Assembly: GCA_023053545.1 (NCBI GenBank)
Contig: JAKZAN010000006.1
Location: 7,321,001 to 7,385,000 of the forward strand
Length of the DNA stretch: 64,000 nucleotides
Direction of reading: 5' to 3'
DNA from: Lepidurus packardi
Lineage: Eukaryota > Arthropoda > Branchiopoda > Notostraca > Triopsidae
Part shown: positions 1 to 64,000 of the stretch, piece after piece
Position numbering within the stretch: position 1 is the first letter of the stretch
Layout of the letters: every line of letters begins with the position of its first letter
Program-made: the position numbers and the translations under genes
Notes under the pieces: generated by a model
What the model was told of the DNA's origin: nothing
The model's database searches: none
What the model saw: the letters and a program-made list of their open reading frames with translations, nothing else

Positions 1-1337
1 TAGAAATTGAGAAGTATTAGAAGCGTAAACCACCCAAAAACAATTGCCAGGTAATACTTGAAAATACTTGAAAAGTGAAAAAAAAAATTTAACAAGATTT
101 AGTTTAGCTATTTACGGATACTAATACCATAGTCGCTTGGGCATACAGCGTAGGATCGCAATTCGAGAATCACCCGTGAAAGCCACTGAAACACTAAGAG
201 TAAAGATTTCTGTTTTGTGAGACCTGTTTTTTATGTCTTTGGGTTGAATGTGCTTTTCAAGAGCATTGGCAAGGAGTAGACAATTGATGCGTTCGCCAAT
301 TTCCCACTAATTGATGCGTTCGCATTTTAAATTTTACATATAATATAATACAGGAAATATTTGGTTGAGATATGATCACTGTAATGTAGGAGAAGTAACA
401 CAACCAATGTTGAAGGAATATCTTACCGATGTAGTTTCCTAAGTTAACCACAAAGTAGCCGTAATCCGTAATATATGCAGATTCTGCTTCTTAGTTCTGC
501 ATAAATTGAAGTTTATTTCGGAGCAAGAAATTTTGGAATACATCCAAAAAGAAAAATGTCAATCCGAGTTTAAAAATTACGTTAACTGTAGTGTAAGAGC
601 ATAATATCTTCACTAGCAAAAAGGATAAAATAAGAAAGTGCTCGGCAACCAGCATGAATCAAGAAATTTATTCTTATCAATAGCTTTTGTCTTCTGTTTT
701 CCAGACACGCTTGTAACTTCCTTGGCTGGGTAAAATATTACTTAATCTTCCGGTTTCCATGACGTGGGTAAAGTTAATTCAGTTTTGAGAACATCAAGTC
801 TATATGAAAATATCACGCATTTTATTCAAGTTTATTAAGCAGGTGAAAAGGGAATAATTTGTGGAAGAAACATAGATATTGAGGATAACGAAGTTTTGGT
901 CGAGGTTGGTAGCTTCGATGCAAATGAGGTTCTAGCGTGTCGGGAAAACGAAGGGAGGCATTTATACAAGCTATTGATAAAAATAAATTTCTTAATTCAT
1001 GGTCGCCAAAAGCCCTTTCTTGAGTTGTCCTTTTTGCCAGTGAAGAGGGATTAGCGTCGCTACTAAATGCCATTTACTTGAATGATCTGTTCCTTCTATA
1101 TAAGGATTGACTAGGGAATGTAGGAGGGTTATTGTGTTGAGATCCCTGCGTAATCGTAGTAGTGGTCTGGAAATACATTTCCCACCCGATGTTGATGTAT
1201 ACTTTGCTTGTTTTACGGGAAACTGAACTTGGCGGGGAAAAGTCTTATCCTTCCGTCGCATTCCGCTTTGGCGCGTTGTAGCAGTAAATATTATTCACGT
1301 GCCGAATGTTTTTTGTAACAAAACAACACTTTGAGAA
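1..1337. other. Gene-free left edge
   Basis: No exon with recognisable homology or a convincing splice pattern was found on either strand. Short open frames exist (for example on the minus strand around 820-1260), but their translations resemble no family I know. The last part is presumably the promoter and 5' UTR of the SEPSECS gene that starts at 1338. Confidence 0.5.
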
Positions 1338-3365
1338 ATGGACAGTGAACTTTTCTTACTAGCTAAGAAAATTGTGCCTGCTGGCTATATACAACAAGCT
1401 GAAGAGGCCAAAAGCTCACGTAAACTCTTAATAAAGCAGTTACTTGAGAAGGTACTTAAATTGTATTAGCGTATTATACGTATACCGAGTTTCGTATCTG
1501 TTTCCCCCGTCAAAAAAATATCTAATACCTAACTTTGAACATGACACAGAAAAAATGGCCAGAGCATGGATGGGATAATGATACAGTCAAATTATTTTTA
1601 AGTGAAGCTGCTCTAATGGATAGCAATAATTTCCCTAAAAATGTTGGCGTGGGAGAAAGGGAGGCAAGAATTTTCTCAGGTAACCTCGCTCCGTATTTTG
1701 CTGTACGTTTTCATACAGTCTTTAAAATTTTCCAGATCTTGTACGGGAACGACACTTAAGATTTGGTCATGGAATCGGACGGTCAGGAGATTTGGTTGAG
1801 ATGCAACCTAAAGCCGCTGGGTCAAGTTTGATTAACGCATTAACCAATGCCCTTGCATTAGATGCGTTAAGGACGCTAGGTGATTAAGAGAATTCAGTTT
1901 AAAAGTTTACGTTTATGATAAAGGAAAACTCACAGGAGTACAAGCAACGGCCGCCTGCTTTGTCTCACCCATGGCAACAGGGATGAGTTTGAGTTTGGTA
2001 CTGTTGACATTAAGACAAGACAGGCCGAATGCGAGGCACGTTATCTGGCATAGAATTGATCAGAAATCTTGCCTAAAATGCATCATGACTTCAGGTATAG
2101 TGACTGATTAACATATAAAAATTTCGTAGAAATTGTAAGCTTTTTACTTTTTGTAGGTTTTCAGCCCTTGCAAATCAAGCTGAGATTAATTGAAGACGAG
2201 CTCCAAACCGATGTAGACGCATTGGAGTCTACTTTAAAGAACACGGATCCAGAGACCATTGCTGCGGTTTTAACTACTACAAGTTGTTTTGCACCTCGAG
2301 CGGCAGACGACGTAGAAAATGTGGCAAAACTTTGCCAACAATATAACATTCCTCATGTAATTAATAATGCATATGGCGTTCAAAGCACTAAGTGTATGCA
2401 CATAATCCAACAAGCGTCGAGGTATTTTTTTCCTTAATCAAATACTTGCCTTCATTTGTCTCTGTTTTTTAGGGTTGGTCGAGTGGATGCCTACGTTCAG
2501 AGTACGGATAAAAACTTCATGGTTCCCGTTGGTGGCAGCATCATTGCCGGTTTCGACAAAGCATTCATAAGTAAAATCAGCAGCTGCTACCCGGGTATTA
2601 ATTTCTAATCATCGAGCTAGTTTTTTATTGTTTAGCAAGTTAGGCCGCGCTTCAGTCTCAGCCACCTTAGATCTGTTCATTACGTTAGTATCCATGGGCT
2701 CGAAAAGGTACAAGGAGCTCGTGTGCCAGAGGAAAGAAAATTTCATTAAATTGAAGACTGGTTTAATAAATATTGCCCAAGAGTTTGGAGAGAGAGTGTT
2801 ACATACGCCTGGAAACAACATTTCTATGGGTAACCGATCTAAAAAAAAATTTACTTTAAAAAAATAATGTACATTATTTTAGCCTTATCACTTGGTGGGC
2901 TGAGTATTGACCCAATTCGTCTGACGGAACTTGGTTCTATGCTTTTCACACGTTGTGTATCTGGTACACGGGTTATCACCTCCAAGGAAGCCAAAAATGT
3001 GAACGGAATAGCGTTTCAAGGTAGTTAACCATACCTATATAGCAAGAAACGTAAATTCTTGACTTTTTTGGCCAGGGTGGGGTTGTCATCACGATATGTA
3101 TCCGGTTCCATACTTAACGGCTGCAGCTGGTATTGGCATGTCGGAAGGCGAAATAGAAAGTTTTCTTAAAAGGCTTAGCAAAACAATACGGGAATTTCGG
3201 AAAGTTCCGTTAAAGCCATCAGTAAAAACTCTGAATGTTTCCATGTCAGAATGCCATGTTGCCGATGAGAAAGAGGTTAGAGAAGACGAAGTTGTCGAAG
3301 TAGATAATAATTCGGACGCTACGGCAAAAAGCCGGGTATTATTGCAGCGCCCTACCGAGTTATGA
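1338..3365 (+). CDS. SEPSECS: O-phosphoseryl-tRNA(Sec) selenium transferase (SepSecS)
   Basis: This PLP enzyme converts phosphoseryl-tRNA(Sec) to selenocysteinyl-tRNA(Sec) using selenophosphate, the last step of eukaryotic selenocysteine synthesis. Nine exons: 1338-1451, 1550-1679, 1736-1879, 1936-2094, 2157-2421, 2473-2594, 2644-2829, 2883-3020, 3076-3365. They sum to 515 residues; the human enzyme has about 500. Conserved blocks run through the length: MDSNNF and [16 protein letters not shown] with [47 protein letters not shown], then [16 protein letters not shown], where the lysine matches the PLP lysine, and LHTPGN. The start is the first ATG and matches the usual N-terminus ([20 protein letters not shown]). 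Introns are 51-98 bp. The C-terminal tail after residue 450 is acidic and poorly conserved. NOG1 follows 366 bp downstream on the same strand. Its presence implies that the organism still makes selenoproteins. Confidence 0.95.
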
Positions 3366-3731
3366 ACAACCAAATTTGCGCGATGGCTACCCGACTTTTG
3401 TAGGAATTATGTGGTGCGGCATTACCTAGTCTCCTTGCTATTTATGGTGGCTAATATAAAAGCTTTTTACTAAATTAGAGCGTTATTCGATTATTGTATA
3501 GTTTCGGTATTCTGTGCGGATTTTAAAAATCATTTTCGTAGTTCATTATTCACTTATTTGCTTCGTTTCACCTTCTAACCCTTTCGTGTATGGTTCGCTA
3601 TTCCGCCTTTTCGAGTGACCCGTGTGTGGCAACCGCACGTGGTGTTTAGTTTTTTGGCGTCAGAAAGTGAAAATTACTGCAGTTTTGCAGTCTATTTGCT
3701 GTTTTAAAGTCAGCAGAGTATAACCTTTATC

Positions 3732-6174
3732 ATGGCGCAGTATAACTTCAAAAAGATCATGGTGGTTCCTTCCGCGAAAGTAAGTTTTGATGTTCACATA
3801 CGCAAGTCCCGTTAAGGGATTTGGCATTTACTGGTTTCGTGAGAAAATACTAATTTTTTTTATTTGTAGGACTTCATTGACATTATTTTGTCAAAAACCC
3901 AACGCAAGACTCCAACAGTTGTTCACAAACACTACAAAATCTCTCGTATTCGTCAGTTTTACATGAGAAAAGTTAAGTTTGCCCAGCAAAACTTCCACGA
4001 CAAATTATCCCAGATTTTGACGGATTTCCCCAAATTGGAAGATATTCATCCTTTCTACGCTGACTTGATGAATGTACTTTATGACAAAGATCATTTCAAG
4101 TTAGCTTTGGGACAGTTGAATATTGCTATGCATCTAATCGACAAGTAAATTCAGTTGCACTATTTTGGTTCCTTTCTAATAGATTCCTTCCTAATGAATT
4201 CTCTCGTCTTAGTGTCGCCAAAGATTACGTGCGTTTGTTGAAGTATGGCGATTCCTTGTACAGATGTAAACAGTTGAAAAAGGCTGCACTCGGAAGGTAG
4301 CATTACTGAAAATTAAATTAATTACAATATTAATCTCTTATCTCAGAATGGCTACCATCATGAAGCGCCAAAGCCAGAGTTTGCAGTACTTGGAACAAGT
4401 TCGACAGCATCTTTCTCGTTTGCCTTCTATTGATCCTAACATGAGGACTCTTTTGATCTGCGGGTTCCCAAACGTCGGGAAGTCCAGCTTTATTAACAAG
4501 GTTTATAAACCAAACGTAATATAATAGAAATTGCTGATATGTATTGGTTATTGTAGATCACTCGTGCCGATGTTGAAGTTCAGCCTTATGCTTTCACTAC
4601 CAAATCCTTGTACGTTGGTCATACTGACTACAAGTACTTACGTTGGCAAGTAGTTGACACTCCCGGCATTTTGGATCATTCGTTAGAAGACAGGAATACG
4701 ATTGAAATGCAAGCGATCGCTGCGTTGGCTCACATCCGAGCAGCTATTCTGTATTTCGTTGACATTTCTGAGCAGTGCGGACACAGTCTCGAAGAACAGA
4801 TTCATCTCTTTGAGAGCATCAAACCACTATTTGCTAACAAGGTATAAGCTTCATTATCCAGTGTCATATTTTTACTAATATTTGCTTTATTAGCCCTTGC
4901 TTGTTATTTTCAACAAAATTGACGTTGTTCGACTAGAAGAACTAAGCGCAGACAAACAAGAACTTCTCAAAGCATTCGAGAATGATCATGTCCCGACTGT
5001 GCAAATGTCTACCGTCACCGAAGAAGGAGTAGTGGAAGTGAAGACAGAGGTACGGGATTATTTATTTGTCTTCTGGTGTTCAATTTATATGGTTTGGATT
5101 GTCTAGGCTTGTGAGCGTTTGCTAGCTCATCGTGTGGAAGTCAAGATGCGTAGCAAGAAAGTGGAAGGCGTCTTGAACCGTCTACACGTCGCCGAACCCA
5201 GGCGAAGAGATAACGTTGTTCGTCCAGTTTGCATTCCGGACTCTGTTTTGCAGAAGAAAGCAGCTCAAGCTGACAAGGAGAAAACTAAAAGGACGGAACG
5301 AGATATCGAACTGGAACAAGGCGACGACTACATTGTGGATTACAGGAAGAATTATGACCTGCCAGACGACTTTAAATACGACAAAATTCCAGAATTCTGG
5401 GAAAACAAGAACATTGCCGATTACATTGATCCAGATATTATGGAGGTTCGTTTATCATTATATCTCTAGCCGGTTTTACTTTGTTACGTTGGTTTTCTTA
5501 GAAATTGGAGCAGTTGGAGAAAGAGGAAGAGCTACGGGCTGAAGCTGGAGTTTATGACGAACCAAGTGATGACGAAGATGAAGAGACAAAGGAAGTCCAT
5601 CAACTCGCCAAGCAAATTCGAGACAAGGCTAAAATTATGTCTATTGAAGCTCGTCTTGGAAAGAGTGGAGGCAAACCTGTCATGCCAAGGGCTGGTAGGA
5701 AGCGAGAGCGTTCGGTTAGCCGTTTGAGGGAAGAAATGGAGAACTTGGGAGTGGATATGGCTGGCACAGAGAAGGTATTTTAAAGATGTTTTATAACTGA
5801 ACACGGTTTTAACAAACTTTATATTTCTGTAGGCCCATTTCACTCAGTCTCGTTCAGTTTCACGTTCGCGTAAGCCAATCAAGAAAGCTCGCATGGATGA
5901 AGAAGGCCGTGTACGTAGCTCTTCTCGTGTTACTCCACGTGACCAGAGTGGAGTCAAGAACCCAGAAGTAATTACTAAATTGAGTTGATTGTATGTACTT
6001 AACGCTTATTGTTACTTGTAGATGAAGAACAAGTTGAAGCTCGTTGGACGTAAGGCCCAAGGAAAGATGAACCGCATGGGCAAAGCTGGTGAAGCTGACA
6101 GACATATTTCGGTTAAACTGCCCAAGCATTTGTTCTCTGGAAAGCGCGGCATTGGTAAAACGGACAGGCGTTAA
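3732..6174 (+). CDS. GTPBP4: Nucleolar GTP-binding protein 1 (NOG1, 60S biogenesis GTPase)
   Basis: NOG1 is a nucleolar TrmE-Era-type GTPase on pre-60S particles, needed for 27S rRNA processing and export. Ten exons: 3732-3779, 3870-4144, 4213-4296, 4347-4500, 4557-4841, 4894-5049, 5107-5445, 5502-5774, 5833-5967, 6022-6174. They give 633 residues; human GTPBP4 has 634. The N-terminal helical domain ([16 protein letters not shown], then KTQRKTPTV) is almost invariant. The G domain shows G1 [11 protein letters not shown]2 TTK, G3 DTPG (in DTPGILDH) and G4 NKID. A NOG1-specific region follows, then the NOGCT segment ([16 protein letters not shown]). The C-terminus is a basic, SR-rich tail ending in KTDRR. 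All introns are 50-90 bp. The frame is intact and no essential motif is missing, so this is a confident housekeeping gene call. Confidence 0.97.
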
Positions 6175-7476
6175 GCGGGATAACTGGACCCTGTTTTGTA
6201 CTGCTATATGTCGGCTTTGGCTAAGTTCTTTTTGGTTTTATCGTTCTTCTTAGCCTGTGTTGAAACGAAAATGCTAACTGGGTAGTTTCGACATCATTCG
6301 TGGCCCTTCAAATTAAATCTGGAAGGACTTAAAAAGAGAATACAAGTTTGCCTTGTAATATACTTCCATTTTAATTTTTCAGATTTAATAGGGCTGATTT
6401 TCAGATGCTTCTGACTTTTCTTAGTTCTAAAAATTATATTTTATATACAAATGAGATATTTTCTCCCCGGAATTCCTTAATTTCTTATTTGTTATACCCA
6501 TAGAACGCTTCACGTGAAATCTGGTTTCTTAAAATATCGTTTTTGTTGTACGGTTGTAATTTTTGAAACTAAAGGGAAAGTTTTTGTGAGACTTTCCAAA
6601 TTATCCGCTAAAAGGGGTGTGGCCGAAAAAAAGACGAATCCTATTGGTGGATTCGGCGAAAAAGGGACATGGCTCCTTTTGGATCTGGAAGGCGTTCCAG
6701 TGATTTTCCCCATAATGCTTTATCAAGGGGTTCACTGCAAAAATCGTGAAAAATTAAGAGCCTCGTCCATTTAACCTGTACCCATTTTCCCTGTTCTCCC
6801 TGCTCGTAATGCTGAAGCTCGACAAAATTCGAATTTGGGTACAGGAACCTTACCGGGAAGGCATAAGGTACAGAGATGGGGAACAATTTAATATTTCCCT
6901 TTTTGGACGAAATAAAATGCAACGACCAGGTTGCGAACCCGCGACCTTTCGCATCTGTGCCCTGCGCCTTACCCACTTGGTCTCTTGTTTTTTAAATTGG
7001 AAGCTTTTATAAGTTTAAGATATGAATAAAGCTGGTGTGCAGTATTAGTACCTGTACCATCCATTTTTTATTATTTATATGCATATGACGGTTCGCTTAT
7101 ACCCATACCGTGCATTCTCTAGACGTTTGCATCATTATATTGTATTTCTTCGTATGTATTTATGTACTAGCTGGAAAGGATTTTCAGGGCTTTTCTCCAC
7201 AAGGAATAGCCATTAAGGCGAGTGACCATTATGCACATGGGGAAGCCATCCAATTAAGCTGGACTTGCGCTACCATTAAAAGGTTAGTACAATGCCGGAC
7301 AGGAAAAGTATAAACAAAACTGACACAATAAAATCTGTACTTAAAAAAAATTCAGTAAGAGGATAAAAAAAATTCATCACAAAAAAATCTCAAAAGAAAT
7401 CACAAAAGTTGCACTCGGGTACAAGACAATTTTCATACAAAATACGGAAATTTCACTGAAACGAATAGCCAGAAAT
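6175..7476. other. Intergenic stretch after NOG1
   Basis: AT-rich sequence holding the NOG1 3' UTR. No exon was recognised. Overlapping open frames on both strands around 6510-6980 read through each other and show no family motif. A tRNA-like, SINE-type segment lies near 6921-6985 and is listed separately. Confidence 0.5.
6921..6985 (-). repeat. tRNA-like segment, possible SINE head
   Basis: On the minus strand this reads as a degenerate A box (AGTGGGTAAGGCGC) followed about 30 bases later by a B-box-like GGGTTCGCAACC. These are the internal RNA polymerase III promoter elements of tRNAs and tRNA-derived SINEs. I cannot fold it into a full cloverleaf with a good acceptor stem, so a functional tRNA gene is unlikely. 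A SINE remnant is possible. No second copy in the window proves that it is repetitive. Confidence 0.3.
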
Positions 7477-8722
7477 CTAATAATCCAAATGAATGCTACG
7501 GTTTGAATTTTGAGCGATAGCTTGACCTACTCGAACGATTTGCCCAAGCTGGACGGTAAATTTGAAGTCCTTGGAGGCCTGAAAAATAAGGACAATAGTA
7601 AAACCAAAGTTACACTCACCGAATAATTCACCTTTCTCGTGACGAAATCCTTCCCCGTCTGTACTTTCCTTGCGGAAGTACAGTAGTAATCGATCGTCTT
7701 GCGACGTCCCGTGCGGCACTTTGTTTCCAATTCCTGCAATAAAAAGAGAAAAAATATCTTAGTCACTTTATGGAAAACAAACTTTTCGACTGACCTACCT
7801 GGTCTTTATAGACGTGGATGGAACCGACATTGGTAGCTCCTACCTCTGTCACGCTGAAGAACCCGTACTGCCACTGGCCAAAACAAACGGGTCGCTCGTT
7901 GAGGGCAAGTAAGCCGGAGATCTATTTCGAGATGCTTGGCTTCACACTAAGGAGTTCACCTAAGATAGTATTCCGGTTAGTAACACCCATTGTTTTCTTA
8001 TGAAGAGTTACCTGCAAAATGTCGCCGCAGCGTAATGTGCCAATCAACGGGGGAATGAAACCGACTGTAATCTCCGGGCGCCAGATAGATGACGCAGTAA
8101 TGGAGATCGGAGGTTGGGGACCCTGCTGACAGTTGGACCAATTGAAAGGGTCCCAAAAACTGGCTCAGGGAGTAATACACCCCCTTCATCTATCCCAAAA
8201 GTCCATTCCGGTCCACTACGCCAAAATGGAGCACTTTTCCATCGGCTGGTGACACCTGTTGTAGAAGACAAACAATATTATTACGAGAAACGAGTGCATA
8301 AGAAAAAAGCATCAACTTACGATGCAATCCGTAGTGTTGATAGGGCATAAGCCTGGTTTCGGAGGCCGTCGAAAAAATTCGCCTATGCTTGAGTAGTCGG
8401 ACAGGTTGCCCGATGCGGCTTCTTCGACGTTCACGTCAAACGTCCTTGCGTAGAAACCAAGGACCGGCTTCCTCACCCATCGAGGCAAATGGATGTTCGC
8501 CAGAAGGCCCCAGATGCGCGATAGGGTCTCCCAGGGCAAGCTGCGATAAGCACGTACCTGTCAACCTGTGTGGTAGGGCCGTAGCAATTGCTACGCCAGA
8601 TAGAAAGAGAACATGATATTAGTAAGAAGAAATTCCCTTACGGAATTGTATTGATCTTACCTTAAAGGCTCGGGCCCAGGCATGCCATGAACGAGGCAAA
8701 GAGATCCGTGGAGCAGCGTCAT
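7477..8722 (-). pseudogene. PISD: Phosphatidylserine decarboxylase (PISD) pseudogene, intron-containing
   Basis: PISD is the inner mitochondrial membrane enzyme that turns phosphatidylserine into phosphatidylethanolamine. It self-cleaves at an LGST motif to make its pyruvoyl cofactor. Homologous exons, in coding order: 8661-8722 (uncertain), 8321-8557 (SRIWG, GEFFRRPPKPG), 8012-8255 ([48 protein letters not shown]), 7799-7959 (LNERPVCFGQWQYGFFS, VGATNVGSIHVY) and 7477-7733 (HEKGELFGE, TIVLIF, KDFKF). The copy is disabled. TAG stops lie in frame at 8190-8192, where the family has EQVKGV, and at 7922-7924, where a tryptophan is expected. About one base is missing near 7719-7724, which shifts the frame. 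The LGST motif reads FGFT, with the pyruvoyl serine replaced by phenylalanine at 7600-7602. Introns are kept, so this is a decayed gene duplicate or a unitary loss, not a retrocopy. Confidence 0.85.
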
Positions 8723-9906
8723 CTGTTAAAGAAAACCAGTCAAGAGTTAGTGAGACTGAAAAGAAGGTCACATAATGCAGGCAGAAACATACATACAAAC
8801 GTATATACAACAAAGTTACATACCAAAGAAAGCTGCTTAGGATTTCACAGAATTCGGTCATCCAAAGTACAATAAACGCCATCTCGCGAACGGAAAAATG
8901 GAGACAAATTCAAATATGTAAGATTCACATTAGCAGGAAATCAAGGACCAAACCTAAGGATTTACTTTACAATTACATATTCCACTTTAAAAAAATAGAT
9001 CTTTAAACCTCTGGTCATTACAGCCCCTTAGCGGGCTTCTCCGGCAACAACTTATTGTCACGTCTAAATCTGACAGGGCATCAAATCCGTCAGGAATTAG
9101 AGTAGTTCGAGAAAGGTGGATTTACAGAACTGTATTCGGGAAGATTACAGGGGTAAAGCTAGGTGGACGAAAACACTACATAAAAACAGAGGACTACTAC
9201 CTAACACACTACTAGGAGAGTCTACCCTCTTACGCTCCCACTAACAGACTGACTTCTCGTACTTCAACTCTCTAACCAACTAAACTCTTCTTGGCACAAT
9301 TCGCCAAAGCTGGGCATGCAATCCCACGCAGCTCCGGTGCTCTATCCGACACCATGTGCGTCAGCAGGATTGCAATTCGGCACATGGGGTCAGGGATCAC
9401 CGAAGCTCCGTGCTAACTAAGCTGCGAAGTTCAGCGAAAAGCGACACCATGTAGGTAACCCAGTACATGGGGTCAGGGATCAGCTTAGCTCTGGGCTAAG
9501 TTGGCTGCAAAGATCAGCAAAGCGTGAGAAAAGCAAGCAATGCGAAATATAGCCGTGACAATATGTTGTTGTTGATCTGTTTTTAGTCAAAACTGTGCCA
9601 TCTAACGTGCACATTGTCGACTATTTCTGACCATTTAATATTTCTGATTTGCATGTTAATATGATCTTGTAGATTTTAATCTGTCGCCCTTTTTCCCCTC
9701 CATCAATTGGCAAAACGAACGTGGAAGTCGGAAAACGTCTTTGGTTGGTTCCAGAACCCGCTTTCTTGAGTTGTTATCCACAGCATCGACGGTAGAGGGT
9801 TGGACGAACGTGCGATGTGTTGCCGCCGTCTTTACCGAATCTCGGCGTCACTTGATTAAAATGGCGGCAAAACAACTTCCATAACACCTACAAATTGTCC
9901 AAAAAT
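8723..9906. other. Intergenic stretch between PISD pseudogene and PLGRKT
   Basis: No coding exon was recognised. It holds a diverged tandem duplication (9347-9530, listed separately). The last 100-200 bases before 9907 should contain the PLGRKT promoter and 5' UTR. Confidence 0.5.
9347..9530. repeat. Diverged tandem duplication, about 96-bp unit
   Basis: Two units start at 9347 and 9443. Both begin GACACCATGT, share ACATGGGGTCAGGGATCA about 25 bases in, and then carry a degenerate AGCTC...GCTAA...GCTGC(G/A)AAG(T/A)TCAGC(G/A)AA tail. The second unit has small deletions. The units are clearly related but not identical, so the duplication is not recent. Confidence 0.65.
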
Positions 9907-10545
9907 ATGGGTTCCCTAGTTTCATCGACTGTGGAAAAGAATATGGGGAAGAACCAGGAGTTCATGACAGAAATGGGTCGCGTGAATGTAGGCTTGGTTA
10001 AATACTATTTCAGTATTAATATTTTTATTTATAAAAATAACAGCTGGAAAGACAAATTCAGATGCAAAACCAGATGAGAGAACGCATGGTAGCCACACAG
10101 ATAGCTCGAGCACGAGAATTGCTATATTGGGTGGGATCTTTTTATATTGTGAGTGCATTAGGAATGATTGCTGGGTAACGAACTTCAAGCTCTCTATACT
10201 AACACACATACATTGTTTATACCTTTCATGTTTCTCATCTTCAAGTTATAAAAAGACCAGAAGACCTGGCATACTATTGCCCTTATTGCCACTTACCTTT
10301 GTAATAGGATATCAAACAGACTTGGCGTATGGAAACAAACTTACTAGGATAAAACGTAAGTTCGTGATGGAATTGGGCAAAATTTTCCAGCTACTGATTT
10401 AGGTGAAGCAGAAAACATTATGCAATTTGAAACTGAACTACTGGAGCTTCCTGGTGGGGTCCCTACACCGTCGTCTATTGATCAAGCTCGGCGACTGGAA
10501 GAAGAGATTCGTAAACTTCATGCAGCTCAGCCTCCACTCTACTAA
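9907..10545 (+). CDS. PLGRKT: Plasminogen receptor (KT) family membrane protein
   Basis: PLGRKT is a small membrane protein. In mammals it sits on the cell surface and in mitochondria, and it binds plasminogen through a C-terminal lysine. Four exons: 9907-9987, 10044-10174, 10246-10355, 10403-10545, giving 154 residues (human 147). Recognisable parts are MGSLVSSTVEKNMGKNQEFM, the helical LERQIQMQNQMRERMVATQIAR stretch, a first membrane segment (LLYWVGSFYIVSALGMIAG), a basic turn (YKKTRRPG), a second membrane segment (ILLPLLPLTFVIGYQTDLAYG) and a GEAE-like helix. The protein ends in PPLY, not lysine, so the plasminogen-binding feature of the vertebrate protein is absent. Its role here is probably the ancestral, poorly known mitochondrial or membrane one. 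Confidence 0.9.
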
Positions 10546-10774
10546 TGGAGTTTAAAAAAAATTCGAGCGTAGTAGGAATAAAACTGGACCAGGAATTAAC
10601 CACTTAATTATGACACGTTTAGTTCCGTAACATTCTATTTGTAAGTGTCGTGATAATACATAAAGTTCCAAAACTTTTTCCAAGAAATCTACTGAACACA
10701 AAAACTTCACTTGAACATCCATGAAAAACGCGTAAAAATAAACGAATCATCTCGAGAGAATTACCATATCCCCT

Positions 10775-13661
10775 TCAACGACGATCTCGATAAACACGCC
10801 TTTCCCGGCTCCGGTCATGACGATCTGCCGTGCGACGCAGAAATTCATCCACGGACCGTTCGTACTGTGCACATATAGTTTACATAAATAACATATTAAA
10901 TAACCAAACTGTTTAAAACCTACCCTTTTGCTGTCGGGTCTGGATGTCCTCGGAAGTGGTGGAGGTGGATACTCCGGAAGGGGCAAACCATCATAGTATC
11001 GCGGAGGTGGCAAGCCTTCAAAAGGCGGCTAGAAACGAAAGGATTTTCTGTAAGACAAACACAATATTTCTCTTTTTTACCGGGGGTGGATACGGGATCG
11101 GAGCCAAAGCTGTGCTTCCACGATAGCTGGGATAGTAATCAGGATATGTCTAAATAAACAGAATATTAGGAAAACAGAGTTCGAAAGCTTACAAGTATAA
11201 AAGCCATAAGTTCCTACTTGAGGGTAAGAGCGTTCCCTAGGGCCTGAATAACGCGGAGGTGAGCGCTCTCGAACGTCTCTGCGGCTATCCTTGAAATCCC
11301 GATATGGTTGTCCTATTTAGAAAATTGGTTTTAAAAATGAAGCAATATGGGGGATATCGTCGTTTTGATATAGAGATACTAACCTCTTCCTCGCTTCATA
11401 CCTCGCGAACGAAAATCATCCTCATAGCGCCTCCTAGAGCCTCTGGGAATATAAAACACCAACCATCAAGCTTTTACTAATATAGAAACCTTTCAAGTCC
11501 ATATCACTCCTCAGACTAAGCACGCTGACCTACAAGTCACTCTCCCCCCAACCCTACCCCTCCGTTCGCACCACTTGGCCTTACTTACCCTAGTGCTGGC
11601 ACTGTTTTAACACTTAAATTTTCTAACCCATGCACTGATCTTTAGCTAAGTCCTCGTCCATGTGTGAAAATGAAAATAAAGAGGGAGCCCAGGAAAATTC
11701 AAGAACATTTCCTGCACTCCACATCAAATTGAAAGTTCCGAAGTCCAACCCAACGGAACACGGCACTGCACCGAGTATGAAACGACTAGTCCGAGAGGTA
11801 CATGTCAAAGTTCTTTAGAGCAAAAAGGTTCGTGTGTGCGTAAGCACAAGAGCATGTACCTCCCCGTATCACCGCCATGGGCACCGCTGTGGCCGCTGCT
11901 GCTGCTCCCAATGGGGCCACTTCCAATAGAACGAAAACCACCACGCCCACGGACGTGACCGTTTCCTCGACTGTTTGACATATCACGACGACGAGGACCC
12001 GGCACAGGGCCAAACATGGGAGTCAGTCGGTGAGGACGAGCTCTGTCTCCAAGCCGTTTTGCAGACTCCTTTGAACGTCGTAATACACAACTCCAATCCG
12101 TTGTATCATCTTCGCCAAATAAGCGACATAACTCTTCTGCTACCCGAGTTTCAATTTCCTAAATGTTCAAGTTCATTTTTTTTTAAGAAATTAAACGGGA
12201 GTCAATGAGAGCTATGTTACCTGCCCATCCCTTCCAATCTTCACAGGCTTCCCTTCATTCCATGGATTATACAGATGCAATGTCTTTTGAAAAGGCAAAC
12301 CATGCTTGGATATCCAATCCAACTGGAACAGACCACCCAAAGCAGACGCAGATAAACCAGGAGGTAGAACCCATGATACAGGACTCGAGTCCTTGCGGCT
12401 TTCTGACGTCATGCGCGCGCAACCTAAAGGAAAAACCATGAAGCGAACAATTTTCCACAGAAAACTGGAAGCAAAAGAATTACCGCAGAACTGCCCGCTC
12501 TCTTTGACAGAGAATATGAGAATAATATTGCGATGCTCTCGATAGGCTTGATTGAGCTTGCTCTCGTTAGCATGGGGAGTAGACCAGATTCCTTTAGACT
12601 TGGATATGTCCACATTCTCAGCGTTGTGGCTCTTGATGAGGAAGAAACGACAGTCTCGGAATAAATAGTTTAATTTCGTGGCATAATCTAGCATGAAAAC
12701 AAATTAAGTACAAGCGAAATTGAGTATAAATAGGGAATTACCATATTCGCTGATTTTACGTCCACTTTTGGCCCTCTTGGGGCTACCCGCAGTCAAACAA
12801 TCATTGTCGTCCGAAACAGGGCGTTTCCTCTTGTGTCCACGCGCGTCATCTTCTCCGTCTTTTACAATTTAATGAATTTGTATAAGATTGCTTTCAGAAA
12901 GTTTAAGATATCAATTTAGTTACCAGAAGAAATAGAAGATTTCGAAGATCTGTGACTTCCTTTGCTAACCAACGAAGATTTAGAGAGCTTGCTGGATGTA
13001 GAGCTAACTTCGCTTCTGGTATCGTAATCGTGCAAGGTATCCTCTACTACAAGGTCGTCCTTCATGTCTTCATTCTTTGTAGTACTTTCCTTTGTTTTGG
13101 TTGAGCCACCAACGTTATGGTCTGCTGAACTCAGGCTGACATCTAGACTATCATTGTCTTCGAGTTCTATAGCATCTTCCGGTTCTTTTTTCTGAGCAGC
13201 TTTGGTCTTCAATGGGGTCTTTTAATCACAATATAGTAAAATAAGTAGCACGGAAAATATCAAAATTAGCACCTTCTTCAAGTCTTTCTTGGCATCTCCG
13301 TCATTGGCTGAATTCTCATCACTAGACTTCACTTCTTCCATGTCGGCCGCCTCTTTTTCTAAGCTTGCATCGTCTCCTAAATCAAAACAAAAAACAGCCG
13401 AAAACTAAAGTACTTTATCGTACCTGAATAGCTACACTAATAAACAAGACTAACCAGTCTAGAACATAGAACACCTTAAAAATGCTGGATAAACAGTTTC
13501 CTAAAATTGGAACTTTACCAAAAATTATAGCGGGGGAAAGTCATGACTATAATAGTATAGATTTTCGACCCACATCACCACGTGAATGACGATTAAAAAA
13601 AATATGTATGCATTATATTACCTTCTAAGTCCGCCTCTGTACAATTCAGGCTTGCGCTCAT
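10775..13661 (-). CDS. YTHDC1: YTH domain m6A reader, YTHDC1-like nuclear protein
   Basis: YTHDC1 binds N6-methyladenosine in nuclear RNA and steers splicing and export. Twelve exons in coding order: 13622-13661, 13273-13376, 12924-13218, 12742-12858, 12484-12687, 12221-12423, 11860-12158, 11384-11442, 11218-11312, 11081-11149, 10924-11028, 10775-10864, giving 559 residues. The N-terminal third is acidic and serine-rich, with basic KRKRP and KRAKSGRK clusters that suggest nuclear localisation. The YTH domain spans two exons: [60 protein letters not shown] and [16 protein letters not shown]. The aromatic-cage tryptophans are present in GIWST and SWVLP; the third cage position is leucine (LPPG), as in the YTHDC1 type. 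The tail is RG-, R- and proline-rich and ends in DEFLRRT...RER, as in YTHDC1. The frame is fully intact. Confidence 0.95.
11443..11859 (-). other. Largest YTHDC1 intron
   Basis: This 417-bp intron separates the exon ending the RG-rich block (11860-12158) from 11384-11442. The other YTHDC1 introns are 52-68 bp. I saw no repeat boundaries or conserved coding frame inside it. A cassette exon is possible but not supported. Confidence 0.5.
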
Positions 13662-13968
13662 CGTAAGGTAAATCAATTAATTATTTCTCAGAATTTCTTA
13701 TAAGCATCTGGTCACATTGCACACACAACCAAGCAACTGAATCCAAGCGTCACTCGCTCAACTCAATGGAAAGCCTATAGATGGCGTGTGCATTGTCAAG
13801 GAGGGAAATTCAATTTGTTAATTGATCTGTTGATTGAGATTGAAGTGTTAATTATTCCCTTGACAGCTTTTAATTTTGACCTTTCACTTAGATTTAAAAT
13901 ACGACGATGAACTATTTAGCGCCAAAGCATGAAAATATAAACATAATAGTTAAGAAAGCTTTATTTCA

Positions 13969-15781
13969 TCAAAAGTCGGATAACTCGCTCACTTCACCGT
14001 CACTTTCTTGGCTGGCATCGCTCTCCGGTTGCTTACCCTAGACGGTATTGTCAGTACGACCAACAAGAACTAAGAAACTTACCAAATTAATCAAATCGAT
14101 TAGCTTTAAAGGGTCTTCTCCACTTTGTAGATCTAGGAAGTCGCGTGGCACACAATACTGGCGAAAAGGGTTAGGCTGCACACCTGCGTCGTTCCTTATA
14201 AACCGAAATTCTGGTTCCCCGTAATCGATGTTAGCCTCAATTAGAGTGTTATATAAAAGATCGTTCCATTCGAAAAGCAAAGCATCAGTTGCTGGTCCCA
14301 TAGGATTGAAATCTAGCAATCGGACTTTATCCTTCCTTTCACGAACCACATCGAAAACGTCTATAATTTAAAGATAGTGTTTAGGACAACTCTATGAATC
14401 TGAACAATGTAATAACTTACAACTCTGTAACGGGAAATTCTCCTCAATTATTTCGTGATAAAAGCTTTCAATGTCATTCACGATATCATGCTCTTCTTGG
14501 CAAATATGAGGATAGTATTGAGACGTGTCTCTTTGCGATATGCCTGATTAGTAGAGGTCGATCACATAATATGGCTTTAACAGTGAAGCAAACTTACCAA
14601 TTAAGAGTCCATACTGCACAAAACAGCGATATTCGCAACCAGGGTTTACATCAACCCATTTTCTGAGAACCAACTGGTATTTAACTGAAGGATAATCTTC
14701 ATTTTCACAATGATCAAAAGGCTTTGTTAGATCGTGCATTACGAAGTCCGAGCTTTTCAGCAATAAATACACATCCGAGGGCGACCCACATTTTAAAGAA
14801 CTATTTAGCGATATCCATGCTGCATCCTGCGTAAGAGTATGTTTTAGAAAATATAACCAAATATGCATAGGCAGGGCCGTATTCCCATAAGGCCAACCTA
14901 GGCCACGGCCTAGGGCGCAAAAGTCAGGGGGGCATAAAGAGAAGAAATAATCAAATATTTGCAAATTTTTAGTCCTATTTTGAGGAGGCCATATACGTAT
15001 AATGCTGTTTTTTAAATTTGCATCCACACATACTAAATAAATTGAGAGGTAGATTCACGTTGCGGCAACGGAATGTAGTACGTCGACGTTGCTGAGCATC
15101 TCTACAGCTTGCGCTGCCTCGCTACTGGCGTTTAACTTTGGCTGCTCCGGAGCAGTCTTTTCTTAATCCAAGTAATCTTACTTCCAAATCTTACTACTTT
15201 TCTTACTTCCAAATCTTACTTCTTTTCTTACTTCCAAAAATAAACTTACATATTAAACGGAAAATTATAAATCAATTTTTCAAGTTGTGTGTGTGTGTGT
15301 GGGGGGGGGGGGGGAGCGCAGAATTGTACTTTGGCCTAGGGCGCAGAATTGTGTAAGGCACGGCCCTGTGCATAGGGTACCTTAGGTGAACTCCAATTTA
15401 GTTTTGGAAATACTGTTCCCCCTAGCTTGGCAATCGCTTCTTTTATTTGCGCGTCTAATTCCACAAAAGCAGGTACCTGTAATATAACATAAATACGTAA
15501 GAAAATGAGATTGCTAGAGATTAATTCGTCAATACCACAGCAGCAGAAGGAGTTTCTTCTTCCGCCTGATCCCAGTCAACCGAATCTTCATCGTCAGATT
15601 GGTCGTCATTCGGTTCACCGACAAGTCTTGTAAATGAACCTTCTGGTAAGACCAAACCGTCAGCCATGAGATAATCAACGAAACTTTGTGGTAAGTTAAG
15701 CACTACACTTCTAACTGTGTGTTTCTTATATTTTGGGTACCATTGCTCAAAAGAGCAAGCTAGTACGTCAGTATATCTCAT
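13969..15781 (-). CDS. CDC123: CDC123 homologue, eIF2 assembly chaperone
   Basis: CDC123 is an ATP-grasp-fold protein that loads eIF2gamma onto eIF2alpha and eIF2beta, so it controls translation initiation. Six exons in coding order: 15536-15781, 15381-15476, 14598-14826, 14421-14543, 14083-14360, 13969-14037, giving 346 residues (human 336). Family landmarks: [20 protein letters not shown] at the start, an acidic [13 protein letters not shown] linker, [44 protein letters not shown] and RLLDFNPMG, where the aspartates fit the Mg-ATP site. The start codon matches the family N-terminus. The second intron (14827-15380) has swollen to 554 bp through insertion of a hAT-type MITE; the rest are small. 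Splice sites are still good, so the gene should work. Confidence 0.93.
15176..15240. repeat. Short tandem repeat inside the hAT element
   Basis: CTTACTTCCAAA occurs three times at roughly 23-30 base spacing, joined by TCTTACTwCTTTT segments. It lies inside the hAT-type insertion, so it is part of that element and not of the host intron. Confidence 0.7.
15285..15314. repeat. GT dinucleotide run followed by poly-G
   Basis: A short (GT)n tract runs straight into about 14 guanines inside the hAT-type element. It is a low-complexity site prone to length change and sequencing error. Confidence 0.8.
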
Positions 15782-16757
15782 ATCCCACGGATCAGATGAA
15801 GCGCAGCTTAGCCGGTTCGGTTCAATAATATTTTGATTTTCGACGCAACGCTTATAAATAACAATGAAGATACAAATTATTTGGGGTAACAATATTTTCA
15901 GTTTCTTACTCAGTGAGACTAAGTTGCATCCGTTTTTGTTTAATGGCCGGAAGCTTGCGTTATTTAGCTAAAGAAGAAAAAACGTATCGGATTACACAAC
16001 TGTGTGGTATGTTTCGTGTTGTCGTCAGTTTGATTTCCAAAACAAACAGGCGAACCATCTTGTGTGCATCTTGAAAACCTTTCAAACATCTCAACGCCAA
16101 TACCTAAAGTAATCCGACCTTTTGTAATCCTTACTGTACGATACATTACTTTTCCTTTTGGATTAGCCACTTCTTATGCACTGCAAAGCATTGACGTACT
16201 CAGTACGTTGTTTAGCCAGGGCCGTTACTTTCCAATGATGTCTTATTACAGCTCCGCACGCATTTAGAGTTTTTAAGGGGTATTTACTTGTAAAAAAAAT
16301 ATGAGATCCTTTGGCTAAGTTTTACTACAATGTATTATAATTTCCTCTGCTAGAAAAGGAACACCCAACAAACACGCAACTAAAATACTGTCTTCCCAAT
16401 ACCCAATAATATATCGCCGGTTTTCGCTACATATATAAAACACGCACAAATTAACGTTTGTCAGAATGGAAGCAAAATGCAACGACTGCTTATGTACACA
16501 CACCTCCAACGGTCCGCTCTTTGGATTCATCCTGCACGTCAGCTGTTTACCGCAATAAAGCACCACCAGTATTACGGCTATTTGACATCACTCACTGAAA
16601 CGAAAAATCAATACAACTATCAGCCCTCAGCAGACGTTGACAAAACATTGATAAGCTGTTAGAAAGAAGGTGTGTGCTGAATTGTACTGAATTCACTATG
16701 TACCAAGAATGCGATTGTTAAGCTTAAGAGGTTCTAAAGAAAACGGCTTACCTATAT
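15782..16757. other. Interval between CDC123 start and trehalase stop
   Basis: Both neighbours are on the minus strand, so this holds the trehalase 3' UTR and the CDC123 promoter and 5' UTR. Open frames here (about 15964-16170 and 16315-16566 on the minus strand) match nothing I know and show no convincing splice joins. Confidence 0.45.
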
Positions 16758-19493
16758 TCAGCGACGCTTTAATGAGGCAGCAACGGCTCTTTTTCGGAGT
16801 CTCTGAAACTACAAAAATTAACATTTATTATGTAATCTTTTATAAATTTCATACAAATAAAGAAGACCCAATCCTGCACCGCACGCGAAATTATCTTACC
16901 AAGGCTAAATTGGATCTTCTTTTTTCAGCCACGAGCTGTTCTTGCCTGGTGCTGGCATCCTCTTTGGCCATTAAACTCTTAAAAGGGAAATCCTGCGGTA
17001 AGCGGTCCAGAGTTAGTGAAGACGACGGAAAGCCAGCCTTGAAGTCCTGGTCCAAAATTTGTCGGTACATGTGCGTCCTCGTGAACCTTTATAGGAAGAA
17101 GTTAAAAAGAAACTGATAGATTTCGCATTTACTTTTACTTCAAACGAAGTTAGTAAGTAAACAAATCTATATTAACTACAGAAGCAGTAGTTCTCACTAC
17201 AATGCCTCATAGTATATCACAAATGAACACTTTTTCTACCAAATTAAGAACAGTGTTGATTTTATCTTCCAATCCGATAATAACTTACCCAAGCCAAGTG
17301 GCCAATAATGCTGCTCCTGCTCCCAGCGACAAGGAAAGGGTAGCAGAAGGCCACAATTCGGTTTGCTCCAAACCAGCGCTAGAAATAAGCCTGTCGCCAT
17401 AGAACTCCAGCAAGTCCATAATAACCCCATTAGTCCAGCCAAAGCCCAACTGGACATCGTATTCTCCGCCTCCACCAGGCAGGCCAACAACCGTCACATC
17501 GTACTAATGAAAGAAAGAAATGTTAGCAAATGAAAACTGACAATATCACCCAACACAACCAACCTTTTCAAACATTGCATTTGGCAAGCTCTGTTCGAAA
17601 GCTTCGAAGTTGTTGAGTACCCATCTCTGGGCTATTTGGAACGCCATTTCTTGCGCTCGAGGGTTGTTGGTGTTTTGAAGACCGAAGATCAACATGTGCT
17701 GCAAAGGCGGCCATCCATTGGGGAAATCCCACTGTTGCCCGGAATGCTGCATGGATGTTGGCACTCCACCGGCAAACCTTTTCATATAAAAAACAAACGT
17801 TATTTTTATATTTTATATGGCAATTGCTGTGTCGTGCTTACTTTAAGGCTTGCGAAGCCTCGAGATAACCCAAAACTTTATCCACTACGGATTGGAACTG
17901 AGGGGTGAGCGGATCGTAGCAGCCAGCCCACAAGGGAATAATGTTGGAGGTGTAGAAGTACGGCCTTAAACCCTAAGTTGAGTTATTAGTAATGAAATTT
18001 GGAAAATCTGGTAATGTGGACAACAAAAGCTTACTTTGTTGACGAGATCATAGTCTTCCCAAGCTCCGGCTTCCTCGTTCCATAATACGGCGTTAATGGC
18101 AGTCTTCCACGCATCGTACTTTTTGGAGAAAAAACGTGACCGTTCTGCATCTCCCAACTTTTCGTAAAACTCGGCCATCATTTTGAAGTTTAAGCAAAGA
18201 AAGGCGTTCAAGTCAACCGGTACAATGTCGCGGGCACGAATGTGTGTCAGATTGCCTAAGCATATATTGTCATTAATCAAACAGTTTCCAATAAAGCAAT
18301 TGAGTGTACCTTCGCTGGAGTTCCCATCCACAATGTACCATCTTGACGAGAAATCCCAACCAGTTTCAGCTCCGGTTTTCAAGTTCATATAAAACTCGTC
18401 ACGGTCGTTTGAGCTCATATGTTCAGCGTGTTCAAAATCTTCCCTGCAACAAAAATACGAAAGTTTGAGTTGAGTTATAATACATTATGCAAGTGAAAAG
18501 CACAGTACTTGTAAGATTCAGGACGGGGTCCACCGACTTCAACGTTGTAGCGAGCTAAAGTGTGTCCTTCGACTTGCACAGTCCGTTTCTGCATCCAAAA
18601 CTGAAGTTCTTTTTCCATCAAATGAATGTTATTCCTATGTTATTCCAAAAGGGGGAAACAATTAATTAATCTTTTTCTCCAAGAAAAAGATCCTTTTCAA
18701 CTCACCTCACGAATTCAATATCGCCAGTTTTCTCGAAGTAGGCATGGATACTTGGTACTAGCATGGGCGGCTGGGTTCTGGTTTCGTAATAAACTCTTCC
18801 TCCATTAGGTACCAAGCCATAAATTCGGATAAAAGAAAGCAGATTTTCCAGCATGCCTTTGACTGTGGTATACATTTCAGAGTGCAACAATCCCTTGATG
18901 ATCCAGTACGAGTCCCAGTAGTAGATCTCTCTGAACCTACCACCAGGTACGATAACTGGATTCGGCACGTAGACCATGGAGTAGAGATCAGGATTCACTC
19001 GCACATCGTCTTTGATTTTGCGACCCAAAAATTTCCACGCGTCGTTCAATGCAGATCCCCAGTTCTTCAGCTTGGGATCCTTGATTGCCGACAAAAACTT
19101 GGGATTGGCGTTCCAGTCAGATGGCTCGAAAGGCTCAAATTCAGAGCCTTCAGGATCGAAATATTCGGCGATGAACGCAGCAAGCTCTTCTTTCGAAGGG
19201 TTATCGCTGGTTAATTCCATTAAATGGTTGAAGCTGGCAATGGCTTCGGCAGGGGATACTCTCAATTTCTTGTCCACGAAAGTCTTGGAATCGTGAAATA
19301 AGCCTGACATCTGAATGGTGTGTAACATCCGCCCGTGGCAATAGATTTCACTGTAATTTAGGGGGGTTAATACATTGAGATTTCTAGTTTACGTTATATA
19401 ATACCTTTCACAGGGTGGTGGTAACTCGACGCCATCCTCGGCCCATACAAAGGCGACGACGAGGCAAACAACAATCACAAACCACGGAGACAT
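16758..19493 (-). CDS. Treh: Trehalase (GH37), membrane-anchored type
   Basis: Trehalase splits trehalose, the main arthropod blood sugar, into two glucoses. Ten exons in coding order: 19405-19493, 18706-19350, 18509-18634, 18310-18443, 18035-18255, 17842-17972, 17564-17777, 17289-17503, 16900-17086, 16758-16802, giving 668 residues. A signal peptide ([18 protein letters not shown]) comes first. GH37 signature 1 is [15 protein letters not shown] (about residues 165-179) and signature 2 is [10 protein letters not shown]. The catalytic acid aspartate sits in TGWDFSSRW. The glycine-rich GGGGEY and GFGWTNGV blocks are near the C-terminal end of the domain. After the domain comes a hydrophobic stretch ([19 protein letters not shown]), then about 75 residues rich in lysine and arginine that end KRR. 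This fits a single-pass anchor with a cytoplasmic tail, as in arthropod Treh-2. The last two exons were inferred from phase and splice sites only. Confidence 0.93.
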
Positions 19494-19635
19494 GTTATAT
19501 AATTTTGATTTGAGTCTTTGAAAAAGGGTAACAGTAGATCGTATGCGCACTAGCACTTCAAATGTTATTAGAGGAAGCTAAAAATGTCAAGTTCTACGTT
19601 TGAGAGCGGCACTATCCAACACTGGAGAAGAAGAT

Positions 19636-22418
19636 TTAGTTCTTCTTAGCACGTTTGCCTTCGCCTTTCTTAGGTTTGCCTTTGCCTCTCAATGCGCGCA
19701 ATCTTTTCATCTCCTCCTTGAAATCCTGGTGTTCATCCCTACACAAAGCATACAAAGCAAATTAGTAAGGAAAACTTTGGGGACAATGTTTACAATATTT
19801 ACAACACAGTAGCCATAACCTGCGAATCCCTACGATACCTCAAGCGTTTTTCTTAAAATAGAACAGCTAGAGGCCCTCAAACTCAGGTCGAAAAAGGTCG
19901 CCGTACGTTGAACATTAAGCCTACTTTAGTAAACCTCCTATCTTATAACCTCCATGATACTAGCCGAGAGTACGTGCCCCAACCAACGGTTGTCGCATAA
20001 TTTTAGCGAAAGGTTACTGACTTCACATTCACAATCTTAAGCTGGGGAACTTCTAATCAATCGATCAAGTTCTGCACATTACCTTATACTGGAGTTCAAC
20101 ATACGAGATTACCTCTGACCAGAACCTAACGGTCCCTAGGCGCATGCGTTTACGACCATCGTAGACCGTACACGTAGACATACCCATACCCGTAGGACAT
20201 GCTTTTGCGCAGCACAAGTAGGCGCAAACTTGTTTCTATCTACTACGATGCTCTAGGAATGGTTTTGCGCAGGACGAGGCCTAGTAACCTGTGTCGCAAC
20301 CCATAACTGTACAAGAGCTTTATCATGTTTTTCATTGCCAAGGTATCCGCGAAAATACGCGCAAGCAAATTCTAACCATGCCAACACCTTGTTGGTATAG
20401 GTAAGAAATTCTACTGCTATAGTAAATGTACGAAAAATGGGACAGGAAAACTCCCATTATCTAATCCTTGCTAAAAAGCAAGCTCTAATGAATCCCGAAA
20501 AAAAGAATTTGACTGTTGAGCCCACCATACGAAATTTTCAGTGTTGTAAAACACCCTAACAAAATGGATGCCTGAGTCATGCTTGAGTCAATGTGATATT
20601 CGCAGTTGATGAAAGTTACAGAAAGTCGCAGAAATACACTTAAGTAAGAAAAGTGAAAGGGATTTTGTAGATTTCTATCCTGGTTTCTCCACGTTTACAA
20701 TATGAAAGCGATTTTAAATTTTAAAAGCTTTATCAACTTAATTCGATTATGATTGTATGAATTAATTCGATTATGAATTCGATGATGAAACATTGTCGTA
20801 GAGCAATTTTAAAGTAAAATACATCAATATAAAGGTGTTTTTTCTCACGCAATATGGCCTTTACTGAAAATTACTGCAGAAAGAGAAACCGACTTGCATG
20901 CCAACTAATAGGAAAGGAAATGTGTAGCAAAGTGTTGCTAAGGAAGCTTGTTTATGGGGAATATGGACTTTACCTTTTTCTACGTCGGATAGGAGAGCTG
21001 GTCTGTCTTAAACGAGTTCACAAAATTAACTTAAAGGGCCACAGTGCCAAGCAGTTCGTTGTTGATGGTAACGTTGAAACCTGCCTAGACCTCCCGCCCT
21101 TTTACTCGAGAGCACGTTCGAGTTTGCTCTGAGTCGATTGTTGTCGAGCCACGGCTTTTAGAACTACTCCTAGTACGACTGTCAACCACCGCCTATACAG
21201 CCCCGCGTTCAGTCATTTGTGCGCATATCTGCCCGACAAGATGCCCGCCTCTCTGAAATAGGCCTACCATTGGTACAGGCTGACCTCAGCAACAAGGCTA
21301 CGATGTAGGGCACACGGCAAACAAAAGGAAAGGCTACGCTTTCCGCAACTTTTGACACTTGCGGGTCTGACGTAAGTGCGTAGCACTTTTATGTATCGTT
21401 CCTTAACTTGTTCGAACCGCAGGCTAATGCTGTTTACCTGGCCTCGCTAAAATGTCTATGCAAAACTGCTCAAAACTGGAAAAATCTGGCTATTTGATCT
21501 AGGATGCGTGATTACGTTGAATCAGGAAGAAGAGAAATGGTTGACTTTCTTACGGTGACTAAAAAAGGCTATTTCCCTGGTGTATTGCGACGCAAAAAGA
21601 AGAACATGTTTCGTAATTTATCTTCTACGACGTTATTTTTACTGGACTGATAAACAAATTGCTTCCAAGCTTCCATCCCGCTCCGGGAACAGCCCACTGT
21701 GGTTACGCAACAGGACAAAAAAAATCAATAGCAAGACCAAGCGCCAACACAGGAAAGGTTTGAAATATTTGTTTTTTGACCTTAAGTCGTAAGCAAGGTT
21801 ACGAAACAAACAAGTGTGTCTTTTTAGTCATTTTGTCTCGAACAACATTTCTGTCTAGGGGAATTGTATAAACATCTTAAGCCACAGCCGGACTGCAAAC
21901 TTGGCGTGGCCCCATTCCATCCCCTTTGTAGCAATGACCTGTTTGCCAGGTTGGAAGGGCAAATAAAAGGGTAGACGATGAGGCGCTCTTCCAGATGCGT
22001 TTATGGTCTTATTTGACCTCATATGACCTCTACCCAAGGGGCGTTTCTTGAACGTTCGGGAAAGGGATTCATCTCACCACACAAGTAGCCAGAATGGCGC
22101 TTGGTGAATAGACTGGCAATATTACGACACAGAAAGAGTAATCATAAATACGATTACGAAGTACCTGTAGAGACCGACGTTTCGGAGAGTCCTCATTAAT
22201 TGATACGTCTCTACGTGGCGAGGGTAATACGTGGCAATCTCTGGCTTCTGTTCCAAAGGTTCCTGACGGAAATACTCCACTACTTTCATGGATTTGGCCG
22301 AAGTCGGGCGAACAACTTCACCAAATATCGAATTACTCACGCGATTCATACGCCGAGCGTAATTCGTCACATTAGACGCCAAGTTCAGGTAATTGTAGAA
22401 CTTACACACGCTAACCAT
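19636..22418 (-). CDS. MRPS33: Mitochondrial ribosomal protein S33
   Basis: MRPS33 (mS33) is a small-subunit protein of the mitochondrial ribosome. Two exons in coding order: 22165-22418 and 19636-19738. Exon 1 encodes [20 protein letters not shown] followed by [11 protein letters not shown] and [12 protein letters not shown]. Exon 2 encodes [20 protein letters not shown], then [13 protein letters not shown]. The join splits an arginine codon cleanly and matches the human YRDEHQDF junction. The start is uncertain. The ATG at 22418 gives 118 residues (human 106), a longer frame opens at 22478, and an unseen 5' exon is possible. The intron is about 2.43 kb, while nearly all other introns in the window are 50-90 bp. 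Confidence 0.88.
19739..22164 (-). other. 2.4-kb MRPS33 intron
   Basis: The intron has a GT donor at 22164 and an AG acceptor at 19739. I see no transposon ends, tandem array or recognisable coding domain in it. A 92-codon frame on the plus strand (20854-21132) resembles no family I know. The sequence is mixed AT-rich and moderate GC. Confidence 0.6.
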
Positions 22419-23402
22419 GACGGAAATGGTCAGTATTATTGCAATCAGAATCACTCCACAAAAGTTGACAAAGTTCAAACCTTGCTGTTCTTAGCTCCGC
22501 TCACTGAACCTATTAAAGCATAATTTTTTAAGATACTTAACTTATTAAAGAAACTTTTCAACTCAACTATACCTGTGCTTAGATCATTCAAAATTTAAAA
22601 TAAAACAATTTGGAAACAAAAACCTGGGCTGTGTAAAAACAAGAACCACGATGCCAAACTTAAGTTTGTAGAATGACTTTATTCGTTGAAGACTTCATAG
22701 ATGGCGTTCCGCGGGTTTTTTCAAATTTTGTGCTTCCGCGGGGATTTCAAAGTGAAATGTAGCAAATAAATGGAACGGGAATCGGTTACGGAAAAATGCA
22801 CAACTTTTGTTCCAGTCCAGCTTGTAATACAAATTATGTCTACACTTTTCAGGGTGTGTAAAGCTGGGTTAAATGAAATAAGCATCTGTATGGCTAGTCT
22901 TTATCTACAGTGCTCCGCACGGGGAAATGCATTGTCATGATGGCATGGAGTGTAAATAGAAGCGACAGCCGAGATGACCAAGTATAAAACCCACTCCTTT
23001 AAAGAACAATCTCTGCACTTCAATGTATGCATCACCGTTGCTTTATCAAACCGCTCTTTCCTCAAATTTGTTTCTTTGCATGCAGAAACTTTTTTCTACA
23101 AAGCCCGACACTGTCGAAAGCCGCCTATGGTGAGATCACGGCCGCGTACCACCATATAACATTATTCATAATAAATACTAATTAAAAACATTAAGAAGCC
23201 TTTGCTAATGTGAAAAATCAAATAGAGATGCTAAAATGAATCGCCCAATTGACGCTTGCAGCTCCAATGGTACCATCTTTGTAAGGCGCGTTACCATACA
23301 TATCATGCGACACCTTCAGAAAAATCGTACAAGGTTAGTTTTCTTTTTTTGCAAATTTGTTCTTGTTAAGGTCGCCTTACTTTAGCACGATGTTTTTACA
23401 AA
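22419..23402. other. Interval between MRPS33 start and serpin stop
   Basis: Contains the presumed MRPS33 5' region and the serpin 3' UTR. No exon or repeat is recognised. It is about 1 kb of AT-rich DNA. Confidence 0.45.
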
Positions 23403-24931
23403 CTAGTGAACTATCGGTTCTGGTTCCGTCACTCGTCCAAGAAACAGCAAAATGCCGCTGTGATAATCCCAGACGAAAAACACGAAAGGATGGTCCACTT
23501 CAAAATATTTTTCACCAAAAGAGCCCAAGCGATTCAATCCCGCGGCTGTAGCTGCGGAAGCATCCACCCCTTCCTCCTGCACTTCGAGTAAGGTCCTACA
23601 CAAAACACCAGCTTTATATTAATTTTCATACGCTTTGTGTTATCCTACCTATGGACGATGGTGGAAACGTGCAATTTTTCGTTCGAAACGCCGCTCAAAT
23701 CTGCTAGCTCCGGGTCAAACATGTCATGTAAACCCAAGGCGCTTAAAGCATCCAGTAAATGTACGTCTTGCTCCACGCGAAATCTGGGTAAGCGCATATT
23801 CACCACTTCATCCTTTAATTTCATTTATTCAGACGTTGCGTTATTTTTTGGGCAAACTATCAATTCAGTTTCATGTTTACTTTTAAAGTAGAAAACAATG
23901 CTTTCACATTGTCAGAAGTCATGTTGGCTTCTAGTCTTTCCAACCCTCGATCTACGTCGTCAGGCAGAAGAATAAACAAGGAAATTCGCTTGGAAGAAAA
24001 AGGCAATTCTGCTATTCGGCATTCCAAGTCATGACTGTATCCCAGCGGGATCTTGAATTTCCCAACCATCGTGGGTATTTCGTATCTGTTAAGAAAATGA
24101 ATCCAAGTTTTACTTATCACGCGCTTAAGATTTGACAGGAAAAATAAATATACAGCACCTCTTCTTGGAACTAGTGTAGAAAAGTCCCTTATCAAAGGTC
24201 ATTGTGGGGTCGAACTTATTCAACCATTCTGTTTTGATGGACAGCGCATTGGTAAGGACGAATTTGGAGCTCGGGTCTACTGGTTGCGCAAACAACCGAG
24301 AAATTTTTTCGTGCGTCTTTTGCTTGACCCAAGCATTCATTATATCCATACTGGCGCTGGGCTCGTTTGCAAAATCCACTTCAACAATTTCGGCTTCGTA
24401 GAATTCTTCCAAGGCCCGCTTGTAAGTGTCCGATAAGGCCACTCCCTTTTGCTGAAACAATCCGTTGGCCATCGCTAAAGTATTGCCATAATAGGGATCC
24501 TCCAAATTACTCAACACAGACTTAAACGATGAATGCACTTCGGAAAAGCTGAGGTTGTTGAAATGTAGCGCTCTGCGCAGTTGTAGTGATGTATTCGAGC
24601 CGGGGCCAGCTCCCAGAAAAATCATGCCCAAGACAGCCGACAAACTATACGGGGAGAAAATGAGATTCGGGGCCAATTCCGGGTCGGAACTTTGGTAAGG
24701 GATGGCTTCCACGAGGCGAGCGTACATATCCAAGGAGAATTCAAAGTGAGCGCGGGAAAGTCGCTGTAAATCTTTGCTGTCTTTGCTAACCGGATTGGCA
24801 TGGGCATGATTGGTGGAAGTGAGGGTAATGAGGACAATCATGAGCAGCGATAGCCATCGATGAATGAGGACAATGTCTACGTTCTGCATGAATAGGTCTG
24901 CGGCTCGCCTATGCGGAACGCCTCTTGCCAT
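23403..24931 (-). CDS. Secreted serpin with inhibitory-type hinge
   Basis: Serpins trap serine proteases; in arthropods they restrain clotting, melanisation and Toll cascades. Four exons in coding order: 24159-24931, 23881-24085, 23649-23812, 23403-23595, giving 444 residues. An N-terminal hydrophobic segment (LSLLMIVLITLTSTNHAHA) acts as a signal peptide; translation may begin at 24931 or at a second ATG 14 codons later. Serpin landmarks include NLIFSPYSLSAVLGM, TNALSIKTEW, LPFSSKRISLFILLPDD, LPRFRVEQDVHLLDAL and the C-terminal DHPFVFFVWDYHSGILLFLGR. The reactive loop begins EEGVDASAATAA, a small-residue hinge typical of inhibitors. The likely scissile region is LNRLGS, with P1 at Arg or Leu. 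The third exon uses a weak acceptor (AAAG) chosen from homology. I cannot assign an orthologue. Confidence 0.9.
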
Positions 24932-27900
24932 GGTCTAGAACAAAAACATGGATGAAAACAGACATACGGATTCCTTATGCATGTTGCTATGTATTAATCG
25001 TTTATTTGTTTTGCTTTTCTAAACACAGGTTTCCTTTTTTCCTGTTAAAAGATACCCTGCATCACAAACAAAACCTTGTAACTCCGGAGAACACATACCA
25101 AAACGTTGTTGGTCTAAAACTACCAGAACTGATTTTGGTGGATAGGACGACGGGAACAAAATTTGGGGAAAAGGAGAACGGGAGTACAGACGTCGCTTCA
25201 CATGCAGTGCCAATGTTATGACTATTGAGTGCACGGACGTCGCTTGGCACTCGTAGCACATCAACCTAAGGGACCAGCCTACGGGTTATATATGCCGCCA
25301 GGTAGCCTTCACACCTGATGCCTTACGGCTAAGCTACCCCTAGCCTTTAAAAGCGGACGGTTCATACATGTATGATATATATCTGAAGCATCCGTTTATA
25401 CATGTATGTCTATGTTTAAATACACATGTGTTTTAGCCGTAAATTCATTGTTGTGTGTGTGTAAACATTTTATATTTACATTTTCAAAAATCCTTACCAT
25501 TGTCCCCTGACGACGTAAAGCCATCAATTGGTACAGTACAGGATAATAAAATAAGAGCTTGCAAGGGGGGTGGGGGGGGGGGCTTTGATTATTGCCCAAA
25601 CGAAACAAGCATTTCCGGCCCGAGGTTGAATGCGGTGAGCCGGCAACCTATAGCCTAAGCTTAAAAGGGTGTCAGAAGCAATAGTAGGACACGAAAACTG
25701 TATCTCCAGTAGCTCTTGTAACCAAGTCGGTTGAAACGACGCACAGTTTCAGGCTGTATATTGTGCGGAGGCTAAAAAAAGAAAAAAAAGTTCATGTTTT
25801 GTTCATGTGGTAGCTTTTGTGTCCGTCTTTTGCTGTTTTCTTTGGCTGGCTTCTATCTAAACGGCGTTGTGGTCGGGACAGTGTCTTGCACTGCGGTTGG
25901 GACTGGAGTGTGGGAGGTGTTATAATGGCCACTAGCCATTACATCCTGAGCCAAAGCCCAAGTGTTTTTCTGCTCCGTCTGCAAGTAAGACTGCAATGCA
26001 AATGTGTAAATGCTCAAACGCTGTAATAGATAGTCCGTCTGGCTCTGGACACGGCTTTAAACGACTTGCGAGATCCGTTATGGTTTTACGTTTGGGACGG
26101 AGAGAAAGGGAGGAAGAAGGAAGCTGCTGCATTGGCAAGCAAGGCAGTTTGGCAGACAGACCGACAGACAGCATCATCTCCCCTCAACACTCGGTAACTT
26201 TGTTGACGCCTATGCCTCAGGATGGGGATTTGCTTAGGCAGGTGAGCTCATCGGCCACCAAATTTGTGCATGTACGCCCCATGCCCATCTCGACGATCTC
26301 TTTCTACACCCAAAAGGCTGCAAGTATTATACAGTACGTGTCGGTGAGACTGACATTCCAAAATAATGTGATTTAAGAGCAAGGTAATATGCGCATAGGA
26401 GAGTCACATAAGACATTGCCTGTTGTTTCTCGCAGAAACTCCCCGAGTTCTAATACTTGACGTGAATTCACGCAGTCCAGATTATAAGGTCTCTCCATCA
26501 TGCCCCGATACCACATTCCCATTCATAGTTGGTTTCTTTTCCATTCACAACTCAACCTTAAAGACTCTACATTACTTTTACGATGTATTTTTGTTTTCTG
26601 GAGCGAAGAAAAATACATAAAATGTATGTCTAAAAACGAAGCATACCACCCAGCCAAATAGTTGATATTAGGCGTTTTTGTCGCGCACTGGCTGCTAAAG
26701 AAGTCATTGAAGAACAAGTTATACTGACAATTTACAGCGACTCACAATTAACTAAAAATAATCAGTGTGCCCATTTTTTTTCCTGACTAGACTTCTATAT
26801 ACAGCAACCGGCAGTAGAAACCTGCAAACAACCCAACGATCCGCACTGACTCAACTCGCCGTTATTCTTAGAACTTATACCGAGAGAAAACATTAATAAT
26901 CACGGTCATCAAGGCAAAAAAGATAAACGAGTGCAATGCACTATTATTGCCTTTATTTTATGTTGCTATCAATTTTTATTACTCTCCTGGACAAAAAAAT
27001 AAGCTATTAAAAGAAATGGGTTATCCCCCATAGCCAGGTTAATAACCAACTGGTGGGGGAAACGGCAGCAGACATCGTTGACTGGTCTTACGGGACGACG
27101 AGCATAAGCAAAAGAAGTGTGGATGGTGATTGAGGAGGTGTGATGTCCGCTGTGCCCTAGTCTTTAATATGAGAAAAGCCGGTGCCAAGCTGTCTGGTGG
27201 CTCTTTTTGGTGTATACTGCCATACTGGCGTCCTGTGCTTCCACCACAGCCAACACTGAATGCTAGTGAGGCAACCTGTAGCTCCAGCAGCTGAAAGTGT
27301 ATATAATGTCTCAGGAAACCCTCGCTCATCAACAGCACGCTCAACCTCATTTTGGCAGACACCAAGTGCATTAGAGCGCGACCTTTTTCCGGCATGTTTC
27401 CAAGAAGATTTGTCAAATCAAGCGATTTGGGTTTACAACGCTCGTTTCGTTTACCTATTGAGTGGCTGCAACGCTTAACGAACCACGCTGTTTTTTCTAC
27501 CTGCCCACTCTTGCCTTCTTATCTTTAGCGCCTTGCTCAAGAACTGGTTGGCGTCTCTAGGTCTTCGTTAACACCTGGTAATGTATTCAAAGGAGCCGCG
27601 TGGATTGACGTCCTATGACGCTGTTTTGACAAACGGACGACAGACGACAACTATCACGTCAAAGCCAATGCAATAATTTTAAAAAGCCCCAGCAACATCT
27701 TCAAGTTAAAACAAATAACTCCCACCAGCAAACTTTACTCGTACTCGCCATAAAATCCAGCTAAATTAAGGATATAACCCAATACAGTAATATAGCCTAC
27801 ACACAGTAATATAGCCTAATAACACATAAAACACAGAATAACATAAATACAAGTAAAAGAAAGGCATCTTACCCGTTAGTTTAAAAGTATCCACGAGTGA

Positions 27901-28690
27901 AACGACGTTGAAATCACATGCAGCGTAAGACCAACATTCGGTCAAAATGAAGAGAAGGTTTCCGGACGGAGGAGTAGGAGTGTGTGGCTTTCTTTAGTTG
28001 CAGAAAGTTTTTTTTCTCGAACGCTGACCAAACGAGTCTTTTGGGGGTTTTAATGGCTCGATTTAACAGAGTTTGAAGGGAAAGCTAAAACTGCACTTAA
28101 ACGACAGGTCAGGGGGTGCAAATGGGCACTTGAGTCATTAGCAGCAATGCTTTGCCTCGTCGTCAAACGTATACGGATTGTGTGTGGAATACCATCAGGT
28201 AAAGGGCCTGCCACCAAGTGTCGGACCTTGGGCCGAAGTCCCAGTCTTTATAAGCGCAGCGAAGTATGCAACTTAACGGGCGGAGCTTCTTCTTTGCCCG
28301 TCAAAAATTTTCAAGGGGCTTGATCCACTCCCACTGTCTTAATTCTTATTTAAACCAATAAAGACTTCCAATAGTTCCCAATCTTCGTTACGCAATCGAT
28401 CCTCCACGGACGTTTCTTCCTAAGCAAAAAAGCCAAATACAATTTTACGTTTCACGATTGAACATTTCGAATTTATTAGAAAAAGCACAAGGCGAGGAAA
28501 ATAACATTAATAATTTTAATAAATCTAATAAAGGAAAAATTTTAAGAGATGAATAAAATTAATAGAGGAAAAAAACAGTAAAAATTGACAAACCATGTTC
28601 ACACGCGCTGAGCTTCGGTGGCACAGAATCATTGTAACCACTATATAAACTCCTAGAAAAATTATTCCAATGTTATTAGCAAAGTAAAGC

Positions 28691-28759
28691 CTTTAGGATT
28701 TATATGAATTTATCTGAAACTTTATATGATTTATATGAAACTTTAGGATTTATATGAAT
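28691..28759. repeat. Short tandem repeat, TTTATATGAA-based
   Basis: CTTTAGGATTTATATGAA appears at both ends of this stretch, with two diverged TTTAT(A/C)TGA units between them. It is a small local tandem array in AT-rich DNA. Confidence 0.7.
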
Positions 28760-29408
28760 ACTTGGCAGCTTTTTATGATTGGCATCCACAAAGTCCGTGA
28801 AAACTATGAGGGCCGTTTACGGAACTTTCGAGGGAAAAGAGTTGTTCGTATTTAATTTCCCCCAAAACCAACCGGATGTAAATATTTCAACAACTGCTGC
28901 AGACAAGGTAATACGGAACTTTTTACCTGATTTTACCTGTACTCGGATTGCATGTCTTCCATAACACATGTCTGGCTTGTCGAGATATACACCGTGTTTT
29001 CAACCAAGAGCAAATTCATGACTGTCGTGACGGCCAAGATACCATAGAGTCGCGCAGCAATCAGACTTGTTTCTTTTTATTTCCTCAGTTCAGTTGGAAA
29101 GCAAGTCCATGAGGTGTGCACGTTGAACCTCGCATCTTTGCGATCAATGTGTTACCTTGCAAAAATCGCGAGGAAATAAATTTATCCGTAAGAGACGGCG
29201 TTTTTCTTTTTCCAACTCTTTCCATTCCCAAAATGTCTTCATATACATTATACAAATGCAACCTTTGCCTTGGAGGATTCTTCATTGACACCTCGTCTCG
29301 ATCTAACACAATCACTCGGGGTACTTATTCGCATACGTACTCCAAGCCAACTTTTTACAACTTGCATGTTTTGCTTATTCTTTTCTCACTCTGTCCCTCC
29401 TTCCCCTG

Positions 29409-29727
<319 letters not shown>

Positions 29728-32629
29728 TTGTAATCACTATAATCATATATAAAAAATATAATAAGAGAAAAGTCTTCCTTAGCTCAGGTCTGTTCCTACA
29801 ACATTTGGCTGAATTTAGAAAAGGCTGCGTTTGAAAGAGTAGGTAAGTGTGTACTAAACGTATGTGTACCATGTGGCCTTTGGTGCTGTTGTTTGCGGGT
29901 GTAGTTTGCAAAGTACTTGGCACCTGGCGGTCTATCATTAAGGGCCGTTGTTGCGATCCCCTCAACTGCCGCATCCGCACCGTCTCCTCATTGTTAAGGA
30001 AGGTCAATCAAGGGTCGTTTTGAGACCGAAGCTTATAAAAACGTTACTGCAGGCTGGCTGGTTGTATGCATGGGAAATGCACTAGTGTTTATGGACAACA
30101 ATAATCACGAGCTATTGGCGCTGTCCAAATGAGGCCGCAAATCTCTTCCTGACGCCCATAGCTCCAGCTCTTAAACCGCCCGCGCGGGTCTTTAAACGAG
30201 ACAATGTACATGGTCGCGGCAACCCCTCTTTATAAGATTCGCATTAGAAGCCCACGATATGCTACCTTTTATACCGTGCTCTTATTAAAGCAGATTTATA
30301 AGCTCAACCAACGCCATAATCTAAATACAAAGTCACCATTTAAACACTCCAACAAGCCGAATCTGTTTGTTAGTTCAACTTGTGGCGGTTAAAAAGGGCA
30401 GTCCATTCTTATGAGTACCAATGGCTTGCGAAAAAGTGGTTCATGCACTCCCCCCAAAAACTATTTTAAAAAAAGATCGATCGAGCTACGCTTTTTGACT
30501 CTTGAGCCCCGCGAAATTCTTACTTTTGCAGACCAAATACGGAGTGCTAATATAATTTTCCTGTCTCCTTGAGGTTTCTCTTTAACCCATCACTTCCAGG
30601 CACGACTTTGGGAACAATCCCGGTAAACTGCAAAGAAAAGCCCTTGAAAAACTTGTGCGGTACAGTCTGCACCTGAGCTTTTCTATCGTTTCGCGACGAT
30701 TTCCCTCTTCTTCTTACTTCTTGTTCTCCTTCCTCCACCAGGTAAAAGAGGAACTTCTGGGAAACCTTCTTTCCATCCACCCGCAAAGGACGACAGAAAG
30801 CCCCGTTAGTAACCGACACGAAGAGTTGCGGACAGTATACTACTACCACGATGGGATTTTACTCTTTCAATGAACTTCTTTTGAGACGAAAAGTAATAAA
30901 GCATGCAAGAGGAGGTGTCCTCTATCATTCTTCTTCTTCTTTTGGAGGAGAACCGCACGCATCTCGCACGCGTGCCGGACAAGATAAGGAAGCCGGAACT
31001 CTCGTAGGCTCCATCTAAGAGTCCTTCATAGTCTATCCCAGAGACACCATCACAGCACGACACCCACTAGTAAAACTCTAAATATATATCCCTCCACCCA
31101 TACCTGCTGCTCTAATAGATACCGGATGAGCTCGTGCACGTTACCAGCCGTGAACTTTTTGGTTTCACACACAGGCACACACCAGGTCCATTTGGGTGGG
31201 ACTTCCAAACTGCACACACACGCTGACTTTCCCACAGACCATCCAGCACGAATCGAGATCGAAAAAAAGAAAAACGATGAGGTAAAAATTTGTGCTGGCC
31301 TACAGCATTGATCGCCACTGCATTGTCACAACAAAGAGACTGATTGTTTCTGTCAAAGTCTATACAGTACAATAACTTGACCGTGAAGTTGAAACGTGTT
31401 GCTTATTTCTTTTTTTTTGTAATTTCCCCCCACCGTTTGCTTTTGTGTACTCTAGCTTCAGCCAGCAGACAGATAAAAGACCACCAAGTTGGTCCCGTTA
31501 CAAAAGCCTTCTCCGCATTGTATGCTAATCAAGAAGCAGCTTTCGGAGACGTAATTTACAGACCTAAAAGCATGACGCAGCGGCTTTGTCGTGAAGGCGG
31601 CATGTACTAAGGTCTTGTCTTCGAGAACCTACAATAACACCCAAAAAAGTGGCGGAAAAAGAGCGGGGAAATCTGGATTCAAATCCTGAAACTGTACTGA
31701 AATGCTCCGGCTTGTTCCATCTAAAACAGGTCAAACGTCTTTCAAGGCGGGCGAGGAATCAGACCGGAAATGCTTGGCGAATAATTGGAAGCCGAGTTAT
31801 GTCGTACACGCTGTCATTACGACAAGTTACAGCATGTGATTTGTCAAAATGCATAAGCGGGGCTGCTTTTTTTCACGTGTTACCAGTAATAACAAAGCTT
31901 CGGAAAATAGCTCGACCCTGGCTCCGCCATGCCGCTATATGATTCCCGAAAAACAGTAAAACTGCCTGCAGATGACGGTTGCAAGAAGCTCTCGGTAAAA
32001 CTTGTCGGATTTCAACAAGGCAACACTAAAAGCAAACGGAATGAAAGGTTAACTACCTTCAGGTGGAGAAAAAAAACAACATTCGACACGATTTTCTCAT
32101 CTATTAAGTCCCGCGCTCCTCTAAGAAACCTATATTCCTGTAGATCGATTTCTTTATCATGTGACTTCAGAACAATGAATCACTTGTCACTTGCATGAAT
32201 CAGTTGTATATACTATATAGCAACCAGAATTTTTATTTTTCTCCCTCTACGAAGATGCTTTGCAAAAAAAAAGCTTTATTATGGCTGGGGATTGTTTATC
32301 ATCAACAATGGCTCGTTCTTTTTCCTATTTATTTTAGCGTGCGAAGATTAACGTAAAAGAAATGGCTGTGGCTTCACGGCGATTTGTTTTTGCACCTCGA
32401 AATCATGCATAGAAAAAGGCTTGGAGTGATGGTTAGATAGTAAAACCTAATAGCATCTGCATTAAGGATAGCTCAATGAGCCCTCATTGAACACCTGCGC
32501 ACGTCTGGGAAATACGGTTACCGCCTTCTTGGGCTCGTAGAAGTCCCGCTCTTTTAATGTCTGTGCTTGTTTTCAGAAAACAGTATCACAAGGATACTGT
32601 TTCTGTTTGATATATGTATGTATGTATAC

Positions 32630-32730
32630 ATTCACTTTATAAATATATTATCATAATCAAATATATTATTTATAAATATATTATCTTTATCAATATATTT
32701 ATATTTATATAAGCAAATATAATATATATA
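32630..32730. repeat. AT-rich low-complexity stretch
   Basis: TATAAATATATTATC and close variants recur several times within about 100 bases. It is a low-complexity, near-tandem sequence with no coding potential. Confidence 0.7.
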
Positions 32731-33874
32731 ATAGCAAAACAAAGCAAACAAGCAACTACATTTTGGATTCTTCATGGGATCGTGGTTTTGGTAATCACTA
32801 GGAGCCACTTGAAGAGGGAAATTGTTGATTTATAGGAGTTGGACATGCGAAACTGCTGTACGGTCAGCTGTGGGGAGCATAACCCGTATTGAGAGGTGCG
32901 AGTGTTATATCTTGAATCTTGTCTATCTTGTATGTATATAGCTTATAGCGCTGTGAAGGCAAGTTGGGACCCCGTAAAGGATGGCCTTGCCAAGGTGAGC
33001 AAGAAGGAAAGCAATTAACTGCAGCATCCGCACCCAGCAGCTTGAAAACCAGCCAGGCAATAAAAAGGTGATGCAGTGCGAGATGTCGCGCCAGGTTAAG
33101 AACATGTCACACACCTTTATAAACGCCTCTGCACTTCGCACTGACTCAAAGTGAGACGGGGAAAACTTCTTCAATGAAACATTGCGGAAGAAAAACGGAC
33201 CTGTACGAGAAAAAAAAAGTTCTCTAGGGTTTCTTCTTTTGGCTAGTGTGGGAGATGTTCCAAGGGACTCCCACTATAATAATTGCCCATAATATATGAG
33301 TACCAAACACAACAAAAAACGCGAGACGAGAAGGACCCCCCAATACTTGCACTTGGGGCCACGCTGCAATAAGTCCCGAAGATTTCACTTAAGGTATCGT
33401 ACGGCACACACAACCCAGGCCCATTTATCACGATAAGAAGACGTAGTGAAGCTTATCACGGACCATTTGTTAAGTCATTCAAAGACGGGCGAAAAAGCTT
33501 TTGCGGGTCCAGAATAAGGACTTTCTCACACGCAATCTTTTTGCCTTCCCTTTCATCTTTTTTATTTTTTGTATTTTCAACATCTTGTGCAGGTGAGTGG
33601 TACGGTATCATTTAGCAAGCTGAATACAACAGCAACTTTTCTAGTCACGCCATTTGTTCACTGCCAACTGCTTTAAACAATTCCTTTATTAGCAATTCCG
33701 TTAATTTGATAAAGGAACTTCGGAACAACAGGCTATCGGTAACCTAGCTCTATTTCTTCATGCACATACAAAGCTGTTTATGGATATGGCTTTACAATGA
33801 AAAAAAATACTTTACAAGAATATACTTAGCACAATGTTTTGTTTCCAATTTTCTGTTCGCAGCTGGGGTGGGGG

Positions 33875-34047
33875 CTATTTAGCATTCTTCTTCACCCGTT
33901 TGCCCTTGCCTTTGCCTCGTTTAAGGTAATTTGCCTTGGCTGTAAATCCGCGCGAGTACAGTAAATCCTGGACATTGTGGCATACACTATACGCGTTGGC
34001 TAATGCCGCCAAACTTAGAACGTCTGCCTCAGGTGCGAGGCTGCCGC
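33875..34047 (-). CDS. SMKR1: Small lysine-rich protein (SMKR1-like), last exon
   Basis: The frame reads APEADVLSLAALANAYSVCH, then NVQDLLYSRGF and a lysine/glycine tail (KRGKGKGKRVKKNAK) to a TAG at 33875. As I recall it, human SMKR1 has the same layout: a PEVDILS start to the core, then a helix with HNV, an LRGF motif and a basic KGKKGR-type tail. The function of the family is not established. The exon starts after TTTACAG at 34048 in phase 1, so an upstream exon should supply the basic N-terminus; I could not find it. The predicted protein would be under 100 residues, which is easy to miss in annotation. There are no close neighbours. Confidence 0.65.
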
Positions 34048-37000
34048 CTGTAAAGTTCCCGAAAAGTGCGCATGAGCATGATCTACCGTCTCAAAGTTAA
34101 GGCTTTTAGCCAATTCTTTAAAAGTTCTTAGTCCTGTAAATTAGCTCCGCTTCAGGATGTAAACGGACTCTAGAGGAATCAGGTTCTCCAGTTGCAGAAC
34201 CTGGAGATAGAAGTGACACACTGTGTGTCATATTGATGCAAAACGTTCTCCGGAAAAAGAACGACAAACACGTGTCAGTCGAGTTGAAAATCGGTAGTTG
34301 GATTGGAAATCCATTAGGTTAGGTTAGCTTAGCTTAGGCTAGATTAGCTTAGCTTAACAATTCTCATCAGTTTTCGTTGGTGAGAATCGTTAAAACTTGC
34401 GCTTTCTTTCATACCATCAGTTGAAAAAAGAAAAATTCTTTGTTCGAAACTGACACAATAGTGTCATTTTTGACAGCGGGATACAGTACATAGTTTGTCA
34501 CTAAATCCGGAGAAAGTGTTGGAATCAGTACCATGCAGTTCTACTCTCCCGACCTAGCGATCGTTCTTGGAATCTTCGTTGTACCCATGCGACGGAGATT
34601 CCAATCGCTCGGTGGTACACAAAAATGAATATCCCAACAATGGATGCAATACCTTTTTTCTCCGAATGCGCTGACATGGTCGTCAATCCGCGACTATTTC
34701 AGCCAAACATTTCACTCCACGTTTTGAAATTCTCTGTGTCGGCTGCTCGAACGTAAGGAGCTACAATGTAAAGTGTCAAGTGCAAACCAAGACGTGTTTG
34801 CGAAAGCATCAAATGCGACGCTACCACGGAACAGGTAGCTTACGCTTGCGCGCGAGTTACGTATTTCCAAAGCGTCCGGACATGTTCCCTATTTAGAATC
34901 AAGCATTTCTAGTCCATGACCGTACTCAAAACATGCCTTGCGACTTAGCATTGATCAAACACGGCTCAGACAGACTTCATAAGGCTGATCCATGCAAGCC
35001 TATGAAGCTATGATCGATGTCAAACGTTGTAGCGTACTCTGCAACGCCATTACAATAAACAAAAAGTTGACAAAAGGGTACAAGTTAACACGGTAGACAG
35101 CTTCCAAGGAAACTCAAAGACAAGTCCTAGGCTTCTGCTTATATACAGTAGACGAAGGCCTTTTAGATACGGGTTTAATTCACGGTCAAGGTGTATGTGC
35201 TTCCCTCGAGTTTTCCGAGGCTTTACCATTGTGCTGTGTGTATGATGAAGAACATCTTCAGCTGATGTCATGCTCATGCTTTTGGTGAAAGTTTAAGCTG
35301 GCAAGGACGTTATAGATGGTAATATCCTGCATTTTTTTCTACCAACGCCTATATCTATGATGATGAGCAGGCTTCTTTGTCCAAGCCAAAGGATCGTACA
35401 AGGGATTGAAAGTATCTTGGGTTAAGCCCACTGCGTTCTAACGGGGACTAGATGAAATATACTTTTGTTGAAATATCGAAGGAGCAATAAGGCTACATAC
35501 AGAACTTTCACTCGTCAGCAAAACGGAACTATTCTACGGATAAAAAGCCCCCCGCACCAAACAAGGAACCACACCCTTTCAACTAGACGTTGCTGAAATA
35601 TCATTATAAAGCCTAGTAATTAAAGCTACGACCTACTTTTGCTTCGATGTAGACCAGGTAATACTTACCAGGAGAATAAAGACCCCAGTCCAGCGGTAGA
35701 ATAAGCTTATGTCGTTATTTCGAAACGGTAAGGGAGTAAAATAAACGAGAAAGAATAGCTTAAATTTTCCGTTGGGCTGATACGAAAGGCAAGTGCAACT
35801 GCTAAGATCGAAGTCCTTTATTACTGCAACGCACCTTGAAAATGATTACGAATTCAGGTTTTCAATATAACGATATTCTTAAATTCATTTTAATCCTAAT
35901 TCACTTCTCAGAAAACAATGATAAAATATAATGTAACACATTGCAATCTCAGGAGGAAAAATTGCCAGTCTTATTATCAGTCAGATTGATAACTTGCAGT
36001 TAAGCAACTGGGCTACCTTGTTAAGGTTTAACTCAACTGTACAGCTATCCTTAATCCTCAGAAGGATCACAGCTTTCCTTTCCTTCGTTCGTTTCAAGTG
36101 CTCAAAAAGGGTTTGTGCCTCCTGCGTGCTCATTCGTGAATCGGAAGCGCTTTAATAAAAGGCTCCAACATATTATAAAGCTATGAGTGGTGTCTTAGAG
36201 GTTTCAAACCCGATCTCAGTTGTATTACTTGTAACCAAGCTGCAAGATTGGTAAATTTATTAATTATCTTGGACGCTTGGATCAAAATGTTCTACTGGTT
36301 TATTGCACAACAACGACAGTTTGCAACAGCCTTTGACGTTCTCCATACGTACTTTTTTATTCCTTACAGATTTTAAAAATATAATGCCATCCGCCTTAAA
36401 CCGGAATCCACTCCATCAAAGATCACGAAAGGGTAAGAATAATCTTAGTGACCTCCCAAGAACTGCGTACCAGTTTATTCGAAGAAAGAGTGTGTCAACG
36501 AGTGAAAAGCATATACCGCTATTACGTTGGCAGGAGGGGAACATTATATAGCCCATAACATGTCCAACAACGAAGATCATGTAAATGAATCTCCGAAACC
36601 CAACCTTTCTTGACACTACCTACTTTCTCCCTCCAAATCATCACGGGTAAATCAACAAAAAGCCACAAAGTCGGATAGCATTCGCTCAAGCAAACGATAG
36701 CACAGCTCGGATGTTCAATAGACATATACGTGGGCATGGCTTTGTAAGTCAAGCGTCATTTGTGGCGAGATGGAACGCCTTTAGATTGCCTTTCACGTGT
36801 AACTTGAAATCGTAACGCAGAAATCTTGTGCGACGCTGCTTGTGTAGCTTACTGACTTCCTTTACGTTATTAGGAACATACATTCCATAGATTTCGGAAC
36901 ATTCCAGTTTCGCATGGATGACCACACCCCGTGATAAATCAAACTTCACTACTTTCTGACATTGCGCCTTTTCCCTTGCACGCCCCCGTTTAACTCGATA

Positions 37001-40000
37001 CAATCACAATAAGACTTTCCCCTAAATAACATTTCGCCAACAGCACGCCACTGTTTTTTATGATAGAGAAAATGAGAAAACCCACTAAGACTTGAACAAG
37101 AACGAAAAAAACTTGAACTATAAGCACTCAACCTTCACCTTCCGCACTAACTTTCACATCGAACCAACAGTTAGCGATCGTTTCAGTTAACTCTTTCTAC
37201 ATTGTGCTGGGATAGATTATAATTATGTGATTACAAGTCTTAGCCTACGCTAGAATTACTATATAGTAATTATGGCGGACCAAAAAGAAAGTTGAAGGAT
37301 GCTCACTACCTTCTTGTAAGGTCATGCACAGTTTTGTCTAGCAAACTACAGCAGCTCACGCGAAAAAAACGAATTCCTCTTCGTTCGACAATAGATAAAC
37401 GCAAGGCCGTTGAAAGGATGTCGTGCGTGACGATACGGCCTCGCTGAACATATTAACTCTACGCCGAAAAGTAATGCGCGATTGTAAACAGATGCGGGGC
37501 TAACGGACTGGTTTTCGCTTTCTGACACCTACTGCTAATCCGAGGTTGTATCGGATTCCGATAATGAGTTAAGCAAATCGAAACACAAAGGACGGCAAAC
37601 TTTTCCCGGCCTTGAACAAGCAAGGATTACAAGCTTGACTCAGGAGGGCGGGGGATCCTTTATTAAATGTAGGACACGTAAATACTCTTGGGTTTTTGCT
37701 CTGAAGATGGCAAAAGTGGACAAAGATTGTGTCGCAATACAAAATTTCATTCCAATCTACTGAAAGAGACAGTTCGTCTTTCGTTTAACCATAACAATAG
37801 CAAGAAGAAACAAAAAAGAGAGGAAAAAGATGGGGCTTCGGTGTGCTAACCGAATTTGCTATTGGCACCGCAGCGAAGGCAAAAGATCACGAAGAACGAA
37901 AAACGTTAGTGAAAGGTTTCTTTACTGACGCAATGGCTTAATCGGCAAAATTGGACGAGAACGTGAGCGAAAATTTTCTCCCCAAGGAATTATCGCAAAT
38001 ACAGTCTCCTGTGCACGAGCTTTGTTGCGATCTTTGAGCCAGAGGTTGGCGACTATTATCTTGCGCAATAAAAAGGGATATTTTATAATAACGTGAAAGG
38101 AGTCTTTAAGGACAGTTGTAAGGCATTTGAAAGCAATCGTAAACTAAAAATCCCATGTCGTACTGAGCCGGTCAAGTTGCGAAACTGCTCTTTCCATGTC
38201 CTCTCTCTTGTTGGCATGTGACGTGGTTTTTGGTATTTACATGCTCCCAGTGATTACGTCAACATTGTATAGAATCATATAGAGAAAGAGAGGCAAAAAT
38301 ACCTTCAATATGTAAACATCACAATCGATAACCAAGAATTTTAATATGGATTCCTTTGTATTCTTGTGGAAAGACATCAGTTTGAACCTTCTTCCATCCC
38401 CCCTCATGGTCTGATAGGAATTAAAGAAGCGTGTAATGACAGATCAAAGGAAATATCTCTCTTCCTTTTTGGGTCTAATCCACGACCCCTACTCGAGATT
38501 GCAACAATGGTCGCTACGGAAGTAGCTAGGAGAGCAAAACAGTTACTAGACTACTCCATTAACAAGTAAAAGGGACAAAAAACAAAGAAAAATGAAGCAC
38601 TGGAAAGGAAAGACGACAGTTTCCATTCCCATCCGGAGTTGCTACGTTCTGGGGTGGATTTTCGAATATGCGGATCGGGTTCCTCTCTTCCTGCCTTGGA
38701 GGAACATGCAACCAGGCCGACCGAGACAGCCGGTGTCTCCATACATATATTTCATTAACGCCCCCTTGGTTCCTACGGTTCGGTTCCGAGCCGGATTCCT
38801 CTGGTAAAGTCTAAGGAGTCCCTGTTACACGAGGCTCACAAGCGGCAACACGGTGTACTGCCACGGAGGCTCGAGTGGTCGGTTTCGAATGAAATGTTAG
38901 CGGGTACACGAGTGGCCAACCATTCGAGATCCGACGCGACAGTCAGAAGGATGGGGAAATAGGTAGCGTGAAAACTTTCTTTTATTACATGTGCGAAGTT
39001 CCAACTTGGCTGATCAAACAATCCGATTTACGAGTGTCATTCAGGTGCAATTACGTTAAAATAGTGGACACGCTAATTGCTCGGAGTTAACTTCGGACTG
39101 TAAAAGTTACGACGTCCAAGCAACGCACAAGGTTTCGCTCTCCCTTTCAAGAATCTCCCTGGGATCATTCCCAAATGATTTCCCTTTCATTTGCCCCTAA
39201 TTGAGTACACCTTGGGCTGTCCCCTGTGCGAGTTTTTATTAGTTAGCGAGCTGACAACAATCGCAGTCGTCATTACCCATTGAACAGTGGTGGAACTCGA
39301 CAGTTGCTGCAGCCTCACGCAACCACTGGCCTATATACCTAGACATTTCGTTCTTCCAAGTGGGCAACACATGTGGTATGGGGGCTGCTGCCAACAGCAT
39401 CTTCTTTTGCATAACCCTGAGCCTCTGGTAGACGCTTTCATCCATAAGACACACATTTTTTCCTTGCCTAGGCTATTGTGCTTGCTAAAAGAAAAGAAAG
39501 GTGCGACCCTTACTCATCATATACGCTCAACCCATAAGTGCCTTCCATAACTGTCTTTGGCACCGTTTTTGGTTAACATACGAAATACCTTCAGAACTAC
39601 CATGACGTCAAGCCGCGACTTTGGAACCGTAGCAGAAGGTAAAAAATAAGAATAAATAACGAGATTCTACTCTTAAATGCTGTGTAAGCAAAGGAAATCC
39701 TGATATAGTTGGTGGGTGTAAGTAAATCTGGCGTATAAAATGCCTGTAACTCAAAATGAGATCCGGTTTCACCTCCCGCATAGTTTAGCGTAATCCCGTG
39801 CCCCGAACACAACGGAGCAGCCGTACTCACTGTTCATCGAATATTGCATGACACATTTTAAGCAAGCCATGACAACAAGGCAAAATTCGTTGGAGGACAC
39901 AGGAATAACAATTTTTAAAAAGAGTATATGCTTGGCCGCTTTTTTGTGCCCTGTCAGTTACGACTGGACTCTTGTGGAATGCTGCCGAATAAAATTCAGT

Positions 40001-43000
40001 AACCTTGATACAATTGTGTCGGTACAATCGAACCTAATAACGTTGGCTGGGCTGGTATATAAACGCTCTCTATTTACAACGAAAAAGTAAAGCAGTCGAG
40101 TTGGGGGGAGCAGATGTGAATCAACAGTCACGAAAAGCCTTTAACAGTCTGTACCGCGTCACTTTCCATTGTTAGGCGTCAACAATGGCTGAACTTCAGT
40201 CTCAGTTTCAGGTGCATGTGCCAGCGTTTTCTCTCACGAAAATAACTCAAGGAGACAAGACAAAAAATCAAGACAAAAAAAAGCTTTAGGTACCCATTAA
40301 AAACTGATTACCAGGAAGTATCGTTTTGGGAATGACAGACGAAAATTGGAAGGGCCCAGGTTTCAGGCAGCATGGGAAGCCCCACCCCTGGCTGACTCAG
40401 AGGAATGAACTGGTTTATGCAAGATTGTAACAATCTCGCAACCTAAACGGCTTATGAAAGCAAGACTCGCCTAACGGGATCAGATCCTTTGTAATATACA
40501 ATACTCTGGTCGAACCATAATCGCACATCTAATTTGTGGGTGCGTGGGGCAAGAGATTGTCGGTTACCAAGTCAATGTGCAATAAGTTAGGACGGTTAGG
40601 AATTATGATTGCAAAGGAAAGTCGTGTCCGTCGCTTTTTTTTGCAGTTGTATATTTCCCTGCCAGCTAAATAAGCTAATCTGCGAAGCAGACGGCATTGA
40701 CCCTAAGTTCCGCGTGAATTCTTCCTAGTTTTTTCCCTAGGTTACATTTTTATGGGTCTTGCCGTTGCCATCTCCATGTCCGAGTGTATGCGCCAAGTAC
40801 TTGAGGTCGGTTTGGTCGGTTCCTCCACGGTCTATAGCTGGCAGAGAAGACCCAAAAAGACCGAACTCTTTCACCCTGTGGTACCTATACCGGTGCTCTC
40901 TAAAATTTTCAAGGTAAACGAGTGCCTTTGCCTTCGGTCCTTCACAACCTGAAACCGAAAAGCCTCACGGCGGATTATACAACCGAGCAATACTGCGTTT
41001 CCCACCTATTTGCAAGGAATTAGGGCCCCCAGGTGCGTGCATGCTTCTCGCCAGATTCAAAAATAGCCTACACCCCGCTAGGCTTTCAGTAATTCTCGCC
41101 AAAAAATGCACCGCAGTCACCTGTGCCATAAAAATTGGCCAGGATTAACAGACGAACTGAGTTCCGCAAAGGACTATTTTTGCCCTTTTATTACCTTGTC
41201 TTGTTTTGTTTACACGTGATTCCGTGAGTAAAGGTCAATAGCTAAGGCTTTTCAATCGCAGTGCTGCGGGAAAAGATATAACGGATCCGGTGGATGGCAT
41301 GCCATTGAACTTGACGGTTTGGGGGTGGAGAGCCGCGCAAACACGGAAACCGAGCCTTCTGAGCTTTCCCATTTACTGTTGCTGGTATCGGCAGCGAAAT
41401 GTAGGCAAATGAAATGTAGGCAAATGTAGGCAAATGGTAAAACGAGTTTTATACCTATTCTGGGAAAAAGCAAAGGGATGTAAGTCAATAAGACGGGCAG
41501 GCTTCGAGAAAAGGGAAAAGAAAACTGGTCTTCCACATCCTGACCCTGAAAGGGAAATGTTTTCTTTCAAGTCTACTGTATACTGAAAAGGAGTCTGCAA
41601 ACTTAAGGTTAAAGTATCTTAGCTTCTCTATCTCTACAAACATCAAATGAAGGAGAGATACGAAGAATTTAATATCATTTAATATATTTATGCTATTATT
41701 AGCATAACTAAATAATACATATCTTGACCTGTATAATTTCTATAGACAGAAATATGCTATTGTCCACTTTAGGGCACAACAGGTGACTACGGGCTTTTTG
41801 ACTCTGACACCGAAACCGCAAAACTACACAAGAACATATGCTCTCGTCACGAAAACGGCCCTAATTTACCAGCGAGCACAACGGAAATTACTTCCTTGTG
41901 GCTTTTAAACACATACCAGCAAGTGGGAAGGCGATAATTTCAACAACAAGGGAGCACTAACTTCTAGGCATGGCATTCAGTACTAACTTCTTCTATTTCA
42001 TCTGTCGCGTCCAATTGCAAGCCCAAGCTATAATTTCCTGGTAAAATTTTAAGAACGTCCTAGATTCGTTCTGTCTACTTTCCTCTTAATGCAAAAAATA
42101 TTTTAAAAGCAGAGTGCTCCCTTTACAAACGAAACGGACTTTAGAGTCCGTTTGGGAATTGGGAGGAGGAGAAAATATAGTTAAATTGACATTTTAACAA
42201 ACATGTCTAGACTAAAGGGCTCTACTTGGAACATTCCCAAGTACGGAATCGAGAGTCTTTTTCTCTCTGGGGCACTGGGTCCCTAACACGGAATAAAAGC
42301 TAATAAACCATGATGGTCATGATTAAGAATTGGCCCCTCGAATGTTGACATGACAACACGAAAGCCTCTTTGGAACGGAGCAGTACGAAGTCCTCCTAGG
42401 CGGGTGGGCTACATGACATGAAAGGCACTCGGGTTGATCACTTAGGATTTCTGCTATGGTGGACTGACGGGAAGACTGACCGGAAACAACACACGCTTGA
42501 CAGTAGGCGTTGTTTTTCCATCGCCGTGTAAATTGGGGAATAGACTAAGTTCCGGAAACGGAGATGGATTTTGTACGATAGATAGAGTGAATTAAGATGG
42601 GAAGAACGTCAAGCTGGGAAGAACGATCCTTCTGGTTTCTGGTCATTTGAATGTAGTCATTCTAGTGGATCACGTTCCGGACTTGGATAAAGGTCACATT
42701 GAACAATGACTGGCAAAGAGAGAGGGAAACTGCACTAGTTTAGCGAATACACGTTTTCCAAAGCCCTCAATCGACACGTGGAACCGGATCTTGGCGATCA
42801 GTTAGCGCAAAAGGTCGTTAACTTCGCAACATGTAGCGTTGATTTACTATTGTTTTCATTTTGTATTAAGCGCTGTGAAGGATTGTAAAACATAAAATAC
42901 TGACGGCGACGAAGGTTAGAAACGGTTAGTGGAGAACGAGTTTTGTCGAGTTCTGAACGCAAGATTAATTAACCTTCCTTTTCATTTTGTCTGTTACAGG

Positions 43001-43016
43001 GCGAAGTACGTCGTCC
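34048..43016. other. Gene-poor block 2
   Basis: About 9 kb with no recognised gene beyond the missing first exon of the SMKR1-like gene and the 5' exon or exons of the GT92 gene. A frame at 40752-40917 is bounded by CCTAG and AAG|GTAAAC, so it could be an exon. It matches no family I know. TTAGG-like runs occur near 34316-34360. Confidence 0.45.
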
Positions 43017-44702
43017 ATGCTGGGCCGCGCGTTGCAAAGAATGCGATGCAGCATAACAGTCTTGAGGCCTGTTCAACGATCGCTGTACCTCCTAGCGCTG
43101 TGGACCTGTTTCTGCTACGTCGTGTTCCACATTACGGCGAAGCCCGAGTCGAGTGCGTACTCGGAAGCCACCGTCAATTCGCGACTCCTCCTGCAGAAAG
43201 TTACCGACATTCCCCCGCCTACGCCGTCCACTCCAGCCTTGGAGCAGTTGCTCTCCAGAATCATGCCCGTTACCGACCCGAGTCGCTCCGTTAAGGAAGA
43301 AGACCTTGCTAGGCAGATCCAAGAGAAACTGCCAAACTTGCCGTTTGAGTATTGGGTCAAGAAACGGAACCAGATCTACACCAAGAATCACACTTGCGCG
43401 CACTTTCCCAGCGTCTACGACCTCAAGTTTAACAACATCTACTGGCAAGTGCTGAAAACCCTTAACGGGACCTTTTATCTCTACGGTGCCTACTATGACA
43501 ACCGCAAACTCAACGGTCTCGGTCCGACGATTCGCGTACTGGGAATGATTGACCGGATCGAACCGACTGTCAAAACCTACTGCCAACTTTGGTTCGACGC
43601 CTCCAAAGATCCTGTCATTACTCCCGTACTCGAGTACAAACACATCTGGAATAAAAAATGGGGCAACTACCGGCAAGGAATCCTCCAGCCGTACTTGATG
43701 GCGTGTCAAATCCCACAGCCTTACCGCAATTCAGTGCCATTATCCATCTCCATCACGGAGAAAGGCTGTGAGCCACCTATGAACAATTTGCGGGTGGTAA
43801 ACGACCGACCGGAGAAAAAAGCAGGCTTTGCGGTTTGCGTTAAAGGCTTGGATTTCCTACACGAAGACTTGTCGGTACGCTTAGTGGAGTGGATTGAGCT
43901 CCTGGGGATCCTGGGAGCGGACAAGATTTTCCTCTACGAGCTCGAAGTCCATCCCAACATTAGGAAAGTACTCCAGTACTACCAGCGCCTCGGGCGGGTG
44001 GTGGTCACCCCGATCACGCTACCCGGCGAGCAACCGAACGTTCCTGGATTCCGCCACTTATACCTGAAGTCCAAGATTACGAGCAAGCGCCAGAACGAAC
44101 TCATTCCTTATAACGACTGCCTGTACCGCAACTTGTACTCCTACAACTACATCGCCTTAATGGACACGGATGAAGTCATCATGCCACTTGAGGCTGATAA
44201 CTGGCACCAATTAATGGACGTGGTTCTAAACAAGGCGCTGAAGATAGGGAATTACACGCGCGCTTCGTACAATTTCCGCAATGTCTACTTCTGGGACGAC
44301 GACTCGCATTCGCACGAGTGGGATGACAGCATTCCCAAGTACATGCACATGTTGCAACACGTGCATCGGAGCGGGAATTACACCAAACCCAATCAGTACG
44401 TGAAATGCTTCCATAATGTGGAGCGCGTCTTGACCCTTCACAACCACTTCCCTATTTCCTGTCTCAACTCGGGCTGTACATCTTTTCCTGTGGATCCCGC
44501 AGACGGACACCTGCAACACTACCGTGCGGATTGCGTCAGCTCGCTCAAAAAGGACTGCGATGAATTCAAGCAGCACCTGACTAGCGACAGCAACATTTGG
44601 AGGTTCAAGGAAAAACTCGTTCCGCGTGTCACTGAGGTGCTGGCACAGTTAGGCTTCTTTAGTGCTGCCAACAATCCTACACTGATGGGACAGAAGCGGT
44701 GA
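43017..44702 (+). CDS. GT92 (DUF23) family glycosyltransferase, type II membrane protein
   Basis: GT92 enzymes are Golgi glycosyltransferases. The best-known member, C. elegans GALT-1, adds galactose to core fucose of N-glycans. The coding region is one exon of 561 residues. The acceptor CTGTTACAG at 42999 shows that at least one 5' exon exists, probably untranslated. The chosen ATG (43017) is the first in frame after that acceptor. The N-terminus is MLGRALQRMRCSITVLRPVQ, then a membrane anchor (SLYLLALWTCFCYVVFHI): a short cytoplasmic tail and a luminal body. The catalytic domain shows FAVCVKGLDFLHEDLSVRLV, WIELLGILGADKIFLY, YNDCLYRN and the DXD motif in YIALMDTDEVIMPLE, with several paired cysteines after it. 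AATAAA lies 15 bases past the stop. Sugar specificity cannot be read from the sequence. Confidence 0.92.
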   Translation: MLGRALQRMRCSITVLRPVQRSLYLLALWTCFCYVVFHITAKPESSAYSEATVNSRLLLQKVTDIPPPTPSTPALEQLLSRIMPVTDPSRSVKEEDLARQIQEKLPNLPFEYWVKKRNQIYTKNHTCAHFPSVYDLKFNNIYWQVLKTLNGTFYLYGAYYDNRKLNGLGPTIRVLGMIDRIEPTVKTYCQLWFDASKDPVITPVLEYKHIWNKKWGNYRQGILQPYLMACQIPQPYRNSVPLSISITEKGCEPPMNNLRVVNDRPEKKAGFAVCVKGLDFLHEDLSVRLVEWIELLGILGADKIFLYELEVHPNIRKVLQYYQRLGRVVVTPITLPGEQPNVPGFRHLYLKSKITSKRQNELIPYNDCLYRNLYSYNYIALMDTDEVIMPLEADNWHQLMDVVLNKALKIGNYTRASYNFRNVYFWDDDSHSHEWDDSIPKYMHMLQHVHRSGNYTKPNQYVKCFHNVERVLTLHNHFPISCLNSGCTSFPVDPADGHLQHYRADCVSSLKKDCDEFKQHLTSDSNIWRFKEKLVPRVTEVLAQLGFFSAANNPTLMGQKR

Positions 44703-44716
44703 TGGCTATGATTGCC

Positions 44717-44722
44717 AATAAA
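44717..44722 (+). terminator. Polyadenylation signal of the GT92 gene
   Basis: AATAAA sits 15 bases after the TGA of the GT92 gene and is the only such hexamer close to that stop. The 3' UTR would be very short. Confidence 0.5.
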
Positions 44723-45881
44723 AAAATGCCTTCTCAATAAGACAAAAACCAAATATGTTATAAAGTGTTACAAGGTAAAAGAGGGTGATTCAGAGCATCA
44801 TTTTCTAAAAAAAAGCATTTTCACTCATTGCCGTAGGCACTAGCAAGTTCGTTTAACGGGTTCTTGCATAAATTCTTGCATATCGGCATGCGATATTACG
44901 TTGGAAACGATGGCCAAGCTGCGGTCGCAAAAATAAAAAATAGGAGCCAAGCAGGACGTCCCCTAATTGAATCCCAATCAAAATGTCGGCAAATGCATGC
45001 ACGGAGAAACGACAGCAAGAGGGAGGCAAAAGCAAACTGATGCTTTTCCGCCAACACACAGATTTGGGTCTATCAAAGGTCCGTACATCCTGGTGGGCTT
45101 CATTAGAAGGCAGTTATAGGGAGGCAATTTAGGTTGCTATCATTATAAAAGGGAAACGGTCCCCTTCAAGTGTGATGTTTCCAGTCAGCGAGCAGCTTGG
45201 CATTGTTATAATTATGTTTTGAAAGAGAGCTAATTTTGTGTCTTGTCACCCTCCACTTTCCCTTTGCTTTGTTTCTCTCGAATATTCGCTACACTAAGTG
45301 GAGCTACGAGCTCTTGCAATGGAAAGAGCAAAACCAGAAGCCGAAAAATAAAAAAAACAACCCGCTTTTGTTTGTATACGTTGGCGGGTATATCGCTCAA
45401 TGCTAGTTCAGTATGTTCGTTGCCTTATGTTTGTGTGTATCTGTAAATAAAGCGCCAAAAGACTGTAAGTTAGGGAAGATAAAATATAAGCTTTTAATAT
45501 TTCGCTCGACAACATTCTGTTTCTTGATCCCATCATTGCGTTGCTTCTTTTACAAAGGAATTTTTGGAACGTTCCAACTTGTGCACTTGCACTCTAAAAC
45601 AGTACATTCTTTGCATGCTTGCGATACGGAAAACCTGAAATCACAGCTCAAAAGTTCCCTAATCTGTCCACTCGGATATGCATTAAAGATAAGACTGGGA
45701 GAACCAAGACAACCTCCACCATTCACCCATCTAGATTTTTTAAAAATTAAAGTTTGCGCGTGTGGAAAGTTCCTTCCTAATAGTTGCACCTTAAAATAAA
45801 TTGGACAAGGCAGTATAGATAAGAACAACGTGCAAGACAAAGAGAGCTTGATCATTATATCAGGTTAGTTCGATGTCAGAC
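44723..45881. other. Convergent intergenic region GT92 / SLC35A2-like
   Basis: The two genes end towards each other here. No exon is recognised. A plus-strand frame at 45413-45799 has no family resemblance. Confidence 0.5.
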
Positions 45882-47695
45882 TTAAACTTTACTCAGGCTT
45901 GCGCTTTTCTTCGGGGGTGAATAACTGTAGAGAAAGACTGAAGCCATTACCAAGGCGGTTCCCAGTACAAATTGGAATGTTAGGGTGAATTGAAAGAGGT
46001 AAATGGATGCAACACAGGACAGGACAATGGCCAACGAGGTTGCGAACCCTTTTAAAATATTGTCAGCATATTTGACTACCATCGCTACTAATAAGCCTCC
46101 CACTGCTTGTAGGCATATCAAATACCAAATAAAAGCGTCATAACCGAAAAAGAAACCATTGGCATGAAGTTGAGTCCAGTCGTAGGTGACACACGTGAAG
46201 AGACCAAAGGGCAGGGACAGGAAACTCAGCTGAATGTTGCGCATCCATACGGAAACGTCGGAACCCTATGTGGAAATCAGTCATTTGAGTCTGTTCCTGT
46301 AACTACATTAAAAAAAACGGGAAGCACTTAATAGAGAAATTGCCCGCCCCCACACTTTCATAGTTGGGGATGACAAGCACTGTTGCATGCCATATGCCCC
46401 AATGTCCTAGCTGAAAAAATGCTAAGTAATTAAACTTAATCACAACGTAAACAAACCATATTTTCTTTTCCACGTATTTCTCATGTGGGACAGTTGGTAT
46501 CCATCACTGCCAGTGTTCAGGGGAGGTTTGTGAGTCAAGCCATATAAAATATAAGCTTATAAAACATTATAAAGACTTAGGCTATTTCTTTGGGGGTAAC
46601 CACCCAACTTATCATTAAGAGGCCTAATTCGTCAAAGTAGTCGTATTTCAACAGACGAAGTAGTCTAGACAGATGTGCCACAAGCAACGACACCCCGTAA
46701 TGTGTGTTCGTATGCTTTTTAGACCCTTTAACCCGTATCTTAAGAAGGCAATCACGTGGCAGAAGCAAACTGCCTAGTCAAAGGTAATTAGAAGAGCATT
46801 ATAGGTACCTTGAGGATCTTTTCAAAGTAAATCCCCGCGAATCCAGAAAGTACGCAGGCCGACAATGCGGCCCCAAAACCTATCCAACGGTTCTGGGCTG
46901 GAGTTCCTGCTGCTTCTTTTGGGCTTTCTGTTTGTGCCAACTGAACAAGAGCAACACCTTGAAGAAGACAGAGTTCGTAAATGAATCTTACGTTGAAAAG
47001 ACACACAAGGGATAAGAAGCTCACCTGCGAGTAGAAGCAAGAGGGCAAACCACTGAGTTACAATAAGCTGACGTCTTAAAATGGCAACTGTGAACAACGC
47101 AGTCGTCAGGATTTTGAGCTGATAGGTTACCTAGGGAACAAACGACAATAAATAGCTCAGCTGAATTGAATGAAGTAGACGGCCAAATTACTTGGTAAGT
47201 GGCAGCGTCGAGATGAGAGGCGGCTACATAGAGAAGATTGTTTTGTATAACGTATACCATTGAAGGCACGCAGACTTTTAGGGTGTCAATAGGTTGTTGG
47301 ATAATTGTACGATGCAACGCAATAACCCAACGATTAAAGTTACTTCCTTCCTCTCTATACACCAGACCAAGGCACGTGATGAGCTTCACAAGTTCCGACA
47401 TAAGTACAGCTGCAGGGAAATTAAATTGACATTAGCAAAATCGTTATCATTTAATAACTTTGATACCTGTGGATGATAGGAACATATCGCCTGGTCTAGT
47501 TCTGGCATACCGCATACTCAACCCGAGTACCGCATTCTGCAACGTTAGCGTAACTAGACTTACGTACTTCATCGAATTGCCACCTAATAAAACGAAAAAT
47601 AAAAGTACGGTAAATGCTAAATCAAAAATCATATTTATTTATCATTGAATATTACCATTACTGCCAACTTTCTGGACTGCATTGCTAGTACTCAT
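45882..47695 (-). CDS. SLC35A2: UDP-sugar (UDP-galactose type) transporter, SLC35A2 family
   Basis: Nucleotide-sugar transporters of this family exchange cytosolic UDP-galactose (or related UDP-sugars) for luminal UMP in the Golgi. Six exons in coding order: 47656-47695, 47467-47583, 47192-47409, 47025-47130, 46809-46957, 45882-46265, giving 337 residues. Family blocks: KYVSLVTLTLQNAVLGLSMR in the first membrane helix, RYARTRPGDMFLSSTAVLMS, VPSMVYVIQNNLLYVAASHL, AATYQVTYQLKILTTALF, GFAGIYFEKILK, VWMRNIQLSFLSLPFG and VVKYADNILKGFATSLAI. The KYADNILKGFA block is typical of SLC35A members. About ten membrane helices are expected. It is divergent with the first Orai gene (592 bp between start codons). 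Which sugar it carries (Gal, GlcNAc or both) cannot be decided from sequence alone. Confidence 0.93.
46266..46808 (-). other. Largest SLC35A2-like intron
   Basis: This 543-bp intron sits before the last exon, while the other introns are 57-72 bp. I see no transposon signature or alternative exon that keeps frame. Confidence 0.5.
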
Positions 47696-48286
47696 GGCCA
47701 GAGCAGCAAAGAACACGTTAAAAAGATAATTACAGGGTTAAAATCGCTTTACTTTACATACAAGCATCAACCAATCTAAAACACTACTTTGTACAGGACG
47801 ACGATATGCAACTGAACTAATAAACAAGCGCGCTTAGTGACGATTTGTTTACGGGGTTGCCAAATTATTTGGTACCAGCATTGTATTTACTAATATATTG
47901 TCTTATTATTTGAGTGTTAATTAATTAATAGTATTTTTACTAATCAGTTTTATCCACACAAGAGAAGTATTCTTGTTTCATTTTAATCCTATTGGCACTG
48001 TTGAAAAGGAGCAATTGGGCGTATTTAGAGGAATGTTTCTTCAGGGTCACGTGTCAATGTTATGTTTCTCCCATATAAGTTGATGGAATACTTATATTAC
48101 TTAGTGTCTAACGTAAATATACCAATTCAAGGAGCAGAAGACGATAGAATAATCTAACAGATGTATAACAACTAAAAATTTGATGAGTTATTGCAAATAG
48201 GCGTGCACCACAAGAAATTGTGGAATTGGCTAGTTTAGTTACTAGTTTTTTTGTTTCTACTACTCTACTAATAGCAGGAAGACATC
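47696..48286. promoter_or_regulatory. Divergent promoter region SLC35A2-like / Orai-1
   Basis: The start codons of two divergent genes are 592 bp apart, so both promoters must lie here or in unseen 5' exons. The sequence is AT-rich and includes TTAATTAATTAAT. No specific factor site can be claimed. Confidence 0.45.
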
Positions 48287-49022
48287 ATGTCACATGCAGG
48301 ACATCTTGAAACGGAAAGCCTGTCATGGAGAAAGCTTCATTTAAGTCGTGCAAAGTTAAAGGCTGCGGGGAATACGTCAGCACTGCTCGCCGGTTTTGCA
48401 ATGGTAAAATGTAGGGTGAGATTCATTTGTTATAATTAATATTTTTTTCTCTATTTTCTTGGATGCAGATTGGGCTAGTGGAAGTGAACTTGGGTGAGGG
48501 CATACCTGACAAAATACTGATTCCGTTCGCCATTTGTACAGTTATCCTCGTTTCCGTCCACATGCTGGCCTTGATGATCAGCACCTGTATTCTTCCCAAC
48601 ATTGATGCAGTAGCCAGCCTAGGTTCTTCGAAGTAAGAATAAACTTACAAACTATTGTGCTTGAGCGTAAGTTTCTCTTTCCTTTTTTCAGCCTTGTTAA
48701 AGAGTCGCCACATGAAAAGATGCACTGGTATATAGAACTGGCATGGGCCTTTTCGACAGTGTTTGGCATCATTCTTTTCATGGTCGAGATTGTGCTCCTG
48801 TGTTGGGTTCAATTTTATGAGAAATCGCAAAACGCTGCCATAGTTGCCACCGCTATCCTTATACCCGTAATCTTAATTTTCGTGGTGTTTGCATTTAATT
48901 TTTATCGAAAGTTAGTCTCTCACACGTATCAAGTTCGCCAATCTGGCATCCAAGATTTGGAGCTGATGAAAACTCGACTTGAAAACGGTACTTTGGAGTC
49001 CTACGCTAATCAGGATATTTAA
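48287..49022 (+). CDS. Orai: Orai calcium-release-activated channel, copy 1 (short)
   Basis: Orai forms the pore of store-operated calcium channels and is opened by STIM at ER contacts. Three exons: 48287-48403, 48469-48632, 48692-49022, giving 203 residues. The N-terminus before TM1 is only about 35 residues; it keeps [14 protein letters not shown], the extended TM1 helix start that STIM couples to. The pore helix reads [16 protein letters not shown] and keeps the selectivity-filter glutamate (human E106). Human V102 is isoleucine here, and human R91 lies in AAGNTSALL, so it is asparagine. TM2 has [10 protein letters not shown] (H134 kept). TM3 has [20 protein letters not shown] and LLCWVQF (E190 kept), and TM4 has a proline at the P245 position. 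The C-terminal helix ([13 protein letters not shown]) is suited to STIM binding. The TM3-TM4 loop is short. A related copy lies 0.9 kb downstream. Confidence 0.95.
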
Positions 49023-49909
49023 AAAGCGTATATTATCATTATACTCACAAAACCAAAGTTTTTTAAGTGATCAGGGAGTCACTTATATCGTGTCTGCCCG
49101 CTCTTTTGGTAGGCAAAATTACGTCTCTCCATTGAGTTTATTTATGTCGAAAACAAAATTCATATGTCATGCCCTTTTTATACCCTTTTGTGCAATGTGT
49201 GGGTCTTCTCCCGAATAAACAAGAATTTATCATTTGGATACCAACTCTTCTTTTTTATGCTATTGAAATATTAAAAATCTGTCGGTGATTCAAGGAGACA
49301 CAAAAGATACGTTTGGAGAGATTACGACATTATATCACGTTAGAACGTCTTGTTTGTTGCTTAGTATTCACAAGCCTTCCCTTGTCACGAGTTCTCTTTA
49401 TTGCGCAACGGTGAACGTGGGTTTAAAATTCTCAGGTAGTAATGCCGTATAGCTTTTACTGGGTTCCAATTGACACCAAATAAACCGTACGACTTTCTTT
49501 CTTCAGCAAAAATCGTGAAAGCTGCTTGGAATCATCAGTCATCCACTAGACAGTGCGAACTGTATACGGGCACCTTTCGGCCGTAGGCAATTTTTGAGAG
49601 TCGCAAAACCATTTCCTCCAATGGCGAAAGTTGTAAGGTAAGGAAATTAAACATTGTTTTGCGTATTTGTATTTTTTAAAAAGTCTTGAGCACCCTTCTT
49701 GACCCTTAAACTTCACATCATTATAAACAAGTGATAATGATCTAAAACTATCTTCAAGGTAGCAGAGTACACGAGGTAAAGTAATCACTGCTTCAAGAAG
49801 ATAAGATAGGGGAACAAACTCAAGTGTTGCTTAAGCAATAGATATAAATTCTAATCTGTGCATGCTATTTTTACTTTACAGCCCTTTGCTCGAGGCGGTG
49901 AACGTTCAT
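49023..49909. other. Spacer between the two Orai genes
   Basis: Contains the first gene's 3' UTR with AATAAA at 49214, and presumably the promoter and a 5' untranslated exon of the second gene, since an acceptor (TTTACAG) lies at 49881. No other exon is recognised. Confidence 0.55.
49214..49219 (+). terminator. Polyadenylation signal of Orai copy 1
   Basis: AATAAA about 190 bases after the stop codon of the first Orai gene, in AT-rich DNA. It is the first canonical hexamer on that strand after the stop. Confidence 0.5.
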
Positions 49910-51179
49910 ATGCAAGTATCGGAGACACTTCGCAAATTGAGCAACCCCATGCCTGATGCAAGCACGCGAAAGATATGCTTCGATGATGACATAAGACGTA
50001 ACGAACGAGTAGCTTACTTATCACGTTCGACTAGTGTACGACGGAGTGCGAGTGCAAACGCACTTGTCATGACGGATGGAAAAGCTATACGAAACTCGCC
50101 ACCCGAAAAGCGACACATGACAGGCAATGGCATCTTAAAGCGAAGCGAGTCGTACACACCAAAGGCATTCGCTGATTTTTCCCTCGATAACGAAAATATT
50201 CCACTGACACTGGACGCAAGTACCCTACCGGAGCCAAGTTCGCAAAGAGAAAGTCGAAAACATCCTTGGAAAACTGTACAAGCTGTTTCGGCTCTTTTGC
50301 ACTTACAGAAGCATGCATCGACTTACGGACTGAAGAATCATTCTACAGCAACGAGCATAAACAGCGCTAAAAACGTACGTAATACCAGAAATTACTAGAT
50401 CCGTTAGTCCAGAAGTTTCTATAATTAAAGTAATTCTAGGAAACACCAAAAAAGGAATACAATGAAACCAGTCCCGAATTTCTATCATGGAAGAGGTTAC
50501 ATGTTAGCCGAGCCAAGCTGAAAGCCGTGTCCAATTCTTCGGATTTGCTGGCAGGATTTGCTATGGTAACTTTTTGCCACACGTTTAATAAATTCCTAAA
50601 AAAAATAACTTATACTGTAGACAGGATTGGTAGAGGTCAATCTCAATCACGATGTTCCGGAAAGCATCATGATTCCGTTTTCAATCGTCTCTGTCATACT
50701 GATTTCAGTTCATTTGTTAGCTTTGATGATCAGCATCTGCGTTTTACCTAAAATAGACGCCGTTGCCAATACCCACCATATTGGGTAAGCCTATGCTGTA
50801 TTTCAAAATATGTCGTTTTTCTTTAATACTGTTCTGTCTTAGTTTGGTCTATGAATCCCCACACGATGAATTAAAGGGTTACATCGAGTTGGCCTGGATG
50901 TGCTCAACCGTCATTGGTCTTACGCTGTTTTTGGTCGAGATTTGCCTCGTGGCTTGGGTACAATTATACTCCTTTTCCATAACATCCGCTATATGCGTCA
51001 CAGCTTTAATTATACCCATCATGTTCCTGTTCTTGGCTATTGCTTTGCATTTCCGGCAAAAACTAGCAATCCATACGTATAATGTCCGATTACAGGGACT
51101 TGAAGAATTGGAAAGTTTGAGAAGTCAATTGGAAACTTCAGAAAGGGGCTGTTATGTTAACCCTGCCTTCGTTGTATAA
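49910..51179 (+). CDS. Orai: Orai calcium channel, copy 2 (long N-terminus, divergent pore)
   Basis: Four exons: 49910-50374, 50440-50565, 50621-50784, 50843-51179, giving 363 residues. The first 155 residues are a polar, serine- and charge-rich cytoplasmic extension with no match I know, including [14 protein letters not shown]. The channel part starts at [19 protein letters not shown] and follows Orai closely. TM1 reads [16 protein letters not shown]: the filter glutamate is kept, but the position of human V102 (the hydrophobic gate) is threonine and that of R91 is asparagine, followed by Ser-Asp. TM2 is [12 protein letters not shown]3 is [19 protein letters not shown] and the C-terminal helix is [12 protein letters not shown]. 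The third exon is 164 bp, the same length and phase as exon 2 of copy 1, which supports tandem duplication. The threonine depends on the acceptor CTGTAG at 50620; the nearby GACAG gives a stop. Confidence 0.93.
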
Positions 51180-51190
51180 AATAGGATGTA

Positions 51191-51196
51191 AATAAA
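51191..51196 (+). terminator. Polyadenylation signal of Orai copy 2
   Basis: AATAAA 12 bases after the TAA of the second Orai gene, which would make a very short 3' UTR. Confidence 0.5.
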
Positions 51197-52028
51197 AACC
51201 CAAGCTGTTAATTTAGACTTGTAGAACTCAATAAGTAAAATTCAACTGTATGTAATACAAGGTGTTTATTTCATATTGACATCCGGATCTTAGCGAAGTT
51301 GTCTTCCAGCTAGGGGAGTTGGCTGCTCCATAGATTCTTAACTGTTTAGACAGCTTCAGATGTCTACGTCGAATTTCTTTTCCAGTTCTAGAGGTATTTC
51401 GGCATGGATTTGTGCCTTCTTCTGCCCTAGGTTGGGCTAGCGGAAACCGTGCCGCCATTGTTTCGGATAGATAAAAGAATGGGAACTACCTGACGGAATG
51501 TCCCCAAATCAGTTCTTACTGGCACGAGATTGACAATCCTAATAAACTCTATATGATAAGGACAACTAGGACAAATGAATGGGTGATACATATTATAGGG
51601 ATGGAATGCAACTCACGTTCGCAAAACATGGGGCTTGTGGTATGCTTTGGAGAAAAGTAGCGGCGCACTCCAGGAAAGGTCATGAATATCCCACACTGAG
51701 TGGACAGGCCCCCTTATAATCTGAACAAAAAGTTACCTGGTTGTTTCCCTTTTTCATCTTTTTCAGGATGGGGGTACATGCGTGAGTCAAGTTGGCTGGA
51801 ACAAGATTCACTCTTTGTCCTTTGTCCAATTCACCCTTTGTAACAACAATTTCGTTTTAAAACCGGAAAACGATTTGCTCTACTTCCATAACTGCAAATG
51901 TCTTGCGATTTCGATACTGTAGAATCCCCACACAGACACAAAAAAGATAACATTTCAGGCAAATTCAGGTGCATGTATTACAAGATGTTTACGGTTGCGA
52001 AGAAACAGACAAAACTTGCCAAATAGGT
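51197..52028. other. Convergent spacer Orai copy 2 / NUP88
   Basis: Contains 3' flanks of two convergent genes. No exon or structured repeat is recognised. Confidence 0.5.
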
Positions 52029-54675
52029 TTAGGCTCCGTATGACTTTCTCGTTTGTTGTACGGTTTGTACCAAGGCTTTTAACTTGGCACTCCTAAAAGT
52101 AATAAGAACAGAAGACAAAAGAAAAACATTGTATACGTATGTACGGATTATATAACACAATTCGACTTACTGATCTGCAAGAACGTTCTGTACTTGCTTA
52201 AGTTGCATCGAATTTAGCTGAATTTCTGTTGCGTCATTTTGCTTGACCGTCCTTTGCTTTTCCAATTCCCTACTCTTACGCTTGAGCTTCTCCAGGACAA
52301 TCTGTAAACTTGCTAAACTGTCCCGAGTTTGGCGTAAGTCATTCTTCATTGCAATTTCCGCATCAGAAACAACTGGCGAGCTCTTCTGAACTTGCAGTAG
52401 TACGCTCTCAAGCCTTAAGAACAGCGTATTATACAAGAAGGTTTACGACAACAAATGATGTGTCACCTCTCCATGAGCTGATTTCGCTTCTCCTTAGCGT
52501 CCTCGTATTTATCCGCCAATACATGTGCAGTCTCGGTTAACTCGCTTCTTGCTTGACTTAACATTGACATTTCCTCCAATTGCTGCGTCTTTTGCATTCG
52601 TGACAAGCGAGACCTAGTAACAAGCTCAAACTGCTTCAAACTGACGTGTCAACTGATCCCGAACTTACTTCTTTTCAATTTCCTCGCGCGCCAAGTCTTG
52701 TTTCAAGATGTACTCTTCTCGCAGCACTTGGAGGCAATGAGTGAAAAGCTGCAGCACCACGAGGCCATTGTAAATGCAAATTTCTTGAGAAACGAGACAT
52801 TCAAATTCACAAATTGGAATACCTGTAAAGCTTCTTGCATGGGAGGTTCTGGTCCTGACAGTTTTAGTTGAGGCTGGGATGTTTTCCTTTGCAGTAAGCG
52901 GCGAATAAGATTTTCAAATTGGTTTTGCGAAACCTATTTACAATAGAAAAGGCTGTAAATAATTGAAGGCGTTCCGGAATAGCTATAGTGTATCCGATAT
53001 ACCTCAGCATTTGCCTTCGTTCCTTTCTGCAATGACAATAAAGAAGTAGGGACGGAGGGCAATAACATCGGTGCTAATGGTAGAACCACCAGATCGTAGG
53101 AACTCAGTAGACCCAACAATACCGGCGGTAACGGGTACAATACAAGACCTTGAATAGGCGCGGGGGACATATCGAGTACTTGCGTGCAGACCACATGTTC
53201 GACGTGACTGGGTTCACCAAGATTCAACGAAGGCTGATCTTTCAACTCCTCTGCAAACGGGAAGAACATTTCTGTAACTTAACAAAGTTTTCGGGGAGGT
53301 AACTTCAGACTAACCATCAGAAACGTTGGCTAATTCTACTAGACGATGCACCATGGGCAAAGAAACGGCATGAACCCCTGCCTGGTGACACACATAGTAC
53401 CTAGAAGGAAAAACAAGAGATAAAAGGGGCCTTTGTGTTCAATTAGCGCGACAGAAACCAACCTCGCAGGTATGGTGGGGTCTCGCAGTAGTTGAACTCC
53501 GCCATCCATATTTATTTCTTTGTCCACGATCAAGCCCGCTTCTAATTCTAACGCCTCCATCACGTGCATCACACTTTGGGCTGGCGAGTACGTTGCCGTG
53601 CTAATATTGGACCAGGAGAGCAGCGACTACGAACGAAAACCGTTAGGAAAAAACGTATCTTTGCAAAAAAAGACGAAGATTTTTAATAAATAAGGAAATG
53701 CACACCTCTAAATCATCATTGTCATCCCCAACGGATTCGCCCTCAACGCGAGGCAAAATGATGCCATGGTACAGTGTCAAGCCCGCAGTTGCCAAAACCA
53801 ACATTGGTGGAGTAGTGGACAAACACAATAGGGCACAAGCATCCGAGCCATAATTATCATCGGCTGGCGGGAACATGGGCACCGGACCGTGTACCGTGGT
53901 GCGGCTTTTGGACAGCGCCAACAAGTTGCTAATAAACGTGTAAACATAGCCATTGCCTTTGAGTACGTAGACAGGCCATTCTAATTCCTTTTCCTTCCCA
54001 TCTTCGGCCAGAATGTTCATGTCGGTCAGATGGCTGTGCTTCAACGAGAGCCTGGATAAGGCACGTTCCGGGGAGATGTACTTGGAATGATCAGCGCTAT
54101 TGAGAGGCAAACCAAAGTCAAAGGAAACGGCCACCTCCCCAAGTGAAGTCGAAAAACTCGGTTTGTTGGACACGAGACTGTGGCCAGTCGTTTTGCCCAC
54201 CGGGATGACTTGCAGGGCATGTTCGGGCTCATCGAGGCGGTAAAGTCTACGAAAAAGAAAAATTTGCTTCCGATTCAAGAGCTTTCGGACGTCCCTCCCC
54301 CCTAAATCATGACTCACCTCATGCAATTATCCGACGTTAGGACAAAGAGATGGGTGTAGTTTGACGAGCCAGGGTGCCAGGCACATTTCTGGACAATGAT
54401 ATTAGGATTGTACAAGGTTACCTTTTCGCCAAGTGGATACGATCTAGCCAAAAAAAGAAAAAAAAGTTAAGATTTTTATAATTTTTACACAAATAAACGT
54501 GAAGATTTTACTTGACAGAAATTTTCTCTTTGAAGTTGTCTTGTCTAATGTTCCAGTGATGCGGCAACTCGACAATTACGACACCTTGAAGACCATACAA
54601 CAGAACACTGGTACCATCAGGATTGGGAACGACGTACTTGACTTGAAACAAGGGTGGATCCGTCAAAATGAGCGT
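52029..54675 (-). CDS. NUP88: Nucleoporin NUP88 (N-terminal end unresolved)
   Basis: NUP88 sits on the cytoplasmic face of the nuclear pore with NUP214 and NUP62, and tunes CRM1 export. Eleven exons in coding order: 54512-54675, 54318-54443, 53706-54246, 53463-53626, 53315-53400, 53003-53250, 52823-52933, 52669-52748, 52467-52613, 52171-52413, 52029-52092. They give 657 residues in one frame (human 741). The beta-propeller half shows LTDPPLFQV, VIVELPHHW, CAWHPGSSNYTHLFVLTSDN, GEVAVSFDFG, PADDNYGSDACALLCL and YYVCHQAGVHAVSLP. The C-terminal half is coiled coil: EEYILKQDLAREEIEKK, ADKYEDAKEKRNQLMER, VVSDAEIAMKNDL. The first 50-80 residues are missing. A frame with NLLLIYGVLFIYIF lies just upstream but one base out of register. 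Another (54713-54802, starting MPHLFLSRKLHDAL) joins in frame only through a 37-bp intron. Confidence 0.93.
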
Positions 54676-57002
54676 CTGAAACGTAGAGAGAAAATGTAAA
54701 TAAAAAGAACACCATAAATAAGAAGCAAGTTATCAGCGATCGAAGCGTCTTCTTTGCTGTTAAAGCGTCGTGCAACTTTCTGGAAAGGAATAAATGAGGC
54801 ATAATGGTGGAAAAACGATAAGAATTAAAGTTGTCTGTTTTGGCTAAGCTGAAAAACAAAAAGAAAGCCAGCATCTCTCTCTATTTCCTTTCATTGAAGG
54901 CAAGCCTGGCATTTGTCTAACTCTGTCTGCTCCATTTAAACTTGGTAATGACAAGGGTGTCAAAGTTGCCTTTGCCTGGCTCTACTTTACATGTCCTCTT
55001 CGCTCCCACCACAAATCTCATTATTATTAAGACGAAAAAAGCCTCACGAGATACCCAAGTCAATGGTCCATGCAACTCTTTTCCGTTTCTTCTTTTATTT
55101 TTCTTTCCTTTTCACTTTTACTTTTGTTCATCAAGCTCCGAGTTTTCAATCGACCGAAAGGCACTGCTTTTGTCTTCTTCTTTCCCAACCGCCGCGCACC
55201 GTCGGTCGCTTGCAAAAGCATTCCCCAGTCTTCACATCCATCGCACGCCTTCGCTTTTCACGTTATGCAAATGAGCGATTCAACCCCTCACCCATTGACG
55301 CAGGAAGTGCATTAAAACCCTAGGAAAGACCTCTTATCAAGTCGAAGCAAGGGTTATACACATCGCCCCAACGAGAGAAAAAAAGGAAAAACAAAACAAA
55401 ATCTAAAAGACACCCCCGAGTCTTTCCTACACTCTCCCTCCCTTTAGGGACTCTTTTAACTTTCTTTCGCCGGCTCCCAATGAACTTTTAAATTGACCAG
55501 GACCGGAAAACAAAGCCATTCTTCCAATGTCGCGCCTAAATGTCTCTCCTCGGAGCTTTTAATAAGGTTATGCATACAACTGCAGCACTTTTTCCCTTGG
55601 CAACGTGTGAAAAGCGATGCTGAGCCCTCAGTAAGAACTCGCGCAAGATAAAAGAAGAGCAATTAGCCCAGAGACAGCTCTTGGTGTCAATTAACGAAAA
55701 CGATTTAGAAGTTTAAGGAGTATCACAGCTCCAAAAGTAAACTCCAAGCAATCTAGCTCCCGCTTTAAGATTTTATGTACGGAAAAAACAACGAAACGAA
55801 AACGAACGAAAAGATCAGTAAAAAAAACAGTCAAGGAGAAAAAAGGCTAAAACAAGCGAGAAACTTCTTCAAAGTGCGGCTCATAAATTCCCCAACTGTC
55901 CAAGCTGCACAATAAAGACCTAATCGGATTGAAAATTATATGACACATGTAAAAGTTTGGCCCGCTAGCCAAATTGAAGGTTTGTGCCTTAGCCATATAC
56001 ATAGAAAAGCAAAGGCAAAAGCGGGGGTTCCAAACAACAAAAGACTCGAAATTAAAATACAAACGAATGTGTTTCATTCCCTGTTCCCGTTATCTTTCTT
56101 TTTTCTTAAAAACCCCCGCCTTACTCTGATAATGATTCCTCCCCCATTTCCTCCTCGCTTCAACAATTCAATGGCCCAAACTCGGTTCTCTCTTTCTCTC
56201 CTGCCCATGTTATATTGCGGATTCCCAGTCGCACTATAGTGACTTCAGCTCCCGCTTACCCATTACGGGATTTTTATAATTGCCAGCCGGGGAAATGCAA
56301 AACGGTTTTAATCAGACCGGTCGCCGGGCCATTAAGCTCAAGCGCCAGGGGTTACCCAAAAAGCTAGTATGGTGCATGGGTGGAAAAGAAAAAGGCGGAG
56401 GGCACGGGGGGAGGGAGGGAAAAGGAGAGGGTTATCTATGGATGCTGATGCTGGGAAGAAGATTCGTTCGGGAGTCCCGGCCGGGGCTTCGCCTTGAAAG
56501 CATTTCCGGCCGCTTCCTCAGGGACTAATTAGGCGCAGTGGCTGATGAGTCGGAAGCAGAGCTCCCGGCCATATCGGCTCCCATATCAGCACATCGCCTT
56601 ACCACGATAAATAAGACCTGCAGCATAACTTAAACTCGAGCTGCTTGCATCCCCAACCCGAATACACACGACTCATCCCTGTGAACTTCAATCCTGACTC
56701 AACTCAGCCCTTTCTCAACAATTCAAGCTTTGTATTCGCGGCTATACAAGCGCTAAGCACAGCAACAAAAAATTTTATTTTTCAGAAACCTAAACGCGAA
56801 AAAGAACCGTACACGTACACGTGAAAGCCAAAACGACGAATTATGGTTAATCCAAGACTAGCTAAAAACTGAACAATTGAGAAATAATGTACCAATGCTA
56901 TATGCGATTACAAAAGTTGAGGCAAAATGGGAGCAAACAGGTTAGGTCCTTCATTCATGTACCGAGAAAGGGGCATGTGAGAAATACCTTATGCAAATAC
57001 CA

Positions 57003-57374
57003 GACTAGTATTTGCAAATACCATTAAAGATCTATATGCTCATCCCAGGAGCATTACTTGCAGGCTAAGCTGAGCATTACATCAATTACTAGGATTGACA
57101 ACTATGATGAAGGAATGCTCCTTATTTCTTACTTTAGGTATTATTTCACGTGCAATACTGACAGAAAATAACAATAAGTAGCTTATTGGACTAGTATTTG
57201 CAAATACCATTAAAGATCTATATGCTCATGCAAGGGGCATTACTTGCAGGCTAAGCTGAGCATTACATGAATTACTAGGATTGCCAACTATGATGAAGGA
57301 ATGCTTCTTGTTTCTTATTTTAGGTCTTATTTCACGTACAATACTGACAGAAAATAACAATAAGCAGCTTATTG
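57003..57374. repeat. 186-bp tandem duplication
   Basis: Two head-to-tail units start at 57003 and 57189 with GACTAGTATTTGCAAATACC, and stay closely similar, differing by scattered substitutions, through CAGAAAATAACAATAAG. Each unit contains TATTTGCAAATA, a 12-bp palindrome that resembles a POU/octamer site. The unit has no coding frame. Confidence 0.9.
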
Positions 57375-58592
57375 GACTATCGCGTAAGCTCCCCGAAAAG
57401 CAAACACTGAACAATAGTCCCTTTCGTATTGAGATCAAGACGGCGTAAGTAGTCTGAATCATTAACAGGTTGCCTCTAGGTCTTGTCTTAACTTAAAAAG
57501 AATGATCACGAAATGGATGAAAACAGCTTAGACTAGAAGCAGAGGCGAATCCCATGGTCCTTTAAAGGGGGCAAAGACTCCCGACTTTGGCTTGAAAGCA
57601 AAATGAACCCATTGGATTTTCATCAGCAGTTCACAAACCGCAACTAAGACTTAAGCCGAGGTACTCAAACGTTTGGCCGAACTTGGATGATAAAAGGGCA
57701 ACTTCTGTAATACGGTAACAAATCCCAGAGTGCTTGATTTCTTTGCCTTTCGCCCTCGCAACATCCATTTGGTCGTGAGTACGCTACATTGGGCTCAAAT
57801 CAAGGCCAGCAGACCGCGAAACGGCGACTCCCGTCTTGATTCAGCTTCACACTTTATAGGGTCTTTTGTCTTTCTCATAATTCCATTTATCCAAAATCAG
57901 TGAAAGCTTTCTTGTAATGGTCCCATATACTTGTCGCCTTGTCTCAATTCATCACAACTGGCAGTGTAAATCACTTTACACGGTAACTTGTTTTCGAAGC
58001 TATACTAGAGGCTCATCTTTGTTCTCTCAACTGGACAAAGGAAATATCCAACGCATAGATCAGACAAGGAAGGCCATCTTTAACGGGTTTCAGGATTAAA
58101 CTACAAACTTTGAACTGATTGATCTTATTTAGTAGCATTAGATCTCCTCACATGCTGGAAAGGGATAAACGTGCTTACTATGCTCATTCATTTATTCTGC
58201 CCAGAACAGATTTAAAGTGATAAAAACTAGGGGAGAGTAATTATCCTGAAGTATTACAATTAATATAATGAATTTATTAAACTCAACCTTATTAAAAGAA
58301 AGAAATATTTACTTGATAAGGTTTGCTCTTATTGTTAGAAGAATTTGGCGCCAAGCTTTTGGCAAGGAGGCAACAATCAACATCATCCCAAATGAGGAAA
58401 GCATGGTCGGTCAATCCAACAATATTTCTAGTGCTCGTCTGACTTGGAGTTTCTTTCTGCTTCTGTTTTAGATCTTTAATTAACTTGCTTTGGCTAAAAT
58501 CACGAAATATTTGAAACTGAAAAGTCGCCATCGTGTTTACAAACGGACGCACCACCCACTCTGAACAATAGACAAAGAGAGGCGGAGTTTCC

Positions 58593-58600
58593 TGACGTCA
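58593..58600 (+). promoter_or_regulatory. Palindromic CRE site
   Basis: TGACGTCA, the full cAMP-response element bound by CREB/ATF factors, lies 18 bases upstream of the ATG at 58618. It would sit near the transcription start or in the 5' UTR. Use is inferred from position only. Confidence 0.45.
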
Positions 58601-58617
58601 AGGCAGTAGTGGACAAA

Positions 58618-58680
58618 ATGGCTTCTAAAGTGAGTGCAGTGGTGAGTGCGTGGAAAAGTTTTGATTTTTTGGGACTCCAG
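58618..58680 (+). CDS. First coding exon of CASP/CUX (cut) homologue, rest beyond window
   Basis: The exon encodes MASKVSAVVSAWKSFDFLGLQ and then meets a consensus donor (CAG|GTAAGC). The human CASP product of CUX1 begins with a similar short block ([20 protein letters not shown]) before its coiled coil. CASP is a Golgi membrane coiled-coil protein; CUX/cut proteins from the same locus are homeodomain repressors. The start context is GACAAAATGG. The expected second exon (ELD...RQDES...SR) is not in the remaining 5.3 kb, so intron 1 must be long, as in cut/CUX genes. The call rests on 21 residues, so it is tentative. Confidence 0.5.
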
Positions 58681-61600
58681 GTAAGCACAATTTGCCGTTT
58701 CAGAGGACCTAATAAATTAGTATTAATATTGAGCTGTGCGGAGCAATTTTTGTTTAGAAATAGTAATCAGGACTTGTTTTTGGCGAGTTGAAATTGGTTT
58801 GAGGAACAGTTTGTTGTCAAGACCATATTTGGACTTTGAAGGCGTTGCCTTAGCGCGGCTCTACGAGTCGGGTTGGGTTTTGACCCGCTAAACTTTCGCG
58901 CCCAAACCTCAAACATGGGAAAAGCTGTCCGCTAATGTCAATATACAACCTAGAACGTTTAACTTTGTAAAAGTGAAGTGAATGCAATATGCTAAAGCAA
59001 GCAGGTATTAAAATTATTACACGAACTCTACACTACATTCTAAGTAATTTTAGTTAAAATTATGGGTTTATTGTTCATTGTTGCTGTCGAGCAAGTAAGC
59101 TTTATTTCGAACAAAACACTAGCATCCGTTTTTGTATAACGGTAAGGAAGGAAAATGGCGTCGTACTGAAGATTTATTTTTTTCTTGTAGTTCGTCCAAT
59201 TAAGCCAGCAATAGTCTTTGCATTTAAACGAGCTTATTCCGGAGCCAACTTCCGATGTTTCAATCAATCAGAGTTAGAGGTTGCAAAGAAAAGAAGACGA
59301 GGGGAAAGGCCAGCAAAAGAAGAAGAGAAAAGGAAGATCGGAGCAGAGACCCACGAGGGGGTCATTTATTACAAGGTTTGTTGTTGTATGTATATTGCTA
59401 TGGCTGTATGGCTATAGCACATAGCATATGGCCAAAACCTCGTTTGAATTGCAAATTAAGTCTGCGTTGAACTGAACTGGAAAACTCGGGGGCGATTGTG
59501 GCCAACGATAAACCTTTTTTATTCACCGCCCAATCCCCAAACTTAGTTCTGTGCGCGCCCTCTATTGCTCCATATTATTGGCAATGGGCAAAACCTAGCG
59601 TGTAATTCCTACTGGAGTCAACTTATGTTACGAAGAAAAGGCAACAAACTAGACACAAGCAATCATGTTTTTCTTTCTTTTCTGCAGTTTTCTAAAGATA
59701 GAAATCGATGCATTTCAATAATACAGGCAATCGTAAATCGGCTAGCGATCGTAGCAAGAGAAAACTGTTAAGGGAATTACTCGGGGGCGTGGATTTTGAA
59801 AGTCATGAGTTCCAGAAAATTTGTTCCTATTACGGTCGATTAAACCTTCCAACAGATGCAGTCGGTTTGTTGTAAAGCCCTCGGCTCACAAGCTTCATTT
59901 CGCTTTACCAATGTGGCAACATTTCCATGTTGCGGGAAAGTTACTTCGTTGCTTTCTTTTCGGTACGTCGGCAGAACGGGAGAAAAAAAAGCTAAAGAAA
60001 ATAAACCTTTAGGTTTACTAGAAATTCCCCAAGCTTTGCGGTGGACAAGCGGGTGAACTCTTCATATCAGTGATGGCTCTTTTATTTTCCTCATTTTATT
60101 ACAATTCCAAGATTCTAACTGCGTGCCTTCATTCTTTTCGTCATCCGTAGCGGCGTATTGTTAAGTAGCCAGCACTCTACAGTAATTTATTTTTCCACTA
60201 TGAACCTTTTTCTTCTGTAGATGCCAGACACTTTGGTAAGCCTTTGGTGGTGCCGCCACGATAGCGATTATTATATATTTATTTGTATTTTATTTTTCAT
60301 TCTTCAAAACACTATTTCTGGGCCATTTGTTCCTTCTGAGATACACATCTCAAGCCGTTGTATTCCGGTTCGGAAGCGTGTTGTGGGAGGCCAGGCGACC
60401 GGAACCAATTGCCGATTGAGAATATCGAGTCGTTATGCCTCATTGAAAAGGCGCAATAAATCTTGCACTTGAAATCTTGGTCGGCATCTGTCATGGAAAA
60501 GAAAACCTTTGTATCCTTGTGCCTTCGTTTTGAGAGTTCCTTTTATCCTCGTAAATAAAGTTTAGGGTGCTGTGAAGATGACATACGGGACCCGAGCTGT
60601 ACTTGGGTTTTGTTCTATATTACTGCAGAGGTTTTAATCGAAGGAGATGTGATCCATTTATTAAATAAGACCCGGGCTTGAGGAAGGAAAACGCAGAGAG
60701 CGACTAGGCGTGTCTTAGAGCAAGGGATTACGCCATCGAGCTTAAAGAGCATTAAGTTTGATGCCAGACTATCGTCTTCAATTGGTGTGGTCCGTCTCCG
60801 TTCATTAGGCTCTGCTGCTGTTATTGAATCCGAAACGGGAGGCTTAGTTGCAGAGAGCTCCGCTGGAAATGAACCGGGCTTTTCTTATTGTGCGTGGCAG
60901 CCGTTGCAAGCACTATAGCAGAAGCCATATAGCACAGTAACAGTAGCCAAAAGAAGCGGCAAGTAAGTATAGACTTATAGGAGAGCGAACCCTCCCCAGC
61001 ATCGGGACGAAAAGATAATTGATAGCATTAATGACAAACGCGAACGCGCCACTACTTCCTTCTTTCCCACCCTTTAGTCCTCATCTCATCAGCCATCGTC
61101 GCGTCATCCCTCGACATGAAACCCAAGCGGCTCCCCGAAAGTTCCGTTTATCGTTTTATGCGATTCTAGTATTGCTGCAGCACTGTCATGTAATGACCAA
61201 AACGGCTGGATGGTCTAAAAAGCAAACAACAACACTTACAAATATAAGAAGACAATAAGAAGAAGGAGAACAACGCAATAGAAAGTCAAAAGTTACCAGT
61301 ATAACATTGATTACGAACTCATCCAGATTAATAGTGTCTAGGCTTTAGCCTTTGTGGAGACGATCCGAAAAGGAAATAAGTTTTCCGAGTTTTCTTTCTG
61401 TTTGTCTTGGCTTAAGGAATCATCCATGATTCTCTATTTCTCGGGTCCATGGATCCTAATACTTTGGGTGCCTGACGGCCCAAGTGGCCTTCGCCCTTAT
61501 GAGATCTCTAATGAACTCAATAACTTTGGCTCTTCTACTACTTGCTTTTCTTCTAACATTAGAGCATTGTTGCTTTGGCCGACTCTCTCGCTCTCGCTCG

Positions 61601-62041
61601 CTCCACCCGAGTCGTATTGTGAGTGTAGTGGCGCAGAGGAGAAGGGGAGTTGGAGCGAGTCAGACACCCAAATCACCCAGATTACTCGGGTGAAACTAGC
61701 AGCAATATCCACATAAAAAGGACAGCCGAGAGAACAACCACCTTCTGTCATAAGCACAGAAATACTACACGGAACCGCCTGCTCGCCAAGCTGACCATCT
61801 TTGACGTGGAGGATTCTTTTATGATGACACCAACGTTAATCTTCATTTAAGTGGAACTTGGCTGCCGATGTTACAGAGCTCGTAGCTATAGACATGAGCT
61901 TTCGCTGTCTTAGGGACCCCCAATCTACCTAAAGCTAGTATAAGGTGGCCTACTGTTGTGCTTTGATAAAGACAGAAAACCTTCTAAGTAATCCCAGGCT
62001 CATCATAGAGCAAGTTATGCGTTCTAGTCCCGATTTTTTTT

Positions 62042-62190
62042 TAGCTTACCTCCTACATGAGGTTACATTGGACCTCTACTTCCAGTATTTTGCCATGTCT
62101 AATTTAAAAAAAAAATAGCTTCTAGCCCTCCCACACGAGGTTACATTGGACCTTTGCTTGCAGTATTTTGCAATATCTCTTTTTTAAAAT
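62042..62190. repeat. Diverged tandem duplication, about 76-bp unit
   Basis: GAGGTTACATTGGACCT and CAGTATTTTGC occur twice, about 78 bases apart, each time after a TAGCTT and before an A- or T-rich tract (poly-A after the first). No coding content. Confidence 0.75.
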
Positions 62191-62886
62191 TTATTTTTTG
62201 GCGCGAAAAATCTGTAGTCGTTAGTCTTTCTGTTTAGTTACGTAGAGCTAATCAATTTACCAGTGCCTAACTCGTCCCCAAACGGGGATGGCTTTCAACT
62301 GTAATTTCGTTTCTTTTTTTCGTTTGGAAGAGTTTCTTGGAGTTCCATGCAGCAAAAGCGTGAGTTGCAAGCAGGGGTAGGGGGTGTGCCGCACTCCAAT
62401 TATTTATTAACGCGAGCTACGTTCGGAAATGGCCAATAGGTATCCTCGGATCTCCGGGTCTCAGGGAACTTCAAAGGAAACAACAATTTCTTATCTGTAC
62501 ATTTTGATTAAGGTCCCCACAAGACGGGGGCCATTCCGTGGATGCTGCCAGGAAGGGTCAATTTCAGGGCCTTAATGGGGTTAAACGTGACAGGTGCTTG
62601 GGAATCCGGGGTGGCCGTTGACAGCAGAGAAAAAGCAAGTCCTTTTTCTTTGATCCTTGGGACCCACCCTGAAATTGGTCTTTCTGTTCACTGTGCGTTC
62701 AAATGGCGATATACGACCCCGGAGTGATGGGTTGATCTATATATATTATGGTTTTGGGGGGAGAAACTGTTGTACTATTGGCTTATTGTTGCGCCATGTT
62801 AAACAAACAAAAAGAAAGAATAAGAAGATGTGAGCTCTTGTTTTGGCTATAAAAAATGCAAGAAAAGTTCTTGACGAGCGTTGGGA

Positions 62887-62899
62887 GGGGGGGGGGGGG
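62887..62899. repeat. Poly-G run
   Basis: About 13 consecutive guanines in an otherwise AT-rich region. A similar G-rich run lies near 25566-25581. Confidence 0.85.
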
Positions 62900-63259
62900 A
62901 GTTTGAGAATTCTTGGGTTTCTGGTGTGGCAATACTGATGTAATGCTAGCATTGTTGCATGGGGACAGATGTATTGTTTTCAGATAGACTTGAGTGATAG
63001 TCAAATGAAATGGAGTTTGCTGGGGCCGAAGACGTGGAAGGTTTGCATAGAAATGGAAGCGATTGGATGGTGAAAGTAGATATGCAAATTGTGCAAGTGA
63101 AATATACAGGCGTCTTCTTTCGCTCCCAGACCAGCTTGAACGCCGATTCTATGGCGACGTTTACCACAGTTGCGGATATATCTCTATGAATTTTTTTAAA
63201 AAAATATGCAGTAGATGCTGCTTATTGCGATCACGTTTGTTCAGTGAATATTGATTATA

Positions 63260-63540
63260 TTAAACCTGGAATCTAATAACCGAAAATCGGTTACTGGGTT
63301 GTTTAAACCAAAGAAATAAAGCATCGTCTAGTTTTTGACACTTTTCCACACGTTTCCTTTTTCTAGATTCACTAGACCTACTATTGTTTATTTCGTAAGT
63401 ATTTTTCAACAATTTTGATGGAGATGAGTGAGAAATTCCTAATTCAACGGCCGCTTCCCTTTGCGGCAAATATTTTACATTTAACTTGTCGTAAGTTTTC
63501 AATGAGACGCAACTTCTCTTTTACAGTTAACCAACACTTT
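63260..63540 (-). pseudogene. Tigger/pogo-type transposase relic (CENP-B-like HTH part)
   Basis: On the minus strand the frame encodes REAAVELGISHSSPSKLLKN, then SRKRKRVEKCQKLDDALFLW and FKQ. This is the layout of the CENP-B/Tigger DNA-binding half: a psq-type helix-turn-helix, a basic linker, then the start of the second HTH. Just upstream, LTVKEKLRLIENL lies in another frame, and the likely start ATGGCGACGAAC is in a third. At least two frameshifts have therefore occurred. The frame stops after FSVIRFQV, and no DDE catalytic domain follows. I could not find terminal inverted repeats. It is a dead fragment of a Tc1/mariner-superfamily element. Confidence 0.7.
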
Positions 63541-63701
63541 TTTTGTTCGTCGCCATTTTTATATAACCACTCGTCTAAACACAACTAACACTGCGCCTTT
63601 GAAGCCTACTCCCACGCTTAGGTAGGGCTCTCGACACGATATCCCTTCTAATTTTCCCAGTCAATTGAAGGAACCTGTCATTCAGTTATGTAACGGCAAC
63701 G

Positions 63702-63938
63702 CGACACAAGGATTCGACAAAAGGATTCCGTGTACCCGACACAAGGACGCCGGGCCCGACAAAAGGACGCAAGGTCCATAATCTTTTAAGGGACCAATAG
63801 AATTTCGTGTTTGAAAAGTCTCTGCTCGTTGGTTAGCGCCAAGTAGAAATTGTTTAAGCCGTATTCAAAAATAGGTTAGGTTAGGCGTCCTTCTGTCGGG
63901 AACACGGAGTCCTTCTGTCGAGTCGTCCTTGTGTCGAC
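63702..63938. repeat. Inverted repeat with CGACA-A-AAGGA motif arms
   Basis: The left arm (63702-63751) and right arm (63884-63938) are near-complementary over about 50 bases around a 132-bp spacer. Both are built from repeats of CGACA(A/C/G)AAGGA(C/T), and both carry CCGTGT(A/T)CCCGACA. A further copy of the motif lies just inside the left arm. This could be the ends of a small DNA transposon or MITE, or a hairpin-forming element. A target-site duplication was not identified. Confidence 0.7.
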
Positions 63939-64000
63939 TTCCCTGAATAACCTGATCATTTAAATGACTGGTGAGTTTGGAAGCGATTTCTCTGTAAGCG

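Follow-up and report, generated by a model that had tools for sequence, protein, structure and literature searches.

V102 is a gate residue of CRAC channels, and it is valine in all four of the family members we compared (human Orai1, Orai2 and Orai3, and fly Orai). What we say here of published mutants comes from excerpts of the papers named. Table 2 of PMC8347056 gives valine at V102 and arginine at R91 in all three human proteins. In human Orai1, the polar substitutions V102G, V102S, V102T, V102A and V102C give channels that conduct without STIM1, and isoleucine, leucine or phenylalanine at the same position keeps activation by STIM1 (PMC5321763). A second source counts the same five changes (V102A/C/G/S/T) as gain of function (PMC7825772). 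V102I is non-conducting if it is paired with more hydrophobic residues at F99 (PMC5321763). V102A prevails over loss-of-function mutations at other sites of the channel, R91W excepted (PMC7825772), and R91W blocks the V102A and V102C channels (PMC4835918). For the inner pore, excerpts of a review (PMC12893689) state that hydrophilic residues at 91 preserve function whatever their charge, that R91G alone is not constitutive and that neutralizing the basic residues of the human Orai1 inner pore abolishes activation, which V102A restores. For an asparagine at 91 these statements conflict, since it should be mild by one and closing by the other. Farther along the protein, single changes at L261 or V262 of human Orai1 give no constitutive activity (PMC5155162). 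Vertebrates have multiple Orai subunits per genome, able to form heteromers, and heteromeric Orai channels are known (PMC8347056). Closer to the animal we discuss, the genome of Daphnia pulex has been reported to hold one CRAC channel gene, according to excerpts of PMC3879215.

Lepidurus packardi has two. The window, by which we mean the whole 64,000-nucleotide stretch of its genome that was analysed, contains a pair of Orai genes in tandem, both on the plus strand, with the open reading frame of copy 1 at 48287–49022 and that of copy 2 at 49621–51179. Both belong to the Pfam Orai-1 family (PF07856, cut-off 25), with significant matches across the four-transmembrane domain: copy 1 at 8.4e-65 and 218 bits, copy 2 at 1.4e-48 and 165 bits. 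Copy 1 also matches the Pfam TRP family, with a score under that family's cut-off. On the minus strand, upstream of the pair, are nucleotide-sugar transporter open reading frames (45882–47431, two exons tested), and downstream is an open reading frame for Nup88 (53643–54326, minus strand, one exon tested). A search of the 108.6-Mb genome with PF07856 returned six exon-level matches, three per gene, all above the cut-off and all at the tandem locus; in the control, one of 14 genomes gave matches, below the cut-off. Pattern scans of viral contigs (two scans) and prokaryotic contigs (one) matched 6, 8 and 40 stretches, none of which encoded a relative, as expected. The tandem genes are both intact Orai genes, anciently duplicated, and they are the only ones found in the genome. 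A second copy in Daphnia was either missed or is absent.

Copy 1 is modelled with three exons (48287–48403, 48469–48632 and 48692–49022) and 203 residues from the nearest ATG; it has isoleucine at the position of human V102 and asparagine at R91. Copy 2 has five exons (49621–49637, 49882–50374, 50440–50565, 50621–50784 and 50843–51179) and 378 residues, with threonine at 102 and asparagine again at 91. All six modelled introns are GT–AG, each unbroken reading frame ends in its single stop, and an AATAAA follows each of them. A sequence-only reading of this DNA had proposed that the genes arose by duplication, on the strength of a 164-bp exon common to both and an intron at the same place in TM1. 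That proposal stands. The middle exon is 164 bp in both copies (93 of the 164 bases are identical), and the intron ahead of it falls between codons 101 and 102 in each. The copies probably share three intron positions, not one, to judge from the start of copy 1. An acceptor at 48277/48278, before copy 1 as modelled, lies 48 nt upstream of the conserved Trp codon, precisely the distance seen in copy 2, and the exon that begins there is 126 nt, equal in length and phase to its copy 2 counterpart. The match makes it likely that copy 1 starts further upstream, with 48278..48286 (plus strand) a probable 5' extension of its first exon, inferred from position and phase. By the same signals copy 1 probably has an additional upstream exon. 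A speculative candidate for a short first coding exon is 48062..48112 (plus strand), which offers 17 in-frame codons and the donor gtaaat. A TATA-like string overlaps 48062–48112, which could be promoter region instead of exon.

The N termini of the two proteins differ in length. In copy 1 as modelled, 13 residues precede the conserved Trp. In copy 2 the exon at 49882..50374 (plus strand), together with the 17-nt first exon (49621–49637), encodes 170 residues. At E <= 0.001 nothing in Pfam matches them, and a search of the genome at E <= 1 gave no second hit. Lysine and arginine account for 25 of these residues, aspartate and glutamate for 16. The contrast between the two N termini resembles that between the long and the short form of human ORAI1.

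Could the threonine of copy 2 be an artefact, the product of a wrong splice model or of a pseudogene? We enumerated the possible splices of the intron before the Thr exon, with GT or GC donors between 50480 and 50639 and acceptors below 50700. Twenty-one combinations, the model included, are in frame and open. The model alone keeps TM1 whole with E106, so the Thr codon holds against the alternative exon 3 acceptor that had been named as its possible undoing. The other acceptor usable with the model donor is 50636, and the filter glutamate is lost with it. Canonical splice sites and an open reading frame in copy 2 speak against an artefact too, and we regard it as highly improbable.

To number the pore residues as in human Orai1 we went through fly Orai, for which excerpts of published papers give K163 = R91, V174 = V102, H206 = H134 and P288 = P245; these equivalences agree with the PDB sequence of fly Orai and with our alignment. 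In copy 1 the Asn at R91 is AAT (48371..48373), the Ile at V102 is ATT (48469..48471), the first codon of the 164-nt exon, and the filter Glu at E106 is GAA (48481..48483). In copy 2 the corresponding plus-strand codons are AAT (50533..50535), ACA for Thr (50621..50623), again first in its 164-nt exon, and GAG (50633..50635). The sequence-only reading was therefore right about the filter glutamate in both copies and about Ile and Thr at 102. It was right as well about Asn at R91 in both copies. The other two basic residues of the inner pore, K87 and R83, are kept, so that only one of the three has changed. Also kept in both are F99, L95, the latch residue M101, H134 and P245. Both genes thus retain the equivalents of E178, F171, L167, K159, R155, H206 and P288 of Drosophila Orai (PDB 4hkr and other constructs), a member of the same family; the fly protein has K163 and V174 where these copies have Asn, and Ile or Thr. 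Within the hydrophobic gate, F99 and L95 are joined at 102 by a hydrophobic residue in copy 1 and a polar one in copy 2; a mutant at V102 nevertheless still counts as an Orai channel. With F99 unchanged, the combination of V102I and an altered F99 is absent from copy 1.

Other changes surround these. S97 is Ala, A103 is Gly and M104 is Leu in both copies. Those specific to copy 2 include A94D, A177M, F178C, A235S, Y258R, R259Q, V262A and S263I. The Asp at human A94 (50542–50544) is near the neutral N91, which makes the charge at the inner end of TM1 lower still. The gating hinge, LVSHK, reads LVSHT in copy 1 and LAIHT in copy 2; single changes at L261 or V262 are not constitutive in human Orai1, so the hinge change of copy 2 alone need not open the channel.

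The duplication is old. The copies are identical at 105 of 196 residues, and copy 1 matches fly Orai at 118 of 193, copy 2 at 96 of 193. Four-fold sites agree between the copies at 9 of 46. Over the 196 codons there are 252 base differences, 133 at third, 69 at first and 50 at second positions. NG86 gave no dS (saturated) and maximum likelihood gave dN 0.38 and dS 4.67, values we use solely to state that silent sites are saturated, and it is from this saturation that we take the age. The share of third-position differences (133 of 252) and the few identical four-fold sites, with neither frame broken, point to long-term constraint on both copies.

For outgroups we took fly Orai and human ORAI1. 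Twelve sites unite the two copies to the exclusion of fly and human, and the other two arrangements have 5 and 2, which places the common ancestor of the copies after the split from the fly lineage. Among the 12 are S97A, A103G, M104L, Q108N and S152A; the last may reflect an engineered residue in the fly crystal construct, which leaves 11 safe sites. On these patterns the duplication is separate from the origin of the vertebrate paralogues Orai1, Orai2 and Orai3, which have Val and Arg at 102 and 91 in human. With Lys in fly and Arg in human at its position, R91N is outside the 12. Most simply, it would be a single change before the duplication, as both copies have Asn with the same codon. 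Position 102 is Val in fly and human, and so Ile and Thr are both derived. Copy 2 has evolved faster than copy 1. At sites where the other three sequences agree, it has 27 changes and copy 1 has 8 (P = 0.002). When fly is the sole outgroup these numbers become 40 and 18 (P = 0.005), and a tree of the four sequences gives the two copies branches of length 0.60 and 0.23.

The faster rate might mean that copy 2 no longer has normal channel function and serves mainly to dampen copy 1 as its partner, or that it is in decay. This would fit the lower Pfam score of copy 2 (165 bits, to 218 for copy 1) and its substitutions in TM3, in TM4 and in the hinge. Yet the filter, F99, L95, the latch Met, the TM2 His, the TM4 Pro and the STIM-contact positions are all kept, and the 378-aa reading frame is still intact after silent-site saturation. 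We think a modulatory or non-conducting copy 2 distinctly unlikely.

The partner is present as well. A search for the STIM SOAR domain found one locus in the genome, on another contig (C3, 6459248–6459676, minus strand), with three exon matches, two of them above the cut-off; the exons look conserved. In the control for this search, two of 14 genomes gave matches, none above the cut-off. The middle SOAR exon reads LFGAF, then IDDVD, which we take to be the region of human STIM1 that contains F394. The C-terminal STIM-contact positions L273 and L276 are, in the alignment, Ile or Leu and Leu in the two copies. For a STIM-gated CRAC channel, then, the genome has both the kept C-terminal contact positions and a STIM gene. 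A side observation from the same genome is a GH7 cellobiohydrolase-like gene on contig C2 (9754774–9756260, minus strand), with PDB 4xnn, presumably the Daphnia pulex enzyme, as its best PDB match. GH7 genes are rare in animals, and this one, like the short introns and the small genome, would fit a crustacean close to Daphnia, which is probably the nearest animal to have been studied.

What might the two copies do? Copy 1 we infer to be a conventional STIM-gated CRAC subunit. We expect its V102I to behave normally, since human Orai1 with Ile at this position is still activated by STIM1 in excerpts of PMC5321763, and R91N is probably mild by itself. The interest of R91N, present in both copies, lies more in its being the setting for V102T than in the change taken singly. 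For copy 2, the suggestion that it may be leaky gains support from the human V102T mutant, the same substitution, which excerpts of PMC5321763 and PMC7825772 place among the constitutive ones. The reading we prefer, to which we give about an even chance, is that copy 2 is a functional, STIM-coupled subunit with a weaker gate. In its favor, both genes are intact, and their introns match in position and phase. A ring of threonines at 102 would ease the passage of water and ions past the level of V102. With F99, L95, the M101 latch, H134, P245 and the two C-terminal STIM-contact positions kept, copy 2 should still couple to STIM and open more easily. The outcome would be a basal or sensitized entry of Ca2+, whether copy 2 forms homomers or joins copy 1 in mixed hexamers. 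If the R91N of both copies acts at all, it would favor the closed state, a possible reason that Thr at 102 is tolerated.

Several points count against a lowered gate. Any of the 27 changes of copy 2 could re-close or disable the channel. Asn at 91 might override 102, as R91W blocks V102A/C (excerpts of PMC4835918). The human mutant data come from another background, and S97, A103 and M104 are changed here. A rival reading is a compensated gate, in which Thr at 102 is not leaky given N91, G103, L104, A97 and the changes of copy 2. Copy 2 would then be gated by STIM in the ordinary way and would be set apart by its expression or by its N terminus, of which the 170-residue part would be one sign. 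Excerpts of PMC12893689 describe just such an offset in human Orai1, where neutral inner-pore residues stabilize the closed state and a less hydrophobic 102 counters them, and the R91W block of V102A/C agrees with it. R91N, common to both copies, is probably older than V102T. Against this, V102A overrides other closing mutations (excerpts of PMC7825772) and hydrophilic residues at 91 are reportedly mild (excerpts of PMC12893689). We consider the compensated gate possible, if somewhat unlikely. Less likely still, and offered tentatively, is a history in which an ancestral R91N tightened the gate and V102T later offset it in one paralogue, with mixed Ile/Thr hexamers whose subunit ratio tunes a graded basal Ca2+ entry.

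The weaker gate of our preferred reading has its laboratory parallel in human Orai1 with neutralized inner-pore charges and V102A, which corresponds to N91 and T102 of copy 2. Compared with the human mutants (V102T, V102A, R91G and R91W), copy 2 is a natural combination, in a tandem paralogue, with many further changes. In the excerpts of the Orai V102/R91 mutant literature that were searched we found no mention of the R91N/V102T pair. The new point, as we see it from comparison with the human mutants, would be a natural R91N shared by both copies, with V102T in one, at positions that interact in human Orai1. The proposed coupling of the inner-pore charge to the outer gate could be tested simply with this pair. 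V102T makes human Orai1 conduct with no need of STIM1, and a natural Thr, kept for long alongside a natural N91, would show how an animal tolerates such a change.
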